Source of the DNA: an uncultured Lachnospiraceae bacterium
GTDB taxonomy: Bacteria; Bacillota; Clostridia; Lachnospirales; Lachnospiraceae
Assembly: GCA_947567595.1 (NCBI GenBank)
Contig: CANOMQ010000004.1
Coordinates: 1-64,000 of the forward strand
Direction of reading: 5' to 3'
Length of the DNA stretch: 64,000 nucleotides
A program made the position numbers and the translations under genes. Each line of letters opens with the position of its first letter. Positions within the stretch are counted from its first letter, which is position 1. The notes under the pieces are model-generated. The model worked only from the letters and a program-made list of their open reading frames with translations, searched no databases and was not told the origin of the DNA. Of this stretch, positions 1 to 64,000 are shown piece by piece.

Positions 1-1
1 T

Positions 2-75
2 GTGCGTTTAGCTCAGCTGGATAGAGCGTTTGGCTACGGACCAAAAGGTCGGGGGTTCGAATCCTCTAGCGCACG
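2..75 (+). tRNA. tRNA-Arg (anticodon ACG)
   Basis: The sequence folds as a cloverleaf. The acceptor GTGCGTT pairs with AGCGCAC, the D stem is GCTC/GAGC, the anticodon stem is TTTGG/CCAAA with loop CTACGGA, and the T arm contains GGTTCGAATCC. The discriminator base is G and CCA is not encoded. Anticodon ACG would be edited to ICG by TadA to read CGU, CGC and CGA. A terminator-like hairpin follows at once. Confidence 0.97.
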
Positions 76-85
76 TTGCCGAATG

Positions 86-125
86 AGCTGAAATTCTTTG
101 TTATATTAAAGGGTTTCAGCTTTTT
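86..125 (+). terminator. Rho-independent terminator of tRNA-Arg
   Basis: Arms AGCTGAAA (86-93) and TTTCAGCT (114-121) form a perfect 8-bp stem over a 20-nt AT-rich loop, followed directly by a T run. It ends the tRNA transcript before the next promoter. Confidence 0.8.
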
Positions 126-222
126 ATGTTATAGGAAATTGCGATTTTTAGAATGGAAAAAGAGCGGACGAAACTGCGTTTTATGAAACAATGGGAAATT
201 ATAATTAATCCTTCTTGAACTC

Positions 223-253
223 TTGACCATACAGCTACTGTACGGTCTATGAT
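223..253 (+). promoter_or_regulatory. MerR-family-type promoter with 19-bp spacer and operator dyad
   Basis: The -35 is TTGACC (223-228) and the -10 is TATGAT (248-253), separated by 19 bp instead of the usual 17. The spacer holds a near-perfect dyad: GACCATACAG (225-234), CTA, CTGTACGGTC (238-247), matching at 9 of 10 positions. An over-long spacer filled with a dyad is the known architecture of promoters activated by MerR-family regulators, which untwist the DNA. It lies 58 bp upstream of the serine hydrolase start. No MerR gene is visible in the window, so the regulator must be elsewhere. The assignment is inferred from geometry. Confidence 0.65.
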
Positions 254-310
254 ATAGTTAAAACAAAAAACAACCACAGTAAAACAACTGTATCAAAAAG
301 GAGGATTAGC

Positions 311-1504
311 ATGAAAAAAATAAATTGTCTCAAAACTGCATTTTGTGTTATACTTATAACTGCGGCAGTCGCCTCGGCACTATTTGGAAAGCAGATTAAA
401 ATGCTCGTAATCTCGCTCAAAAGCTTCCAAAATAAAAATTTGGCGCACACCTTTCAACATACCTCCGAAATCCAGCCGACGAAAAAAATCAGCGCGGCGG
501 AAACGGCATTTTCCTTTTTAAAGGAAGAAAACGCAGCCTTAGCAAAGCAGTTCACCTACGAAAACACCGTCTATCAGACAGACACATTCCTGACAGACAC
601 CAAAAGCATGGCACTATTGGTCGTAAAGGACGACGTAATCCAATACGAGCGTTATTTTATGGGTGGAAATGAGCAGACGCTGTTTTCCTCCAATTCCATG
701 GGAAAGTCATTCGTGTCGGCGCTGCTGGGCATTGCTGTTTCGGAAGGATATGTGGAGGACATTGCAGACCCCATCGGAAAATACATACCGGAATTTGTTG
801 GAACCGATTTGGAAAACATTCCAATCCGCGCGTGTCTGAAAATGGCGTCCGGCATTCATTTTAACGAGGACACGGACATGAGCAAATTTTCCCTGCGGAC
901 GCTGTTGGGAAGCCCTGCGATGAAGGTGATTGCCAGATACGGCGTGCAGGAGCCGCCCTACACATACCGCAGGTATCTAAGCATTAACACGGAAATTTTA
1001 GGCAAAGTGATTACCAATGCCACGGGCAGAAGCCTTGCCGAGTACATGGAGGAAAAGCTGTGGAAGCGTATTGGCGCGGCGCACGACGCATACTGGACGC
1101 TAAGCAATGGAACGGAGCTTGCGATGGGGGGTCTGAGTGTTTCGCTTAGGGACTATGCGCGTTTTGCAAGGCTTTACCTAAATGGCGGAAGCTACAACAA
1201 AACACAGATTTTGCCTGCGGACTGGGTGCGGGACAGCTTTGACATCAGCGAGGCGTACGCTAAGCCGGGTGCCAATAATGATGCCTACAACGCAATCGGC
1301 TATGGGTATCAGTGGTGGGTGCCGGAGGGGGACGAGGGCGAGTTTATGGCAATCGGCGTCTATGGGCAGTGGATTTATGTAAACCCGACAAATCGGGTAA
1401 TCATTGTAAAAACAAGTGCGGATCCGGATTTTATGGAAAAGGGCTACGAGCGAAAGCATGTGGAATTTTTCCGCGCGGTCGCACACGAAATTGAGAAAGA
1501 GTGA
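311..1504 (+). CDS. Exported serine hydrolase, beta-lactamase class C-like fold
   Basis: The 397-residue protein belongs to the serine beta-lactamase/penicillin-binding-protein-like superfamily (Pfam Beta-lactamase; EstB or 6-aminohexanoate-dimer hydrolase type). A hydrophobic N-terminal segment (about residues 8-26) is a signal peptide or anchor, so the enzyme should act outside the membrane. The nucleophile motif S129-M-G-K132 lies in FSSNSMGKSF. A second motif around Y222-N226 (YLSIN) and a late GQW segment near residue 345 replace the KTG box, as is common in esterase-like members. The substrate cannot be read from sequence. The ATG follows a perfect AAGGAGG. The gene lies 6 bp upstream of cardiolipin synthase, behind a MerR-type promoter, which suggests a joint envelope-stress role. 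True beta-lactamase activity is possible but not indicated. Confidence 0.85.
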   Translation: MKKINCLKTAFCVILITAAVASALFGKQIKMLVISLKSFQNKNLAHTFQHTSEIQPTKKISAAETAFSFLKEENAALAKQFTYENTVYQTDTFLTDTKSMALLVVKDDVIQYERYFMGGNEQTLFSSNSMGKSFVSALLGIAVSEGYVEDIADPIGKYIPEFVGTDLENIPIRACLKMASGIHFNEDTDMSKFSLRTLLGSPAMKVIARYGVQEPPYTYRRYLSINTEILGKVITNATGRSLAEYMEEKLWKRIGAAHDAYWTLSNGTELAMGGLSVSLRDYARFARLYLNGGSYNKTQILPADWVRDSFDISEAYAKPGANNDAYNAIGYGYQWWVPEGDEGEFMAIGVYGQWIYVNPTNRVIIVKTSADPDFMEKGYERKHVEFFRAVAHEIEKE

Positions 1505-1510
1505 TGAGAA

Positions 1511-3088
1511 ATGCAGACAGATTATAAGACAAAGGGGCTTTTGCTCTTAAAAAAGGGACAAAAGGGAATTATCCATGCGATTTTCAGCAGGTTTGGGCTA
1601 ATGCTTTTGATGATGATTGCGCAGATTTTTATCCTTTTTAGCATTTTTCGTTGGTTTGGGGAATTTTTACCGCATATTTTTGGCGGAACCGTGCTGTTTA
1701 CGTTTATTATGGTCATTTGCCTGTTAAACAGCAAAATGAATCCAACGGCGAAAATTACGTGGCTGATTGTGATTATGCTTGTGCCGGTGTTCGGCGTGCT
1801 TTTATTTGCGTACACGCAGAGCGACCTCGGGCACCGCGCCCTAAAGACGCGCATGAATCAGATTATCACGGAGACAAGGGAGAGCATTCCCCAGTCGCAG
1901 GACACCATGAAAAAGCTTTCGGAGCAGGAGCCGGGGGTGGCGCGGCTTGCGCACTATATGCACAGGAGCGGATGCCATCCGGTGTTTGAGCATACGGCGG
2001 TTACGTATTTTCCGCTGGGCGAGGATAAGTTTGCGGAAATGCTGCGGCAGCTTGAGGCAGCACAGCATTTTATATTCATGGAATATTTTATTGTGGACGA
2101 GGGCACGATGTGGGGGCAGATTTTGGAAATCCTTGCGAAGAAGGCGAAGGAGGGCGTGGACGTGCGCGTGATGTATGACGGCGCGTGCGAGTTTGCGCTG
2201 CTGCCGCATGATTATCCGAAGCGTTTAAAGGCGCTTGGTATCCGGTGCAAGATGTTTGCTCCGGTTTCCCCGTTTGTCTCCACACATTATAATTACCGCG
2301 ACCACAGGAAAATACTGGTGATTGACGGGCACACGGCGTTTAACGGAGGCGTGAACCTTGCGGACGAGTATATTAATCAGAAGGAAAAGTTTGGGCATTG
2401 GAAGGATACCGCGGTGATGATAAAGGGCGAGGCGGTGAAAAGCTTTACCCTGATGTTTTTGCAGATGTGGCATGTTGACGATGTGAAGGTGGAGTCGGAG
2501 CAGTTTCTTGCGTACCCGTCGCTTCCGGTTCAGGAGGCAAAGGGCTTTGTCATTCCGTACGGGGACTGTCCTTTGGACGATGACAAGCTGGGCGAGCGGG
2601 TGTATATGGACATTTTGAACCGTTCACTGTCGTATGTGCACATCATGACGCCGTATCTGATTTTGGACGGGGAAATGGAGACGGCGCTCAAGTTTGCGGC
2701 GGAGCGCGGTGTGGATGTTGTGCTGATTTTGCCGGGCATTCCCGACAAGGCGGTGCCGTATGCGCTGGCAAAGACGCATTACGCGTCGCTGTTGTCGTCC
2801 GGGGTAAAAATTTATGAGTACACGCAGGGCTTTGTACATGCGAAGGTGTTTGTCAGCGACGATGACGAGGCGGTTGTGGGGACGATTAACTTGGATTACC
2901 GCAGTCTGTATCATCATTTCGAGTGCGCGACGTATCTGTATCAGGCGGACTGTATCCCAAAGATTGCGGCGGATTTTCAGGAAACGCTTGCAAAGTGCAG
3001 GGAGGTCACGATGGATACGGTGCGTCATGAAAAGTGGCATGTGAAGCTTACGGGGCGGCTGATGAAGGCGGTGGCGCCGCTGATGTAG
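1511..3088 (+). CDS. cls: Cardiolipin synthase
   Basis: The 525-residue phospholipase D superfamily enzyme makes cardiolipin from two phosphatidylglycerols at the membrane. Two or three N-terminal hydrophobic segments lie within residues 25-100, followed by two PLD domains. Their HxKxxxxD motifs are HRKILVID (about residues 266-273) and HAKVFVSD (about 443-450), each followed by the expected GG(V/I)N or GTINLD context. Length matches bacterial Cls. The start codon is 6 bp after the hydrolase stop with only a weak ribosome binding site, which fits translational coupling. The pair shares the MerR-type promoter, so cardiolipin synthesis may be induced by a membrane-active signal (inference). Confidence 0.94.
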   Translation: MQTDYKTKGLLLLKKGQKGIIHAIFSRFGLMLLMMIAQIFILFSIFRWFGEFLPHIFGGTVLFTFIMVICLLNSKMNPTAKITWLIVIMLVPVFGVLLFAYTQSDLGHRALKTRMNQIITETRESIPQSQDTMKKLSEQEPGVARLAHYMHRSGCHPVFEHTAVTYFPLGEDKFAEMLRQLEAAQHFIFMEYFIVDEGTMWGQILEILAKKAKEGVDVRVMYDGACEFALLPHDYPKRLKALGIRCKMFAPVSPFVSTHYNYRDHRKILVIDGHTAFNGGVNLADEYINQKEKFGHWKDTAVMIKGEAVKSFTLMFLQMWHVDDVKVESEQFLAYPSLPVQEAKGFVIPYGDCPLDDDKLGERVYMDILNRSLSYVHIMTPYLILDGEMETALKFAAERGVDVVLILPGIPDKAVPYALAKTHYASLLSSGVKIYEYTQGFVHAKVFVSDDDEAVVGTINLDYRSLYHHFECATYLYQADCIPKIAADFQETLAKCREVTMDTVRHEKWHVKLTGRLMKAVAPLM

Positions 3089-3149
3089 GCGCAGCGTGCG
3101 GCGGATTTTTGACATGTTAAAAATATATCAAAGTTTTTTAAAAAATTTG

Positions 3150-3178
3150 TTGACAGATTTAGACAGAAGTGGTAAGAT
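3150..3178 (+). promoter_or_regulatory. SigA promoter of tRNA-Leu
   Basis: A perfect -35 TTGACA (3150-3155), a 17-bp spacer and -10 TAAGAT (3173-3178) lie about 58 bp upstream of the tRNA. Confidence 0.8.
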
Positions 3179-3235
3179 ATATCTTGCGAGTGACGCGAGA
3201 CGGTAAAACGGGGGGCGTTGCAAGCAGGATAAAAT

Positions 3236-3319
3236 GCGGAAGTGCTGGAATTGGCAGACAGGCAAGACTAAGGATCTTGTGCTCAGTAGAGCGTGTGGGT
3301 TCAAGTCCCATCTTCCGCA
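3236..3319 (+). tRNA. tRNA-Leu (anticodon AAG)
   Basis: This is a type II tRNA with a long variable arm. Acceptor GCGGAAG pairs with CTTCCGC, discriminator A73 fits leucine, and CCA is not encoded. The anticodon stem is CAAGA/TCTTG around loop CTAAGGA, giving AAG. Most bacteria read CUN with GAG and UAG tRNAs. An A34 leucine tRNA is rare and would probably need editing to inosine to read CUC. Confidence 0.93.
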
Positions 3320-3328
3320 GTGAAAAAA

Positions 3329-3361
3329 GAAACCTTGAAAAATGAGGTTTCTTTCTTTTTT
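3329..3361 (+). terminator. Rho-independent terminator of tRNA-Leu
   Basis: GAAACCT (3329-3335) and AGGTTTC (3345-3351) form a 7-bp stem followed by TTTCTTTTTTT. Confidence 0.85.
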
Positions 3362-3439
3362 TGCGCACATATGCTTATGGCGTAAATTGTGCCATTGTGT
3401 TTACCGTGAAATTATATTAGGAAAGGACAATACCAGACC

Positions 3440-3970
3440 ATGCTCCAATTCAGAACATTATCAAAGGAAGAAATCAACAGGGAATTATTTCAGTCATTCA
3501 TCCGCCACCAAACCGTCACAGACTGCTGGCGAAAGGAAAACGATACATGGCTCATAAAAAGCGCCCCGTTTATTGACAACTGGACAGACGCCGACTATGA
3601 AACACTCGTCCTGTGTCTGCAAAATACCGTCGCCACAGGCGGTTTCGTATACGCCGCCTTTGACGACGGCAAATTAAAGGGCTTTACCTCCGTCGAGGCA
3701 AAGCTGTTCGGCGGCGCACAAAAATACCTCGATTTGACCAGTATCCACGTATCCGAGGACATGCGTGGCAGGGGTATTGGAAAAGAACTCTTTCGCGCCG
3801 CAAAAAAATGGGCAAGGGAGCATGGCGCCAGAAAGCTATATATATCCGCTCATTCCGCCGTGGAAACACAGGCATTTTATAAAGCGATGGGGTGCGTGGA
3901 AGCGCAGGAATACAATCAAAAGCATGTGGACGCCGAGCCCTACGACTGCCAGTTAGAATGCGCACTGTGA
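3440..3970 (+). CDS. GNAT family N-acetyltransferase
   Basis: The 176-residue protein has the acetyl-CoA binding signature of the GNAT fold in VSEDMRGRGIGKELF (about residues 108-122), matching (R/Q)xxGxG/A. The preceding beta strand LDLTSIHV and the following helix and AFYKAMGC strand are typical. The N-terminal half carries substrate determinants that I cannot assign. The ATG is preceded by AGGAAAGGA at a slightly long spacing of 12 nt. The gene converges with the MATE gene and is 5 bp from its stop. Chemical resistance, metabolite or protein acetylation are all possible. Confidence 0.88.
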   Translation: MLQFRTLSKEEINRELFQSFIRHQTVTDCWRKENDTWLIKSAPFIDNWTDADYETLVLCLQNTVATGGFVYAAFDDGKLKGFTSVEAKLFGGAQKYLDLTSIHVSEDMRGRGIGKELFRAAKKWAREHGARKLYISAHSAVETQAFYKAMGCVEAQEYNQKHVDAEPYDCQLECAL

Positions 3971-3975
3971 TACCC

Positions 3976-5331
3976 TCACCCAAGCCTGCCTGACGCATTC
4001 CCCAACAGCCTGTCATGCCGGACGGCGTAATACCCAAACCCGACAATATCTGCCAAAGCCCACCCAATCGGCACTGCCCACCAAATCCCGACAACGCCGA
4101 TTGCCGGAATGGCGGAGAGGGCATATGCAAGCACGACGCGCGTGCCAAGCGAAAACACCGTCAGCACAACCGACATACCGGGCTTTCCTAACGCGCGGTA
4201 AAGCCCGTACAGTAAAAACAGGCACCCGATACCGCAATAAAACGCGCCCTCAATCCGCAGGTAACGCACACCCTCCGCGATGATGGCAGTCTCCTGTGCC
4301 TTGACAAACAAAAGCATAAGCGGACGGGCAAACACCCATACGACCGCTGAAATGACCACGCTAAAACCCACTGCCGCAATAACGGCTCCGCGAAATCCCG
4401 CACGGATACGCCCGGTTTTCTTCGCGCCGTAATTTTGTGCGATAAACGTGGAAAAGGCGTTTCCAAAATCCTGTACGGGCATGTAGGCAAACGCGTCAAT
4501 TTTGACTGCCGCGGCAAACGCCGCCATGACGGTAGGACCGAAGCTGTTGACAACGCCCTGAACCATCAGAATGCCCAAATTCATGACGGACTGCTGCACG
4601 CAGGTCAGAAGGGAAAAGCCGGAAATTTCCTTCATACAGCCCCAGCGCACACAAAGCTCCTCTTTTTTGAATTTGAGACAGGGAACGCGTACCAAGGAGT
4701 AGAGCGCAATCCCAAGTCCCGAGACGTACTGTGCGATGACCGTCGCCTCCGCGGCACCCGAAACCCCCCGCTTTAAGCCAATTACAAACCACAAATCAAG
4801 CGCGATGTTTAGCAGCGCGGAAACACTTAAGAATAAAAGCGGCACGACCGAGTTCCCGACGGCGCGCAGCAAGGAAGCAAAATAATTATATAGAAATGTG
4901 GCAAAAATTCCGCAGAAAATGACAGCGAGATAACTGCGCATTGGTGCCCACACTTCACTTGGTACCTGCAAAAAAATCCGGATTTGGTTCAGAAGCAAGA
5001 AGACAAGCACATTAATCACAATGGTTAAGGAACAAATCAGCACAAACGAGGCGCAGATTCCTTCCTTTAACCCCTTCTCATCCCCCTCTCCGAATCGTAT
5101 GGAAAAAAAGGCGCCGCTTCCAAGGCATAGCCCCAGAAGAATGGATGTCAAAAACGTCATCAGTGTGAACGAGGAGCCGACCGCCGCCAGTGCGTTCGGA
5201 CCAAGAACCCTGCCGACAATCAGCGTGTCGGCGATATTGTAGCACTGCTGCAAAAGGTTGCCCAATATCATCGGAAGCGCGAAACGCAGCATGGATTTCA
5301 TGGTGGCATCCTGTGTCATGTCGATGTTCAT
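3976..5331 (-). CDS. MATE family multidrug/cation efflux transporter
   Basis: The 451-residue protein has about 12 hydrophobic segments and two homologous halves, as in MatE transporters of the NorM/DinF type. These antiport drugs or metabolites against Na+ or H+. The N-terminal segment MLRFALPMILGNLLQQCYNI followed by DTLIVGRVLG is the characteristic MATE start. I chose the ATG at 5331 because the minus strand has GAAGGAAGG seven bases upstream. The frame stays open for 72 more codons into the divergent promoter region without an MATE-like sequence. The gene is divergent from dgt, and nothing in the sequence identifies a substrate. Confidence 0.93.
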   Translation of the reverse strand: MNIDMTQDATMKSMLRFALPMILGNLLQQCYNIADTLIVGRVLGPNALAAVGSSFTLMTFLTSILLGLCLGSGAFFSIRFGEGDEKGLKEGICASFVLICSLTIVINVLVFLLLNQIRIFLQVPSEVWAPMRSYLAVIFCGIFATFLYNYFASLLRAVGNSVVPLLFLSVSALLNIALDLWFVIGLKRGVSGAAEATVIAQYVSGLGIALYSLVRVPCLKFKKEELCVRWGCMKEISGFSLLTCVQQSVMNLGILMVQGVVNSFGPTVMAAFAAAVKIDAFAYMPVQDFGNAFSTFIAQNYGAKKTGRIRAGFRGAVIAAVGFSVVISAVVWVFARPLMLLFVKAQETAIIAEGVRYLRIEGAFYCGIGCLFLLYGLYRALGKPGMSVVLTVFSLGTRVVLAYALSAIPAIGVVGIWWAVPIGWALADIVGFGYYAVRHDRLLGNASGRLG

Positions 5332-5547
5332 AACAAATCCTTCCTTCGTTAATAAATTCACAAATAAGCTTAAAACCATCATACCAAGTTCTCCCAAAGA
5401 TGTCAATGTGCGGGGACTTGCAGAATTTTGTCCTATAATCTGTTTTGTTGGAATTTTCAGAAATTTTCGGATAAAAAAAGGAATTTCGGATTGGGCACGG
5501 AATATATTAAGTAAGAGATTTGATTTGTAAAAAGGTATGGTGACCAT

Positions 5548-6552
5548 ATGACAATCAGAGAAAACCTTGAACAGCGGGAAACGGAGTATTTAAGCCCGTA
5601 TGCCACGCTGAGCAAAAATTCAAAGGGCAGGGACAGGGAAGAAGAGCAGTGTGATATTCGACCGATTTTTCAAAGAGATAGGGACAGGATTTTGCACTCC
5701 AAATCGTTTCGCCGCCTAAAGGACAAAACACAGGTATTTTTGTCGCCGGAGGGAGACCATTACAGGACGAGACTGACGCACACGCTGGAGGTGTCGCAGA
5801 ACGCAAGGACGATTGCGAGGGCATTGCAGCTAAACGAGGAGCTTGTGGAGGCGATTGCCTTGGGGCATGATTTGGGGCACACACCGTTTGGACATGCGGG
5901 GGAGCGTGCGCTCAATGAGATCTGCCCGTATGGCTTTAAGCATAATGAGCAGAGTGTGCGGACGGTTGAGCTTTTGGAGAAGGACGGCGAGGGGCTGAAC
6001 CTCACATGGGAGGTTCGGGACGGTATGTGCAACCATCAGACCTCCAACATGCCCTCAACGCTTGAGGGAAAGATTGTCCGGTTTTCGGATAAAATTGCGT
6101 ATACGTACCACGATATGGACGACGCGGTGCGGGCGGGGATTTTGCGGGAGCGCGATATTCCGCGGGAAATCGGCGAGGTGATTGGCTATACGCCAAGGGA
6201 GCGGCTGAACAATTTTATCCATGATATTGTCACGCAGAGCAAGGGAACGGACGATGTGCGCATGTCCGACGCGGTGGAGCTTGCAATGCGCGATTTGCGG
6301 AAGTTTATGTATGACAAGGTGTACAGCAATTCCGTCGCAAAATGTGAGGAAAACAAGGCGGTGTCGCTTGTCAAGACCTTGTATGAATATTATATGAAGC
6401 ATACGAACGAGCTTCCGAAGTTTTTTGTGGAGCTTGGGCTTCGGGGCGAGCCGCGGGAAAAGGTGGTGTGCGATTACATCAGCTCCATGACGGACCGGTT
6501 TGCGATTGCACTGTATAATGAGCTATATGTGCCAAAATTCTGGATTGGCTGA
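5548..6552 (+). CDS. dgt: dGTP triphosphohydrolase-like HD protein
   Basis: The 334-residue HD-superfamily enzyme is of the short Dgt type, which hydrolyses dNTPs (classically dGTP) to the nucleoside and triphosphate. The metal-site motifs are RLTHTLEV (first H), GHDLGHTPFGHAGE (HD pair) and a late conserved D in KIAYTYHDMDD. The N-terminal SKSFRRLKDKTQVF box is typical. This length is usual in Gram-positives. It is the first gene before dnaG-rpoD, 14 bp upstream of dnaG, as in many clostridia, so nucleotide-pool control is linked to replication priming. The ribosome binding site is weak (AAAGG). Confidence 0.93.
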   Translation: MTIRENLEQRETEYLSPYATLSKNSKGRDREEEQCDIRPIFQRDRDRILHSKSFRRLKDKTQVFLSPEGDHYRTRLTHTLEVSQNARTIARALQLNEELVEAIALGHDLGHTPFGHAGERALNEICPYGFKHNEQSVRTVELLEKDGEGLNLTWEVRDGMCNHQTSNMPSTLEGKIVRFSDKIAYTYHDMDDAVRAGILRERDIPREIGEVIGYTPRERLNNFIHDIVTQSKGTDDVRMSDAVELAMRDLRKFMYDKVYSNSVAKCEENKAVSLVKTLYEYYMKHTNELPKFFVELGLRGEPREKVVCDYISSMTDRFAIALYNELYVPKFWIG

Positions 6553-6566
6553 GGAGTTGGAAGAAG

Positions 6567-8363
6567 ATGTTTTATCCCGAGGAGATTGTAGAGGAAGTAC
6601 GACAGCGAAATGATATTGTCGATGTCATATCAGGCTATGTGGGATTGCAGAAAAGGGGCAGCAATTATGTGTGCTGCTGTCCGTTTCACGGGGAAAAGAC
6701 GCCCTCCTTTCATGTGAGCCGCTCAAAGCAGATTTATAAGTGCTTTGGCTGCGGCGAGGGTGGTAATGTGACGACGTTTGTCATGAAATACGAAAACTGT
6801 TCATTCCCTGAGGCGCTTAAAATGCTTGCGGAGCGGGCGGGGGTAAAGCTTCCCGAGGAGACGTATTCCGAGGAGGCAAAGCGCAGGGAGAGCAGGAGAC
6901 AACAGCTTCTGGCGGTCAATAAGGAGGCGGCGAAGTTTTATTATTACCAGCTTCGCGGCGAGCGCGGCGCAAAGGCGCGCGAATACCTTGACAACAGGGC
7001 GTTGTCGGACGAAATCCGCAAACGCTTCGGGCTTGGATTTGCACCTGTAAGGGGCGAGGAGCTCTTGGTGTATCTGCGCCAAAAGGGCTTTACGGACGAT
7101 TTAATCCGTGATGTGGGGCTTGCCAAGGCGGACGAGCGGCGCGGAACGGTGACACAGTTTTGGAACCGCGTGATTTTTCCGATACAGGACATCAATCATC
7201 GCGTGATTGGCTTTGGCGGGCGGATTATGGGGGCGGACGACAAGGGACCAAAGTATTTAAATTCCCCCGAGACGGAGATTTTTGACAAGAGCAGGAATCT
7301 TTACGGCATGAACCTTGCGCGCTCGTCGCGGACGGGAAACATCATTCTCTGCGAGGGGTACATGGACGTTATCAGTATGCATCAGGCGGGCTTTACGCAG
7401 GCGGTTGCGTCGCTTGGGACAGCATTTACGCCGGGGCAGGCAGGGCTGATAAAAAAATATACAAAAGACGTGCTGCTTGCCTACGACAGCGACGGGGCGG
7501 GGGTGAAGGCGGCGCTGCGTGCAATCGGGATTTTGCGCGACGCCGGAATGTCAGGAAAGATTATCAATATGTCGCCCTATAAGGACCCTGACGAATTTAT
7601 GAAAAACCTTGGAAAAGAGGCGTTTCAGGAGCGCATTGACCATGCGGAAAATTCGTTTTTGTTTGAAATCCGTATGTTAGAGCGCGATTTTGACATGAAC
7701 GACCCCGAGGAAAAAACAAACTTTCACAATCAGATTGCAAGAAGGCTTTGTGATTTTTCCGAGGACGTGGAGCGCGAAAATTATATCGAAGCGATTGCGG
7801 ACAAGTACCACATCGGCTTTGATAATTTAAGGAAGCTTGTCGTCAATATGGCAGCAAAGACGGGCGGCTATGCGGTGACGCCCATGCAGCGGGAACGCCC
7901 AAAATCAGGCATTCAGAGCAGGGGGAAAAATCCGGCGCAGGAAAATGCCAAGAAGGCACAGCGGCTTTTACTGACGTGGCTTACGGATTACCCGCAGCTT
8001 TATGGGAAGATAAAGGGCTATGTCTCGCCGGAGGATTTTACGGACGAGCTGTACCAAAAGGTGGCGCGGCGCATGTTTGCGGATTTGGAAAACGGGCGGG
8101 TCAATCCGGCAGGCATTATTGATTTGTTTGACGACGAGCAGCAGCAGAGCGAGGCGGCGTCCCTGTTTACGACACAGCTTCCTGAGCTTGAGACCGTGCA
8201 GGAGAAGGAAAAGGCGTTCCACGACATTCTTGTGCGTGTGAAAAAAAACAGCTATGAGCATTATCTGGAGCGCTCCGGTGTGGAGCTTGCCGCGCTAAGC
8301 CTTGCAATCGAGGGCAAAAAAGCACTGGAAGAACTTAACAAAACGCATATTTCTTTCAATTAA
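6567..8363 (+). CDS. dnaG: DNA primase DnaG
   Basis: The 598-residue replicative primase makes RNA primers at the fork. The N-terminal CHC2 zinc ribbon is intact: C38-x2-H41-x17-C59-x2-C62. The catalytic core includes the TOPRIM motif CEGYMDV (near residue 264) and the acidic DSDGAG motif. The C-terminal part from about residue 430 is the helicase-binding region that contacts DnaB. Length matches firmicute DnaG. It sits between dgt and rpoD in the macromolecular synthesis operon, with GAGGAG as ribosome binding site. Confidence 0.98.
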
Positions 8364-8397
8364 GGATAAAAATATATGGTATGGAGGATTGACCAGA

Positions 8398-9519
8398 ATG
8401 GATGAAAACACACAAGCAAAATTTGAGGCAAAGTTAAAAGAGCTTCTTGCGATGGCAAAAAAGAAGAAAAATGTGCTGGAATATCAGGAAATCAGCGACT
8501 TTTTCAAGGACATGCCTCTTGAGACGGAGCAGTTTGAGAAGATACTGGATTTTCTGGAACAAAGCAACGTCGATGTGCTGCGCATTACGGACGATGACGA
8601 CGATTTGCCGGACGACGATATTCTGCTTAGCGACGAGGAAGAAGTGGACATGGACGTGGAGAATATCGACCTGTCCGTTCCCGACGGCGTCGGCATTGAG
8701 GACCCCGTAAGAATGTATTTAAAGGAAATTGGAAAAGTGCCGCTGCTTAGCGCCGACGAGGAGATTGAGCTTGCAAAGAAGATGGAGCTTGGCGACGAGG
8801 ACGCGAAAAAGAGGTTAGCCGAGGCGAACCTCAGGCTTGTTGTGAGCATTGCGAAGCGTTATGTGGGCAGGGGAATGCTGTTTTTGGATCTCATTCAGGA
8901 GGGCAATCTTGGTCTGATTAAGGCGGTTGAGAAGTTTGACTATAGAAAAGGCTACAAGTTTTCAACGTACGCGACATGGTGGATTCGTCAGGCAATCACG
9001 AGGGCGATTGCGGATCAGGCAAGGACAATCCGCATTCCGGTGCACATGGTTGAGACTATCAATAAATTAATCCGCGTGAGCAGACAGCTTTTGCAGGAGC
9101 TTGGGCGGGAACCGACGCCGGAGGAAATTGCAAAGGAGATGAATATGCCCGAGGACCGCGTGCGCGAGATTTTAAAGATTTCGCAGGAGCCGGTATCGCT
9201 TGAGACGCCAATCGGCGAGGAGGAGGACAGCCATTTAGGCGACTTTATACAGGACGATAATGTGCCCGTGCCTGCGGACGCGGCAGCGTTTACCCTTTTA
9301 AAGGAGCAGCTTGTCGAGGTGCTTGACACGCTGACTGACAGGGAGCAGAAGGTACTGAGGCTTCGGTTTGGTCTTGATGACGGGCGTGCGCGCACGCTTG
9401 AGGAGGTCGGAAAGGAATTTAATGTTACAAGAGAGCGTATCCGGCAGATTGAGGCGAAGGCGCTTCGCAAACTGCGCCACCCGTCAAGAAGCCGGAAGCT
9501 GAAGGACTATTTGGATTAG
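8398..9519 (+). CDS. rpoD: Primary sigma factor RpoD (SigA)
   Basis: The 373-residue housekeeping sigma-70 factor has a region 1.1-like N-terminus, an Asp/Glu-rich linker (about residues 60-90), region 1.2 ([11 protein letters not shown]), region 2 ([41 protein letters not shown]), region 3, and region 4 with the [21 protein letters not shown]. The start at 8398 has GGAGG ten bases upstream. The frame is open further upstream but lies inside dnaG. The many TTGACA/TATAAT-type promoters in this window are its expected targets. Confidence 0.98.
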
Positions 9520-9529
9520 GAGAGTGCAG

Positions 9530-10336
9530 ATGCAGTTGTCGGATCGAATGCGGGCTGTGGCGGCGCTTGTTTCGCCCTGCAAAAGCATGGCGGACATTGG
9601 CTGTGACCACGGCTATGTGGCAATGGAATTAATCAGAAGCCGTACCTGCGCGCACGTGGTCGCGATGGATATTAACGTTGGGCCGCTAGAGCGTGCAAAA
9701 GAACATATCCGCGATTACGCAATGCAGGATTATATCGAGACGCGCCTTTCAGACGGGGCGGCGGCGCTTTCGCCAAACGAGGTTGAGGGCATTGTCTGTG
9801 CCGGCATGGGCGGACGGCTTGTGGTGTCGATTTTGGAGGAGAGCCGTGCGCTTGTGCGCGAGATGAAGCAGGTTGTATTGCAGCCGCAGTCGGAGCTTGA
9901 CGTGGTTCGCGGATACCTGCGCACAAACGGGTATCTGATTGAAAAAGAGGATATGGTCTTTGAGGATGGGAAGTATTATCCGATGCTGCGGGCGCTGCCT
10001 TTGGCGTTTGGAAAGCATGAGCAGACGCTTGCGGACAGCTTGGAGCAGATGGGCAGGCAGACTTTGGGCTTTGGAACGCCTCCGGACATTTCCCAAATCC
10101 ATACGCAGGAGGCGAAGCGGCTGACAAGGGTGCAGGATACATATGGCCCATACCTGTTGGAGAAGGCGCACCCTGTCTTAAAGCGGTATCTTTTATGGCA
10201 GAAGGCGGAATTTGAGGCAATCCGGGAGCATTTGCTTCGCGGCGGCGTGGCGAACGAACGCCAGCAGTGCCGCATTGCGCAGCTTGAGGAGGCGCTCAGC
10301 GATATTGTGTTCTGCCTGTATCACTATTTTGGATAA
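9530..10336 (+). CDS. trmK: tRNA (adenine(22)-N1)-methyltransferase TrmK
   Basis: The 268-residue SAM-dependent methyltransferase methylates A22 of tRNA. The Rossmann motif I is MADIGCDHGYVAMEL, followed by VVAMDINVGPLERA and the TrmK signature GIVCAGMGGRL. A C-terminal coiled coil is plausible in the final 80 residues. I prefer the ATG at 9530 over the GTG at 9524 because TAGGAG is then seven bases upstream. It is placed between rpoD and the nif3-like gene, the conserved firmicute order. Confidence 0.93.
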   Translation: MQLSDRMRAVAALVSPCKSMADIGCDHGYVAMELIRSRTCAHVVAMDINVGPLERAKEHIRDYAMQDYIETRLSDGAAALSPNEVEGIVCAGMGGRLVVSILEESRALVREMKQVVLQPQSELDVVRGYLRTNGYLIEKEDMVFEDGKYYPMLRALPLAFGKHEQTLADSLEQMGRQTLGFGTPPDISQIHTQEAKRLTRVQDTYGPYLLEKAHPVLKRYLLWQKAEFEAIREHLLRGGVANERQQCRIAQLEEALSDIVFCLYHYFG

Positions 10337-10367
10337 GGAATAAGATAGAAAGAGGGGGTATGGTATC

Positions 10368-11150
10368 TTGACGTGCGGTGAAATTATGGAACGGCTTGAG
10401 ACGCTTTCGCCAAAAAATTACGCGGAGGACTGGGACAATATCGGACTGCTTGCAGGAAGGCGCGACAAGGCGGTGGAGACGGTTTACATTGCACTTGACG
10501 CGACGGACGAGGTGATTGCGGACGCCGTGCGCGTGGGGGCGGATATGCTTCTGACGCACCACCCGCTGATTTTTAAAAAGCTTTCGCGTGTCAATACCGA
10601 TGATTTTATCGGAAGGCGCATTGTCACGCTGATACAAAACGACATCAGCTATTATGCAATGCACACGAATTTTGATGTGATGGGAATGGCGGACGCGGCG
10701 GCAGATGAGCTTGGACTGCAGGAGCGTGCGGTGCTCAATGTCACGTTTGAGGACGAAATTTCCAAGGAGGGCTGTGGACGCGTGGGGCGTCTTTCTGAGC
10801 GCATGAGCGTGGAGGCGCTTGCGGAGCTTGTACGGAAAAGCTTCCATGTGCCAAACGTACGTGTGTTTGGAAATTTGGGCGATATTGTGGAGACGGCGGC
10901 GGTCATGCCGGGCTCTGGGGGAAGCTTTATCAGGGACGCAGTCCGTGCGGGCGCGGACGTGATGATTACGGGAGATATTGACCACCATGAGGGCATTGAC
11001 GCGGTGGCACAGGGGCTTGCAGTGATTGACGCGGGGCATTATGGGATTGAGAAGCTTTTTATCCCGTATATGGAGGAGTTTATCAAGCGGGAATTTCCGA
11101 AGCTTCGGGTGTACAGGGCGGAATTTTGTGAGCCGTTTACAGTAATTTAA
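10368..11150 (+). CDS. Nif3-like dinuclear metal centre protein (YqfO family)
   Basis: The 260-residue NIF3/DUF34 family protein has conserved metal ligands visible in LLTHHPLIF (HH), the H of AMHTNFDVM, and the late DIDHHEG and DAGHYGIE motifs. It lacks the inserted PII-like domain seen in the longer B. subtilis YqfO. The family's molecular role is still debated; GTP cyclohydrolase type I activity and metal-chaperone roles have been proposed. The start is TTG at 10368 behind AGAGGGGG; a nearby ATG at 10360 is out of frame. It is co-directional with trmK, as usual. Confidence 0.92.
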   Translation: MTCGEIMERLETLSPKNYAEDWDNIGLLAGRRDKAVETVYIALDATDEVIADAVRVGADMLLTHHPLIFKKLSRVNTDDFIGRRIVTLIQNDISYYAMHTNFDVMGMADAAADELGLQERAVLNVTFEDEISKEGCGRVGRLSERMSVEALAELVRKSFHVPNVRVFGNLGDIVETAAVMPGSGGSFIRDAVRAGADVMITGDIDHHEGIDAVAQGLAVIDAGHYGIEKLFIPYMEEFIKREFPKLRVYRAEFCEPFTVI

Positions 11151-11162
11151 AAAGAGGATAAA

Positions 11163-12848
11163 ATGATGGATGGAAAAAAGGGAAACAGGTCAAGTTTTTT
11201 TGTGACGGTCGGGGATAAGACGAGGGAATATCCCGCGGGAATTACATATGGTGAAATCGCAAGCATTTATCAGAAGGACTACCCATATCAGATTGCGCTT
11301 GCGGTGCGGGACGGAAAAATCAGGGAATTGTTTAAGAAGGTGGATAAGGACTGTACGGTTTCGTTTCTGACGCTCACGGACGACACGGGGCATAAGACGT
11401 ATAACCGGACGGCGATTTTGATTTTGATGAAGGCGCTGCATGGTGTGGTGGGCGCGGATAAGATTGAGAAAATCAAGCTGGAGTTTGCAATCGGAAACGG
11501 GTTATACTGCTCGAAAAAGGGCGATTTTGAGGTGACGGACGAACTGGTTTCCAAGGTCAAGGCAAAAATGCAGGAGTACATCAGGAAGGATTTGTATGTG
11601 ATTAAGCGCTCCATGCCGCTTGAGGAGGCGAATGTCATCTTTGGCGAGCAGAAGATGGAGGATAAGGTCAATCTGTTTAAGTACCGGGGCAGCTCGACGG
11701 TCAATGTGTATAGCCTTGATGGCTACAAGGATTATTATTACGGCTATATGCTGCCAAGCACGGGCTATGTGAAGCATTTTGATTTACAGAAATATGAGGA
11801 CGGGTTTGTGCTGATTTTGCCGGAAAAGAAAAATCCCGATGTTTTGGGAGAATTTAAGCCGCTTCCGAAGCTGTTTCACGCGATGTCGATTGCGACAGTG
11901 TGGGGGGAAAAGCTTGGCGTGGACACGGTGGCGGATTTAAACGATGAAATCCGCGCGGGCAGGTTCAATGAGCTTGTGCTGGTTCAGGAGGCGTTGCAGG
12001 AGCGTAGGATTAGTGAGATTGCATCGGACATTGTGTCAAGGAGCGGCGTGAAGTTTGTGATGATTGCAGGTCCTTCCTCGTCGGGAAAGACGACGTTTTC
12101 GCACAGGCTTTCCGTACAGCTAAAGACGCACGGGCTTGTGCCGCACCCGATTGCGGTGGACGATTATTTCGTGGACAGGGAAAAGACGCCAAAACAGCCA
12201 AACGGCGACTATGACTTCGAGTGCCTTGAGGCGATTGACATGAAGCAGTTTAATGAGGATATGCTAAGGCTTCTTTCGGGCGAGCGCGTGGAGCTTCCGA
12301 CCTTTAATTTCGTCACTGGAAAGCGGGAGTACAAGGGGAATTTCAAGCAGCTTGGCCCTGATGATGTGCTTGTGATTGAGGGCATTCACGGGCTCAATGA
12401 CAAGATGTCCTATGCGCTTCCTGCCGAGAGTAAATATAAGATTTATATCAGTGCACTCACGTCGCTCAATATCGATGAGCACAACCGCATTCCGACCACA
12501 GACGGACGGCTCCTTCGCCGATTGGTGCGGGACGCGCGCACAAGGGGCGCTACGGCAAAGCGCACCATTCATATGTGGGAGTCTGTAAGAAAAGGTGAGG
12601 AGGAGAACATTTTCCCGTTTCAGGAGAGCGCGGACGCAATGTTTAATTCCGCGCTGATTTACGAGCTTGCGGTGCTAAAGCAGTATGCCGAGCCGCTATT
12701 ATACAATATCGAGAAGGGCGAACCGGAGTATTTTGAGGCGGTGCGGCTGTTAAAGTTTTTAAGCTACTTTTTGGGCGTCAGCACGGAGGAGCTGCCCAAA
12801 AACTCGATTGTCCGGGAGTTTGTGGGAGGAAGCTGTTTTAAGGTGTAG
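11163..12848 (+). CDS. Nucleoside (uridine) kinase with N-terminal TGS and tRNA-synthetase-like domains
   Basis: The 561-residue protein is a recognisable clostridial fusion. Residues 1-70 form a TGS-like domain, and about 70-240 resemble the second additional domain of threonyl-tRNA synthetase. The C-terminal 260 residues form a uridine kinase-like P-loop domain with Walker A GPSSSGKTTF and the substrate motifs VDDYFVDR and PTFNFVTGKREY. It probably phosphorylates a nucleoside with ATP. The role of the synthetase-like part is unknown. GAGG lies five bases before the ATG; a second ATG follows at 11166. Confidence 0.9.
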   Translation: MMDGKKGNRSSFFVTVGDKTREYPAGITYGEIASIYQKDYPYQIALAVRDGKIRELFKKVDKDCTVSFLTLTDDTGHKTYNRTAILILMKALHGVVGADKIEKIKLEFAIGNGLYCSKKGDFEVTDELVSKVKAKMQEYIRKDLYVIKRSMPLEEANVIFGEQKMEDKVNLFKYRGSSTVNVYSLDGYKDYYYGYMLPSTGYVKHFDLQKYEDGFVLILPEKKNPDVLGEFKPLPKLFHAMSIATVWGEKLGVDTVADLNDEIRAGRFNELVLVQEALQERRISEIASDIVSRSGVKFVMIAGPSSSGKTTFSHRLSVQLKTHGLVPHPIAVDDYFVDREKTPKQPNGDYDFECLEAIDMKQFNEDMLRLLSGERVELPTFNFVTGKREYKGNFKQLGPDDVLVIEGIHGLNDKMSYALPAESKYKIYISALTSLNIDEHNRIPTTDGRLLRRLVRDARTRGATAKRTIHMWESVRKGEEENIFPFQESADAMFNSALIYELAVLKQYAEPLLYNIEKGEPEYFEAVRLLKFLSYFLGVSTEELPKNSIVREFVGGSCFKV

Positions 12849-12859
12849 GAGGTATGCAT

Positions 12860-12991
12860 ATGAAACGGTTTTTAAAGCGATGTGCGGCACAGGTGCTGGT
12901 TCTTGTATATTATGTTACAGGCGCGGCTTACCGTACGGGAAACAATGGAGTAAGTATGGTTCAGACTTTAAGAGAGTGGGCAGACAAATAA
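12860..12991 (+). CDS. Small 43-residue hypothetical membrane-associated protein
   Basis: An intact reading frame starts ATG AAA CGG TTT and ends at a TAA at 12989-12991. AGGAGG (12847-12852) lies seven bases upstream, among the best ribosome binding sites in the region. The product begins MKRFLKRCAAQ and has a hydrophobic stretch VLVLVYYVTGAAY, then a polar tail ending in WADK. It resembles a single-segment membrane miniprotein. It starts 11 bp after the nucleoside kinase stop and ends 15 bp before rnpB. I do not recognise a family. Confidence 0.55.
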   Translation: MKRFLKRCAAQVLVLVYYVTGAAYRTGNNGVSMVQTLREWADK

Positions 12992-13006
12992 AGCAGGTTT
13001 AAAATA

Positions 13007-13376
13007 TGCCACTGCGGCAAATGATCGCGGCTTTTGCGTATGCAAGAGGTGAGGAAAGTCCGGGCTCCACAGGGCAGGATGCCGGATAACGTCCGGTAGA
13101 GGTGACTCTAAGGCTAGTGCAACAGAAATATACCGCCACCTGTAAGGGTGGTAAGGGTGGAATGGTGGTGTAAGGGACCACCGCCTCCAAGGTAACGAGG
13201 AGGGCACATGTAAACCCCATCCGGAGCAAGACCAAACAGAGAGCGACAGATTTGCCCGATCTGCTTTCAGGTAGGTCGCTTGAGGCTGCTGGCGACGGCA
13301 GCCCTAGATAGATGATCATTCTTCGTACGTATGTTCGATGACATAACCCGGCTTATCGCCGCGGTGGCAGTTTTTT
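13007..13376 (+). ncRNA. rnpB: RNase P RNA, bacterial class A
   Basis: This is the catalytic RNA that matures tRNA 5' ends. The conserved GAGGAAAGTCCGGGC starts at 13051 (P4 5' strand, CR I). The CR II/III segment with CCGGAGCAAGACCAAACAG follows at about 13220-13240, and the CR V segment ACATAACCCGGCTTATCG is near 13341-13358. P1 is a 12-bp helix: TGCCACTGCGGC (13007-13018) pairs with GCCGCGGTGGCA (13358-13369). The next bases are a T run, so P1 also acts as part of the terminator. Length of about 363 nt fits type A. Confidence 0.96.
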
Positions 13377-13406
13377 GGTTTATTTTTTAGGAATAGGAGA
13401 AAGACA

Positions 13407-16400
13407 ATGAAAGTACGTATTTTGGCATGTATTCAGGCAGCGGCTTTGGTTTTGTCATCGTTTCCGTCAATGGCGAGTACGGTTTCGGCTGATAATCAGG
13501 TAGTTGGGATTGAAGCGGAGGCGGAAACCAAGATTGAAGCGGAGACTGAAACTGGGGACGTGGCTAAGACGGAAACGCAGGATGCGACCGAGGCGGAAAC
13601 CGAAGACGTGACGGAGACCGAGATAGAAGCGGAAACCGAATATGTGACAGAAACGGGGACAGAAGCGGAAACCGAGACGGAACTGGAAGATGATACGGAG
13701 ACGGAAACGGAGGACGTGACCAAGACCGAGGACGTGATGGAAAACGGGACGGAAGCGGCAGATAATATTGATACTGCGCAATACCTGACAACAGTTGACG
13801 CGGCAGGAGAAAAGCTGCGGGAAGCGCTGACAAACAGGGAAGCGGAAATTACCGTTTATTATCGGACAACGAAGAAGCCGGACGGTGAAATTGCGAATAA
13901 AATTTGGGACGCGGCATTAGCGCATACGGGAAAGCCGACAGAAGGAGATTACATTCGTTTTCAATATGAAGGGCTTGAAATTCCCGACTTTGAGATAATT
14001 GAATTGGTTTCTGTGGCAACTGAAAATGATGAAACATCGGCAGAAACGACCTATTACCTGCCAATAACATATCAGGTAAGCTATGATACGACTTACGAGC
14101 AGGAAATGGAGTTGAAATGTGCGGTAGAAACGGTAATCGATGATTTTGATTTTAATGAGGATACCAGCGACGACCAAAAGATTAAGGCGATTTACGATTA
14201 TATTTGCGGGAATTGTGCTAATGGGAATTTGGACAATCCTGATGATACCTTAAAGCATACTGCCTATGCGGCTTTGATAAATAAAACAGCGCAAAGTCAG
14301 GGCATGTCAAGCCTGTTGTATCGTCTGCTTTTGGAATGCGGCATAGACGCAAGGATAATAAGCGGAACAGTAAACGGCGAAAATCATGTATGGAATATTG
14401 TAAAGTGTGGAGACTTTTATTATTATTTGGACGCGGCATGGGATTGTGGAAAGACAAGCTATGACTGCTTTTTGAAGGGCTCGGAGAATTTCAGCGACCA
14501 TATGGCAGAGGCTGATTATACTTCTGAGGAATTTGCGACGTCATATCCGATTTCAGCGACCGATATGGATGTTTATGATGTGGACAATGTCGGCGAAGAA
14601 AGCGGGGACGGCACAAAAGTTGAAGACAGCACAGAAGCCGAGACTGAAATGGAAACAGAAACACAGACAAAAGCTGAAAGTGACCTTGAGGAGATACTTG
14701 CTTCGTCAGGGACTTCATCGGAAGCCGATACAGAAGGCGAAGGTGAGCCGGCAGGCATAGATGTGCAGGAGAGTGACAAAAGACCAAGTATCACGGCAGA
14801 CGGGGTGCTGTTTCCGGGGAAAAAGGAGAAAGACTATAGCGTAGTCTATACAGGGGAGAAAATCTGTCCGGCAATGACAGTGACATACACCTATCAGGAC
14901 GGCAGCGGCAAGTCAAAGACGCAGACCTTGAAGCTCAATGTGGATTATACCGTGACTTACAGAAATAACATTAATGTAGGCGGAGCAAAAGCGACCGTGA
15001 CCGTTAAGGGGATCGGCGAGTATCAGGGAACCGTTACGAAGGAATTTGACATTACAAAAAAGAGTATCAGCAAAGCGGTGCTTTCTGCGGTGGGTGATAT
15101 TAAGTTTGGCGAAAAGCCCGCAGTTACGGTTATGGAAGGGACAAAGGAGCTGGTCGAAAACACGGATTATACGGTAAGCTATCCGGAAGGGAATGCAAAT
15201 ACGACTACAACATCAACGCTGACCGTAAAGGCTGTGGAAAGCGAAAGCTGCAATTATACGGGAACGGTAAGCAAAACAGCAGCCTTCAATATTTTAGGTA
15301 CGGATATGGAAAATGCCGTTCCGATTACCGACGTCAGGGTGGAATGGAAAAACCCGGGAAAAACCTATGTGTATAACGGCAAGGCGCAGAAGCCTGCGGT
15401 TGTGGTGACGGATAAGGAAGGAAAGAAGGTACCTTCAAGCTGCTACAAGGTTCTGTATACCAATAATGTCAACGCGGGAACCAATACGGCAAAGGCGTAT
15501 GTTGTCGGCGTGACGAAAAAGGGAGCGGGCTATTATGGCACTTCCGAACCGCTGTCCTTTACGATTGTGCAAAAGAACTTTAGCAAGGTATCGGCGTCCA
15601 TCAAGGGGACACTTCCGAAGTTTGGGACGATTTCCGATATTCAGAATGCCATTAATGAAGCCGTTGTGGTAAAGGACGGCAAGATGGTACTTTCCTATGG
15701 AGAGGATTATATAATTAATTATGGCGATATAACATCGCTTGGCAACATCAAGATTGGCACGAAATATGAGATTAAAATATCGCGTGTCAGAGAAGACGGG
15801 AATTATACGTCAGATACAAAGAGCTTACAAATCAAGTTCGGTCAGCTCAATCTTGCGAGCAAGACGGCGGTTACTTCTTTGACGCTTACAAATGTGGAGG
15901 AGAAAAAAGCGACACTGACCTATAACGGCAAGACGCTGGAACAGGACAGGGATTATACGGTGGTGTCAGTTAAGCAGGATAAAAAGACGGGGTCATATAC
16001 CGTGAAAATCAAAGCAGCGAAGGGAAGTGACTACAAGGGGAGTCTGACGTTTAAGGACGTACAGGGCGAGACGACGTCTTCGACAACGATTTCGATGACA
16101 CTGGATAAAAGCTTGATAACAGGAGAGACAGGAGAAACTGTTCCGCTAAAGGCAGTCATACCGTCAGAGGTACAGGTTGGCACGATAACATGGAAATCCT
16201 CAGATCAGGACGTGGCGACCGTTACGGACGAAGGCTTGGTCAGCTTGGTAGGCAGCGGCATGGCGGTTATTACAGCAAGCGCAAGTGTAAGTGTAGAGTC
16301 TAAGCCGCTTGATTTGACCGCCCAGTGTCAGGTGATTGTAAAAGGAAGCATGGAAGAGGAAGCGTTTGTTGATGTGACTGATAATGGAGCAGTGCCCGGC

Positions 16401-17237
16401 GATGGCAAGGATGACTGGGAGGCAATTCAGGGGGCACTTGATGATTCGAAAAATCATACGGCATATGTTCCTGCGGGAGTATATGATATTGATCTTGTCG
16501 AACACAACGGCATTGTCATGCGTAAAGGCTATAAGCTCTATATGCATAAGGATGCGGTTTTGCGGGCTATGAAAACCAGCAAAACAGAATGTCAGGTTAT
16601 CAATGTGGGCAGTTCTGGTCATAAAGACGATCCTGATTATTATTCAAATATAGAAATCAGTGGAGGAACGATCATTGGAGACCTGCAGGAGACAGGGAAG
16701 AAAGGAGAAGGCGTAATGGGCATTCGGGTACAGTACGCCAAAAATATATATATCCATGATGTGACAGTCAAGGAATGTCGTGGTGACGGCATTTATGTCG
16801 GCGGAAACGGAAAAGGTTCCACCAATATCTTCATCACAGGCTGTACGATTCAGGATAACTTGAGAAACTGTCTCGGTATTGTAAGCGCACATAATCTCTA
16901 TGTAGACAACTGTAACATTTCGGGAGCGGGAAGTCTGTTCGGCGGCGTGGCTCCGAGAGCCTGCATATTAATAGAGAAAAATAAGGGAGATGATACCTGT
17001 ACGGATATTGTGATAAAGAACTCAACCATAGACAATGCAAAAGTCTGCAGTTCGCAGTCCGAAGCGTATGCCTTTGGTTCATCAACCGCAAGAGGTGAGA
17101 TACATGGGGATCGCCTGACCGTGGAAAATTGTGATTTTAAGGGAAAGGTTGCGAATTATTCCACGAAAAACGCGAAGTTTATTAACTGTACGTTTGACAG
17201 AGACCCCATTTTGAAACAGGGTACCATTGTCCAATAA
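13407..17237 (+). CDS. Large modular secreted protein: transglutaminase-like, MBG/Ig-like repeats, Big_2, beta-helix
   Basis: The 1276-residue protein starts with a signal peptide (residues 1-28, MKVRILACIQAAALVLS then SMASTVSA). A Glu/Thr-rich low-complexity segment covers about 35-115, and a transglutaminase-like domain about 130-375. A second Glu/Thr-rich linker lies at about 400-445. MBG/YDG-like repeats (YTVTYRNNINVGGAKATVTV and similar) follow to about 900, then a Big_2 domain (VPLKAVIPSEVQVGTITWKS) near 910-985. A right-handed beta-helix domain ends the protein, starting at GAVPGDGKDDWEAIQGAL as in pectate lyase-type proteins. The transglutaminase nucleophile position is Ser297 (AQSQGMS instead of VCQGYA), while H327 and D342 remain, so catalysis is doubtful. 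No LPXTG is seen. It probably binds a surface polymer or glycan, and is followed directly by a secreted protease. Confidence 0.85.
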   Translation: MKVRILACIQAAALVLSSFPSMASTVSADNQVVGIEAEAETKIEAETETGDVAKTETQDATEAETEDVTETEIEAETEYVTETGTEAETETELEDDTETETEDVTKTEDVMENGTEAADNIDTAQYLTTVDAAGEKLREALTNREAEITVYYRTTKKPDGEIANKIWDAALAHTGKPTEGDYIRFQYEGLEIPDFEIIELVSVATENDETSAETTYYLPITYQVSYDTTYEQEMELKCAVETVIDDFDFNEDTSDDQKIKAIYDYICGNCANGNLDNPDDTLKHTAYAALINKTAQSQGMSSLLYRLLLECGIDARIISGTVNGENHVWNIVKCGDFYYYLDAAWDCGKTSYDCFLKGSENFSDHMAEADYTSEEFATSYPISATDMDVYDVDNVGEESGDGTKVEDSTEAETEMETETQTKAESDLEEILASSGTSSEADTEGEGEPAGIDVQESDKRPSITADGVLFPGKKEKDYSVVYTGEKICPAMTVTYTYQDGSGKSKTQTLKLNVDYTVTYRNNINVGGAKATVTVKGIGEYQGTVTKEFDITKKSISKAVLSAVGDIKFGEKPAVTVMEGTKELVENTDYTVSYPEGNANTTTTSTLTVKAVESESCNYTGTVSKTAAFNILGTDMENAVPITDVRVEWKNPGKTYVYNGKAQKPAVVVTDKEGKKVPSSCYKVLYTNNVNAGTNTAKAYVVGVTKKGAGYYGTSEPLSFTIVQKNFSKVSASIKGTLPKFGTISDIQNAINEAVVVKDGKMVLSYGEDYIINYGDITSLGNIKIGTKYEIKISRVREDGNYTSDTKSLQIKFGQLNLASKTAVTSLTLTNVEEKKATLTYNGKTLEQDRDYTVVSVKQDKKTGSYTVKIKAAKGSDYKGSLTFKDVQGETTSSTTISMTLDKSLITGETGETVPLKAVIPSEVQVGTITWKSSDQDVATVTDEGLVSLVGSGMAVITASASVSVESKPLDLTAQCQVIVKGSMEEEAFVDVTDNGAVPGDGKDDWEAIQGALDDSKNHTAYVPAGVYDIDLVEHNGIVMRKGYKLYMHKDAVLRAMKTSKTECQVINVGSSGHKDDPDYYSNIEISGGTIIGDLQETGKKGEGVMGIRVQYAKNIYIHDVTVKECRGDGIYVGGNGKGSTNIFITGCTIQDNLRNCLGIVSAHNLYVDNCNISGAGSLFGGVAPRACILIEKNKGDDTCTDIVIKNSTIDNAKVCSSQSEAYAFGSSTARGEIHGDRLTVENCDFKGKVANYSTKNAKFINCTFDRDPILKQGTIVQ
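13510..13745 (+). repeat. Degenerate E-A-E-T-E coding repeat
   Basis: Short direct repeats built from GAAGCGGAAACCGA-like and GACGTGACNGAGAC-like units encode alternating Glu, Thr and Ala with occasional Val-Thr. It lies just behind the signal peptide of the large secreted protein. Such acidic stretches usually serve as flexible spacers; repeat-number changes in multiples of three bases would keep the frame. Confidence 0.75.
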
Positions 17238-17249
17238 ATGGGAGGATTT

Positions 17250-18026
17250 ATGAAAAGGTGGATACCTTTTTTGGCAGCCGCCGCTTTGGCGGCTGTATTT
17301 TTTGCAGGAACGGCGCAGGGCTTTGCGTGTGATAAGGATACGCTTCTATCGGGAATGCATGTTGGTTTTTTGTCATGGCTTACAGACGGACGCCAAACGG
17401 AGGATACAGAAATGCAGATTGTATATCAGCTCGCAAGACGAAGCATTGTGAAGGTGGTGGTAAAAGACGCTGCCGGCAGTGGTATTGTATGGAAAATCGA
17501 TGAAAATCGGATTGTCATTGTATCGAACAAACATTTACTTATGAAAGATGTAAAGGCACAGGTGACGTTTTGCAATGGAGAATGCGTGGACGCTGAGATT
17601 TTGGGATATTCCCAGCAGTATGACATTGGTTTTTTGAAAATTGATGAGAAAAACCTGGCGGCAAATATTTTAAGGGATATTTTCGAAGCAGTTCCGGTGG
17701 AGGCATTTTTTAAGGAGGAAGCCGCTTTATCACAACAGCCTGTGCTGCAGATTGGCGCGGATTTAAGCGGGAATAACGAGCACTTTTCAACCGGAACAAT
17801 TTCAGGCTTTGGCTACGAGCCAGTCTTTAACACAAGCGTTTTAAGGACAAGCTGTTATTCGAGGGCAGGAATGTCGGGCGGCGGCGTGTTTGACGCGGTG
17901 GGGCAGCTTTTGGGAATGCTTTCTGGCGGGGAGGTTTTGGAGGACGCGGCAGTCCGTGAGGCGGAGGTTTCCTACAGCCTTCCGGTGTCGCTGATTGCAG
18001 AGGAATATGAACAGTTAAACAGATGA
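17250..18026 (+). CDS. Exported trypsin-like serine protease
   Basis: The 258-residue protein has an N-terminal signal or anchor (MKRWIPFLAAAALAAVFFAG) and a chymotrypsin-fold S1 domain. The triad is visible: H95 in SNKHLL, D125 in YDIGFLKI and S209 in GMSGGGVFD. It lacks the C-terminal PDZ domain of HtrA/DegP, so it is a minimal S1 protease. The ATG at 17250 follows GGAGG (17241-17245); an in-frame ATG at 17238 would include that site as codons. It begins right after the large secreted protein, so processing or quality control of that protein is a reasonable inference. Confidence 0.8.
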   Translation: MKRWIPFLAAAALAAVFFAGTAQGFACDKDTLLSGMHVGFLSWLTDGRQTEDTEMQIVYQLARRSIVKVVVKDAAGSGIVWKIDENRIVIVSNKHLLMKDVKAQVTFCNGECVDAEILGYSQQYDIGFLKIDEKNLAANILRDIFEAVPVEAFFKEEAALSQQPVLQIGADLSGNNEHFSTGTISGFGYEPVFNTSVLRTSCYSRAGMSGGGVFDAVGQLLGMLSGGEVLEDAAVREAEVSYSLPVSLIAEEYEQLNR

Positions 18027-18051
18027 AAAATGGCATGACAGGGGGACTTTC

Positions 18052-18543
18052 ATGGTAAAACCGGAAAAAAACAAACGGATATCAAAGGTGGACGCGTATT
18101 TAAACTGCGCGGAAAATTTTGCGTACAGAAGCACTTGTATCAAGCGAAAATACGGGGCGGTGATTGTAAAGGACGACGCGGTAATTTCCACAGGCTACAA
18201 TGGCTCGCCCAGAGGCTTTGAAAATTGCTGCGACATTGGCGAATGCCCGCGCATTCAGAAAAACATGCATAAGGGAGAGGGTTACGCGATTTGCCGTGCC
18301 GTGCACGCGGAGGCGAATGCGCTGTTAAACTGTTCGCGGGAACAGACCATCGGCGCGGATTTGTATCTGGCAGGTGTGAACCCTGACGATTTGTCCGTGC
18401 ATAAGGCAAAGCCGTGTCCTTTGTGCGCACGCATGATTATTCAGGCAGGGATACGCCATGTTTATTTAAGGACGGAGGATGGCGCTGACTGCTATGAGAA
18501 AATCGAGGCGCAGAATTTGGAATGGTATACGCGGGAGGCATAG
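18052..18543 (+). CDS. dCMP deaminase (ComEB-like)
   Basis: The 163-residue zinc deaminase of the cytidine/deoxycytidylate family converts dCMP to dUMP, the thymidylate precursor. Zinc ligands and the catalytic Glu are in HAEANALL, with the second motif CPLCARMII. The long insert between the N-terminal SVDAYL-type start and HAE (CDIGECPRIQ) holds extra Cys residues, as in ComEB/dCMP deaminases. An AGGGGG site precedes the ATG. It lies 25 bp after the protease gene with no clear functional link. An intact thyA-like gene is absent here, but a divergent ThyX lies at 35.5 kb. Confidence 0.9.
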   Translation: MVKPEKNKRISKVDAYLNCAENFAYRSTCIKRKYGAVIVKDDAVISTGYNGSPRGFENCCDIGECPRIQKNMHKGEGYAICRAVHAEANALLNCSREQTIGADLYLAGVNPDDLSVHKAKPCPLCARMIIQAGIRHVYLRTEDGADCYEKIEAQNLEWYTREA

Positions 18544-18675
18544 ATTTCCGGACGGAGTTTATTTTCTTTTTATTGAAAATTAAGACCGGATTTATGGAAA
18601 ATGCAAGGCTTTTGTGGTATGATAAAAAATTAGAGATTATGAAACGGTTATAAGATTTGGAAAGGAAGGATTATC

Positions 18676-19725
18676 ATGACAAAAATTGATATATTTTCCG
18701 GTTTCTTGGGAGCCGGAAAAACGACGCTGATTAAAAAGCTGCTGCAGGAGGCGCTTGACGCTTCGAAGGTGGTGCTGATTGAGAATGAGTTTGGCGAGAT
18801 TGGCATTGACGGCGGATTTTTAAAGGAGGCAGGCGTTGAGATTAAGGAGATGAACTCCGGGTGTATCTGCTGTTCGCTTGTGGGGGATTTTGGAAGCTCT
18901 TTAAAGGAAGTGATTGAGAAGTACGCGCCGGAGCGGATTTTGATTGAGCCTTCCGGTGTGGGCAAGCTTTCGGACGTCATGCGTGCGGTGCAGAACGTGG
19001 ACACGCAGGCGCAGGTTGAGTTAAACAGCGCGGTTGTGGTTGTGGACGCAAATAAGTGCAAGATGTATGCGAAGAATTTTGGCGAGTTTTTCTTAAACCA
19101 GATTGAGCATGCGGGAACGATTATTTTGAGCAGGACTGCGGATATCAGTGAAAGTAAGCTGAATACGGCGCTCGAGATTATCCGGGAGCACAATGATAAA
19201 GCGACGGTTATCACAACGCCTTGGGAGGAGCTTGACGGGAAGCAAATCCTTGAGACGATTGAGAATGCGAAGGATTTGGAGGCAGAGCTTATGGCGGAGG
19301 TGGCTGCGCTGCATGAGCATGAGCACCATCACGAGCACGAGGAACATCATCATGAGCATGGGGAGCATGAACATGAGCACCACCACGAGCACGGCGAGGA
19401 CTGCACATGTGGCTGCCATGATCACGAACACGACCATCATCACCACGCGGACGAGATTTTTACCAGTTGGGGCTTTGAGACGCCCGCAGCATACACACAG
19501 GCGGAAATTGAGGACATTCTTGAAAAGCTTGACGACGAAAAAACCTACGGCGCAATTCTTCGTGCGAAGGGAATGGTTTCTGCAGGCGACGGCACTTGGG
19601 TGAATTTTGACTATGTTCCGGGCGAGAGCAATGTGCGCAAGGGAACGCCCGAGGTGACGGGAAAGATTTGCGTCATCGGTTCGAAGCTGAATGAGGAGAA
19701 TTTAAAGGCACTGTTTGCAAAATAA
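18676..19725 (+). CDS. G3E family GTPase (CobW/ZNG-like) with His-rich metal-binding loop
   Basis: The 349-residue P-loop GTPase has Walker A GFLGAGKTT (residues 9-17), the family metal motif CICC (C63-x-C65-C66) and a GTP-binding fold typical of CobW/YeiR/HypB relatives. Between the GTPase and C-terminal CobW domain, residues about 213-258 are dominated by His with Glu and the cluster CTCGC, a classic buffer for Zn, Ni or Co. G3E proteins use GTP to insert or deliver metals. AAGGAAGG precedes the ATG, and a putative promoter (TATGAT near 18618) lies upstream. The metal is inferred, with zinc most likely. Confidence 0.92.
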   Translation: MTKIDIFSGFLGAGKTTLIKKLLQEALDASKVVLIENEFGEIGIDGGFLKEAGVEIKEMNSGCICCSLVGDFGSSLKEVIEKYAPERILIEPSGVGKLSDVMRAVQNVDTQAQVELNSAVVVVDANKCKMYAKNFGEFFLNQIEHAGTIILSRTADISESKLNTALEIIREHNDKATVITTPWEELDGKQILETIENAKDLEAELMAEVAALHEHEHHHEHEEHHHEHGEHEHEHHHEHGEDCTCGCHDHEHDHHHHADEIFTSWGFETPAAYTQAEIEDILEKLDDEKTYGAILRAKGMVSAGDGTWVNFDYVPGESNVRKGTPEVTGKICVIGSKLNEENLKALFAK

Positions 19726-19755
19726 ACCTGCAAAATAAAGGAAAAGGAGCCGGTC

Positions 19756-20688
19756 ATGAAATCAGTATATATCATCAATGGATTTTTGGAGAGCGGAAAG
19801 ACGGAATTTATTTCCTTCACGCTGTCACAGCCCTATTTTCAGACAAAGGGTACAACGCTTTTAATCCTTTGCGAGGAAGGGGAAGTGGAGTATGACGACC
19901 TTGTCCTGAAAAAAAGCCATACGGTTGTGGAGCTTGTGGAGGACGAGGCGGATATGACCTCTGCCAAACTGATTGAGCTTGAGAAAAAGCACAAGCCGGA
20001 GCGCATTATCATCGAATACAACGGCATGTGGAATTTCAAGAATTTCAAAATGCCGTGGCACTGGCGGCTGGAACAGCAGATTACCATAATAGACGCGTCC
20101 ACTTTCCAAAATTACTATACAAACATGCGTTCCTTGCTGGCGGAAACGATTCGCAAATCGGAGCTGATTATCTTCAACCGCTGCGACGGCTTAATCGACC
20201 AGTTAGGCAGCTTTAAGCGCAACGTAAAGGCAGTCAACCCGCAGGCGGAAATTATTTTCGAGGACAAGAACGGAGAAGTAAGTCAGATTTTTGAGGAAGA
20301 CTTGCCATATGATTTGAAGGACGAGGAGCTAAAGCTTGACGATTACGGCTATGGGATTTTTTACCTTGACGCGATGGACAATTTGGAGCGGTATCTTGAC
20401 AAGAAGATTACGTTTGTGGCGATGGTGTTAAAGCCCGAAAGCAGCGACGGAACATATTTTGTGCCGGGCAGAATGGCAATGACCTGCTGCGCCGACGATA
20501 TGGCATTTCTAGGGTACGCCTGCAAATATGATAAATGCAGCGAGCTTGAAAATAAGCAGTGGGTAGAAGTTACCGCCACGGTTCATAAGGAATTTTGGAA
20601 GGAGTACAACGGGGAAGGCCCGGTGCTTCATGCGCTAAGCGTTGTGCCTGCGAAGAAGCCAAAGGATGAGATTTTGAATTTTGCGTAA
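19756..20688 (+). CDS. G3E family GTPase with YcgQ/DUF1980-like C-terminal domain
   Basis: The 310-residue second G3E protein is in the same operon, 30 bp downstream of the first. The N-terminal P-loop is GFLESGKTEF (about residues 9-18), but no CxCC motif follows, so its metal handling must differ. The segment EYNGMW and the IIDASTF strand keep the G3E fold. The last 100 residues do not look like the CobW C-terminal domain. They contain FVPGRMAMTCCADDMAFLGY with C244-C245-A-D-D and then WVEVTATV. This resembles the conserved RFxIxCCxxD region at the C-terminus of TIGR03943/DUF1980 (YcgQ), partners of a permease often encoded next to CobW genes. This fusion is an inference from motif similarity. 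Confidence 0.78.
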   Translation: MKSVYIINGFLESGKTEFISFTLSQPYFQTKGTTLLILCEEGEVEYDDLVLKKSHTVVELVEDEADMTSAKLIELEKKHKPERIIIEYNGMWNFKNFKMPWHWRLEQQITIIDASTFQNYYTNMRSLLAETIRKSELIIFNRCDGLIDQLGSFKRNVKAVNPQAEIIFEDKNGEVSQIFEEDLPYDLKDEELKLDDYGYGIFYLDAMDNLERYLDKKITFVAMVLKPESSDGTYFVPGRMAMTCCADDMAFLGYACKYDKCSELENKQWVEVTATVHKEFWKEYNGEGPVLHALSVVPAKKPKDEILNFA

Positions 20689-20708
20689 AAGAGGATTATA
20701 ATGGAATG

Positions 20709-20743
20709 AAAAAAGAAGCTTTCGGTTATGAGAGCTTCTTTTC
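20709..20743 (+). terminator. Bidirectional terminator between the G3E operon and pyrI
   Basis: AAAAGAAGCT (20711-20720) and AGCTTCTTTT (20733-20742) form a 10-bp stem with A and T runs at its two bases. It can end both converging transcripts. Confidence 0.8.
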
Positions 20744-20801
20744 ATATTTTTCTGTTTTGGGAATGCCTCTGGAAATGGGGAATGCCAAAAGAATAGGGCG
20801 G

Positions 20802-21248
20802 CTAAATTCTTAAATTCTTATCCCTGCTCCCATATTTCTCCTCACAATACTTACACCGATAAATTTCCTTCTTCTCATCCGTCAAAATAAAAATATGCGG
20901 AAGCTCCTGCTCAATGGACGTGATACAACGGGGATTTCTGCATTTAATGACATTTTTAATCTCCTTTGGCAGCGTGAGCGGCAGTTTTTCGACAATTTCC
21001 CGGTTTTTGATGACATTGACCGTAATGTTATGGTCAATAAACCCGATAATATCCAAATTCAGGGTATTAATATCACACTCTACCTTTAGAATATCCTTCT
21101 TTCCCATCTTATTACTGCGCGCGTTTTTGATAATGGCAACAGTACAGTCAAGCTTATCCAAGCCCAAATGCTTATAAATACTAAGGCTTTTTCCCGCTTT
21201 GATATGATCCAGCACAAAGCCCTCTTCAATTTGTCCTACATTTAACAT
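20802..21248 (-). CDS. pyrI: Aspartate carbamoyltransferase regulatory chain
   Basis: The 148-residue PyrI is the nucleotide-binding regulatory subunit that gives allosteric control to PyrB. The N-terminal allosteric domain ends before a zinc domain with ligands in CRNPRCI and CKYC (Cys-x4-Cys, then Cys-x2-Cys). The start at 21248 (MLNVGQIEEGF) has GGAGG nine bases upstream on the minus strand; a longer frame to 21296 overlaps pyrB and is unlikely. It is 28 bp downstream of pyrB in one operon. Confidence 0.95.
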   Translation of the reverse strand: MLNVGQIEEGFVLDHIKAGKSLSIYKHLGLDKLDCTVAIIKNARSNKMGKKDILKVECDINTLNLDIIGFIDHNITVNVIKNREIVEKLPLTLPKEIKNVIKCRNPRCITSIEQELPHIFILTDEKKEIYRCKYCEEKYGSRDKNLRI

Positions 21249-21276
21249 AATTTCCAACCTCCAATCTGTTCCAACC

Positions 21277-22194
21277 TTACGCGACGTTAATCTCAAGCAG
21301 TGTCAGCAAAAGCGCCATCCGCACATAAACGCCGTACTGCACCTGACGGAAATAAACGGCTCTCGGATCGCTGTCCACCTCAACGGAAATTTCGTTGACG
21401 CGGGGGAGCGGGTGGAGCACAATCATATCCTTTTTGGCAAGCTCCATCTTTTCCATATCAAGAATATAGTAATCCTTCAACCGTACATAGTCCTCCTCGT
21501 TAAAGAAGCGTTCCTTCTGTACGCGCGTCATGTAAAGGATGTCAAGCGTTGGCATGACGTCCTCAAGCTTTCGGACTTCCTGAAACGGGATGTTATTCTC
21601 CCGCAGCATTTCGATGATATAATCGGGAATGGTGAGCTCTTCGGGTGAGATAAAAACGAAATTGATATTTTTATAACGTACAAGTGCGTTGATAAGAGAA
21701 TGGACGGTACGACCGAATTTTAAATCGCCGCAAAGACCAATCGTGAAATTGTCAAGCCTGCCTTTGATGGCACGAATGGTCAGAAGGTCGGTGAGCGTCT
21801 GCGTGGGGTGCTGGTGCCCGCCGTCGCCTGCGTTGATTACCGGAATTGTGGAGTGTGTTGCAGCTACCATTGGGGCGCCTTCTTTGGGATGACGCATCGC
21901 ACAGATGTCCGCAAAGCAGGAAATCACGCGGATGGTATCGGAAACGCTCTCACCTTTTGCGGCAGAGGAGCTTCCGGCGTCAGAAAAACCAATGACGCTT
22001 CCGCCAAGATTCAACATCGCGGTCTCAAAGCTTAAACGGGTGCGTGTGCTCGGTTCATAAAAACAGGTGGCAAGTTTTTTCCCCTCACAGCAGTGGGAAT
22101 ATTTTTCGGGATTTTTTTCGATGTCCTCCGCCAGAACAAACAGCTTCTCAAGCTCCTCCACCGAGAAATCCAAGGGTCGCATTAAATGTCTCAT
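21277..22194 (-). CDS. pyrB: Aspartate carbamoyltransferase catalytic chain
   Basis: The 305-residue ATCase catalyses carbamoyl phosphate plus L-aspartate to N-carbamoyl-aspartate, the first committed step of pyrimidine synthesis. The carbamoyl-phosphate motif [13 protein letters not shown] is intact, as are the [12 protein letters not shown] and [10 protein letters not shown] motifs. I chose the start at 22194 ([11 protein letters not shown]) because GGAGGATTTT precedes it. It is co-transcribed with pyrI, giving a class B-type enzyme with regulatory subunits. A SigA promoter with an overlapping palindrome lies upstream. Confidence 0.97.
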
Positions 22195-22235
22195 AAAATC
22201 CTCCATTTTGATTATCGTTTACAAATTGATGTAGG

Positions 22236-22252
22236 AGTGTACTTTGTACACT
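22236..22252 (-). promoter_or_regulatory. Palindromic operator candidate at the pyrBI start site
   Basis: A perfect 7-bp inverted repeat, AGTGTAC and GTACACT around three bases, begins seven bases after the -10 box. It would cover the transcription start, a repressor position. I see no PyrR-type attenuator in the short leader. Confidence 0.55.
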
Positions 22253-22258
22253 TTTGTT

Positions 22259-22287
22259 ATCATAGCAGATTGAAATATCGGATTCAA
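22259..22287 (-). promoter_or_regulatory. SigA promoter of pyrBI
   Basis: On the minus strand TTGAAT (22287-22282), a 17-bp spacer and TATGAT (22264-22259) give a good SigA promoter, 65 bp upstream of the pyrB start codon. Confidence 0.75.
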
Positions 22288-22324
22288 GATTTATTTTGGA
22301 GAAATCAAAAAAAGCATGTAAAAA

Positions 22325-22353
22325 TTGAACAAATTTTGTATTTTATATACAAT
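22325..22353 (+). promoter_or_regulatory. SigA promoter of the PH-like/carboxypeptidase pair
   Basis: TTGAAC (22325-22330), a 17-bp spacer and TACAAT (22348-22353) sit in an AT-rich region about 95 bp upstream of the start codon. Confidence 0.5.
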
Positions 22354-22448
22354 ATTTACGAATTTTATGATATTATGTCAATATAGCCTTTTTTTGCAGG
22401 CGAAATCATATCATGTAACAGGGGATGAAACAGAAGGAGGAACAAATC

Positions 22449-22820
22449 ATGGAATTTCGGGAGAGAAAACGCTGGGTATTTTTGGGACTGCCGTTTACGT
22501 TTACGGTATACACGGTGAAAGAAGATGTCATCACGGTCAACACGGGATTTTTGAATAGGGAAGAAAACGACTGCTATATGTACAAGGTACAGGATGTGAC
22601 ACTAAAAAGCTCGTTATTTGAACGAATGTTCGGGCTTGGCACGGTGGTGTGCTATACGGGCGATACGACAAGCCCGCAGTTGATTATTGAACATATTAAA
22701 AATGCGAAAAGCATTAAGGAATTTATATTAGAGCAGTCAGAGATTGCAAGAAGAAAGCGCCGCACTATGAATACACTTGATATCGGAGCAGGTGAGTATG
22801 ACGACATTGACGGTGAATGA
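22449..22820 (+). CDS. Small bacterial PH-like (YdbS/DUF304-type) protein
   Basis: The 123-residue protein resembles bacterial pleckstrin-homology (bPH_2) domains: TVYTVKEDVITVNTGFLNRE, then YMYKVQDVTLKSSLFERMFG and GLGTVVCYT match the typical strand pattern with the iqdV-like signature. Unlike YdbS/YdbT it has no membrane segment. AAGGAGG lies before the ATG at 22449. Its 3' end overlaps the carboxypeptidase start by 23 bp, so the two are translationally coupled. Function is unknown; a membrane-proximal adaptor is a guess. Confidence 0.7.
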   Translation: MEFRERKRWVFLGLPFTFTVYTVKEDVITVNTGFLNREENDCYMYKVQDVTLKSSLFERMFGLGTVVCYTGDTTSPQLIIEHIKNAKSIKEFILEQSEIARRKRRTMNTLDIGAGEYDDIDGE

Positions 22821-24138
22821 TTTTGAGGGGGATAACAGGGCGGCTGCCCTGAGGGTGCTTGATTCCATAGAAGAGACAGCGTATGACTACACGGCGCAGG
22901 AGGAGGAGCGGGCGAGAAGGCGCAGGGAACGAATTAACCAAATGAAGCGTCAGAAGGAAAAGCAGCTTCGAATGCGCAGGCTTGCGGCTCCGGTTGCGCT
23001 TGCGGCAGTGGCTTGTATTGTGTTACTTATGGTGGGTGTAAAAGCAATATGGGGAAAGCATACGGCGCAGACGAAACAGACAGCACAAACGGCACAAAAT
23101 CAAAGTCCGCCAGTGGAGCAGATTTTGGAAACAGGGCAGGAAGCAGGGCAAAAACAGGACACGGAGGCAAAAACAGATAATGGAAAAGCAAAAGTGCCTG
23201 TGCCGGAGGCAGACATAAGCCTTGCATGCGCGGACATCACGGCGGTTTTTTCGGGCATACAGGAAAATCAGCTTGCATTTATTATGGAAGCGGAGGAATT
23301 GCAGACGCTTGGCGGAAAAAATGACGCGCCCGTGCTCTTTGCGCAGGCGGACGAAAATACGATTGGCACGGTCGGCGACTGTGTCAGCGAAAATGTGATT
23401 TTCATTGATGTGGAGGGCAGTCATATCCTTGCGCAGAAGGACGCGCATACGCGAATCAGCCCCGCTTCCATGACAAAAATCCTGACCGTGCTTGTGGCGG
23501 CGGAGCATATCACAAATGCCGATGATACCTTTGAGATTACAAGGGATATCACGGATTACAGCTTTTCGCACAAGTGCAGCAATGTCGGGTTCGAGGTCGG
23601 GGAGCGTGTCACGGTAAGGGATTTGTTTTACGGAACCATTCTTCCGTCCGGAGCGGATGCGGCGGTGGGACTTGCAAAGTACGTGTCGGGCTCGCAGGAG
23701 GAATTTGTGGGGCTGATGAACGAAAAGCTTGCGGAGCTTGGTCTTTCGGAAACGACACATTTTACAAACTGTGTCGGTGTTTATGAGGACGACCATTACA
23801 GCACCGCCTATGATATGGCGGTCATCATGAAGGCGGCATACGACAATCCGTTCTGCCGGGAGGTGCTCTCAAGGCACATGTACACGACATCGCCGACAGA
23901 ACAGCATCCGGACGGAATCCCGCTCTCCAATCTGTTCCTTCGAAGAATTGAGGACAGAGATACGCACGGCGAGGTGCTTTGCGCAAAGACCGGATATGTG
24001 GACCAGTCGGGAAGCTGTGCGGCAAGCTTAAGTATCGGAAACGACGGAAAGCGTTATATCTGCGTGAGCGCGCATTCTACAAGCAGTTGGCGCTGTATCA
24101 GGGATCATGTGGCATTTTATCAGTATTTCCTGCCCTAA
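22798..24138 (+). CDS. D-alanyl-D-alanine carboxypeptidase (DacF-like PBP)
   Basis: The 446-residue S11-family low-molecular-weight penicillin-binding protein removes the terminal D-Ala of peptidoglycan stem peptides. The SxxK motif is SMTK in ISPASMTKIL and KTG is in CAKTGYVDQSG. The SxN position reads SGA (LPSGADAAVGL), so the usual Asn is Ala. It has a highly charged cytoplasmic N-terminal tail of about 65 residues (RRRERINQMKRQKEKQLRMR) before one membrane segment (residues about 67-90), then a Q/T-rich linker. It thus faces outside as a type II membrane protein, not as a signal-peptide-processed one. The start at 22798 overlaps the PH-like gene. Confidence 0.9.
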   Translation: MTTLTVNDFEGDNRAAALRVLDSIEETAYDYTAQEEERARRRRERINQMKRQKEKQLRMRRLAAPVALAAVACIVLLMVGVKAIWGKHTAQTKQTAQTAQNQSPPVEQILETGQEAGQKQDTEAKTDNGKAKVPVPEADISLACADITAVFSGIQENQLAFIMEAEELQTLGGKNDAPVLFAQADENTIGTVGDCVSENVIFIDVEGSHILAQKDAHTRISPASMTKILTVLVAAEHITNADDTFEITRDITDYSFSHKCSNVGFEVGERVTVRDLFYGTILPSGADAAVGLAKYVSGSQEEFVGLMNEKLAELGLSETTHFTNCVGVYEDDHYSTAYDMAVIMKAAYDNPFCREVLSRHMYTTSPTEQHPDGIPLSNLFLRRIEDRDTHGEVLCAKTGYVDQSGSCAASLSIGNDGKRYICVSAHSTSSWRCIRDHVAFYQYFLP

Positions 24139-24181
24139 GGGCTTCCTTAAGGGATTCCCTAAGGGTTGCCTTGAGGCTTGG
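24134..24181. repeat. Four-unit 12-bp degenerate tandem repeat at a convergent gene end
   Basis: Units CCTAAGGGCTTC, CTTAAGGGATTC, CCTAAGGGTTGC and CTTGAGGCTTGG follow each other exactly in register. They span the stop of the carboxypeptidase gene and the last seven codons of the convergent membrane gene. They may also form alternative stems (TTAAGGG/CCCTAA). Confidence 0.6.
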
Positions 24182-24590
24182 TGAGGACATGCTCATACAA
24201 CAAGCCTGCCATCGACCAAAAGGGCAAAAAATCAAGGCGGATCAGCCCGTGGACATGCCAGCGGTGGCGTCCGTAATTCCACGGGCAGACTGCGCGCTTT
24301 GCCAAAAGCGTTCCGCTGATAAACTCTGCGGCAAAGATGGAGGCGGCATAAAACAGGGCGCGAAACGGGAGTGATAATTTTTTCACAAGGAAGAACACAG
24401 GCTGGAAAAAGGCGGCGCTTCCGTAGATGGGAAACATATAGAGGGAGGTCTGCCCCATAAGCTGCAATTCGCGGCGGCGAAGGGAGCCGACTGCGGTAAA
24501 TATGATTTCCATACACCAGCCGATAACGCCGCATTTGATGAAGTTGTGAAATAAATTAAAAAAAGGTAAGGGATAAACTTTTTTCTTCAT
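24159..24590 (-). CDS. Putative ABC-transporter-type integral membrane protein (CmpB/PF06541-like)
   Basis: The 143-residue protein has about four hydrophobic segments. The sequence CGVIGWCMEIIF at the first segment, the mid FPIYGSAAFF motif and the C-terminal PWNYG segment are hallmarks of the small CmpB-like family (PF06541, annotated as putative ABC transporter type IV). Biochemical function is unknown. Its own ribosome binding site is weak. A tiny frame ATG CTT TTG GCA TGA overlaps the start as ATGA and may couple translation. It lies 64 bp downstream of the DUF5050 gene, probably in one operon. Confidence 0.72.
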   Translation of the reverse strand: MKKKVYPLPFFNLFHNFIKCGVIGWCMEIIFTAVGSLRRRELQLMGQTSLYMFPIYGSAAFFQPVFFLVKKLSLPFRALFYAASIFAAEFISGTLLAKRAVCPWNYGRHRWHVHGLIRLDFLPFWSMAGLLYEHVLTKPQGNP

Positions 24591-24654
24591 GCCAAAAGCA
24601 TAACCGGTTATCCCTTGCCTTATTCATTTTCTGATGTAAAATTTTGGTAGTTGC

Positions 24655-25695
24655 TTATTTGTTTGCTTTATTGATTTCTTCCAGTGCAACCCGCGACGCC
24701 TCGTCAAAGGTCGTGACGTTGATTGGACCGGACGTAGAGGTCTTATACACAGGCGTTGTGCTTCCAAAGCCCGTAAAATACACATATCCTGACGTGGTGT
24801 TAATGTTTGAGTGCGCACCGTCCCTTACCACCGCCATGTCGGAGCCGTCGCGCCGGATACGCTTTAGCTGCGGCGTTTTCCCGGACGTCTGATAGTAAAT
24901 GTAGCTGTCGGAGAGGTTGATCAAATCCGTTCTGTCGCTGTCAAGCAAAGTCTTTTCACCCGTTGTAATGTTGAGCTTTACAAGGGCGTAATCATCATGA
25001 ATGTCTATTCCGTATACGGTCGTTCCCTCGATAATCGGCATGTAAATGTCTTCCGTGAGCACCTGCCTTGAAGCCTGCGTGGTCAGATTGTAAGCCATCA
25101 GGTGCAGATTGTCCTCGTTGTTGATGTAATAAAAGGTTCCGTCCTGCACGCTGACGGGAAGAATGTCAAGCTGTAGAAGCGTTTGGGCATTTTCGCCGTC
25201 AATGCCGATGCTCTTTAGGGAAATTTCGTCGTCCGAGCTTGTGTAATAGACGGTGTTGTCCGCCAAAATGACGTACTTGCCAAGCACACGGTCAAGGCAG
25301 ACAACGTCCTTTGGCCTGTCTTTTTTCACACGGTAGATACCGGTGGTGCTGATTAGGAAGCCAAGTCCGGCGCTTCCCCCGGAGCCGCCCTGATAGTAGT
25401 ACAGGTAATTTCCGTCCGCGTTAATGCTTGCCACCTGCGTGGTAATCAGCTTCTTCATTTCCGATTCGTCGGGACGCATACGATAAAGCGAATTGCCGTC
25501 GTACGGATTGGAGAAGTAGACATATCCGTCGCTTTCGCAGAACAGACCGCCGTTGTATAAATTCCCGGAGGTGTTTCCGATTGTGCCGGGCGGATTTTCC
25601 GGAACCCGTTTTGCAAGGTTTGTAAACACAAATAATCCCGCGCAAATCAAGATGGCAATCAGCGCGCAGAGGATTGCAATCAATTTTTTCTTCAT
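24655..25695 (-). CDS. DUF5050 domain-containing exported protein
   Basis: The 346-residue protein has an N-terminal signal anchor (KKKLIAILCALIAILICAGL). The rest is a repeat of about 40-residue blades such as GGLFCESDGYVYFSNPYDGN, NTVYYTSSDDEISLKSIG and TSGYVYFTGFG, predicting a beta-propeller of the DUF5050/TolB-like kind. Propellers of this type usually bind proteins or carbohydrates at the cell surface. The role here is unknown. GGGGGA precedes the ATG and a clear SigA promoter lies upstream. Divergent from pheA. Confidence 0.82.
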   Translation of the reverse strand: MKKKLIAILCALIAILICAGLFVFTNLAKRVPENPPGTIGNTSGNLYNGGLFCESDGYVYFSNPYDGNSLYRMRPDESEMKKLITTQVASINADGNYLYYYQGGSGGSAGLGFLISTTGIYRVKKDRPKDVVCLDRVLGKYVILADNTVYYTSSDDEISLKSIGIDGENAQTLLQLDILPVSVQDGTFYYINNEDNLHLMAYNLTTQASRQVLTEDIYMPIIEGTTVYGIDIHDDYALVKLNITTGEKTLLDSDRTDLINLSDSYIYYQTSGKTPQLKRIRRDGSDMAVVRDGAHSNINTTSGYVYFTGFGSTTPVYKTSTSGPINVTTFDEASRVALEEINKANK

Positions 25696-25732
25696 TTGTC
25701 AGTTCCCCCTTAAAAAATCTTTGATACCTCCT

Positions 25733-25761
25733 ATTATAATGAATTTGTAACAAAATGAAAA
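25733..25761 (-). promoter_or_regulatory. SigA promoter of the DUF5050 operon
   Basis: On the minus strand TTTTCA (25761-25756), a 17-bp spacer and a consensus -10 TATAAT (25738-25733) precede the gene. Confidence 0.65.
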
Positions 25762-25790
25762 GAATTTGAGAAGAAATTGTTATTATTTTT

Positions 25791-25818
25791 TTACAAAACG
25801 AAATTGGTGTGATATACT
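25791..25818 (+). promoter_or_regulatory. SigA promoter of pheA
   Basis: TTACAA (25791-25796), a 16-bp spacer and TATACT (25813-25818) lie 37 bp before the start. No T-box or attenuator fits in this short leader. Confidence 0.65.
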
Positions 25819-25855
25819 AAAACAAAAATAAACAGATATGGGGGGATAACGTCAT

Positions 25856-26980
25856 ATGGATTTATTGTTGCTTCGGAAAACGCTTGACGAGATTGACCAG
25901 AATATCGTGGTGCTTTATGAAAAGAGAATGGACGTCTGCGCACAGGTGGCGGAATTTAAAATAGAGAATGGAAAACGTGTGTTTGATAAGGAGCGGGAGC
26001 AGCAGAAGCTTGACAGTGTGAGCGCGCTTACCCACAATGCGTTTAACGCGCGCGGCGTGCGGGATTTGTTTGAGCAGATAATGGCAATCAGCAGAAGGCT
26101 CCAGTATCAGATGATTGCGGAGCATACCGGCGGCGGACGCCTTTCCTTTACGGAGCTAGAGGCGCTTGACACCCAGAAATGCCGTGTGGTCTTTCAGGGC
26201 GCGGAGGGTGCATACTCGCAGATGGCAATGGTAAAATATTTCGGGGAAGCCGTGGAAAGCTTCCATGTGGACACGTTTCGCGACGCAATGCTTGCAATCG
26301 ACGAGGGCAGTGCCGATTTTGCCGTGCTTCCGATTGAAAACTCGTCGGCGGGCATTGTCAGTGAGATTTATGACCTCTTGGTGGAGTTTGAAAACTACAT
26401 TGTCGGGGAGCAGATTATCGAAATCGAGCACTGTGTCATGGCGCTTCCGGGGACAAGGCTTTCGGATATTCGGACGGTCTACTCCCACCCGCAGTCGCTT
26501 ATGCAGAGCTCGCATTACCTTGCGGAAAAAGGCTGGCAGCAAATCAGCATGAAAAATAATGCGTTTGCGGCAAAAAAAGTGGCGCAGGATAACGAACGGA
26601 CACAGGCGGCGGTTGCAGGCGAAGGGGCGGCGGCAATCTACGGGCTGGAAATCCTTGAGCGGGGCGTGAACAATGCAAAGGGCAATTCGACGCGCTTTAT
26701 TATCGTGACAAACCAAAAGGTATTCGCAAAGGAGGCTTCCAAAATCAGCCTTTGCTTTGAGTTAAACCATGAGAGTGGTGCGCTCTATCATGCGCTTTCC
26801 CATATGATGTACAACGGTCTGAATGTGACAAAGGTGGAGTCGAGACCGATTTTCGGGAGAAACTGGGAGTATCGGTTTTTCCTTGATTTTGAGGGGAATC
26901 TCAGGGACAGCGCGGTCAAGAATGCACTCAGGGGACTTCGGGAGGAAACACACAATATGAAAATACTCGGAAACTATTGA
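25856..26980 (+). CDS. pheA: Bifunctional chorismate mutase/prephenate dehydratase
   Basis: The 374-residue P-protein converts chorismate to prephenate and then phenylpyruvate for phenylalanine synthesis. The N-terminal AroQ mutase domain (residues 1-85) has the LDEIDQNIVVLYEKRM helix and KIENGKRVFDKERE. The dehydratase domain begins VVFQGAEGAYSQMA and includes NSTRFIIV. The C-terminal ACT domain (about 290-374) contains ALYHALSHM and the VESRPI motif that senses phenylalanine. GGGGGAT precedes the ATG. It is 16 bp upstream of ppx. Confidence 0.97.
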   Translation: MDLLLLRKTLDEIDQNIVVLYEKRMDVCAQVAEFKIENGKRVFDKEREQQKLDSVSALTHNAFNARGVRDLFEQIMAISRRLQYQMIAEHTGGGRLSFTELEALDTQKCRVVFQGAEGAYSQMAMVKYFGEAVESFHVDTFRDAMLAIDEGSADFAVLPIENSSAGIVSEIYDLLVEFENYIVGEQIIEIEHCVMALPGTRLSDIRTVYSHPQSLMQSSHYLAEKGWQQISMKNNAFAAKKVAQDNERTQAAVAGEGAAAIYGLEILERGVNNAKGNSTRFIIVTNQKVFAKEASKISLCFELNHESGALYHALSHMMYNGLNVTKVESRPIFGRNWEYRFFLDFEGNLRDSAVKNALRGLREETHNMKILGNY

Positions 26981-26996
26981 GAAATGGGGGATTGCT

Positions 26997-28550
26997 ATGG
27001 GTTACAAAACGTTTGCGGCGATTGATGTCGGTTCTTATGAGCTTGCGATGAAGATTTATGAGATATCCGTCAAAAACGGAATCCGGCAGATAGACCATAT
27101 CAGGCACCGGATTGAGCTTGGCACGGATTCTTATTTTACGGGGAAAATCAGCAGCGAAAGGGTTGACGAGCTTTGCAGAATGCTGGTCGAGTTTACGCAG
27201 ATTATGAAATCGTACAAGGTGGACGACTACAAAGCGTACGGCACCAGCGCCATCAGGGAGACGGAAAATTCCACGATTTTGCTGGCTCAGATACAGGCAA
27301 AGACAGGAATTAAAATAGAAGTGTTAAGCAATTCGGAGCAGCGCTTTCTGGACTATAAATCGGTTGCGTCTGTCGGGCGCGATTTTCAGAAAATCATTGA
27401 GAAAAGTACGGCATTTATTGATATTGGTGGCGGCAGCATTCAGATTTCCTTATTTGACGAGGACAGCCTTGTAACCAGTCAGAATATCCGTCCGGGTGTG
27501 CTGCGTATGCGCGAGGAACTGACACGTGTGTCATATCGCAGCTATCAGCTTGAGGAGCTGGTGGAGGAGATGTTTCGCGGAAATCTTGAGATTTTTAAGA
27601 AGCTGTTTATCGGAGAGCGCAAGATCCAAAACATTATCCTTGTGGACGATTACACCTCGCTTATTTTGCAGAAAAATTATTTGAAGACCAACAAAAAAGG
27701 ACATGTCAATACGGAGATTTTTTTGGAGTTTGTGGACTCCCTAAAAAAGAAAAAGACGAAGGAAATCGCGCTTTCGCTTGGAATTGCGCAGGAGAATATC
27801 TCGCTGTTATACATTTCGTCGCTGATGATTAAATATATGATAAAAATGCTCGGGGCAGAGATTTTGTGGGCGCCGGGTGTGAGCCTTTGCGACGGCATGG
27901 CATACGAGTATGCGGAACAAAACGCACTGTTGTCCGAATCGGGAAAGGTCACGGCGCATAGCTTCGAACAGGATATTCTTGCCTGTGCAAGGGACATCAG
28001 CCGACGCTACCACTGCATTGAGGGCAGGACGCTGCGGCAGGAGGCGGCAGCGCTCACGATTTTTGATAATGTGGGGGAAAATTACGGGCTGACAAGGCGC
28101 GACAGGCTGCTGTTACAGCTTTCGGTGATTTTGAGTGAGTGCGGCAGATACATCAGCCTTTCCAACGTGGGGGACAGTGCCTATGGTATTGTCATGGCGA
28201 CGGAAATCATCGGGCTTTCCCATATTGAGCGGGAGATTGTCGCCAATATCGTCAAATATTCCAAGGAAAGCTTTGAATATTATAATACACTGGAGGCGCT
28301 GGGTGTCGAGTCGTATCTTCGGATTGCAAAGCTTACGGCAATTATCCGGCTTGCGCAGGGGCTTGATTTGAGCCATAAGGGAAAGTCGGAGAACATGCTC
28401 ATCACATGGGACGACAATAAGCTGATTTTAAGCGTGGAAACAAATGCGGATATGACGCTCGAGGTTGAGCTTTTTGACCAGAGCGCGATGTTTTTTGAGG
28501 AAGTATTTCATATTAAGCCTGTCATCAGGCAGAAAAAGAGTAACATATAG
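26997..28550 (+). CDS. ppx: Ppx/GppA-family exopolyphosphatase
   Basis: The 517-residue ASKHA-fold phosphatase has phosphate-1 motif FAAIDVGSYE, phosphate-2 DIGGGSIQISLF and the catalytic region YGTSAIRETEN. Members release phosphate from polyphosphate or act on (p)ppGpp. The C-terminal half is an HD-like helical domain, but the expected HD pair reads SE (LSVILSECGRYIS), so that part is not a metal phosphohydrolase. It is paired with ppk1 13 bp downstream, which argues for polyphosphate as substrate. Confidence 0.92.
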   Translation: MGYKTFAAIDVGSYELAMKIYEISVKNGIRQIDHIRHRIELGTDSYFTGKISSERVDELCRMLVEFTQIMKSYKVDDYKAYGTSAIRETENSTILLAQIQAKTGIKIEVLSNSEQRFLDYKSVASVGRDFQKIIEKSTAFIDIGGGSIQISLFDEDSLVTSQNIRPGVLRMREELTRVSYRSYQLEELVEEMFRGNLEIFKKLFIGERKIQNIILVDDYTSLILQKNYLKTNKKGHVNTEIFLEFVDSLKKKKTKEIALSLGIAQENISLLYISSLMIKYMIKMLGAEILWAPGVSLCDGMAYEYAEQNALLSESGKVTAHSFEQDILACARDISRRYHCIEGRTLRQEAAALTIFDNVGENYGLTRRDRLLLQLSVILSECGRYISLSNVGDSAYGIVMATEIIGLSHIEREIVANIVKYSKESFEYYNTLEALGVESYLRIAKLTAIIRLAQGLDLSHKGKSENMLITWDDNKLILSVETNADMTLEVELFDQSAMFFEEVFHIKPVIRQKKSNI

Positions 28551-28562
28551 GAGAGGGGATTC

Positions 28563-30743
28563 ATGGGCGAGAAATCAAATAATAAGATTGACTATAAAAA
28601 ATCAGAATATTATTTAAACAGGGAGCTAAGCTGGATACAGTTCAACAACCGTGTGCTTGGCGAGGCAAAGGATAAAAACATTCCGCTTTTTGAACGGCTG
28701 AAATTCTTAAGTATCACGGCGTCAAACCTTGATGAATTTTTCATGGTGCGCGTGGCGTCCCTAAAGGATATGGTGAACGCGGGATATACGAAAAAGGACA
28801 TTGCGGGAATGACGCCCGCAGAGCAGCTTAGCGAGGTCAACAAGGCGACGCATGAGCTGGTGGGAATGCAGTACGCGGTGTTTAACCGCTCCCTCCTGCC
28901 ACTGCTTGCGCAGAACGGCTTGATTATCGTGGAAAAGCATGAGGATTTGAGCGAGACAGACGCCCAGTTTGTTGACCGTTATTTTCAGGATAACGTATAT
29001 CCGGTGCTCACGCCGATGGCGGTGGACTCCTCAAGACCGTTTCCGTTAATCCGGAATAAGACCTTGAATTTGGGCGCTTTGGTATCGCTAAAGGAAGAAA
29101 AAGGAAGAAAACATCTGTTCGCAAAAAAATCCGCGCAGACAAAGGAATTGGAGTTTGCGACGGTTCAGGTGCCGGGCGGTGTGCCCCGTATCGTGCAGCT
29201 TCCCGAGGGGGAGAACGGCGAGAAGCGCGTGATTTTATTGGAGCAGATTATCGAGCGCAATATGGATAAGCTGTTTTTGAATTATCATATCGAGTGCGTC
29301 TTTCCGTTCCGGGTAATGCGCAATGCCGACTTTGACATACAGGAGGAGGACGCGGAGGACTTATTGAAGGAAATCGAGAAGCAGCTAAAGAAGCGGCAGT
29401 GGGGGCAGGCAATCCGCCTTGAGGTGGAGGAAGGAATCGAGGAGCGCCTGCTGGACATTATCCAAAAAGAGCTGATGATTGATGCGCGTGATATTTATAA
29501 CATTCCCGGACCGCTGGATTTGACCTTCTTGATGAAAATGTATGGACTGGAGGGCTTTGAGAAGCTTAAATACAAGCCGTACAAGCCGCAGCCCGTGCCC
29601 GGACTTGAGCCGGGGGCGTGTATTTTTGATGAGATTAAGGAGCGCGATATTTTGCTGCACCACCCGTATCAGACCTTTGCGCCCGTTGTTGATTTCATTA
29701 AACAGGCGTCGAGAGATCCCGAGGTGCTTGCAATCAAGCAGACCTTATACCGCGTAAGCGGAAATTCGCCGATTATCGCCGCGCTTGCGCAGGCGGCGGA
29801 GAACGGGAAGCAGGTGTCGGTGCTTGTGGAGCTGAAGGCGCGCTTTGACGAGGAGAACAATATCGTCTGGGCAAGGAAGCTGGAGCAGGCAGGCTGTCAT
29901 GTCATTTACGGGCTTGTGGGGTTAAAGACGCACTGTAAGATTACGCTTGTGGTGCGGCGCGAGGAGGAAGGTATCCGCAGATATGTGCATTTGGGAACCG
30001 GAAACTATAACGATTCCACGGCAAAGCTCTATACGGATTTGGGAATTTTGACCTGCAATGAGGCAATCGGGGAGGACGCGACGGCGGTGTTCAACATGCT
30101 TTCTGGCTATTCGGAGCCGCTTGGCTGGAACCATCTTGCACTTGCGCCGCTTTGGCTAAAGGATAAGTTTTTATACCTGATTGAGCGCGAGAAGGAGAAC
30201 GCACTGGAAAACCGTCCGGCAAGGATTGTGGCAAAAATGAATTCCCTGTGCGACGCGGATATTATTAAGGCGTTGTATGAGGCTGCTGCCGCCGGGGTCA
30301 GGATTGAGCTGATTGTCCGGGGGATTTGCTGTATCCGCACAGGCGTGGAGGGTACAAACGACAACATCAGCGTGCGCTCGATTGTCGGAAACTTTTTGGA
30401 GCATGCAAGGATTTTCTATTTTGAGAACGCGGGCGTATCCGAGCTTTACATGGCAAGTGCGGACTGGATGCCAAGAAATCTGGAGCGGCGTGTGGAAATC
30501 CTGTTCCCTGTTTTGGATCCGGCATTAAAGGAAGCGGTTTGGAATGTGCTAAAGGTGCAGCTTAGCGACACGCAGAAGGCGCAGGAGCTAAAACCCGACG
30601 GAAGCTATGAAAAGGTTGACAGACACGGAAAAGATTTGTACAATGCACAGGAGGAATTCTGTAAGGCGTACACGGCGCTTGCGGCAAAGGAGCATAAGCT
30701 TGAGAAGCAGGCGCGGGTGTTCCAGCCGGAATATAAAAACTGA
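28563..30743 (+). CDS. ppk1: Polyphosphate kinase 1
   Basis: The 726-residue enzyme polymerises the gamma-phosphate of ATP into polyphosphate. The N domain starts YYLNRELSWIQFNNRVL, a signature of Ppk1. The head domain follows, then two PLD-like catalytic domains. The autophosphorylated His lies in LKTHCKITL, and the HLGTGNYNDSTAKLYTDLGI segment is conserved. The tail shows ADWMPRNLERRVEILFP. Length is standard. With ppx it forms a make-and-break pair for polyphosphate storage or stress signalling. Confidence 0.97.
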   Translation: MGEKSNNKIDYKKSEYYLNRELSWIQFNNRVLGEAKDKNIPLFERLKFLSITASNLDEFFMVRVASLKDMVNAGYTKKDIAGMTPAEQLSEVNKATHELVGMQYAVFNRSLLPLLAQNGLIIVEKHEDLSETDAQFVDRYFQDNVYPVLTPMAVDSSRPFPLIRNKTLNLGALVSLKEEKGRKHLFAKKSAQTKELEFATVQVPGGVPRIVQLPEGENGEKRVILLEQIIERNMDKLFLNYHIECVFPFRVMRNADFDIQEEDAEDLLKEIEKQLKKRQWGQAIRLEVEEGIEERLLDIIQKELMIDARDIYNIPGPLDLTFLMKMYGLEGFEKLKYKPYKPQPVPGLEPGACIFDEIKERDILLHHPYQTFAPVVDFIKQASRDPEVLAIKQTLYRVSGNSPIIAALAQAAENGKQVSVLVELKARFDEENNIVWARKLEQAGCHVIYGLVGLKTHCKITLVVRREEEGIRRYVHLGTGNYNDSTAKLYTDLGILTCNEAIGEDATAVFNMLSGYSEPLGWNHLALAPLWLKDKFLYLIEREKENALENRPARIVAKMNSLCDADIIKALYEAAAAGVRIELIVRGICCIRTGVEGTNDNISVRSIVGNFLEHARIFYFENAGVSELYMASADWMPRNLERRVEILFPVLDPALKEAVWNVLKVQLSDTQKAQELKPDGSYEKVDRHGKDLYNAQEEFCKAYTALAAKEHKLEKQARVFQPEYKN

Positions 30744-30756
30744 AAGGAATGGCAAT

Positions 30757-31350
30757 ATGGTAAGGTTTGTACTTGCTTCGGGCTCACCGAGGCGCAAGGA
30801 GCTTTTAGAACAGCTTGGGCTGGAATTTGAAATTTCGTCGGCGCATGGCGAGGAGATTATCACAAAGACGCTTCCGGCGGACATTGTGGAGGAGCTTTCA
30901 AGGCAGAAGGCAGACGAGGTTGCGGACCGGTATGCGGATACGTACAAAAATGACACATGTGTCATAATTGGCGCGGATACGATTGTGGCGTTTGCGAATG
31001 AAATCATGGGAAAGCCAAAGGACGAGGCGGACGCGGTGCGTATGCTTACGCTTCTTGCAGGTAATACCCATCAGGTGTATACGGGTGTGACGCTTGTGGT
31101 TTTGGAAAACGGCGCGCGCAGGGCGGTGACGTTCCATGCGTGTACCGATGTCGTGATGTATCCGATGACAGCAGCGCAGGTGCAGGCATATGTGGCGACC
31201 GGCGAACCGATGGATAAGGCGGGCGCGTATGCCATTCAGGGAAAATGCGCCGCGTACATCAAAAAAATCAACGGGGAATACAACAATGTGGTAGGACTTC
31301 CGGTGGCAAGGCTGATGCAGGAGCTTCTGGCACTGGGACTGGTATCGTAA
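30757..31350 (+). CDS. maf: Maf family nucleotide pyrophosphatase
   Basis: The 197-residue protein has the Maf/HAM1 fold with start motif LASGSPRRKELLEQLG and the catalytic GADTIV and KPKDEADAVRML boxes, later AGAYAIQGK. Members hydrolyse dTTP, UTP or modified nucleotides to monophosphates and influence septum formation. The frame extends upstream into ppk1 but the ATG at 30757 with GAAAGGAAT and the conserved VRFVLASGSPRR start settles it. It is 13 bp behind ppk1. Confidence 0.94.
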   Translation: MVRFVLASGSPRRKELLEQLGLEFEISSAHGEEIITKTLPADIVEELSRQKADEVADRYADTYKNDTCVIIGADTIVAFANEIMGKPKDEADAVRMLTLLAGNTHQVYTGVTLVVLENGARRAVTFHACTDVVMYPMTAAQVQAYVATGEPMDKAGAYAIQGKCAAYIKKINGEYNNVVGLPVARLMQELLALGLVS

Positions 31351-31386
31351 TGGGAACGTAGTAGGGAAGAAAGGCATGGTATAATT

Positions 31387-31650
31387 ATGAATGAATATGA
31401 TAATGCAGTATTACAATGTTTTTTGGATAAGCAGCTACAGCTTTTTCCGGAAAAAATCGCGGAGTCCATTGACGAGGCGGAGGCTTTTCTGGAGGAGTGC
31501 ATAGCGGTGGTTGTGGACTCTGTGGACGAGGTATGGGAATACTTTGACGCACAGGGGGTTGACCTTGAGGGGCAGGATAAAGAGGATATTGTGACGGCAC
31601 CGGAGGTTTTTGAGGTCGGTGACGGCAGGTATCTGATTGTAGAAAGCTAA
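31387..31650 (+). CDS. Hypothetical 87-residue acidic protein
   Basis: I do not recognise a family. The protein MNEYDNAVLQCFLDKQLQLF followed by EEAFLEECI-like helices is strongly acidic and predicted mostly helical, with no signal peptide and no metal motif. The ribosome binding site is weak. It lies between maf and a 682-residue unknown, 23 bp before the latter, so a shared operon is likely. It may be an accessory partner of that protein (inference). Confidence 0.6.
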   Translation: MNEYDNAVLQCFLDKQLQLFPEKIAESIDEAEAFLEECIAVVVDSVDEVWEYFDAQGVDLEGQDKEDIVTAPEVFEVGDGRYLIVES

Positions 31651-31673
31651 GATAAGCGCGGAGAAATGCGCTA

Positions 31674-33722
31674 ATGGAGGTAAAAGTGGAAAGAAAGTCG
31701 AACATTTCAGTGTGGCAGATTGGTCTTTTTGAAGGCTTTGACAAGGATATCATGGTAATGCAGAGGGACGAGGAGGAGGTCTTTGACGATGCAATCCATG
31801 TGTTTTTTGAGAAGGAATACTATGACGCGTATGTGGCAAAGGCGGTAAAATATGGAAGTCATGCCTATGCGTATCATGAAGATAAGCTTGGCGAGGTGGT
31901 CAATCAGATTTTTGAGGAAGGGCTTCCCGGACTTGTCATTCACATGAACACCAGTACGGACGAAAGCGTGCCCAAAAACCAGCTTTGCGATGAGAAATAT
32001 ATTTCCGCAAAGGAGCTGATTGGCTACCGGGACGCGGCGCAGAGCTATCATCTTTTATACATGACGTCCATTGCCCACTGTACCAAGGAGGAGACGGTTG
32101 CCGCGCTTTGGACGAAATATGTCTATATCATCGGACAGCTTCCCGATGCGAGGAAAAAGCCCGCGGAAGGGGAAAAGCAGGTCTTTGAGCTGATGACGAT
32201 GAAGCGCAAAAAGGATAACAGCAATGCGACTGCCGAGGATTTTGACTATGAGTCGTTAAAGGTGTTTCTGACGGCGGAGAGTGCGATGCGCTATAATCCC
32301 GATAAAAAGCCGGTCGGCAAGTATAAGCTGTCCATGCTCTCGCAGCTTGTGCGCGGAAAGCTGCATGTGATTATCGAGCCGCACCGGGCGTACTGGCTTG
32401 AGTATGATCCTGCCAGCATTGACATCGTGCCGTATCTGGACATTCCCAAATATAATGAGGAGATGGTCATTGAGCGCATACAGGCATATGATAAAATGGA
32501 ACGGATTTTTATTTTGTTAAATCCGCTTCACAGTGATTACAGGGTGTCGCTTGGCAATCCTTTTTTGATGAAGCATGATGAGAAGCACATTGCGATGTAT
32601 CTTTTTGAACGGCATGAGGACGCGGTCAATTACGTGCTCCAGAACCAAAACCTGCTGCCGGTGTTTGACGCGACCTTTCCGATTGGCGTTCTTGAGGGTA
32701 AGGAGCATCTTTACCGCCTCAAAACAGTGGTCACGCTTGCCGCAAAGCTTGGCGTGACGACGGTGTGCCTTGACGCGGACACAAACCATGCCATCGCCTG
32801 TGATATCGGATATTTCAAAAAAGCGGCAGGCTACACGAAGCCCATCGAGGATTTGCTGGTGCGGGCTGATTTGGAAAAGGTCATGCGTGAGGAAAACGGA
32901 GAAAAAAAATACCGCCTTCCGATTGTGCCGTTTTATGACAGGCATAATGACTACGATATCAGCGAGGAGAGAAGGGCGGAGCTTGTTTCCCACTTGGATA
33001 ATGATTTTGACAACGGATTTGCATATATGGCGCTATTGGACGTACCCGAGCTGATGGTGATGGCAAGTGAGGCGGCAAAGCGCTTTGAGAAGGCAAGAAA
33101 CGAGAATGACGAGGAAGAAAAGCTCTTTTACAACCAGCTTTTAACGAGAATGATGCTTGTGCTGACCGAGGCGCTTTGTGAGAAGGCGTATATTTATACG
33201 TTGAGGAACGAGGACGGCAGCTTCGCACTGCGCAATAACATGGTGTACCTTGTCGTGACAAACCGCTTTGAGGCAGGAAGAAGGGGCGAGGGAAGGCTCA
33301 CACCCGCCGGAGTAGACAATCCGCAGTTTATGGAAAAGCTCTGCGAGGCGAACCGGGCGGCAGCGCTGACGGACGGGCCAAATATCGTCTGCATTGTGGA
33401 TACCCTGCTGATGAGCGAGGCGGCAAAGCAGTGGAAAAAAACGGAGGCTTTGCGGGAGGAGCTTTTAATCTACATGACACAGGGGTGCGGACTGTCCTAT
33501 GCCGAGGCGCTTCGCTCTTATAAGCGGCTGAAATCGGACAATGATATTTTTGTGGAATTTGTCTCGGCTGTGCGAAACGGGGAATATCCGCCGATGGCGA
33601 TGCTTGAGGTTGAGGGATATACGGCAAAGACGCTTGCAGAGTCGTATGGGTTTAACATGCTGCAGGCTTATGACGCGGTTCTTTCGCTTAAGGAGGATAA
33701 AACCTTTTTAGAAAAATACTAA
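31674..33722 (+). CDS. Hypothetical 682-residue cytoplasmic protein
   Basis: I do not recognise this large soluble protein. It has no signal peptide or membrane segment. Two blocks, about residues 1-100 and 270-420 (including IFILLNPLHSDYRVSLGNPF and LPVFDATFPIGVLE), recall SseB-like folds only loosely. The C-terminal part is helical and charged (ASEAAKRFEKARNENDEEEK), and ends in MLEVEGYTAKTLAESYGFNM, resembling a small ubiquitin- or HTH-like module. The start may be the ATG at 31674 (GGAG ten bases upstream) or a GTG at 31686 with GGAGG five bases upstream. Confidence 0.6.
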   Translation: MEVKVERKSNISVWQIGLFEGFDKDIMVMQRDEEEVFDDAIHVFFEKEYYDAYVAKAVKYGSHAYAYHEDKLGEVVNQIFEEGLPGLVIHMNTSTDESVPKNQLCDEKYISAKELIGYRDAAQSYHLLYMTSIAHCTKEETVAALWTKYVYIIGQLPDARKKPAEGEKQVFELMTMKRKKDNSNATAEDFDYESLKVFLTAESAMRYNPDKKPVGKYKLSMLSQLVRGKLHVIIEPHRAYWLEYDPASIDIVPYLDIPKYNEEMVIERIQAYDKMERIFILLNPLHSDYRVSLGNPFLMKHDEKHIAMYLFERHEDAVNYVLQNQNLLPVFDATFPIGVLEGKEHLYRLKTVVTLAAKLGVTTVCLDADTNHAIACDIGYFKKAAGYTKPIEDLLVRADLEKVMREENGEKKYRLPIVPFYDRHNDYDISEERRAELVSHLDNDFDNGFAYMALLDVPELMVMASEAAKRFEKARNENDEEEKLFYNQLLTRMMLVLTEALCEKAYIYTLRNEDGSFALRNNMVYLVVTNRFEAGRRGEGRLTPAGVDNPQFMEKLCEANRAAALTDGPNIVCIVDTLLMSEAAKQWKKTEALREELLIYMTQGCGLSYAEALRSYKRLKSDNDIFVEFVSAVRNGEYPPMAMLEVEGYTAKTLAESYGFNMLQAYDAVLSLKEDKTFLEKY

Positions 33723-33777
33723 AAATAATAACAATATTAAGAGCAAAAAAAGACCACAAAAAGACGAACCGGAAAAT

Positions 33778-33806
33778 TTGTGTTTTGTGCCGGATTGTGA
33801 TATGAT
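33778..33806 (+). promoter_or_regulatory. SigA promoter of the M23-like/bactofilin operon
   Basis: TTGTGT (33778-33783), a 17-bp spacer and TATGAT (33801-33806) lie 77 bp upstream of the start codon. Confidence 0.6.
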
Positions 33807-33882
33807 ATAAAAATGACGCATATCGTTCTGCGCGAATATTTAGAATGCCGCCGGCGTCAGCGGTGGAAAGGGAATCAGACGT

Positions 33883-34617
33883 ATGAAACCGCAAAGGCAT
33901 ACAAGAAAAGAGTTTATCTCCATACTTTTTGTTTCCAACATCGGAGGGAAAAACAGGGAATATCATCTGCCCCGTCCGTTCTTTAATTTTTTGCGTTTTG
34001 TACCGCTTATTGTTTTGGCTGTGCTGCTTGGCATGGGAGCAGTCATTTACATTAGTCAAGGGAAGCTCAATGCCCTGCGCTCACAGCTTGAGCCGTACAA
34101 GAAGCAGATAGAAGACTTGGAGACAAAACAGGAAAGCTTAAGTGCTGAAAATACGAGACTGATGAATGAGAATGAACAGCTCAAGCTGGAAGCCATGAAT
34201 ACAGAAGAAATAGAGGAAGAAACACAATCCGAGGAAAATCCGTATCAGGACGCGCCGGACGGCTATCCCTATATGGGGGCAGGGGGTATTCTGATTTCCC
34301 CCTATTCCAAACAGCAGCCGTTTATGTCAATCAACACGCATACGGACGGTGCAATTGTCGCGTCAGGTGATGGGACAGTGACCTCGGTCAGCTCAGATGA
34401 CACTTATCCGCTCATTGTGGAAATTCAGCATGATAAGGGTTACATAACACGCTATTCAAGCAGGGAGGCCGCGCAGACACAGCTTGAGGAGGACGCACAG
34501 GTCAAAACAGGTGATACATTATTTACGATTACCGTTGACGATACACAGTTTGATTATCAGATTATATACGGAAATGAACCAATTGATCCGCTTATGGTGA
34601 TTGAAGCAAAGGGATGA
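33883..34617 (+). CDS. Membrane-anchored M23/LytM-like protein lacking the metal site
   Basis: The 244-residue protein has a cytoplasmic N-terminus, one membrane segment (FVPLIVLAVLLGMGAVIYIS, about residues 44-63), a coiled coil (about 65-110, LRSQLEPYKKQIEDLETKQ) and an acidic linker. A C-terminal domain follows with the M23 pattern DGAIVASGDGTVTSV and a strand-rich end. I do not find the H-x3-D or HxH metal ligands; where HL should close the site it reads YSSR. It is probably a catalytically dead LytM domain, which in other systems activate amidases or act as scaffolds. It overlaps the bactofilin region directly, a known M23/bactofilin pairing. Confidence 0.7.
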   Translation: MKPQRHTRKEFISILFVSNIGGKNREYHLPRPFFNFLRFVPLIVLAVLLGMGAVIYISQGKLNALRSQLEPYKKQIEDLETKQESLSAENTRLMNENEQLKLEAMNTEEIEEETQSEENPYQDAPDGYPYMGAGGILISPYSKQQPFMSINTHTDGAIVASGDGTVTSVSSDDTYPLIVEIQHDKGYITRYSSREAAQTQLEEDAQVKTGDTLFTITVDDTQFDYQIIYGNEPIDPLMVIEAKG

Positions 34618-34628
34618 AAGGAGAAGCG

Positions 34629-35018
34629 ATGGCTATGTTGCGAAAAAACACGCCTTCCACATCGGAGGCAAATGTAAAGGTAAATACACTGATTGGTGAG
34701 GGGACTGTCTTTGACGGCAATCTGACGGCTCCGGATTCCATCAGGATTGACGGTACGATTAACGGAAACTGCGCTTGTGACTCGACGCTTGTTTTAGGGG
34801 AAAGTGGTCATGTTTTTGGCAATATTACCGTGCAGAATATCATTATTTCCGGGGAAGTGAAGGGAGATGTGATTGCAAAGGGAAAGCTGGAATTCCTTTC
34901 CACGGGAAGGCTTACCGGAAATATCACCGCAAATACCCTTGTCATTGACGAGGGCGCGTATTTTGACGGGAAATGTACAATGACCTGCGACAGCCCGTCG
35001 TCATCATTCGGGGATTAG
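34629..35018 (+). CDS. Bactofilin (polymer-forming cytoskeletal protein)
   Basis: The 129-residue bactofilin domain spans about residues 20-115. It shows the right-handed beta-helix repeat with IGEGTVFDGNLTAPDSIRID then GTINGNCACDSTLVLGESGH and GNITVQNIIISGEVKGDVIA. Bactofilins polymerise at the membrane without nucleotides and position cell-wall enzymes. The ATG at 34629 has GGAG eight bases upstream; an ATG at 34614 overlapping the previous stop is a weaker candidate. It follows a membrane LytM-like gene, the common bactofilin neighbour. Confidence 0.93.
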   Translation: MAMLRKNTPSTSEANVKVNTLIGEGTVFDGNLTAPDSIRIDGTINGNCACDSTLVLGESGHVFGNITVQNIIISGEVKGDVIAKGKLEFLSTGRLTGNITANTLVIDEGAYFDGKCTMTCDSPSSSFGD

Positions 35019-35055
35019 GGAAGCAGAAGGATTATGGGAAAGGCAGGAACAGATT

Positions 35056-35496
35056 ATGGCACAAGCCGCTAAGGTACTGTATTATGTACAGGACGAGAAT
35101 AAGAGAATCCAGTTCGAGGTGCTTTGCATGGGAATGGCTTTATCTGCAAGGCAGCTAAAGGCGTCGGATTTAAATGAGCAGGTGGGAGTCCTTGCGGGTA
35201 TGGACGGGATAAAAGCGCCTGATATGCAGACCGTGGAGAAAGCGCCTGCGATTTTTTGTATGCCGGAGGTAGTTATTTTTTCGGGTATTTCCAATCAAAT
35301 GATTGACGCGTTCCTGCTTTCTTATAAAAATTTGGGGCTTGCGCCAATCAGGCTAAAGGCGGTGACAACGCCTAAGAATGTGGGGTGGACGCTCTATCAG
35401 CTTATCAGGGAGCTTGCCAAGGAGCACGGGGAGCTTGAGGCGGCAGCAAAAAGAAAACAGAAAAACCACGGAAATGAGGACGACAATGTACATTGA
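35056..35496 (+). CDS. DUF3783 family protein
   Basis: The 146-residue protein is of the clostridial DUF3783 type, with core motif PAIFCMPEVVIFSGISNQMID and then LSYKNLGLAPIRLKAVTTPKN and NVGWTLYQLIREL. Function is unknown. The C-terminal tail is charged (AAAKRKQKNHGNEDD). It overlaps the next gene (ThyX-like) by 11 bp, so the two are translationally coupled. No catalytic residues can be assigned. Confidence 0.78.
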   Translation: MAQAAKVLYYVQDENKRIQFEVLCMGMALSARQLKASDLNEQVGVLAGMDGIKAPDMQTVEKAPAIFCMPEVVIFSGISNQMIDAFLLSYKNLGLAPIRLKAVTTPKNVGWTLYQLIRELAKEHGELEAAAKRKQKNHGNEDDNVH

Positions 35497-36049
35497 TAGC
35501 TTTCAGCACGAGGACAACTGGCAGGACATCAAGGATGCTGCCATGAATACAATCGGGAAAACCACAGGAAAATATCCGGACGCACAGTGGAAGCGCAGGC
35601 TGATTTTGTCCGAGCATTCCCCCATCCGGCGCATGAAATTTTACTGGCGCTGGCGGGATTTGAAGTCTTGGGTGAGCGTCCACATGGTGCGCCATAAAAT
35701 CGGCATCGAGCACTGGGTTTCCACACAGCGAAGTGACCGGACTGGAATAAATCGCGATGAGCTGCCGCAGGGTGCGCTTGTCAGCCACGCGTGTGAAGCG
35801 GACGCGCAGGCGTTAATCAATATCAGTAGAAAACGTCTGTGCTCCTGCGCGAGCAAGGAGACGAGAGAGGCGTGGCAGCTTGTAAAAGAGGAAATCGAAA
35901 AGACGGAGCCGGAGCTTGCAAGCTGCATGGTAAAGGAATGCATCTACCGCGGCTTTTGCCCCGAAATGTTTTCCTGCGGGTATTATAAGACGAAGGAATT
36001 TGAGAATGAGCTTGCCAAATACCGTGAGGGTGTGAATGATAGGGAATAG
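35486..36049 (+). CDS. Divergent flavin-dependent thymidylate synthase (ThyX-like)
   Basis: The 187-residue protein has the ThyX fold features SEHSPIRRMKF, then VRHKIGIEHWVSTQR. The ThyX signature RHRx7S reads R-H-K-x7-S here, with Lys for Arg at the third position. ThyX makes dTMP from dUMP with methylene-tetrahydrofolate and FAD. The C-terminal half is Cys-rich (CSCASKET, then CMVKECIYRGFCPEMFSCGYY), which canonical ThyX is not. It is either a variant synthase or a relative with another substrate. The start at 35486 has GAGG six to seven bases upstream. Confidence 0.72.
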   Translation: MYIDSFQHEDNWQDIKDAAMNTIGKTTGKYPDAQWKRRLILSEHSPIRRMKFYWRWRDLKSWVSVHMVRHKIGIEHWVSTQRSDRTGINRDELPQGALVSHACEADAQALINISRKRLCSCASKETREAWQLVKEEIEKTEPELASCMVKECIYRGFCPEMFSCGYYKTKEFENELAKYREGVNDRE

Positions 36050-36058
36050 GGAAATATG

Positions 36059-36103
36059 AAATGATTAAAAATAATCAATAAAAATGATTATTTTTAATCA
36101 TTT
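36059..36103. repeat. 19-bp perfect inverted repeat made of two TGATTA-N4-TAATCA dyads
   Basis: The arms (36059-36077 and 36085-36103) are exact inverse copies around seven bases. Each arm is itself a dyad: TGATTA-AAAA-TAATCA at 36062-36077 and TGATTA-TTTT-TAATCA at 36085-36100, centred 23 bp apart. No GC-rich stem or T tract follows, so this looks more like tandem operators than a terminator. It lies 93 bp before the DUF5713 start. Confidence 0.85.
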
Positions 36104-36195
36104 TCAAATTCTGACAGGAATGATATGATAGACGAAATAAAGGAAGTAAGGCGATTTGATAACTATATGGGCTTTGGAGAACAGGAGGTAAACAC

Positions 36196-36522
36196 ATGAA
36201 GAAATTTGATGCATCGTATGAATTTTTGAAGGAAATGTACAGTGACGATTATTTTCCCGATTTTCTAGTAGACAAAATAAAAGCGGAGCTGGAAAAGGTC
36301 GTTGTTTTTTTGGAGACCGGGGTTACGGACGGGAAGCAGATTCAGGAAAAGTTTGACGAAATGACGATTGCGATTAATGATTTGCAGGAGGAGTTTGAGG
36401 AGAACGACAGCGAAGTTGAGACCTCGGCGCGGGAAAGCATTGCGGCAGACGTGATTGAAATTTTGAACTGGTTCGACGTGGACATTGATGTGGAGGAGGC
36501 GCTTGGGGAGCGGGACTGGTAA
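36196..36522 (+). CDS. DUF5713 family protein
   Basis: The 108-residue protein MKKFDASYEFLKEMYSDDYF followed by FPDFLVDKIKAELEKV is typical of the DUF5713 family. It is acidic, all-helical and cytoplasmic, and ends NWFDVDIDVEEALGERDW. Function is unknown. A strong AGGAGGT precedes the ATG. It lies between the tandem-dyad element and the LeuA-AraC gene, 43 bp upstream of the latter, so they may share a transcript. Confidence 0.8.
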   Translation: MKKFDASYEFLKEMYSDDYFPDFLVDKIKAELEKVVVFLETGVTDGKQIQEKFDEMTIAINDLQEEFEENDSEVETSARESIAADVIEILNWFDVDIDVEEALGERDW

Positions 36523-36565
36523 GCTTTTGCGCGGACAAAAAGGGATAGCAATCGGAGGATGAAAG

Positions 36566-38563
36566 ATGAAAAATGCAGCAAAATATGAAAAAACCTATTT
36601 TTTACCGCCCGTCTGTACTTATGACTGGGTGAAAAAGGACGCGGTGACGGCGCCGCCCGTATGGTGCTCGGTGGATTTGCGGGACGGCAATCAGGCATTG
36701 ATTGAGCCGATGAGCTTGGAGGAAAAGCTGGAGTTTTTCCAGCTTTTGGTGGATATTGGATTCAAGGAAATCGAGGTCGGTTTTCCGGCGGCGTCGGAGA
36801 CAGAGTATGAGTTTATGCGCGCCTTAATCGAGCGCGACATGATACCCGACGACGTGACGGTACAGGTGCTTACGCAGGCGCGGGAGCATATCATCAAAAA
36901 GACCTTTGAGGCGGTAAAGGGCGCGCCGCACGCGGTGGTACATCTTTACAATTCGACATCGGTCGCGCAGCGCGAACAGGTGTTTAAAAAGAGCAAGGAG
37001 GAAATCAAGCAGATTGCGGTGGAGGGTGCAAAGCTGTTGAAGCAGCTTGCCGACGAAACGCAGGGCAGCTTTTCGTTTGAATACAGTCCCGAGAGCTTTC
37101 ACGGGACGGAGGTGGATTATGCGGTGGAGGTGTGCAGCGCGGTGCTTGACGTCTGGCAGCCGACTGCCGAAAACAAGGCGATTATCAATATCCCGACGAC
37201 CGTTGAAAACGCCATGCCGCATGTGTTTGCCACACAATTGGAGTACATTCACAAAAATTTAAAATACCGTGACGCCGTGACACTTTCCGTTCACCCGCAC
37301 AATGACAGAGGGTGCGGCGTGGCGACGGCAGAGCTTGCGCTTCTTGCGGGTGCAGACCGTATCGAGGGGACGTTGTTTGGAAACGGCGAGCGCACGGGTA
37401 ATGTGGATATTGTCACGCTTGCGATGAACATGTTTTCGCATGGCGTGGATCCGAAGCTGGACTTTTCCAATATGGTGGAAATCCGGGAAAAATATGAATG
37501 CTTTACGCGTATGCATGTACATGAGCGTCAGCCGTATGCGGGCGATTTGGTGTTTACGGCATTTTCAGGCTCGCATCAGGACGCGATTGCAAAGGGAATG
37601 CAGTGGCGTGAGGAGAAAAAGAGCGAGAAGTGGTTTGTGCCGTATCTGCCGGTTGATCCAAAGGACGTGGGCAGGAATTACGAGGCGGACGTTATCCGTA
37701 TCAACAGCCAGTCGGGCAAGGGCGGCGTGAACTATATATTGAAGCAGAACTTTGGCATTTCGCTTCCCGAGGCAATGCGCGAGGAGGTCGGCTATCTTGT
37801 AAAGGACGTGTCCGACATCGAGCACAAGGAGCTTTCGCCGCAGTGGGTGTACGATATTTTTGTGGAAAATTATGTGGACAATACGCCGTTTTTCCAAATC
37901 AACGAGTGCCATTTTAAGCAGATTGACGGCATTATGGCGGAGGCGGTCATTACCTGCGGCGATAAAAAGACGACGGTTGACGCAAACGGAAACGGGCGTC
38001 TTGACGCGGTGAGCAACACCATCAAGCAGTATTTCGGCATCAGCTACCAGCTCTCCAACTACGAGGAGCACGCGCTGACAATGGGATCGTCCTCAAAGGC
38101 GATTGCGTATGTCTGCGTTACCTGCAAGGGGGAAAAATACTGGGGCGCGGGAATGGACGACGACATTATCAAGGCGTCAATCCATGCACTTTGCGTCAGC
38201 GTCAACAAGCTCCCTGCGGTGCAGAGCAACGACGCGTGTCAGGACGAGCGCATGATGGCGATTATGAATTATATACAGGCAAATTATCAGGGGATTGCAT
38301 TGAGCGATATTGCGGCGCATTTCCATTTGTCCGAGCCGTATCTGAGCAAGTATATCCATGATAAGTCGGGCAAGACGTTTGGCGATTTGCTGATTAACAT
38401 TCGTATGAAAAAGGCAAAGACACTGCTCCGAAACGGCAATATGACGGTGGAGAACGTGGCGATGGCGGTAGGATATCCGAACGTGGAGCATTTTAACCGC
38501 GTGTTCAAGAAAAAGATGGGAATGACGCCTGTCCAGTACCGAAAGGGCGAGAAGCAGGCATGA
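36566..38563 (+). CDS. leuA: 2-isopropylmalate synthase fused to an AraC-type DNA-binding domain
   Basis: The 665-residue protein starts with a complete LeuA of the yeast/proteobacterial long type. The HMGL-like TIM barrel contains [11 protein letters not shown] (residues 35-45), HPHNDRG (243-249) and GNGERTGN. The LeuA allosteric dimer domain spans about 430-550 ([17 protein letters not shown]). From about residue 560 the same frame runs into an AraC/XylS HTH domain: [20 protein letters not shown], then [15 protein letters not shown] and [19 protein letters not shown]. The reaction is acetyl-CoA plus 2-oxoisovalerate to 2-isopropylmalate, the first leucine step. Fusion to a transcription factor suggests leucine-responsive DNA binding. 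No frameshift or internal stop is seen. GGAGG precedes the start. Confidence 0.92.
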
Positions 38564-39372
38564 GAACAGAACTACGTGAAAAGCTTGCGCAGTATGCGGA
38601 GTCCGAATATCGTGACTTTTCGGCGGCGCTTGTCCCGGGAGCGAAACCGCTCTTGGGCGTGCGCCTGCCAAAGCTGCGTGCGGTTGCAAAGGAGCTTGCA
38701 AAGGGCGACTGGCGCAGTGAGGTGAACAGCGCGGAGGGTGCGTATGCGGACGTGTATTTTGAGGAAACCATGCTGCGCGGAATGGTTATCGGCTACGGCA
38801 CGGCGAAAAAGGACGTGACGAAGGAGGAGGGTATCCAATATTTTGAAAAATTTGTGCCGATGATAAATGACTGGTCGGTGTGCGACAGCTTCTGCAACTC
38901 GTTTACCTTTGCGAATAAGCACCGTGATGCGGTATGGGAGACATTGCAGAAATACCTGTACTCCGATAAGGAATTTGAAGTGCGGGTGGCGCTCATTCTG
39001 CTTTTGAGCCAGTTTTTGAGATATGACAAGGATAACCAAAAGCTGTCAAGAAACCGGTGTGTGGATATGGCGGCGCTTTTGGATAACCGCGCAAATCAGG
39101 AAGCTTCCATTGTGACAAAAGAACAGTTTCCGTACCTTGATAAAATTTTATCAAGCCTGAACCGGGAATTTACGCAGGGGTATTATGCGCAGATGGCGGC
39201 GGCGTGGCTTCTTGCCGAGGCGTTTGTGTGCTTTCCGTATGAAGTGCATATGTTTATGGTAAATGGCTGTCAAATGGATAAATGGACGTACAATAAGGCG
39301 GTTCAGAAGATACGGGAGTCGTGTAATCCTGATGATGCCGTGAAGGAATACATAAAGAAATGTAAAATTTAA
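38560..39372 (+). CDS. DNA alkylation repair protein (AlkD-like HEAT-repeat glycosylase family)
   Basis: The 270-residue HEAT-like repeat protein is of the AlkC/AlkD superfamily: [50 protein letters not shown] and [14 protein letters not shown]. AlkD excises bulky alkylated purines without base flipping. NDWSVCDSF is a widely conserved family motif. The start overlaps the LeuA-AraC stop as ATGA, so the two are translationally coupled. The link between leucine synthesis and repair is unexplained. Confidence 0.85.
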
Positions 39373-39381
39373 AGTTAGTGG

Positions 39382-39410
39382 TTGCATATGCGGATTTTGT
39401 GTGGTATACT
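39382..39410 (+). promoter_or_regulatory. SigA promoter of rpsO
   Basis: TTGCAT (39382-39387), a 17-bp spacer and TATACT (39405-39410). The predicted start near 39417 leaves a structured leader of about 120 nt. Confidence 0.75.
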
Positions 39411-39416
39411 GTTTGA

Positions 39417-39536
39417 GTGCGTTGCAGGAAACGCACAGGAAAAACAAGGAAAAACAGCCGATGCTCAGCGCAGGGACGCTCCAGCCCGGGCTTGGTATCC
39501 GGCGGTTGTGATGAAAGATTATTGGAGGTTTGGAAC
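39417..39536 (+). promoter_or_regulatory. Structured 5' leader of rpsO
   Basis: About 120 nt with small hairpins: GCGTT/AACGC near 39419-39434, AGCG/CGCT around 39465-39480, and the palindrome AGCCCGGGCT around 39483. S15 mRNAs often carry leaders that bind S15 for autoregulation; that role is inferred here. GGAGG precedes the start by nine bases or so. Confidence 0.45.
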
Positions 39537-39803
39537 ATGATTTCAAAGGAAAAGAAAACAGCGATTATTAACGAGTATGCGAGGACACCCGGCGACACCG
39601 GTTCACCGGAGGTACAGATTGCGGTATTGACAGCAAGGATACAGGAGCTTACAGAGCATCTGAAAACAAATCAGAAGGATCATCATTCAAGAAGGGGTCT
39701 TTTGAAAATGGTAGGTCAGAGACGTGGGTTGCTTGGATATTTAAAGAAAACCGACATCGAGAGGTACCGTGCTCTGATAGAAAAGCTTGGTCTTAGAAAA
39801 TAA
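39537..39803 (+). CDS. rpsO: 30S ribosomal protein S15
   Basis: The 88-residue primary 16S rRNA-binding protein of the platform domain is fully typical: [20 protein letters not shown], then [20 protein letters not shown] and [20 protein letters not shown]. The frame extends upstream through the leader, but the ATG at 39537 with GGAGG is the conserved start. It is followed by a terminator and pnp, the widespread rpsO-pnp order. Confidence 0.99.
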
Positions 39804-39817
39804 TAAGCGTTTTTGGA

Positions 39818-39846
39818 GGAGCGGGTAAGGTTATCCGCTCCTTTTT
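39818..39846 (+). terminator. Terminator between rpsO and pnp
   Basis: GGAGCGG (39818-39824) and CCGCTCC (39835-39841) followed by TTTTT. Some read-through into pnp is likely, as in other bacteria. Confidence 0.85.
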
Positions 39847-39875
39847 AACCATCAGTTAAAAAAAGGAGATATGCA

Positions 39876-42002
39876 ATGGAATACATGACATTCAGTGAAA
39901 AGAAGGATAAGTCCTACAAGGCATACAGCATGGAGCTTGCGGGGCGTACGCTCACTGTGGACATTGGCAGGGTGGCGGCACAGGCAAACGGTGCGGCGCT
40001 GATGCATTACGGTGATACGACGGTGCTTTGTACGGCAACAGCGTCGGACAAGCCAAGGGACGGGATTGATTTCTTCCCGCTTTCAGTTGAATATGAGGAG
40101 AAGCTTTACTCGGTCGGCAAGATACCGGGAGGCTTTAATAAGAGAGAAGGAAAGGCGAGCGAGAACGCGATTTTGACAAGCCGTGTAATCGACAGGCCGA
40201 TGCGTCCGCTGTTCCCGAAGGATTACAGAAATGACGTGACGTTAAACAATATGGTCATGAGCGTTGACCCGCAGTGCCGTCCGGAGCTGGTGGCAATGAT
40301 TGGCTCGGCGATTGTGACTTCCATTTCGGACATTCCGTTTGACGGGCCGTGTGCGACGACGCAGATGGGGCTTGTGGACGGGGAGTTTGTCGTAAATCCA
40401 AATCAGGAGCAGTGGAAATGCGGCGACATGCAGCTTACGGTTGCCTCAACAAGCCAGAAGGTCATCATGATTGAGGCAGGCGCGAACGAGGTTCCCGAGG
40501 ACAAGATGATTGAGGCGATTTATAAGTGCCATGAAATCAATCAGACCTTGATTGCGTTTATCAATCAGATTGTTGCGGAGGGCGGAAGGGCAAAGCATGA
40601 ATATACAAGCTGCGCAATTCCCGAGGAGATGTTTGCAAGAATTAAGGAGCTTGTCCCGCCCGAGGAGATGGAGGTTGCGGTCTTTACGGACGAGAAGCAG
40701 GTCAGGGAAGAAAATATCAAAAAGATTACGGAGAAGCTTGAGGAGGCATTTGCGGACAATGAGGAGTGGCTTGCCATTCTCGGGGAAGCAATTTACCAGT
40801 ATCAGAAGAAGACTGTCAGAAAGATGATTTTGAAGGACCACAAGCGTCCGGACGGCAGAAAGATTACGCAGATTCGTCCGCTTGCGGCGGAGACGGATAT
40901 CATTCCGAGGGTACATGGTTCGGCAATGTTTACGCGCGGGCAGACGCAGATTTGTACGGTTACGACGCTTGCGCCGTTGTCGGAGGTGCAGCGGATTGAC
41001 GGTCTTGACGAGAACGAGACCAACAAGCGTTATATGCACCACTATAATTTCCCGTCATATTCTGTCGGCGAGACAAAGCCTTCAAGGGGACCGGGACGCC
41101 GCGAGATTGGTCACGGGGCACTTGCGGAGAAGGCACTTGTTCCGGTGCTTCCGTCGGAGGAGGATTTCCCGTATGCAATCCGTACGGTTTCGGAGACATT
41201 TGAGTCGAACGGCTCGACTTCACAGGGTTCGATTTGTGCGTCAACGATGTCCCTGATGGCGGCAGGCGTGCCGATTAAAAAGCCCGTGGCAGGTATTTCG
41301 TGCGGTCTTGTGACAGGCGATACGGACGATGATTATATTGTATTGACGGATATTCAGGGACTTGAGGATTTCTTTGGCGACATGGACTTTAAGGTGGCAG
41401 GCACGAAGGACGGCATCACGGCAATTCAGATGGATATCAAAATCCACGGTCTGACAAGACCGATTGTCGAGGAGGCGATTGCCAAGACAAGGGACGCGAG
41501 AATGTACATCTTGAATGAGATTATGATTCCATGCATCGCGGAGCCGAGACCGACCGTTGGCGAGTATGCGCCGAAGATTATCCAGACAAGGATTGACCCG
41601 GAGAAGATTGGTGATGTGGTTGGTCAGAGGGGCAAGACAATCAACGCGATTATTGATCAGACGGGCGTTAAGATTGACATTTCCGATGACGGCTTTGTCA
41701 GCATCTGCGGTACGGATCAGGCGATGATGGATAAGGCTTGTGAAATGATTAACATTATCACGACGGACTTTGAGGAAGGTCAGATTTTCAAGGGCAAGGT
41801 TGTGAGCATCAAGGAGTTTGGTGCGTTTATCGAGTTTGCTCCCGGCAAGGAGGGTATGGTTCACATCTCGAAGATTGCGAAGGAGCGGATTAACCACATT
41901 GAGGACGTGCTGACGCTTGGCGATACGGTGACGGTGGTATGCCTTGGCAAGGACAGAATGGGAAGAATCAGCTTCTCCATGAAAGATGTTGCACAGAATT
42001 AA
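39876..42002 (+). CDS. pnp: Polyribonucleotide nucleotidyltransferase (PNPase)
   Basis: The 708-residue phosphorolytic 3'-5' exoribonuclease of mRNA decay has two RNase PH domains: the first with FFPLSVEYEEKLYSVGKIPG, the second with FTRGQTQICTVTTLAPLS and GSTSQGSICASTMSLMAAGV. Then come KH (IGDVVGQRGKTINAIIDQTG) and S1 (GQIFKGKVVSIKEFGAFIEF) domains at the C-terminus. Length is standard. GGAG lies close before the ATG. It follows rpsO and ends in its own terminator. Confidence 0.98.
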   Translation: MEYMTFSEKKDKSYKAYSMELAGRTLTVDIGRVAAQANGAALMHYGDTTVLCTATASDKPRDGIDFFPLSVEYEEKLYSVGKIPGGFNKREGKASENAILTSRVIDRPMRPLFPKDYRNDVTLNNMVMSVDPQCRPELVAMIGSAIVTSISDIPFDGPCATTQMGLVDGEFVVNPNQEQWKCGDMQLTVASTSQKVIMIEAGANEVPEDKMIEAIYKCHEINQTLIAFINQIVAEGGRAKHEYTSCAIPEEMFARIKELVPPEEMEVAVFTDEKQVREENIKKITEKLEEAFADNEEWLAILGEAIYQYQKKTVRKMILKDHKRPDGRKITQIRPLAAETDIIPRVHGSAMFTRGQTQICTVTTLAPLSEVQRIDGLDENETNKRYMHHYNFPSYSVGETKPSRGPGRREIGHGALAEKALVPVLPSEEDFPYAIRTVSETFESNGSTSQGSICASTMSLMAAGVPIKKPVAGISCGLVTGDTDDDYIVLTDIQGLEDFFGDMDFKVAGTKDGITAIQMDIKIHGLTRPIVEEAIAKTRDARMYILNEIMIPCIAEPRPTVGEYAPKIIQTRIDPEKIGDVVGQRGKTINAIIDQTGVKIDISDDGFVSICGTDQAMMDKACEMINIITTDFEEGQIFKGKVVSIKEFGAFIEFAPGKEGMVHISKIAKERINHIEDVLTLGDTVTVVCLGKDRMGRISFSMKDVAQN

Positions 42003-42021
42003 ATAAAGATAATTTTTTAAG

Positions 42022-42051
42022 GGACAGTCCGCTTTGGGCTGTTCTTTTTTT
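42022..42051 (+). terminator. Rho-independent terminator of pnp
   Basis: GGACAGTCC (42022-42030) pairs with GGGCTGTTC (42036-42044) with two wobbles, then seven T. It separates pnp from the sporulation operon. Confidence 0.85.
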
Positions 42052-42052
42052 G

Positions 42053-42080
42053 TAATATTTCCAAAATGTGGACATATATT
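42053..42080 (+). promoter_or_regulatory. Candidate SigE promoter of the spoIIIA operon
   Basis: TAATATT (42053-42059) fits the SigE -35 consensus KMATATT exactly. CATATATT (42073-42080) fits the -10 CATACAnT with one mismatch, with a 13-bp spacer, one short of the usual 14. SigE drives spoIIIA in the mother cell in B. subtilis and clostridia. Confidence 0.5.
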
Positions 42081-42131
42081 GAGATAAGGCAGCTTTTCCA
42101 AATGCTGCGGATACATAGGGGAGGTGGGCAC

Positions 42132-43061
42132 TTGGAGCTGGCAGAGTTTTTTCCGCAGCGGCTAAGGGGGAACTGGACAACGCTTGGACTCGACAGCAGG
42201 GCTGTGAGGGAAATCAGAATCAGGGCAGGCAAAAAGGTCCGGGTGGCTGCAAGGCAGGAGGTCGTGCTTCCTTTTGTCTATGGCGAGCGGGAGCTTGAGG
42301 ATATTTTCCGGTATCTGTGCCACGAGTCGGTGTACGCGTATGACGAGGAGCGCAGGCAGGGGTACTTAATGGTGGAGGGCGGACACCGCGTGGGCATTAC
42401 GGGAGAGGTGACGCGGGTGGAGGGCGGATATCTTGTAAAATATATCCGGTATATCAATATCCGCATTGCGCATGAGTACAAGGGGCTGGCAAGGGCGGTC
42501 GCACCGTACCTTCGTGGTACAAGCGGTAGGGGACAGCCGCTTAACACGCTGATTATATCGCCGCCGGGACTGGGGAAAACGACGCTTCTTCGGGATTTGA
42601 TACGGATTGTGTCCAACGGGGAATGCGGGTTTTCGGGGTGCAATGTGGGCGTGATTGACGAGCGGGGGGAGCTTGCGGGAGCGTACAGGGGGTGTGCGAT
42701 GCTGGACTGTGGCGAGCGCACGGACGTGGTTACGGGAGGCGACAAGGAGTATGGCATTGCAGTCCTCGTGAGAACCTTTTCGCCGCAGGTGATTGCGATA
42801 GACGAGATTGGGCGTGACAGCGACGCGGCGGCAATCGTCCACGCGGGCATCAGCGGCTGTGCGGTGTTTGCGACGGCGCATGGAAGCTCTTTGGAAGATG
42901 TGCAGAAGAACAGGAAGCTAGAGGAGCTGCTTGGACTTCATATTTTTGACCGTTTTTTAACATTATCGTCAGACGAAAAACATCTGCGGTATTTTGAAAT
43001 ATGGAATGGGGAGGGGGAACAACTATGTGGCAGAAGCTTGTTGCAGGAACCTGTGTCATGA
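42132..43061 (+). CDS. spoIIIAA: Stage III sporulation protein AA, ATPase
   Basis: The 309-residue secretion-type AAA ATPase of the mother cell powers the SpoIIIA-SpoIIQ feeding channel to the forespore. Walker A is ISPPGLGKTTLLRDL, Walker B-like VIAIDEIGRDSDAAA, and RGELAGAYRG is conserved. I chose the TTG at 42132: GGGGAGG (42118-42124) lies upstream, and the alternative ATG at 42066 would be inside the putative SigE promoter. Its stop overlaps spoIIIAB by 37 bp. Confidence 0.94.
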   Translation: MELAEFFPQRLRGNWTTLGLDSRAVREIRIRAGKKVRVAARQEVVLPFVYGERELEDIFRYLCHESVYAYDEERRQGYLMVEGGHRVGITGEVTRVEGGYLVKYIRYINIRIAHEYKGLARAVAPYLRGTSGRGQPLNTLIISPPGLGKTTLLRDLIRIVSNGECGFSGCNVGVIDERGELAGAYRGCAMLDCGERTDVVTGGDKEYGIAVLVRTFSPQVIAIDEIGRDSDAAAIVHAGISGCAVFATAHGSSLEDVQKNRKLEELLGLHIFDRFLTLSSDEKHLRYFEIWNGEGEQLCGRSLLQEPVS

Positions 43062-43543
43062 CGGGGGCAGTGGGATTTGGACTTGCACTGTGCGGGGAGC
43101 TTGGCAGTGAGATTGCGCACTTAAGGAAGCTAAAGGAGCTGCTGCTTTATGTGATTGGCGAGATTACCTATCTGCACAGACCGGTTGCGGAAATTCTTGG
43201 CATGGCGGCGGAGCGCATGGAGGAGCCGTATGCGTCCTTTCTGAAACAGACCGCGGCGCAGCTTGAGGAGCGCAGCGGACGCACGCTTTTGGAGATTTGG
43301 AACGGCAACATGGAGGAGCTTTCCGAAAGCGGTCTTCCAAAGGAGGCGCTTCGCTATATGGAGCGCATGGGGACGTGCTTTGGCTGCGAGGGGGACAAGA
43401 TGCAGATTGCGTATTTCCAGCTTTTTGAGCGGGAGCTTGATGAACGGATTACGGTCTTAAGTGCGAAGCGCAGTGAGAACAGCAGATTAATCAGCGCTTT
43501 GAGCGCGCTTACGGGTGTGCTGTGTATTGTACTGTTTTTATGA
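43025..43543 (+). CDS. spoIIIAB: Stage III sporulation protein AB
   Basis: The 172-residue membrane protein resembles GspF/PilC-type platform proteins. It has a hydrophobic N-terminus (TCVMTGAVGFGLALCGELG), the typical KLKELLLYVIGEITYLHRPV helix, and a C-terminal membrane segment (ALSALTGVLCIVLFL). It anchors the SpoIIIAA ATPase. GGGGGAA precedes the ATG. It overlaps spoIIIAA and is followed by spoIIIAC. Confidence 0.93.
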   Translation: MWQKLVAGTCVMTGAVGFGLALCGELGSEIAHLRKLKELLLYVIGEITYLHRPVAEILGMAAERMEEPYASFLKQTAAQLEERSGRTLLEIWNGNMEELSESGLPKEALRYMERMGTCFGCEGDKMQIAYFQLFERELDERITVLSAKRSENSRLISALSALTGVLCIVLFL

Positions 43544-43571
43544 TGGCTGGATTGCGGATTGGAGAAGAAGG

Positions 43572-43766
43572 ATGGAAGTAAGTCTGATTTTTAAGATTGC
43601 GGCGGTTGGAATCTTAATCACGATTTTAGGACAAGTGCTGAAGCACAGCGGGAGGGAAGAACATGCGTTCTTAATCAGCCTTGCGGGGCTTGTGCTGGTA
43701 CTTTCGTGGATTGTCCCGTATATCTATGAGCTCTTTAACATGATACAGGATTTGTTCGGGTTATAA
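43572..43766 (+). CDS. spoIIIAC: Stage III sporulation protein AC
   Basis: The 64-residue two-segment membrane protein MEVSLIFKIAAVGILITILG, then VLKHSGREEHAFLISLAGLV is the highly conserved SpoIIIAC signature. It forms part of the mother-cell channel base. GAAGAAGG precedes the ATG. The frame is open further upstream into spoIIIAB but the conserved start is here. Confidence 0.95.
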   Translation: MEVSLIFKIAAVGILITILGQVLKHSGREEHAFLISLAGLVLVLSWIVPYIYELFNMIQDLFGL

Positions 43767-43783
43767 GGTGGAGGTTGTGTGGT

Positions 43784-44161
43784 ATGCTGCAAATCTGCGT
43801 GCTTGCAATAACGGGGCTGTTTGCCGCCCTGATTATCAAGAAAGACAAGCCGGAATACGCGTCGTTCATTATTATGCTGGTGGGGTTTTTCATCGCAATC
43901 CGCGTGCTTCTGGTGCTTGAGGGCGTCGTGGAGGAGTTGGAGGGCTTTCAGGCGTTAATCAGTCAGAATACGACGTATGTGAGGCTGATTTTGAAGCTTG
44001 TGGGGATTACCTATGTGTGCGACTTTGCGGCGAGCTTAAGCAAGGACGCGGGGCATTCGGCGCTTGCAAACCACATTGAGCTTTTTGGGAAAATGGCGAT
44101 TATGGCGGCGGGGCTTCCCGTGATTAAGATTATGATAGAAATGCTTGAGGAAATAATGTGA
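43784..44161 (+). CDS. spoIIIAD: Stage III sporulation protein AD
   Basis: The 125-residue protein has about four hydrophobic segments and the conserved NTTYVRLILKLVGITYVCDF, then AASLSKDAGHSALANHIELF. It is a SpoIIIAC-related channel component. The ATG at 43784 has GTGGAGG nine bases upstream; a TTG at 43775 directly after that site is too close. The stop overlaps the spoIIIAE start by one base (TGATG). Confidence 0.95.
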   Translation: MLQICVLAITGLFAALIIKKDKPEYASFIIMLVGFFIAIRVLLVLEGVVEELEGFQALISQNTTYVRLILKLVGITYVCDFAASLSKDAGHSALANHIELFGKMAIMAAGLPVIKIMIEMLEEIM

Positions 44162-45228
44162 TGAATGAAGAACTGAGCCTATGGCAGGATATCCTTCCTG
44201 ACCTTGATATGGTGGATCATCTTTTGCAGGAGCTGCTCCCGCAAAAAAACGTCAGCTCGATGAGCTTTATCGAGGACGTGCTGAAGGGAAACTGGGTACT
44301 GGAGCCGGATTTGTTCTGGCAGTATCTCAGGGAGGCTGCGCTTGGCGTGGTGGCGGACTGGAAGAGCCTGTTTGTGTCGGTGCTTGTGTTGTTTATTGCG
44401 GCGGCGGTCATCAACGGGTTTTTGCAGGCGTTCCACAACGACGGTGCGGCGCACGCTGCAAGAACCTTTTTTGTCCTGTGTGAGCTTTTGGTGCTTGTCG
44501 ATGCGTTTCGGGACGTGCTTGCGATTGTAAATGCGGCGATGGAGCAGATGCTGGAATTCTTAAAAATCATGCTTCCGGCGTACATGATTTGCATTGCGGC
44601 AGCAGGCTCGGGGCTGACGGCACTGATTTTCTATAAGCTGCTGCTTGGCTTTTTATGCCTGATTGAAGGCATTGTCGCGGCGTCGCTTGTGCCGATTGTG
44701 GAGGGCTATGTAATGCTTGGCGTCGTGGAGGGAATCTGGGGGGAAGGACGCTTTCAGGCAATCATGGAGATTATCAAAAAGGGCGTGCAGTGGGTGCTTA
44801 AGGGAATGATTGTGTTACTGTCGGGCAGCAGTATCCTCCAAATTATAATAACACCTGTAATGGATAAGGCAAACACGGCGGTTTTACACAAAACTGCAGG
44901 GGCTATTCCCGGAATCGGCGACCTTGTGGAGTCGGTTTCAAGTGTGACGCTTGCCTCCGCCATTGCGGTGAAAAACAGTCTCGGCGCGTTAATCCTTGTT
45001 GTGCTGGTGCTTTTAATCGCGGCGCCTGTGATAAGGGCATTCATGATTATCGCCATCATCAAGGTCAGCGGGGCGCTCGGGAGCATCTGCGGCGAAAAGC
45101 AGATGGTAAGCTGCGTGACCTATATTTCCGAGGCAGGCATGATGCTGCTGCGCCTTCTGATTACGGTGGCGACGCTGTTTTTTATCACAATCGCAGCCGT
45201 TACGAATGCCACAAGTACATCTTTTTAA
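44161..45228 (+). CDS. spoIIIAE: Stage III sporulation protein AE
   Basis: The 355-residue polytopic membrane protein has about seven or eight hydrophobic segments. Conserved blocks are SFIEDVLKGNWVLEP-like N-terminal region, AGAIPGIGDLVESVSSVTLA and SGALGSICGEKQMVSCVTYI. It is the large permease-like subunit of the feeding channel. Length is normal for the mature region; some homologues add a signal peptide. Confidence 0.95.
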   Translation: MNEELSLWQDILPDLDMVDHLLQELLPQKNVSSMSFIEDVLKGNWVLEPDLFWQYLREAALGVVADWKSLFVSVLVLFIAAAVINGFLQAFHNDGAAHAARTFFVLCELLVLVDAFRDVLAIVNAAMEQMLEFLKIMLPAYMICIAAAGSGLTALIFYKLLLGFLCLIEGIVAASLVPIVEGYVMLGVVEGIWGEGRFQAIMEIIKKGVQWVLKGMIVLLSGSSILQIIITPVMDKANTAVLHKTAGAIPGIGDLVESVSSVTLASAIAVKNSLGALILVVLVLLIAAPVIRAFMIIAIIKVSGALGSICGEKQMVSCVTYISEAGMMLLRLLITVATLFFITIAAVTNATSTSF

Positions 45229-45246
45229 GGAAGCGGGGGGAGTGGA

Positions 45247-45621
45247 ATGGAGCAGCTAACGCTTGAAATCAGAAAGCTTGTGTATACGGTGATATGCTTC
45301 CAGTGTCTTTTGCAGCTTACGGCGGGGAGTGTGTATCAGCGGTACCTGAAATTATTTTCCTATTTCCTGACCATGTGCATGTGCTGCGGCGTGATTTATT
45401 CCTTTGTCGGGCAGCTTGAGGACAGCATGATGTCGGCGCAGCAGGTGTATGACGCGTTCGAGCAGGAGTGGGGGGCTCTGACGGACATTGAGCGTATCCA
45501 AAAAAGCAGCTCGTATTACACGGAGCAGATATGGAACGGGAAAATCGTGGAGGACGCGTATGAGCAGTATCAGATGAATGGTGAGGGGGTGGAGGAAGAT
45601 GCCGGAACAGATGCGGAATAA
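45247..45621 (+). CDS. spoIIIAF: Stage III sporulation protein AF
   Basis: The 124-residue protein has an N-terminal pair of membrane segments (VYTVICFQCLLQLTAG and LKLFSYFLTMCMCCGVIYSF) and a short soluble end. It is shorter than B. subtilis SpoIIIAF (about 206 residues), lacking much of the C-terminal extracellular domain. Position between AE and AG fixes the assignment. The stop overlaps the spoIIIAG start. Confidence 0.85.
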   Translation: MEQLTLEIRKLVYTVICFQCLLQLTAGSVYQRYLKLFSYFLTMCMCCGVIYSFVGQLEDSMMSAQQVYDAFEQEWGALTDIERIQKSSSYYTEQIWNGKIVEDAYEQYQMNGEGVEEDAGTDAE

Positions 45622-46174
45622 GCTGTTTCATGGGAAAAAACCGAATAAGGAGACCATGCTGATTTTGTTTTTGAGCGGGATTTTGATTTTTGTGATTTTA
45701 CTGCCTGTTGATAAAAGCAGTAATCAGAACGGCAACAATAATAACAATAGTTATTTAAAACGCAATGAGGCTTCCACGCCGCAGAACAATGCGCAGGAGC
45801 AGCAGATAAGGCTGTCGGAGGAGATGAGCTTACAGGAATATAAGGAAATGATGGAGACGGAGCTTGAGGCGTTTTTATCGCAGGTGTCGGGTGTGGGTGA
45901 GGTGAAGGTGCTCATCTATATGAAGGCGTCTTGGGAGTATCAGGTGGAAAAGGACGGCGAGAACAGGGCGGAGGCACAGAATGAGGAAACCGTGTACACG
46001 GTCAATGCGTATGGTCAGGAGGTGCCGTTTGTAAGGCGTTATCTCTGCCCGCAGATTGACGGGGTGGCAGTGATGGCAAAGGGCGCGGAAAACGATGATG
46101 TGCGGGTGCGGCTGGTGCACCTGATTATGGCGCTTTACGGGCTTGAGGCAAACAAGGTGGAGGTTATCAGTTGA
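45599..46174 (+). CDS. spoIIIAG: Stage III sporulation protein AG
   Basis: The 191-residue protein has one membrane segment (MLILFLSGILIFVILLPVDK), an Asn-rich linker and a ring-building-motif domain (MMETELEAFLSQVSGVGEVK, then VAVMAKGAENDDVRVRLVHL). SpoIIIAG forms the large ring of the channel in the intermembrane space. The ATG at 45599 follows GGTGGAGG. It overlaps spoIIIAF by 23 bp. Confidence 0.93.
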   Translation: MPEQMRNKLFHGKKPNKETMLILFLSGILIFVILLPVDKSSNQNGNNNNNSYLKRNEASTPQNNAQEQQIRLSEEMSLQEYKEMMETELEAFLSQVSGVGEVKVLIYMKASWEYQVEKDGENRAEAQNEETVYTVNAYGQEVPFVRRYLCPQIDGVAVMAKGAENDDVRVRLVHLIMALYGLEANKVEVIS

Positions 46175-46267
46175 AAATTGGAACCTTTCCAATCAAAAAA
46201 GTACGTATATTGCCACAGCCTGTTGAATACTATATAAATAGCAAAGAGAAACAAGGAAGGATATGGT

Positions 46268-47083
46268 TTGGTGAAAAAAATATTAAGAAAAAACCAGATT
46301 ATGATTACGGCGCTGGCGGTTATGATAGCGGTTGCAGGGTATCTCAACTTTGCAGGCACGCGCATTGGCGAGGAGGATTTTATCTCCGTGGACGGCAGCG
46401 GCAGCGAGCTTACATATGAGATTTCCGACGAGGATATGTATGCCATATCGCTCAGGGAGGATACGGACGGAACCATTTCCGATTATTCGGAATTTGCGCA
46501 GGTTACGGGGACAGACGGGGATATTTTAAGCTTGGACAGCGATGATGCAAGTATCACGGAGAATTACCTAAGCAGCGGCATGGATACCGGAACACAGGGG
46601 GAAGCGGGACTTGTGGCGTCGGAGGATACGGGCGGACACGGTGTGCTTGCCTCGAACGCGGACGGCGCAGAGGCAAACGTGATTGAGCAGGAAATCCCCG
46701 GGGAGGCGATTTTCACAAGTGCGTCGGGCGTTTCCACGCTTGCGGGCGCAAAGCTTTTAAAGGAGCAGACAAGGGCACAGAACAAGGAAACCCTGTTAGA
46801 GATTATCAACAACGATACGCTGACGGAGGACGCGAAGCAGGACGCAATCAACAGCATGATTGTCCTTACGGAGACGGCGCAGAAGGAGTCGGACGCACAG
46901 CTTCTTCTGGAGGCGAAGGGCTATACGCAGACGGTTGTCAGCATCAGCGGCGATGTGGCGGACGTGATGATTGAGGCACCAAGCCTTACGGACGCGCAGA
47001 CCGCACAGATCATTGATATCGTGCAGAGAAAGACCTCCATTGCGCCGGAAAATATCATTATTACGGTGTCCGGTGCAGAATAA
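46268..47083 (+). CDS. spoIIIAH: Stage III sporulation protein AH
   Basis: The 271-residue protein has one N-terminal membrane segment (IMITALAVMIAVAGYLNF), a long acidic and Ser/Asp/Gly-rich linker (about 30-150), and the C-terminal ring domain (LEIINNDTLTEDAKQDAINS, then AQLLLEAKGYTQTVVSISGD). It pairs with forespore SpoIIQ. The start is TTG at 46268 or GTG at 46271 behind GGAAGG. It closes the operon before a terminator. Confidence 0.93.
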   Translation: MVKKILRKNQIMITALAVMIAVAGYLNFAGTRIGEEDFISVDGSGSELTYEISDEDMYAISLREDTDGTISDYSEFAQVTGTDGDILSLDSDDASITENYLSSGMDTGTQGEAGLVASEDTGGHGVLASNADGAEANVIEQEIPGEAIFTSASGVSTLAGAKLLKEQTRAQNKETLLEIINNDTLTEDAKQDAINSMIVLTETAQKESDAQLLLEAKGYTQTVVSISGDVADVMIEAPSLTDAQTAQIIDIVQRKTSIAPENIIITVSGAE

Positions 47084-47103
47084 GGCACAGAATAAGGCAA
47101 TGA

Positions 47104-47142
47104 AAAAGGAGCTGCGCACGAGGTTCGTGCAGCTCCTTTTTG
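47104..47142. terminator. Terminator between spoIIIAH and the convergent chemoreceptor gene
   Basis: A GGAGCTGC...GCAGCTCC stem with a two-base bulge, flanked by A and T runs, lies between the converging genes and can serve both directions. Confidence 0.8.
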
Positions 47143-47173
47143 CTATGTTTTAAAAATTTTTTGTAGGTATCAC

Positions 47174-48886
47174 TTAAAATTCTGTAGGAAGCTTAAATCT
47201 GCTAATTTGTGAATCCATTGTAATTGCCTGTGCCGACAGCTCTTCACTTGTTGCAGAGCATTCCTGTGCCGTTGCGGAGTTCGACTGAACAACCTCGGAA
47301 ATCTGATTGATACCAAGCTCTGCCTGCTTCATCGCCTCTGCCTGATCATTTGACATCTCGCTGATTGATTTTGATGACTGGGCAATCAGTTCAATACCTT
47401 CTACTACACGGTCAATGGAAGCGTTCACAATATCTACCGTCTTGCTGCCGTCTGCAATCGCGCTCAGTGATGTTTCAATCAGGGTTCTGGTCTCTGCCGC
47501 AGAGTGTGCACTCTGTTCTGCAAGCTGACGAATCTGGTCTGCCACAACTGCAAAGCCCTTTCCTGCGTCGCCGGCTCTTGCTGCCTCAATGGAAGCGTTC
47601 AATGAAAGCAGGTTTGTCTGGGAGGCAATATCCTCGATTTCGGAAATAATGTTTCCAACCTGCTGGGAAGCATCGTTGATTCTTGACATTGCTTCCATCA
47701 TTGCCTTCATTTCCTCACGGCTGCGGTCTGCCTCATCAGCGTAGGTACGTGCCTGTTTATAAGATTCCTCCGCGCTGTTGGCGGTAATGTGAATATCGTC
47801 GGAAATCGTTGTTATAGTCGCCTGCATTTCCTCAACGGCGCCTGCCTGATCGGTTGCACCCTCTGCAAGGCTCTGAGAAGCATCTGACAAGTTGTTTGCA
47901 CCTGCGGATACCTGATTAGACGCCTCACTGATAGATGTCAGGGTCTCAACAAACTGCCGTTTTAATTCTGCCATAGAATCAAGGATTTGTTCAAATTCGC
48001 CTAAATATTTTGAATTATCCTTACTGGTAACGGTAAAGTCCGCGTTTGCCATTTCCCTTAAAATATTGCCGACATCATTGATGATAAACTGTAAGGTGCC
48101 TGCCATTGTGGTCGTCACGCCAACCATTTCGGCAAGCTCATCCTTTGTCTCAACCGTCGGGAACGGTGAGGAAAGGTCGCCCTGTGAAAAGGTGTCCAAA
48201 CGCTCCTTGAGGCTGTCAAGTGGTACTGCAATACTGTTTGCAATGCTTCTTCCCATAGATATCGCGAAGATAATGGAGCCTGCAATAATAACGATAATAA
48301 CAACAATCAGGATAATGACAAGAGCTGTGAGGAAGCTGGACATGGACTGCCCCTTGTCTACCTTAACTTCCATAATCTGTGTCAGGTCCGCATAGATATC
48401 ATTGTACATCGGGGCAAGCTCGCCAAGCGCCTTGTCCTGTGCAAGCTTACACTGTTCCCTGTCCGTCGTGGCGCCCTGATTGATGATTTCCGCCTCAAAG
48501 CTCCAGTAATCATCAAGCTTGTCGTCTACCTGCTGGTAGAGCGCCTTGTTCTCCTTTGTGACCATTGAGGACGCAAGGCTTTCAAACTCTGCCATGAACT
48601 GGCTTTTGTACTCGTCATGGTTTTTCATCAGGGTATCGATGGCGTCTTGGTCATCATAGCCGATGATACCACGCATTGCGGAACGCGAATCGGCAAACTG
48701 CGTCATCGCCCTTCCAATGTCGCCCTGCGCAAAGCCGTAGTCAACGACAGTAGCAGAGTAGAGCTGTGACATGATAATCATGGTTATCAAAATCGCGATG
48801 GACACAGCAGACAAAATACATGCGATTGTGATAAAAGCCCTGATTAATCGGTCTCGGATGTTTAGATTGTTCAATTTCTTTAACAT
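47174..48886 (-). CDS. Methyl-accepting chemotaxis protein
   Basis: The 570-residue transmembrane chemoreceptor has membrane segment 1 at about residues 14-38, an external four-helix-bundle sensor (4HB_MCP, to about 180), a second segment ([20 protein letters not shown]), HAMP (about 205-260) and a long methylated coiled coil. The signalling tip is intact: [20 protein letters not shown], then [20 protein letters not shown]. Motility genes are absent in this window, so it is an orphan receptor here. GGAGAACC lies at the 5' side of the ATG. The ligand is unknown. Confidence 0.95.
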
Positions 48887-49390
48887 AGTTTTGGTTCTCC
48901 TTACTCTTGTAGTATTTTTGGAGATGATAGATCCCCCCCAATATATTGTTATTTTTCTGTGCAGTTGTACGAGATGGAACTGTTCAGTACTTTCACAGAA
49001 ACGAGTAAGAATTCAAGTGGAAAAACGTTGATTTCACAGAAAACGTATCTATGGCATGGGATTTTTTTGTAAATAAATTACGCATTCTCACATATCACAT
49101 GACAAAAAATAGCGTATGATATGGTACTAAATAGTCTTGATTGTTATGATGTTTTTGCTCAGATAAATAAGTAATATATATGGTTGTATTATACTACGCG
49201 TTGTCTGTTTTGTCTACTTCTTTTTCCCGAAAACGACAAAAGTTCGGCATATTGTACATAAATCAGTGCACTTTGCCAAGGGCGGCGGATAGACAGTGTC
49301 GAAAAGGCGGTGTGATTGTGGTTTGCCTTTTTTCCCAAGATATGGTATCCTTAAAAAATGAAAAGAAGTGCGGCAGGAGGGATTTATAAT
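48887..49390. other. Long intergenic region between the divergent chemoreceptor and deoB genes
   Basis: About 500 bp, AT-rich and without a supportable gene. It holds a direct repeat of TTTCACAGAAA (48991-49001 and 49032-49042) 41 bp apart, on the chemoreceptor's upstream side, and the deoB promoter at its right end. I looked for a c-di-GMP riboswitch before the chemoreceptor and did not find one. Confidence 0.5.
49323..49351 (+). promoter_or_regulatory. SigA promoter of deoB
   Basis: TTGCCT (49323-49328), a 17-bp spacer and TATCCT (49346-49351) lie 39 bp before the start. Confidence 0.5.
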
Positions 49391-50554
49391 ATGAAGAAAC
49401 GGGTTTTTCTGATTGTACTGGACAGCTTTGGGATTGGGGAGATGGACGATGCGAAGGAGTACGGGGACGCGGGGACAAACACGCTTGGCTCGGTATCCGA
49501 AAGCGCATATTTTAAGGTGCCGAATTTAAGAACACTTGGTCTTTTTAATATTGAGGGTGTGACAGGCAAGGATTTGGAGAAGGTGGAGGCGCCGCTTGCG
49601 GCGGTGGCAAGAATGCGCGAGGCGTCGAAGGGAAAGGACACGACCATCGGACACTGGGAGATTGCCGGAATGATTTCCGATAAGCCGCTTCCGACTTATC
49701 CGGACGGGTTCCCAAAGGACGTGCTGGAGGAATTTTCAAGGCTTACGGGCAGGGGCGTGCTGTGCAACCTTCCGTATTCGGGCACGCAGGTCATTTTGGA
49801 CTACGGTGACGCGCATGTAAAAACCGGGGATTTGATTGTCTATACCTCGGCGGACAGCGTGTTTCAGATTGCGGCGCACGAGGAGGTCGTACCGCTTGAG
49901 ACGCTCTATGATTACTGCAAAAAGGCAAGGGAGCTGTTACAGGGGGAGCACGGCGTCGGGCGCGTGATTGCAAGACCGTTTGTCGGAACAAGCGGCAATT
50001 ACACAAGGACGGCGCATCGTCACGACTATTCGCTCCTTCCTCCACGCACGACCATGCTTGACCTGATGAAGGCGGCGGGGAAAGATGTGCTTGCAGTGGG
50101 TAAGATTAACGATATTTTTGCGGGGAAGGGCATCACGGATTTTGTCTACACGAGTGGGAATGAAGAGGGCATTGCGCGCACAATCGAATATCTCGACCGG
50201 GATTTTGATGGGCTGTGCTTTGTGAACCTTGTGGATTATGACATGCTTTACGGGCACCGCAGGGACGTGGACGGCTATGCAAAGGCATTGACGTATTTCG
50301 ATGAAAAGCTTCCTATTATTATGGAAAAGCTGCGCGAAGGGGACGTATTGATGCTTACGGCAGACCACGGCTGTGACCCGGCTTACACCAAGACGACCGA
50401 CCACACAAGGGAGCACACGCCGTTTTTGATGTACGGAAAGCATATCAAGCCCGTAAACTACGGGACGCGTGACACGTTTGCGGATATTGCGGCGACAGTG
50501 CTGGATTATCTTGGTGTTGCAGGTGATGTGGACGGAACAAGCCTTTTGGCATAA
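49391..50554 (+). CDS. deoB: Phosphopentomutase
   Basis: The 387-residue alkaline-phosphatase-superfamily mutase interconverts ribose or deoxyribose 1- and 5-phosphates in nucleoside salvage. The N-terminal metal motif is FLIVLDSFGIGEMDDA, with GADKDTTIGHWE-like GKDTTIGHWEIAG bearing the active Thr, and the late metal motifs TADHGCDPAY and DHTREHTPFLMY. The ATG at 49391 follows AGGAGGG. The gene has no other deo genes beside it here. Confidence 0.96.
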   Translation: MKKRVFLIVLDSFGIGEMDDAKEYGDAGTNTLGSVSESAYFKVPNLRTLGLFNIEGVTGKDLEKVEAPLAAVARMREASKGKDTTIGHWEIAGMISDKPLPTYPDGFPKDVLEEFSRLTGRGVLCNLPYSGTQVILDYGDAHVKTGDLIVYTSADSVFQIAAHEEVVPLETLYDYCKKARELLQGEHGVGRVIARPFVGTSGNYTRTAHRHDYSLLPPRTTMLDLMKAAGKDVLAVGKINDIFAGKGITDFVYTSGNEEGIARTIEYLDRDFDGLCFVNLVDYDMLYGHRRDVDGYAKALTYFDEKLPIIMEKLREGDVLMLTADHGCDPAYTKTTDHTREHTPFLMYGKHIKPVNYGTRDTFADIAATVLDYLGVAGDVDGTSLLA

Positions 50555-50595
50555 GAACGAATGTGCGCAGAATGGGCGCGGAAATGAGGGAAAAA

Positions 50596-52197
50596 GTGAG
50601 TAACAGTAATATTGCGGAAGAAATCAACAGGAGGAGAACCTTTGCCATTATCTCCCACCCCGATGCGGGAAAAACAACCCTGACGGAGAAGTTTCTGTTA
50701 TACGGAGGGGCAATCAATTTAGCGGGAAGCGTGAAGGGAAAGGCGACGGCAAGGCACGCTGTTTCGGACTGGATGGAGATTGAGAAGGAAAGGGGAATTT
50801 CGGTAACGTCTTCTGTATTGCAGTTTAACTATGACGGGTACTGCATCAATATCCTTGATACGCCGGGACATCAGGACTTTTCGGAGGACACGTACCGGAC
50901 GCTGATGGCGGCGGATTCGGCGGTCATGGTAATCGACGCGTCAAAGGGTGTGGAGGCGCAGACAAGAAAGCTGTTTAAGGTATGCGGTATGCGCGGCATT
51001 CCGATTTTTACGTTTATCAATAAGATGGACAGGGACGCGAACGATACGTTTGAATTGTTGGACGAGATTGAGAAGGAGCTTGGCATTGCGACGTGCCCGG
51101 TCAACTGGCCGATTGGCTCGGGAAAGCGCTTTAAGGGCGTATATGACCGACATGAGAATCACGTGCTGACCTATTCCGATACACAGAAGGGGACAAAGGA
51201 GGGCGAGACAACCGTTATCCCGATGGACGACGAGGCGCTTTTGCTGGAACAGCTTGGCGAGGAGGCGCTTACCCTGCTGCGCGACGAGATTGATTTGCTC
51301 GACGGGGCAAGTGCGGAGTTTGACCTTGAGGAAGTGAGAAGGGGAAAGCTGACACCCGTTTTCTTTGGCTCGGCGCTGACGAATTTCGGCGTGGAGGTCT
51401 TTTTGCAGAATTTCTTAAAGATGGCGACAACACCGCTTCCGCGCCTGTCGGAGGGGGAGGTCATAGACCCGGTGGAGAATGATTTTTCGGCGTTTGTGTT
51501 TAAAATTCAGGCAAACATGAACAAGGCGCACCGCGACCGGATTGCGTTTATGCGGATTTGCTCGGGCAAGTTTGACGCGGGCGCGGAGGTGAAGCATGTG
51601 CAGGGCGGCAAGGTCATGCGCCTTTCACAGCCGCAGCAGATTATGGCGGATGAGCGCAAGATCTTGGACGAGGCGTACGCGGGGGATATTATCGGCGTGT
51701 TTGACCCCGGCATTTTCTCGATTGGCGATACGGTGTGTGCGCCAAAGAATAACATCTGTTACGAAGGGATACCGACCTTTGCGCCGGAGCATTTTGCAAG
51801 GGTGCGTCAGATGGACACCATGAAGCGCAAGCAGTTTATCAAGGGTGTCAATCAGATTGCACAGGAGGGTGCGATTCAGATTTTTCAGGAATTTCACACG
51901 GGTATGGAGGAAATCATTGTGGGCGTCGTGGGCGTTTTGCAGTTTGACGTGCTCAAATACCGTCTGGAAAATGAATACAATGTGGAAATTCTGTTGGAGC
52001 CGCTTCCTTATGAATATATCCGCTGGATTGAGAATAAGGACGAGGTGGATTTGGACAGGCTTTCCGGCACTTCCGATATGAAGAAGATACAGGATTTGAA
52101 GGGCAACCCGCTGTTATTGTTTATCAATCAGTGGAGCATTGGCATGACGCAGGACCGAAACAAGGGGCTTGTGCTCTCGGAGTTCGGGCGTAATTAA
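50596..52197 (+). CDS. prfC: Peptide chain release factor 3
   Basis: The 533-residue class II release factor GTPase recycles RF1/RF2. The start GTG 50596 gives the canonical SNSNIAEEINRRRTFAIISH, with P-loop HPDAGKTTLTEK, switch II DTPGHQDF and NKMD. The RF3-specific segments IGSGKRFKGVYDR and QFDVLKYRLENEYNVEILLE separate it from EF-G. GAGGG lies five bases upstream. Upstream in-frame ATGs at 50584 and 50563 are less likely. Confidence 0.96.
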   Translation: MSNSNIAEEINRRRTFAIISHPDAGKTTLTEKFLLYGGAINLAGSVKGKATARHAVSDWMEIEKERGISVTSSVLQFNYDGYCINILDTPGHQDFSEDTYRTLMAADSAVMVIDASKGVEAQTRKLFKVCGMRGIPIFTFINKMDRDANDTFELLDEIEKELGIATCPVNWPIGSGKRFKGVYDRHENHVLTYSDTQKGTKEGETTVIPMDDEALLLEQLGEEALTLLRDEIDLLDGASAEFDLEEVRRGKLTPVFFGSALTNFGVEVFLQNFLKMATTPLPRLSEGEVIDPVENDFSAFVFKIQANMNKAHRDRIAFMRICSGKFDAGAEVKHVQGGKVMRLSQPQQIMADERKILDEAYAGDIIGVFDPGIFSIGDTVCAPKNNICYEGIPTFAPEHFARVRQMDTMKRKQFIKGVNQIAQEGAIQIFQEFHTGMEEIIVGVVGVLQFDVLKYRLENEYNVEILLEPLPYEYIRWIENKDEVDLDRLSGTSDMKKIQDLKGNPLLLFINQWSIGMTQDRNKGLVLSEFGRN

Positions 52198-52230
52198 TGG
52201 GGCATAGGGAATATCGAGGAGTAGTTGTTC

Positions 52231-53463
52231 ATGACTTGGTTTATGAAAAATGGAAGAATAGCGCTTGTTATTTGCGTAATAACAGGAGTTATTGCAGCAG
52301 GATTAGGCGGATGCGGGGCACTGGGGCAAAACTTCGACCAGATTACGCCGGAAAGCTCACAGACGCAGATGTCTGAGACAAGCGAGCCGCTGGGACAGGA
52401 GGAAGAGGAGGAAACAACAGGTACACAGGAGGAGACGCCTGTAGAAATCCCGGAAATTTATTACGGGTATCATGTGTTGGGTGAAAAAGAGCAGGTGTTA
52501 TATTTGGAGCTGTTTGATGCGCTTTCGCAGATGTCGGGCGAGGTGGCGGTCTCTACCTTGGACAGTGCCTTGCTGGACAAAATCTTTGAGTGCGTGTTAA
52601 ACGACCACCCGGAGCTGTTTTATGTCGAAGGCTTCAAGTACACGGAGCATTTCTTGGGGGACGCGCTTACGGGGATTACGTTTGTGGGAACGTACTCGAT
52701 GACGAAGGAGGAGGCAGCGCTCACGCTTGAGGAGATTGAGAACAGGCTTTCGGAGTGCATGAGCGAGGTGCCGCTCCATGAAGATGAGTACAGCACGGTA
52801 AAGTTTTTGTATGATTACCTGATTGACAATACGGAGTATGACACGGATGCGGATGACAATCAGAATATATGTTCAGTATTTTTAGGGGGGCGCTCCGTCT
52901 GTCAGGGATATGCGAAGGCAATGCAGTATATGCTGCAACAGGTAGGACTCCAGTCGCTTTTGGTGACGGGTTATACCGGAACGGAGCGCCATGCGTGGAA
53001 TTTGGTGCGCGTAAACGGGCAATACTATTATTTGGACCCGACGTGGGGCGATGCTTCTTATTCCTATAGTGGCGATGATGAGCTGGACTGTAAGGTGTTT
53101 TTGCCGCCGGTCAATTATGATTATTTTTTAGTGACGACGAGTGAGATTTCCAAAACGCACTCGTTTGAGGATACGATTGCGCTGCCGGTGTGTGACAGCA
53201 CGCAGGATAATTATTATGTGCGGGAGGGGCTTTACTTTGAAGGCTATGACAGGCAGCAGCTTGAGAACATTTTTGACAGCGACGCCGTGCGGCAGGCGGA
53301 TTATGTGACCTTAAAGTGCGCCAACGCGCAGGTTTATCATGAAATGCTTTCCGAAATCATTGAGGACAGGCAGATTTTTACAATTGTGGCAGGCGGCGAG
53401 GGGACGATATCGTATGCCTCGAACGAGGAGCTTGGGACAATCAGCTTTTGGAATATATTTTGA
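52231..53463 (+). CDS. Transglutaminase-like lipoprotein
   Basis: The 410-residue protein has a lipoprotein signal (VICVITGVIAAGLGGC, lipobox LGGC), then an acidic Thr/Glu linker and a transglutaminase-core domain. The triad is intact: C224 in SVCQGYAKA, H254 in ERHAWNLV and D269 in YYLDPTWGD. Clostridial members are thought to be surface cysteine peptidases or cross-linking enzymes; the substrate is unknown. It is an intact relative of the Ser-substituted domain in the large secreted protein at 13.4 kb. The ATG at 52231 follows GAGGAG. Confidence 0.85.
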   Translation: MTWFMKNGRIALVICVITGVIAAGLGGCGALGQNFDQITPESSQTQMSETSEPLGQEEEEETTGTQEETPVEIPEIYYGYHVLGEKEQVLYLELFDALSQMSGEVAVSTLDSALLDKIFECVLNDHPELFYVEGFKYTEHFLGDALTGITFVGTYSMTKEEAALTLEEIENRLSECMSEVPLHEDEYSTVKFLYDYLIDNTEYDTDADDNQNICSVFLGGRSVCQGYAKAMQYMLQQVGLQSLLVTGYTGTERHAWNLVRVNGQYYYLDPTWGDASYSYSGDDELDCKVFLPPVNYDYFLVTTSEISKTHSFEDTIALPVCDSTQDNYYVREGLYFEGYDRQQLENIFDSDAVRQADYVTLKCANAQVYHEMLSEIIEDRQIFTIVAGGEGTISYASNEELGTISFWNIF

Positions 53464-53601
53464 CAAATTGATTGCATAAATTGTATATATTCGATTTATA
53501 CTAGGCAAAATATTGGTAATTATGCTATACTGTTCACAAAAGCACTGTGAAGGGTGCGACAGACCTATTTTTGTGGAAAAAAGGCAGACAGGAGGATGCA
53601 C

Positions 53602-54003
53602 ATGGATAAGGAAATGGATAAGAAAGTGGAAAAGGGTAAGAACGGTTGTATTACGGATGCGGACGGATTTGGAACGGTGAAGATTGCCAATGATGTCGTT
53701 GCGATGATTGCAGGGCTTGCGGCGACGGAGGTTGACGGCGTGAGCGCGATGTCGGGCAACATCACGGACGAGCTGATGGGCAAGGTTGGCATGAAGAAGC
53801 AGACAAAGGGCGTGAAGGTCGATATCCTTGAGGGTACGGTATCGGTTGATTTGGCGCTGACACTGGAATACGGCTACAACATCCCGGCAACCTGCAACAA
53901 GGTACAGGAAAAGGTCAAGGGCGCGCTTGAGACCATGACAGGTTTTGAGGTGTCGGACGTCAATATCCGCATTATCGGGATTAAAATGCCGGAAAACAAA
54001 TAA
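53602..54003 (+). CDS. Asp23/Gls24 family envelope stress protein
   Basis: The 133-residue protein begins with a charged N-terminus and has the Asp23 domain GTVKIANDVVAMIAGLAATE, then VDGVSAMSG and DLALTLEYGYNIPATCNKVQ. These cytoplasmic proteins coat the membrane and help maintain cell-wall homeostasis. GGAGG lies upstream of the ATG. It leads the conserved asp23-nusB-xse block. Confidence 0.93.
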   Translation: MDKEMDKKVEKGKNGCITDADGFGTVKIANDVVAMIAGLAATEVDGVSAMSGNITDELMGKVGMKKQTKGVKVDILEGTVSVDLALTLEYGYNIPATCNKVQEKVKGALETMTGFEVSDVNIRIIGIKMPENK

Positions 54004-54018
54004 AAAAGGAAAGAACCA

Positions 54019-54417
54019 ATGAGCAGACGAGAGCTGAGAGAACAGATTTTTAAATTCATATTTCGGGTGGAATTTAACGCACGGGACGAGATGCCGGAAC
54101 AGGAGCGTTATTTCTTTGAGGATGACGAGCTTCGGGCAGACGAAAAGGATGCGGCGTATATTTCCCAAAAAGGCAACAGCATCCTTGAAAGGCTTGACGA
54201 GATTGACGCTTTGATTAATAAGCAGGCAAAGGGCTGGACAACCGGAAGAATGGGGAAGGTTGACCTCACGATTTTACGCCTTGCGGTGTACGAGATTTTG
54301 TTTGACGAGGATGTGCCCACAGGCGTGGCAATCAACGAGGCGGTGGAGCTTGCCAAGCGGTTTGGGCAGGAGGAGTCTTCGGGCTTTGTCAACGGGGTGC
54401 TTGCAAAGTTTGTCTAG
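54019..54417 (+). CDS. nusB: Transcription antitermination factor NusB
   Basis: The 132-residue all-helical protein binds boxA RNA with S10 during rRNA transcription. SRRELREQIFKFIFRVEF, then LTILRLAVYEILF and PTGVAINEAVELAKRFG are characteristic. AAAGGAAAGAA precedes the ATG, 15 bp after asp23. Confidence 0.96.
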   Translation: MSRRELREQIFKFIFRVEFNARDEMPEQERYFFEDDELRADEKDAAYISQKGNSILERLDEIDALINKQAKGWTTGRMGKVDLTILRLAVYEILFDEDVPTGVAINEAVELAKRFGQEESSGFVNGVLAKFV

Positions 54418-54443
54418 GAAATATATGCGGGAGGCGCCTTGAA

Positions 54444-55655
54444 ATGCGCAATGTTTATACGGTTGCCCAAATTAATTCTTATATCAAAAGTATGTTTTCC
54501 GAGGATTATATGCTGCGCTCCGTGTTTGTCAAGGGGGAAATCAGTAATTGCAAGTATCATTCGTCGGGGCATATTTATTTTACGTTAAAAGATGAAAAAG
54601 GTATAATAGCATGTGTTATGTTTGCCGGCAGCCGCGCCGGGCTCTCCTTCCAGCTAGAAGAGGGGCAGCAGGTCGTGGTTGGCGGTACGATTGATGTTTA
54701 TGAGCGCGACGGAAAATATCAGTTGTACGCAAAGCAGATTACGCTTGACGGCGCAGGGCTTTTATATGAAAAGTTTGACAGGCTCAAGCGAAAGCTTGAG
54801 GAGATGGGCATGTTTGCGCCGGAGTATAAGCAGCCCATACCACGCTTTATCAGGACACTTGGCGTTGTGACGGCACCTACGGGGGCGGCGGTGCGGGACA
54901 TTATCAACATTGCGACAAGGCGTAATCCTTATGTGCAGATTATTCTCTATCCTGCGATTGTGCAGGGGGAGTATGCCGCGGCAAGCATCGTAAACGGTAT
55001 CCATGCCCTTGAGCGGCTTGGCGTTGATGTGATGATTGTGGGCAGGGGCGGCGGCTCGATTGAGGATTTGTGGGCATTTAATGAGGAAATCGTGGCGCAG
55101 GCGGCGTTTGACTGCGCGGTTCCGCTGATTTCCGCGGTCGGTCATGAAACGGATACCACGATTATTGATTTTGTGGCGGATTTGAGGGCTCCGACGCCTT
55201 CTGCGGCGGCAGAGCTTGCCGTGTATGATTTTGGGTTGCTGATGGAAAAAATCGCGTTGTATGAGAGCACTTTGAACCACCATATGGCAAAGCGCTTGGA
55301 GCTGGAAAAGACAAGGCTTGAAAACCATAAAATCCGCCTTCGGTATTTAAGCCCTGTAAACCAGTTGCAGCAAAAACGTATGTACTGCATGGATTTGGAG
55401 GGACAGCTTTCGGGGCTGATGGAACGCTGCCTGATGGAGAACCGCCACAAAATGGCACTGCTTGCGCAGCAGCTTAAGGGACTTTCTCCGCTGGAAAAGC
55501 TCAGTCAGGGGTATGCCTATGTGGAGAATGACAAAGGGCAGGTCTTGAGTGATATCAGGAACGTGGAGACGGGGCAGGCGGTTCGGATTTATGTGAAAAA
55601 CGGTGTGGTAGATGCAAAGACAACAGGTGTTACGGAGGTGGATTATGGCGCGTGA
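54444..55655 (+). CDS. xseA: Exodeoxyribonuclease VII large subunit
   Basis: The 403-residue nuclease subunit has an N-terminal OB fold (VFVKGEISNCKYHSSGHIYF, then TLKDEKGIIACVMFAG) and the catalytic domain with GVVTAPTGAAVRDIINIATR, IVGRGGGSIEDLWAFNEE and GHETDTTIIDFVADLRAPTP. A long C-terminal coiled coil follows. It degrades single-stranded DNA with XseB. GGGAGG precedes the ATG; its stop overlaps xseB. Confidence 0.97.
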   Translation: MRNVYTVAQINSYIKSMFSEDYMLRSVFVKGEISNCKYHSSGHIYFTLKDEKGIIACVMFAGSRAGLSFQLEEGQQVVVGGTIDVYERDGKYQLYAKQITLDGAGLLYEKFDRLKRKLEEMGMFAPEYKQPIPRFIRTLGVVTAPTGAAVRDIINIATRRNPYVQIILYPAIVQGEYAAASIVNGIHALERLGVDVMIVGRGGGSIEDLWAFNEEIVAQAAFDCAVPLISAVGHETDTTIIDFVADLRAPTPSAAAELAVYDFGLLMEKIALYESTLNHHMAKRLELEKTRLENHKIRLRYLSPVNQLQQKRMYCMDLEGQLSGLMERCLMENRHKMALLAQQLKGLSPLEKLSQGYAYVENDKGQVLSDIRNVETGQAVRIYVKNGVVDAKTTGVTEVDYGA

Positions 55656-55851
55656 GATGACGCTTGACGAGACCTTTGAGCGGTTGGAGGAAGCGATTGG
55701 GAAGCTGGAGCAGGAGGACATTTCGCTCGAGGAGTCTTTTCGGGTTTATAAGGAGGGCATGAAGCTAATCAAGTCCTGCAACGAGAAAATAGACAGGGTG
55801 GAGAAGGACGTTTTGAAGCTGAATGCGGACGGGAAGCTGGAGGAATTTTAG
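55645..55851 (+). CDS. xseB: Exodeoxyribonuclease VII small subunit
   Basis: The 68-residue helical subunit is TLDETFERLEEAIGKLEQED, then ISLEESFRVYKEGMKLIKSC, the conserved XseB sequence. It overlaps xseA by 11 bp and has GGAGG upstream, so the stoichiometry is set by coupling. Confidence 0.96.
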   Translation: MAREMTLDETFERLEEAIGKLEQEDISLEESFRVYKEGMKLIKSCNEKIDRVEKDVLKLNADGKLEEF

Positions 55852-55904
55852 CCGGTAATGATGCTTGTAATGAGGATTATGGTGGGATAGAAAGGCAGGT
55901 CGTT

Positions 55905-56804
55905 ATGAAAGAGGAAATCAAGAGCCGCACGGAGACGATTGAACAGATTTTGAACGCATATCTTCCAAATGAGGAGGAATTAGCGTCTGATGTGGTCCGG
56001 GCGATGAATTACAGTGTGAATGCGGGCGGAAAGCGTCTTCGTCCGATGCTGATGCAGGAGACCTACAGGCTGTTTGGGGGAACGGGTAAGGTCATTGAGC
56101 CGTTTATGGCGGCAATTGAGATGATACATACGTATTCTCTTGTGCATGATGACCTTCCGGCGATGGATAACGACGAGTACAGGCGCGGAAAAAAGACGAC
56201 TTGGGCGCAGTATGGCGAGGCGGTGGCAATCCTTGCAGGCGACGGGCTTTTGAATTATGCGTTTGAGACAGCGCTAAAAGCATTTTCCCGTGAAGGGGCG
56301 GATATGCAGCGTGTGGCAAGGGCACTTTCAATTCTTGCAGACAAGGCGGGAATTTTTGGAATGATTGGCGGTCAGGACGCAGATATCGCGGCAGAGCATT
56401 CCGGTGAGGCGTTGACACTTTCCGAACTGCTTTATATTCATGAGCATAAGACGGCAGCGCTGATACAGGCGGCGATGATGATTGGCGCGGTGCTTGCCGG
56501 GGCAGATGACATGTCGGTAGAAACAATTGAAAAGGCAGCATATGAGATTGGGATTGCATTTCAGATACAGGACGATATTTTAGATGTTACAAGCACGTTT
56601 GAGGAGCTTGGAAAGCCGATTGGAAGCGATGAGAAGAATAATAAAGTAACATATGTTACTTTAAAGGGAATCGAGGAGGCTTCACGCGAACAGAAGGAAT
56701 TGTCCAATCATGCAATCGGTCTGTTGGAAGCATTTGGGGAACAGGGCTATCACAATGCCTTTTTGACGGATTTGGTAAAGAGCCTGATTACGCGTTTAAA
56801 ATAG
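55905..56804 (+). CDS. ispA: Polyprenyl synthetase (farnesyl diphosphate synthase-like)
   Basis: The 299-residue short-chain prenyltransferase condenses IPP with DMAPP/GPP. The first aspartate-rich motif is HDDLPAMDND and the second QDDILDVTS, with GGKRLRPMLM near the start. The residue five before the first motif (HTYSLV) suggests a farnesyl or geranylgeranyl product. It is followed by dxs, linking precursor supply with chain building. Confidence 0.95.
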   Translation: MKEEIKSRTETIEQILNAYLPNEEELASDVVRAMNYSVNAGGKRLRPMLMQETYRLFGGTGKVIEPFMAAIEMIHTYSLVHDDLPAMDNDEYRRGKKTTWAQYGEAVAILAGDGLLNYAFETALKAFSREGADMQRVARALSILADKAGIFGMIGGQDADIAAEHSGEALTLSELLYIHEHKTAALIQAAMMIGAVLAGADDMSVETIEKAAYEIGIAFQIQDDILDVTSTFEELGKPIGSDEKNNKVTYVTLKGIEEASREQKELSNHAIGLLEAFGEQGYHNAFLTDLVKSLITRLK

Positions 56805-56809
56805 GGAGG

Positions 56810-56828
56810 CATGACGATATTCGTCATG
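56810..56828 (+). promoter_or_regulatory. Hairpin between the dxs ribosome binding site and start codons
   Basis: CATGACGA (56810-56817) and TCGTCATG (56821-56828) form a perfect 8-bp stem over three bases. It starts right after GGGAGG and contains two of the three candidate dxs start codons. Confidence 0.6.
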
Positions 56829-58691
56829 AAAAGCTGCATGATACTTGAGAAAATAGAAAAAGAAAATGATATCAAGGAAATACCGGCAGAGGAGCTTGAG
56901 CTTTTGGCGGAGGAAATCAGGGACTTTCTGATTCATAAGATTAGTGTTACCGGAGGGCATTTGGGTTCGAATCTGGGGACGGTGGAGCTTACAATGGCGC
57001 TCCATTTAAGCCTGACCTTGCCGAAGGATAAGATTGTGTGGGACGTGGGACACCAGTCGTACACGCATAAAATCCTGACGGGAAGGCGCGCGGGGTTTGA
57101 ACATCTTAGAAAGTACGGCGGGATGAGCGGTTTTCCCAAACGAAAGGAGAGCGAGTGTGACTGCTTTGATACCGGGCATAGCTCCACGTCCGTATCGGCA
57201 GGCTTGGGGCTTGTGAAGGCGCGGGATTTAAGGGGCGAGGACAGCACAATCGTTTCCGTCATCGGTGATGGCTCTCTCACGGGCGGAATGGCGTACGAGG
57301 CTTTGAACAATGCGGCGCGTATTAAGACAAACTATATCATTGTACTCAATGACAACAACATGTCCATTTCGGAAAATGTCGGCGGCATGTCAAAGTACCT
57401 CAACAATATCAGGACTGCGGACAAGTATCTTGACATCAAGGAGGGCGTTTACAATTCGCTGATGGATAAAAAGATGGATTCATTGGTTGAGCGTATCCGC
57501 AGGGCAAAAAGCTCGGTCAAGCATCTTGTCATACCCGGAATGTTTTTTGAGGATATGGGCATCACGTATTTAGGCCCTGTGGACGGGCATGATATCAACG
57601 CGATGCTTAGGGTGCTGCGCGAGGCAAAGCGCTGCAAGTCCGCGGTGCTTGTGCATGTGATTACGCAAAAGGGCAAGGGGTTTGTGCCTGCGGAGCGCCA
57701 TCCTGCAAGGTTTCACGGTGCGGAGCCGTTTGATGTGGAGACAGGGCTTCCCTTAAAGCCAAAGACAAAGTCCAACTATACCGATGTGTTTTCGACAGTG
57801 ATGTGCAAGCTTGGCGACCGGAATCCGGACATTGTGGCAATCACGGCGGCGATGCCGGACGGAACGGGGCTGAAACGCTTTAAAAATATGTATCCTGACC
57901 GTTTTTTTGACGTGGGGATTGCAGAGGAACACGCAGTTACGTTTGCGGCAGGGCTTGCGGCGGGCGGAATGCGCCCGGTGGTGGCGATTTATTCCTCTTT
58001 CCTACAGCGTGCGTATGACCAGATTTTGCATGATGTGTGCATTCAGAACCTCCCGGTGGTGTTTGCCATAGACCGGGCGGGGCTTGTGGGGAGTGACGGT
58101 GAGACGCATCAGGGAATTTTTGATTTGTCCTATCTTTCCTCAATACCAAACATGCATATCATGGCGCCGAAAAATAAATGGGAGCTGTCGGATATGCTGA
58201 AATTCGCGGTTTCCTTTGACGGGCCGGTTGCGCTGCGGTATCCGCGCGGCGAGGCGTACGACGGACTAAAGGAATTTCGGGAGCCGATTGTTTTTGGAAA
58301 GGCGGAATGGCTGTTAAACGACAGGCAGGTGGTGCTGGTTGCGGTCGGCAGTATGGTAAAGACGGCGCTTAGTGTACGAAGTATGCTTGCAAAGCGGGGG
58401 TATGGATGCAGTATTATCAATGCGCGTTTTGTAAAGCCGATTGATACGGATATTCTTGATGAGGCGAGAAAGAGCCATGAGCTGATTGTCACGATGGAGG
58501 AAAACGTGGCGAGCGGCGGATTTGGGGAAAAGGTGCGTGATTACCTTGCGTCGGTCAAAAGCAATACAAAGCTTTTGACGGTTACCATTCCCGATGAGTA
58601 CGTGGAGCATGGGAATGTGGATATTCTGCGCAAGGAAGTGGGGATTGACGCGGAGACGATTGTAAAAAGGATTTTGGAGGTTCTCGGGTAA
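56811..58691 (+). CDS. dxs: 1-deoxy-D-xylulose-5-phosphate synthase
   Basis: The 626-residue thiamine-diphosphate enzyme condenses pyruvate and glyceraldehyde-3-phosphate, the first MEP step. TPP motif GDGSLTGGMAYEALNN, SVSAGLGLVKARDL and the late DRAGLVGSDGETHQGIFDLS and EEHAVTFAAGLA segments are canonical. The start is uncertain. The ATG at 56811 lies only one base after GGGAGG, the ATG at 56826 is 16 bases away across a hairpin, and MILEKIEKE at 56838 resembles the usual family start. Downstream, tlyA begins one base after the stop. Confidence 0.95.
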   Translation: MTIFVMKSCMILEKIEKENDIKEIPAEELELLAEEIRDFLIHKISVTGGHLGSNLGTVELTMALHLSLTLPKDKIVWDVGHQSYTHKILTGRRAGFEHLRKYGGMSGFPKRKESECDCFDTGHSSTSVSAGLGLVKARDLRGEDSTIVSVIGDGSLTGGMAYEALNNAARIKTNYIIVLNDNNMSISENVGGMSKYLNNIRTADKYLDIKEGVYNSLMDKKMDSLVERIRRAKSSVKHLVIPGMFFEDMGITYLGPVDGHDINAMLRVLREAKRCKSAVLVHVITQKGKGFVPAERHPARFHGAEPFDVETGLPLKPKTKSNYTDVFSTVMCKLGDRNPDIVAITAAMPDGTGLKRFKNMYPDRFFDVGIAEEHAVTFAAGLAAGGMRPVVAIYSSFLQRAYDQILHDVCIQNLPVVFAIDRAGLVGSDGETHQGIFDLSYLSSIPNMHIMAPKNKWELSDMLKFAVSFDGPVALRYPRGEAYDGLKEFREPIVFGKAEWLLNDRQVVLVAVGSMVKTALSVRSMLAKRGYGCSIINARFVKPIDTDILDEARKSHELIVTMEENVASGGFGEKVRDYLASVKSNTKLLTVTIPDEYVEHGNVDILRKEVGIDAETIVKRILEVLG

Positions 58692-59531
58692 ATGAAAGAG
58701 CGCTTGGATGTATTGCTTGTGAAGCAGGGCTTTGCGCAGTCGCGGGAGAAGGCGAAGGCGGTCATCATGTCCGGGACGGTGTATGTGAACGACCAAAAGG
58801 AGGACAAGGCGGGCGCGATGTTTGACGAGACAAAGGTGTCCATTGAAGTGCGGGGAAATACGCTGAAATATGTTAGCCGCGGCGGACTAAAGTTAGAGAA
58901 GGCAATTGAGCAGTTTGGCGTGGCGCTTGATGGAAAAACCTGCATGGATATCGGCGCTTCGACGGGAGGCTTTACGGACTGTATGTTGCAAAACGGGGCG
59001 GCGAAGGTCTATTCGATTGACGTGGGACACGGGCAGCTTGACTGGAAGCTTCGAAACGACCCGCACGTTGTCTGCATGGAAAAGACGAATTTCCGCTACA
59101 TGCAGCCGGAGGATATCGATGATGAGCCGGATTTTGCGTCGGTGGACGTGTCGTTTATTTCCCTTGACAAGATTTTGGTGCCTGCGCACCGGATTTTAAA
59201 GCCGGACGCACAGATGGTCTGTCTGATTAAGCCGCAGTTTGAAGCAGGCAGGGAGAAGGTCGGGAAAAAGGGCGTTGTGCGGGACCCGAAGGTACATATG
59301 GAAGTGATTGAGACGGTGCTGGCATTTACGCTTGCAAGCGGGTTTGGGCTGCTGCACTTGGATTTTTCACCCATTCGGGGACCGGAGGGAAATATTGAAT
59401 ATTTGATGCATATTGAAAAGACAGATACACCGTCAGGGGACTTTGATGCTGTGGCATATGTCAACGAAAATTATACCAAGTTGATAGAGAATACTGTTGA
59501 AAATGCACATAAAACGCTGGATATTTCGTGA
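58692..59531 (+). CDS. tlyA: TlyA family rRNA methyltransferase
   Basis: The 279-residue protein has an N-terminal S4 RNA-binding domain (MKERLDVLLVKQGFAQSREK) and an FtsJ-type methyltransferase domain with motif I MDIGASTGGFTDCML. The catalytic tetrad region includes VSFISLDKIL and LIKPQFEAGREKVGKKGVVR. TlyA 2'-O-methylates ribosomal RNA, and some members were called haemolysins. It starts immediately after dxs. The dxs-tlyA-nadK-argR-recN order is conserved. Confidence 0.94.
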   Translation: MKERLDVLLVKQGFAQSREKAKAVIMSGTVYVNDQKEDKAGAMFDETKVSIEVRGNTLKYVSRGGLKLEKAIEQFGVALDGKTCMDIGASTGGFTDCMLQNGAAKVYSIDVGHGQLDWKLRNDPHVVCMEKTNFRYMQPEDIDDEPDFASVDVSFISLDKILVPAHRILKPDAQMVCLIKPQFEAGREKVGKKGVVRDPKVHMEVIETVLAFTLASGFGLLHLDFSPIRGPEGNIEYLMHIEKTDTPSGDFDAVAYVNENYTKLIENTVENAHKTLDIS

Positions 59532-59677
59532 AGAACTAGATACGCAGGAAGTTTTATGATATAATGTGCACGAAAGCAATGGGCAGTGCCAAAATGTAAG
59601 CTGCAAAATCGGCTGCTTGCAGACGTATTTGGCAGAATGCATTTTGATAGGGCGGCTAATAATATACGGGAGCAAAA

Positions 59678-60490
59678 ATGAAAACATTTTATATTTATAC
59701 AAATACATTGAAGGATCCGACAGGGGAGAGTACAAAGCACATACGCGATTATCTGAACTTAAAGGGCTGTGTCGTAAGCGAAAAGCTTGACCGTTTTGTG
59801 GAAGGGATGCTGGTGCTTGGCGGAGACGGTACAATGCTGCGGGCGGCAAAGGAATACGTGGGAAGCCATGTTCCGATGATTGGCGTGAATTTAGGGACGC
59901 TTGGCTACCTTGCGGAGGTCGAGTGGGAGGAGCTTGAAAATGCGCTTGACGCTCTGATTAGCGGACAGTATGAGATTGAGGCGCGCATGATGCTGAGCGG
60001 GATTCCGGTGGTGTCGGGGGAAAGCATGACGCCGCAGACGGCATTAAACGATATTGTTATCAGCAGAAAGGGCGCCCTGCACGTTATCAATTTCAATATT
60101 TATGTAAACGGGCGGCTTTTGAGTACATATAGCGCGGACGGTATGATTATATCGACGCCGACGGGCTCGACTGCGTACAACCTTTCCGCAGGGGGACCGA
60201 TTGTGGAGCCGCGGGCGCGGTTGATTATGATGACGCCGGTGTGCTCGCATACGCTTGTCAACAACAGGACAATCATTCTCTCGGAGGAAGATGTCATCGA
60301 CATTGAAATCGGAAGGTATAAGCCCGGCGAAAAGCAGGAGGTTGACGCAAGCTTTGACGGAAGGGATCCTGTGAACCTCAATGAAGGGGATAAAATCAGG
60401 ATTATCCGTTCCGATAAGTCTACAAAAATTATTAAGCTTAGCGATGTCAGCTTTTTGGACATCATGCACAATAAGATGAGAATTTTTTGA
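59678..60490 (+). CDS. nadK: NAD kinase
   Basis: The 270-residue enzyme phosphorylates NAD to NADP. The catalytic GGDGTML (residues 47-53 or so), the NDIVISRK segment, and TPTGSTAYNLSAGGPI are intact. The N-terminus is short, as in Gram-positive PpnK. A 146-bp gap before it holds a TATAAT-like -10 near 59556, so it may have its own promoter besides read-through. Confidence 0.96.
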   Translation: MKTFYIYTNTLKDPTGESTKHIRDYLNLKGCVVSEKLDRFVEGMLVLGGDGTMLRAAKEYVGSHVPMIGVNLGTLGYLAEVEWEELENALDALISGQYEIEARMMLSGIPVVSGESMTPQTALNDIVISRKGALHVINFNIYVNGRLLSTYSADGMIISTPTGSTAYNLSAGGPIVEPRARLIMMTPVCSHTLVNNRTIILSEEDVIDIEIGRYKPGEKQEVDASFDGRDPVNLNEGDKIRIIRSDKSTKIIKLSDVSFLDIMHNKMRIF

Positions 60491-60526
60491 TAAATGCGGC
60501 GAATGCGGCAATGAGAGGATTTCTTG

Positions 60527-60982
60527 ATGAAAAGGGAACGGCATGAGGTGGTGGTAGACCTCATAAACAGGTATGATATTGAAACGCAGGAGGAGCTTGC
60601 GGCTTATTTGCGCCGGGAGGGCTTTGACGTGACGCAGGCAACGGTGTCAAGGGATATCAGAGAGCTGAAGCTGTCAAAGATTTCCGCGGGGGGCGGACGG
60701 CAGAAGTACATTATTTTGTCCAATGACGACAGCGGGCTTGGGGACAAGTATATCCGCGTGCTGCGTGACGGGTTTGTCTCCATGAATATGGCGCAGAATA
60801 TCCTTGTCATCAAGACAGTGCAGGGAATGGCAATGGCGGTGGCGGCGGCAATTGACGCGATGCGGCTGCCGGAGATTGTCGGGTGCATTGCGGGCGATGA
60901 TACGATTATGGCGGCGATTAAGACGGTCGAGGACACAAAGGCAGTGATGGAAAAGCTGGAAGAAATCATACAGGGACAGTAA
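60527..60982 (+). CDS. argR: Arginine repressor ArgR/AhrC
   Basis: The 151-residue hexameric regulator has an N-terminal winged helix (IETQEELAAYLRREGFDVTQ, then ATVSRDIRELKLSKI) and C-terminal arginine-binding core with VRAMAMAVAAAIDAMRLPEI-like segment and GCIAGDDTIM. The start ATG 60527 has AGAGGA about nine bases upstream. Arginine genes themselves are not in this window. Confidence 0.96.
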   Translation: MKRERHEVVVDLINRYDIETQEELAAYLRREGFDVTQATVSRDIRELKLSKISAGGGRQKYIILSNDDSGLGDKYIRVLRDGFVSMNMAQNILVIKTVQGMAMAVAAAIDAMRLPEIVGCIAGDDTIMAAIKTVEDTKAVMEKLEEIIQGQ

Positions 60983-61014
60983 AAGGAAGATAAAAACAGG
61001 AGATTAGGTGATTT

Positions 61015-62703
61015 ATGTTAATAAGCTTACATGTGAAAAATCTGGCTCTGATTACGGAGACGGAGGTTCATTTTAAGGAAGGGTTAAATATTTTAAGTGG
61101 AGAGACGGGAGCCGGTAAATCAATTATTATCGGCTCCATTAATCTTGCGCTTGGCGCGAAGGCGGACAAGGATTTGATACGCACGGGCGCGGAGTATGCG
61201 CTTGTGGAGCTGGTTTTTCAGGTGGAGGACGGGGCGCTTATAGATGCGCTAAAATCGCTTGAAATTCCGGTGGAGGACGACGGGCTTGTCGTGATACAGC
61301 GGCGGATTGCACCAAACCGCAGCACATTTAAAATCTGTGGTGAGACGGCAGTGGTGAAGCAGGTTCAGGCAGTGAGTGCGCTTCTGATCGATATTCACGG
61401 GCAGCACGAAAACCAGTCGCTTCTATATAAAAAGAACCATATGGAAATTCTGGACGCGTTTGCAGGCAGCGGGCTGGCTGCGGTAAAGGAGGAATTGCGC
61501 GCGGAGTATGGTGCGTATGTGCATCTTAGACAGGAGCTTGGAGCGCTTGACACCGACGAGGGTGCGCGGGCAAAGGAGCTTTCGCTTGCGGAGTTTGAGT
61601 ATCATGAGATTGAGGAGGCGGCGCTTACAGAGGGCGAGGACGAGGAGCTTGAGCAGCTTTTTAAGAAGATGTCAAACAGCAGGCAGATTGTGGAGGCAGC
61701 AGGCAGGGCGTATCAGCGAACGGGCGGCGACGGGCAGTCGGCGGCGGATTTGGTCGGTCATGCCGTGCGCGATTTGCGCGGTGTTGAGGGATATGATGAG
61801 AAGGCGCGGGAGCTTGCGGACGAGCTTGACAATATTGACGCGCTGTTAAACGATTTTAACCGTGGGATTGCGGAATATATGGCGGACATGGAGTTTGACG
61901 CGCAGACCTTTGCGGATACGCAGGAGCGCCTGAATTTGATGAACCGCCTGAAATTAAAATATGGCGGAAGTATAGAACATGTGTTTGAATATCGGGAGCG
62001 GCTTGCCGAAAAAATTGAGAAGCTTCAAAATGCGGACGCATACAAAGCGAAGCTTGAGGAGCAGCTTGCCGAAAAACAGGCGAGGTTAGAGGCGCTTTGT
62101 GCGAAGGCATCTGATATTCGCGCAAAGGAGGCAGAGCGTCTTGCAAAGGAAATGACGGACGCGCTGACGGATTTGAATTTCCTTGATGTGCAGTATGAAA
62201 TACAGGTGCGGGGGCAGCAGGAGCTGTCGGCGTCGGGGTATGATGATGTGGAGTTTATGATTTCGACCAATCCGGGTGAGCCGTTAAAGAGTCTTGGAAG
62301 CGTGGCGAGCGGCGGCGAGCTGTCGCGTATCATGCTTGCGCTGAAAACGGTGCTTGCCTCGCGGGATAAAATTCCGACCATGATTTTTGATGAAATTGAC
62401 GCGGGAATCAGCGGCAAGACGGCGTGGAAGGTTTCGGAGAAGCTCGGGCGGATTGCGCGGACGCATCAGGTGATTTGCATCACGCACTTACCGCAGATTG
62501 CGGCGATGGCGGACACGCACTTTATGATTGCAAAGCAGGTTGTTGACAATGCGACAGTGACTGATATCCACGAAATGAGCGAGTCGCAGGCAGTGGATGA
62601 GCTTGCGCGGATGCTTGGGAGCGATGAATTGACCGATACCGTGCGGGAGAACGCGCGGGAGCTGATTCGGAGTGCGAAAAGTAAAAAGCAGGAATTTTCG
62701 TGA
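61015..62703 (+). CDS. recN: DNA repair protein RecN
   Basis: The 562-residue SMC-like ATPase is recruited to double-strand breaks. Walker A is LSGETGAGKSIIIGSINLAL, with the Q-loop DIHGQHENQSLL. A coiled coil covers about 150-400, then the signature VASGGELSRIMLALK and Walker B PTMIFDEIDAGISGKTA. Length is standard. AGGAGA precedes the ATG. In many clostridia spoIVB and spo0A follow recN, but not here. Confidence 0.97.
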   Translation: MLISLHVKNLALITETEVHFKEGLNILSGETGAGKSIIIGSINLALGAKADKDLIRTGAEYALVELVFQVEDGALIDALKSLEIPVEDDGLVVIQRRIAPNRSTFKICGETAVVKQVQAVSALLIDIHGQHENQSLLYKKNHMEILDAFAGSGLAAVKEELRAEYGAYVHLRQELGALDTDEGARAKELSLAEFEYHEIEEAALTEGEDEELEQLFKKMSNSRQIVEAAGRAYQRTGGDGQSAADLVGHAVRDLRGVEGYDEKARELADELDNIDALLNDFNRGIAEYMADMEFDAQTFADTQERLNLMNRLKLKYGGSIEHVFEYRERLAEKIEKLQNADAYKAKLEEQLAEKQARLEALCAKASDIRAKEAERLAKEMTDALTDLNFLDVQYEIQVRGQQELSASGYDDVEFMISTNPGEPLKSLGSVASGGELSRIMLALKTVLASRDKIPTMIFDEIDAGISGKTAWKVSEKLGRIARTHQVICITHLPQIAAMADTHFMIAKQVVDNATVTDIHEMSESQAVDELARMLGSDELTDTVRENARELIRSAKSKKQEFS

Positions 62704-62787
62704 TGATATCATAGATATTGCGATTTATTTGTGCTATACTAGAGACAGTAAAGGATATGTTTCTTTTCCACAAAGGGGGTGAACGAT

Positions 62788-62967
62788 ATGCCAATAAATG
62801 AAAAAGAAATTAACTGCAATCTTTTTGACCAACTGACAATTTTAGAGGATATAGAGGAAATTGCAGAAAAAGAACAGGCAACGGAAACGCTGAAATTAAT
62901 CAGTAAAAAGCGCAAGCAAATAGAGCGAAAATTATATCAAAAACCACCATTGACAAATAATGATTAG
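62788..62967 (+). CDS. Hypothetical 59-residue charged helical protein
   Basis: A short intact frame has an excellent GGGGGTGAACGAT ribosome binding site. The product MPINEKEINCNLFDQLTILE then DIEEIAEKEQATETLKLISK is a charged amphipathic helix with acidic N- and basic C-terminal halves. No signal peptide. I do not recognise the family, and it lacks the Spo0E motif. It sits where spoIVB would be expected and is followed by a strong terminator. Confidence 0.65.
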   Translation: MPINEKEINCNLFDQLTILEDIEEIAEKEQATETLKLISKKRKQIERKLYQKPPLTNND

Positions 62968-62974
62968 TGGTATG

Positions 62975-63010
62975 AAAAAAGAGTGTCAGGAAGGTTTGAC
63001 ACTCTTTTTT
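62975..63010. terminator. Strong bidirectional terminator
   Basis: AAGAGTGTCA (62979-62988) and TGACACTCTT (62997-63006) form a 10-bp stem with A tract before and T tract after. It serves the 59-residue gene and the convergent secreted protein gene. Confidence 0.9.
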
Positions 63011-63030
63011 GGCTACATTTGGTTTGGGTT

Positions 63031-63735
63031 TTAATTCGAAAACCCTTCAATCGTAAAGCTCACCGCATCGACAGGAACGTTAAATTCATCTTTATAAACC
63101 CTCCCCACCGACAATGCGCTCGCATACAGCCTGACTTTTGAGAGAACATTCCCCGCCGCATCGCGGAAATACCCATAGCAGCCCCATTTCCGAAAATCCT
63201 CGTCCCCGTACGACGTACACTTAAACTGCAATTTCAACGTACTCTTATAATCATGGTAATCCGCATACGTAAAATCATACGGAACAAACTCATAGCTCAC
63301 CAGCTCGCAGTAATTCTTCTTATCCGACCCAAGCTTCGCGGGCACATTCATAATCACCGACGACGCGTTAATCGTCGTATAGCCGACCACCGCGGGATTG
63401 TCCATATGTACTACTGCCGCAACCGTCGTGCCAAGCCCTACATAATTGACCTGAAATGCCGCAATATTTCCGGCAACTGCAACAGGTGTCACCGTAGCGA
63501 CATTCGGGTCGGCAACCACGCAGGTAAGCCTTGAGGCGTCAAACCCCTCACCTAGAGCCGCAGTAAACGTAGCGACACCGTTTTCCGGCAGCACAATTGC
63601 GTCCTCCGACAAAATGACACCATTTCCGACGCTCTCCTTCGCAAAAGCCTCTGCGGCAGGCACAGCGCTTACAACAGCAGTCACCAGCGCGGCGCTTAGG
63701 GCAGCGCAAATCCATTTCTTGAAAAATTGTTTCAT
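63031..63735 (-). CDS. Secreted Ig-like domain protein
   Basis: The 234-residue protein has a clear signal peptide (KKWICAALSAALVTAVVSAV, cleaved after about AEAFA). A Big-like domain follows (GVATFTAALGEGFDASRLTC, then VVADPNVATVTPVAVAGNIA), then a second beta-rich domain (LKLQFKCTSYGDEDFRKWGC with C-terminal AVSFTIEGFSN). The DPNVATVTP motif resembles the SDNxxVATV of Big_2. Function unknown; probably a surface or matrix protein. Strong SigA promoter and AGGAGG upstream. Confidence 0.8.
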   Translation of the reverse strand: MKQFFKKWICAALSAALVTAVVSAVPAAEAFAKESVGNGVILSEDAIVLPENGVATFTAALGEGFDASRLTCVVADPNVATVTPVAVAGNIAAFQVNYVGLGTTVAAVVHMDNPAVVGYTTINASSVIMNVPAKLGSDKKNYCELVSYEFVPYDFTYADYHDYKSTLKLQFKCTSYGDEDFRKWGCYGYFRDAAGNVLSKVRLYASALSVGRVYKDEFNVPVDAVSFTIEGFSN

Positions 63736-64000
63736 AAACGTCCTCCTTATCCCATATCATGTTAAAAAAATATCAATATAAAAAAGCGAAAAAACAAATA
63801 CTTCCTTCTATTATAATGAAACAAAGCGAAATGGCAAGCCAAATTATAAAAAGTTTATATTATTTCCATTTATTTCATAAAACTGTAAGGGATTTGCAAA
63901 AAATATAAAAGAAAAATAAAGAAATGGCATTTGCACTTTTCTTGTCGGAAAAAAAAGTATATGATAGCAGATGAACAAATTATTTTAAAGAGAGGAGAAC
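63736..64000. other. AT-rich region between the secreted protein and the next gene
   Basis: It holds the minus-strand promoter of the secreted protein and, at the right edge, AGAGAGGAGAAC, a ribosome binding site for a plus-strand gene that begins beyond the window. A -10-like TATGAT lies near 63959. Confidence 0.55.
63810..63837 (-). promoter_or_regulatory. SigA promoter of the secreted Ig-like protein
   Basis: On the minus strand TTGCCA (63837-63832), a 16-bp spacer and consensus TATAAT (63815-63810) precede the gene. Confidence 0.75.

Follow-up and report, generated by a model that had tools for sequence, protein, structure and literature searches.

A LeuA enzyme joined in frame to an AraC-type DNA-binding domain in Lachnospiraceae, with a conserved operator-like element before its gene

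The stretch of DNA analysed here (the window, 64,000 nucleotides at the start of contig CANOMQ010000004.1 of an uncultured Lachnospiraceae bacterium) contains a gene, leuA-araC, in which a 2-isopropylmalate synthase (LeuA) sequence continues in frame into an AraC-type DNA-binding domain. Upstream of it lie a promoter and an operator-like element:

36062..36102, + strand: AT-rich operator-like element of 41 bp (PWM score 55.4, the site being within the training set)
36101..36106, + strand: −35 position, TTTTCA, 4/6 consensus by sequence, overlapped by the end of the element
36121..36129, + strand: extended −10 by sequence, with TG at 36121 (19 bp from the element end) and TATGAT at 36124-36129
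36196..36522, + strand: DUF5713 gene (Pfam PF18977), between the element and leuA-araC
36566..38563, + strand: leuA-araC fusion gene, open from ATG to TGA, 665 aa
36662..37489, + strand: LeuA catalytic barrel (HMGL-like), residues 33-308 (Pfam, 248.9 bits)
37544..37744, + strand: IPMS_D2 post-catalytic domain, residues 327-393 (Pfam, 118.2 bits)
37835..38212, + strand: LeuA_dimer domain, residues 424-549 (Pfam, 80.7 bits), leucine-binding in the Mycobacterium tuberculosis enzyme
38213..38248, + strand: short linker, residues 550-561, variable by dN/dS
38249..38545, + strand: AraC-type DNA-binding domain, residues 562-660 (Pfam; seven helices in the structure model)

The initial annotation had described a full LeuA with the motifs DLRDGNQ and HPHNDRG and a dimer domain, followed in frame by a two-HTH AraC domain. 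Both motifs are present and the Pfam domains agree, each match exceeding its own gathering score. The AraC two-HTH domain of about 100 residues, which the same annotation expected a domain search to detect, is matched by HTH_18 (residues 582-660, 75.9 bits) and HTH_AraC (residues 621-660, 59.5 bits), and the frame is open throughout 38220-38250, where a stop or frameshift had been considered. Among NCBIfam models, PRK03739.1 (NF002991, 2-isopropylmalate synthase) matches the fusion protein with 801 bits (cut-off 455), while the equivalog leuA_yeast (TIGR00970) is narrowly missed (669.7, cut-off 697.4) and several of the AraC-type models listed match it, all under their cut-offs. Annotation by the best family score alone would label the protein a plain 2-isopropylmalate synthase.

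M. tuberculosis LeuA (1sr9, 3fig) aligns to the fusion protein with 511 bits over residues 27-517. Its residues D81, H285, H287 and H379, which we take to be functional, correspond in this alignment to D40, H243, H245 and H337 of the fusion. R80, E218 and Y410, given as functional residues of the M. tuberculosis enzyme in PMC10464499, correspond to R39, E176 and Y360. These catalytic and relay residues (R39, D40, E176, H243, H245, H337 and Y360) are invariant in 32 aligned fusions, as is G475-N476-G477 of the LeuA_dimer domain, and we predict from sequence that the fusion protein is a working 2-isopropylmalate synthase. The top Foldseek matches to the structure model are M. tuberculosis LeuA chains, and its seven C-terminal helices follow the order found in AraC; because the mean pLDDT is 77 and the pTM 0.54, the placement of the domains in the model is uncertain. 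The next-best hit of the LeuA part in the rest of the window's genome reaches only 28% identity over 106 residues (contig C39). The frame concerned (L170:6939-8378) is HMGL-like, adjoins an isocitrate dehydrogenase-like frame and possibly encodes a Re-type citrate synthase; having no LeuA_dimer match, it was rejected as a second LeuA.

We searched 194 genomes, including the window's own, scoring the best six candidates per genome and counting a match at E <= 1e-60. At least 142 genomes hold a LeuA match, and the LeuA-AraC architecture, for which a search across relatives had been proposed, was found in at least 49, spread over 18 genera of a single family. Among the matches listed, the fusion occurs in 32 of the 38 genomes of the window's genus and in 17 genomes from 17 other genera of that family, and is absent from the 75 genomes of other families. 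Forty-eight of the 49 fusions listed are in one piece and one is spread over two contigs (G006); one of the 49 genomes has the junction on a contig that carries residues 375-665 only. Since a junction of the same kind occurs in at least 48 other genomes, it is not a local sequencing error, and we rejected a frameshift or assembly artefact as its source. No second LeuA at E <= 1e-60 is found among the matches listed in 41 of the 49 fusion genomes, and the other eight hold an additional unfused copy of ∼50% identity. A scan of named genomes, whose loci overlap heavily with the genomes of this search, returned 80 loci, of which 77 are fused, one is split and two lack a readable LeuA start (L179, L223). 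Carriers include Roseburia inulinivorans DSM 16841, Eubacterium ramulus and the Lachnospiraceae isolates COE1, A4, 3-1 and P6B14. Four metagenome-assembled loci titled as other phyla (L211, L222, L229, L239) we take as presumed mislabelled bins.

In a tree of the LeuA part (144 sequences), one group (support 0.307) comprises 101 fused leaves and one split leaf (L087). Going back to the ancestor shared by every fused leaf (support 0.899) brings in two more leaves, the fused L086 and the unfused L089. The latter is without the upstream element and possibly represents a joint loss of AraC domain and element. As the fused leaves form essentially one clade, the fusion is old and probably of a single origin. 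In the two split forms, L087 (genome G098) and L088 (genome G115), a separate AraC frame lies directly behind the leuA stop. L088 falls outside the group of all fused leaves and has eight consecutive A at its junction, which would fit slippage, a genuine split or a sequencing error alike.

The HTH domain is under purifying selection. Median dN/dS was 0.029 for the catalytic domain, 0.035 for the dimer domain, 0.044 for the HTH domain and 0.33 for the linker, taken from 14 sequences with 28-47 usable pairs of 91 and with dS mostly near saturation. The mean frequency of the commonest residue over 32 fusions follows the same order (catalytic 0.88, dimer 0.76, HTH 0.75, linker 0.46), the HTH domain being about as conserved as the dimer domain, the predicted leucine-binding part.

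The surroundings of the gene are less constant. An AlkD-like DNA alkylation repair gene (PF08713, 38560-39372) overlaps the leuA-araC stop codon (ATGA) in the window and lies near the fusion in 24 of 30 close loci and in none of 73 others; the DUF5713 gene is near leuA-araC in 4 of the 30. We looked for ten genes of the window and of leuCD around the 73 fused loci that do not belong to the first set and found none (positive control 73/73), the reach being no more than 1.9 kb on the upstream side and 3.5 kb on the downstream side and much less at some loci. The gene and its element therefore persist together while their surroundings change, and shared neighbours were rejected as the cause of the conserved element. 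Elsewhere in the window, a frame of 682 aa at 31674-33722 gives no Pfam hit at E <= 0.001.

The element consists of two copies of TTAAA-N4-ATCA in direct repeat, at 36065-36077 and 36088-36100 (23 bp apart), the second with the sequence TTATTTTTAATCA. The same AT-rich element is conserved in the upstream regions of close relatives. We built a PWM from 28 loci, 25 belonging to the window's genus and 3 to other genera, and scanned up to 1500 bases before each gene, keeping identical proteins once and excluding loci with fewer than 300 bases upstream (L021 and L240 of 102 fused loci, L266 of 40 filed as unfused). We chose the cut-off of 7 after seeing single-letter shuffles (10 per locus), whose maximum was 6.7. 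At this cut-off all 27 distinct training loci have the element, as do both split loci and 68 of the 73 fused loci outside the training set (59 of them scoring at least 20). None of the 39 loci classed as unfused (where the highest score is −2.9) and none of 141 shuffled loci reaches the cut-off. Seven of those 39 loci are second copies in fusion-holding genomes. Two more, L106 and L278, could be cut fusions, because their contigs end before an AraC domain could begin; among the clade members listed, they sit in or beside otherwise unfused clades.

Five of the 73 fused test loci fall short of this cut-off. The element of L011 lies just upstream of the searched stretch (57.4 in L177), and that of L078, L080, L085 and L255 is weak or diverged. 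Only two of the 42 loci without an in-frame AraC domain, the split loci L087 and L088, have an AraC frame downstream (checked up to 2.5 kb, with three of the 42 offering at most 312 bases). Both carry the element, and the element therefore accompanies the AraC domain even when the frames separate. As the fused loci form essentially one clade, few independent events stand behind the association of element and AraC domain. Covariation between HTH residues and operator bases gave 16 of the top 40 pairs from 69 of 335 columns, a mild enrichment that is confounded by phylogeny.

The position of the element relative to the promoter is fixed at most sites. In 76 of 95 sites the extended −10 has its TG at a distance of exactly 19 bp behind the element end, and the −10 hexamer has at least 4/6 consensus bases in 85 of 95. 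The −35 hexamer is poor, with at least 5/6 in 2 sites, 4/6 in 32 (the window included) and at most 3/6 in 61. Class II activators of the AraC type use a poor −35 that is overlapped by the proximal repeat, at a fixed phase to an extended −10. By analogy, the element and promoter would have the geometry used by AraC-type activators, and what appears to be an AraC/XylS-type direct-repeat site is present beside the −35 position in a fixed arrangement. Because the spacing between element and extended −10 is fixed, contact with RNA polymerase is favoured over simple blocking.

With two mismatches allowed for each, the palindromic core and the long direct repeat were found in the window's genome only at the element before leuA-araC. 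The search for the long direct repeat covered 116 of the 194 genomes, and most matches in them precede leuA-araC. Among the other sites, the fusion genome G023 has an orphan element-like site (L171:2177-2217, score 22.6), a common weak site (4.4-4.9) lies before a small gene in G002, G005 and G012, and the distant genomes G131 and G160 have a single direct-repeat match each. Two further matches stand at contig ends where no gene is assignable (G005:C192, G027:C114). On its own, the short palindromic core (one mismatch) is also present at places other than leuA-araC in several relatives. The core-only loci of this kind that we inspected have no upstream repeat, and at least six further such places lie outside the fetched loci. 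Weaker targets elsewhere are possible.

The element and a T-box are both absent from the leuC regions of four genomes (the window's, G010, G028 and G035), and control of leuCD by the same element was rejected for these regions. The leuC region of the window's genome (L169:8721-12243, contig C37), located in a search that covered 60 of the 194 genomes, has two tandem leuD-leuC pairs, named from family matches and sequence, one of which perhaps serves another pathway with the same chemistry. A TwoAYGGAY RNA motif is located at L176:171-336, near the leuC region of G028.

A T-box leader (RF00230) precedes the fusion in 13 of 20 close loci, between operator and gene in the loci compared (e.g. L009, L010, L023, L027 and L177), with a specifier read as CUC, leucine. 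At the gathering score no T-box is found anywhere in the window, nor in six of the other 19 close loci. Because of the T-box, leucine control in the 13 loci does not need the AraC domain. Some species would accordingly stack RNA- and protein-based control on one transcript, and the window's lineage, as far as seen, appears to retain only the protein-based control. Upstream of the fusion in L025, what is left of a T-box between promoter and gene seems, by eye, to be its antiterminator end alone, as in a leader that is decaying.

We consider it rather probable that LeuA-AraC is both a working enzyme and an activator of its own gene through the element, probably under leucine control. We infer each part of the regulatory role from sequence: DNA binding by the AraC domain, activation as opposed to repression, and leucine as the signal. 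The LeuA homodimer would display two AraC-type domains, which would bind the direct repeat, whose copies are 23 bp apart and which extends into the −35 region of the promoter that drives leuA-araC. From this position, LeuA-AraC may recruit RNA polymerase to an extended −10 promoter that is without a good −35. Leucine at the dimer domain, ∼12 residues before the HTH domain, would most likely lower both catalysis and activation. It is a more tentative proposal, which we place slightly short of even, that leucine at the dimer domain sets the catalytic rate together with activation of the own promoter, so that one protein would hold the whole feedback loop and replace the leucine T-box in the window's lineage. 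The earlier suggestion that the enzyme serves the AraC domain as its sensor fits the invariant residues, the conservation of the HTH domain and the element; the likely target, the gene's own promoter, had not been foreseen.

The main rival, which we hold to be unlikely, keeps the same protein and site and reverses the sign: leucine-bound LeuA-AraC would cover the −35 and shut its own promoter, with leucine as corepressor. The element does extend into the −35 position, the 32 of 95 sites with four of six −35 bases may have some intrinsic promoter strength, and end-product repression fits a biosynthetic gene. However, a −35 of at least 5/6 is present in only 2 of 95 sites, the fixed spacing in 76 of 95 is expected for contact with RNA polymerase, and AraC-family proteins are mostly activators. 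Many AraC regulators also act beyond their own gene, and the AraC domain might mainly control other genes (ilv, leuCD, leuB or unrelated ones), with autoregulation secondary. The second site in G023 and the weak common sites in G002, G005 and G012 would agree with such a wider role, but the single place of the pattern in the window's genome and the four leuC regions without the element argue against it, and we regard it as improbable.

Activation of its own gene by LeuA-AraC also has to be weighed against two readings that uncouple the fused domain from the element. A different regulator might bind the element, which would then merely mark the promoter, and the fused AraC domain would have another role. 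The link between element and domain is a predicted one and the fusions are common to one clade, as such a reading would allow; the direct repeat nevertheless ends at the −35, as AraC-type activators use it, and the element accompanies an AraC domain in cis, fused or in a neighbouring frame, and is found in none of the 39 loci filed as unfused, which makes this reading very improbable. That the AraC domain is vestigial, or a tail with a structural role only, we find scarcely credible: drift can keep fusions within a clade, but the dN/dS of the HTH domain is near that of the enzyme and far from that of the linker, the model has the seven helices, and the operator is conserved.

Proteins that join catalysis and DNA binding have precedents. 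Ada of E. coli and the AdaA-type proteins carry an AraC-type HTH and a chemically active enzyme in one chain and activate their own operon; Ada is a DNA-repair methyltransferase whose signal is its own methylation, whereas LeuA-AraC has a biosynthetic enzyme with an allosteric amino-acid domain. PutA, BirA and NadR are metabolic enzymes with a DNA-binding domain that regulate genes of their own pathway, mostly as repressors and with folds other than AraC, and none of them is a leucine enzyme with an AraC domain. Metabolic enzymes that also act as transcription factors are called trigger enzymes, the subject of PMC8249747. LeuA-AraC would be one of them, with catalysis and gene regulation both predicted for one protein. 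M. tuberculosis LeuA is the same type of enzyme and shares the leucine-binding C-terminal domain, but stops after the dimer domain and has no DNA-binding domain. AraC and RhaS have the two-HTH domain of the fusion and bind direct-repeat sites adjoining the −35. Their sensor is a small ligand-binding domain, whereas that of the fusion is a whole enzyme, and their repeat spacing is ∼21 bp, as compared to 23 bp before leuA-araC. T-box leaders act by RNA-based attenuation according to aminoacylation state, in contrast to the protein-based control proposed for the fusion. In the open-licence literature, searched by title and the start of the abstract, we found no description of LeuA-AraC, which is weak evidence, nor of an allosteric enzyme of amino-acid biosynthesis that bears an AraC domain and has an operator directed at its own gene. 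Transcription factors that are also enzymes were known before; what is new here is the conserved 41-bp element before leuA-araC.

If the proposed mechanism is true, an allosteric enzyme has turned into a transcription factor without a separate sensor, and gut bacteria such as Roseburia inulinivorans, Eubacterium ramulus and many Lachnospiraceae possess a compact natural leucine switch. The element, the promoter and the boundaries of the fusion are defined precisely enough for direct testing in vitro. The presence of fused, split and unfused forms in one family makes the origin of such a regulator experimentally accessible. In this large group of gut bacteria an enzyme of leucine synthesis has a gene-switch domain as its tail, and the conserved element before its gene suggests that the enzyme may directly control its own amount.
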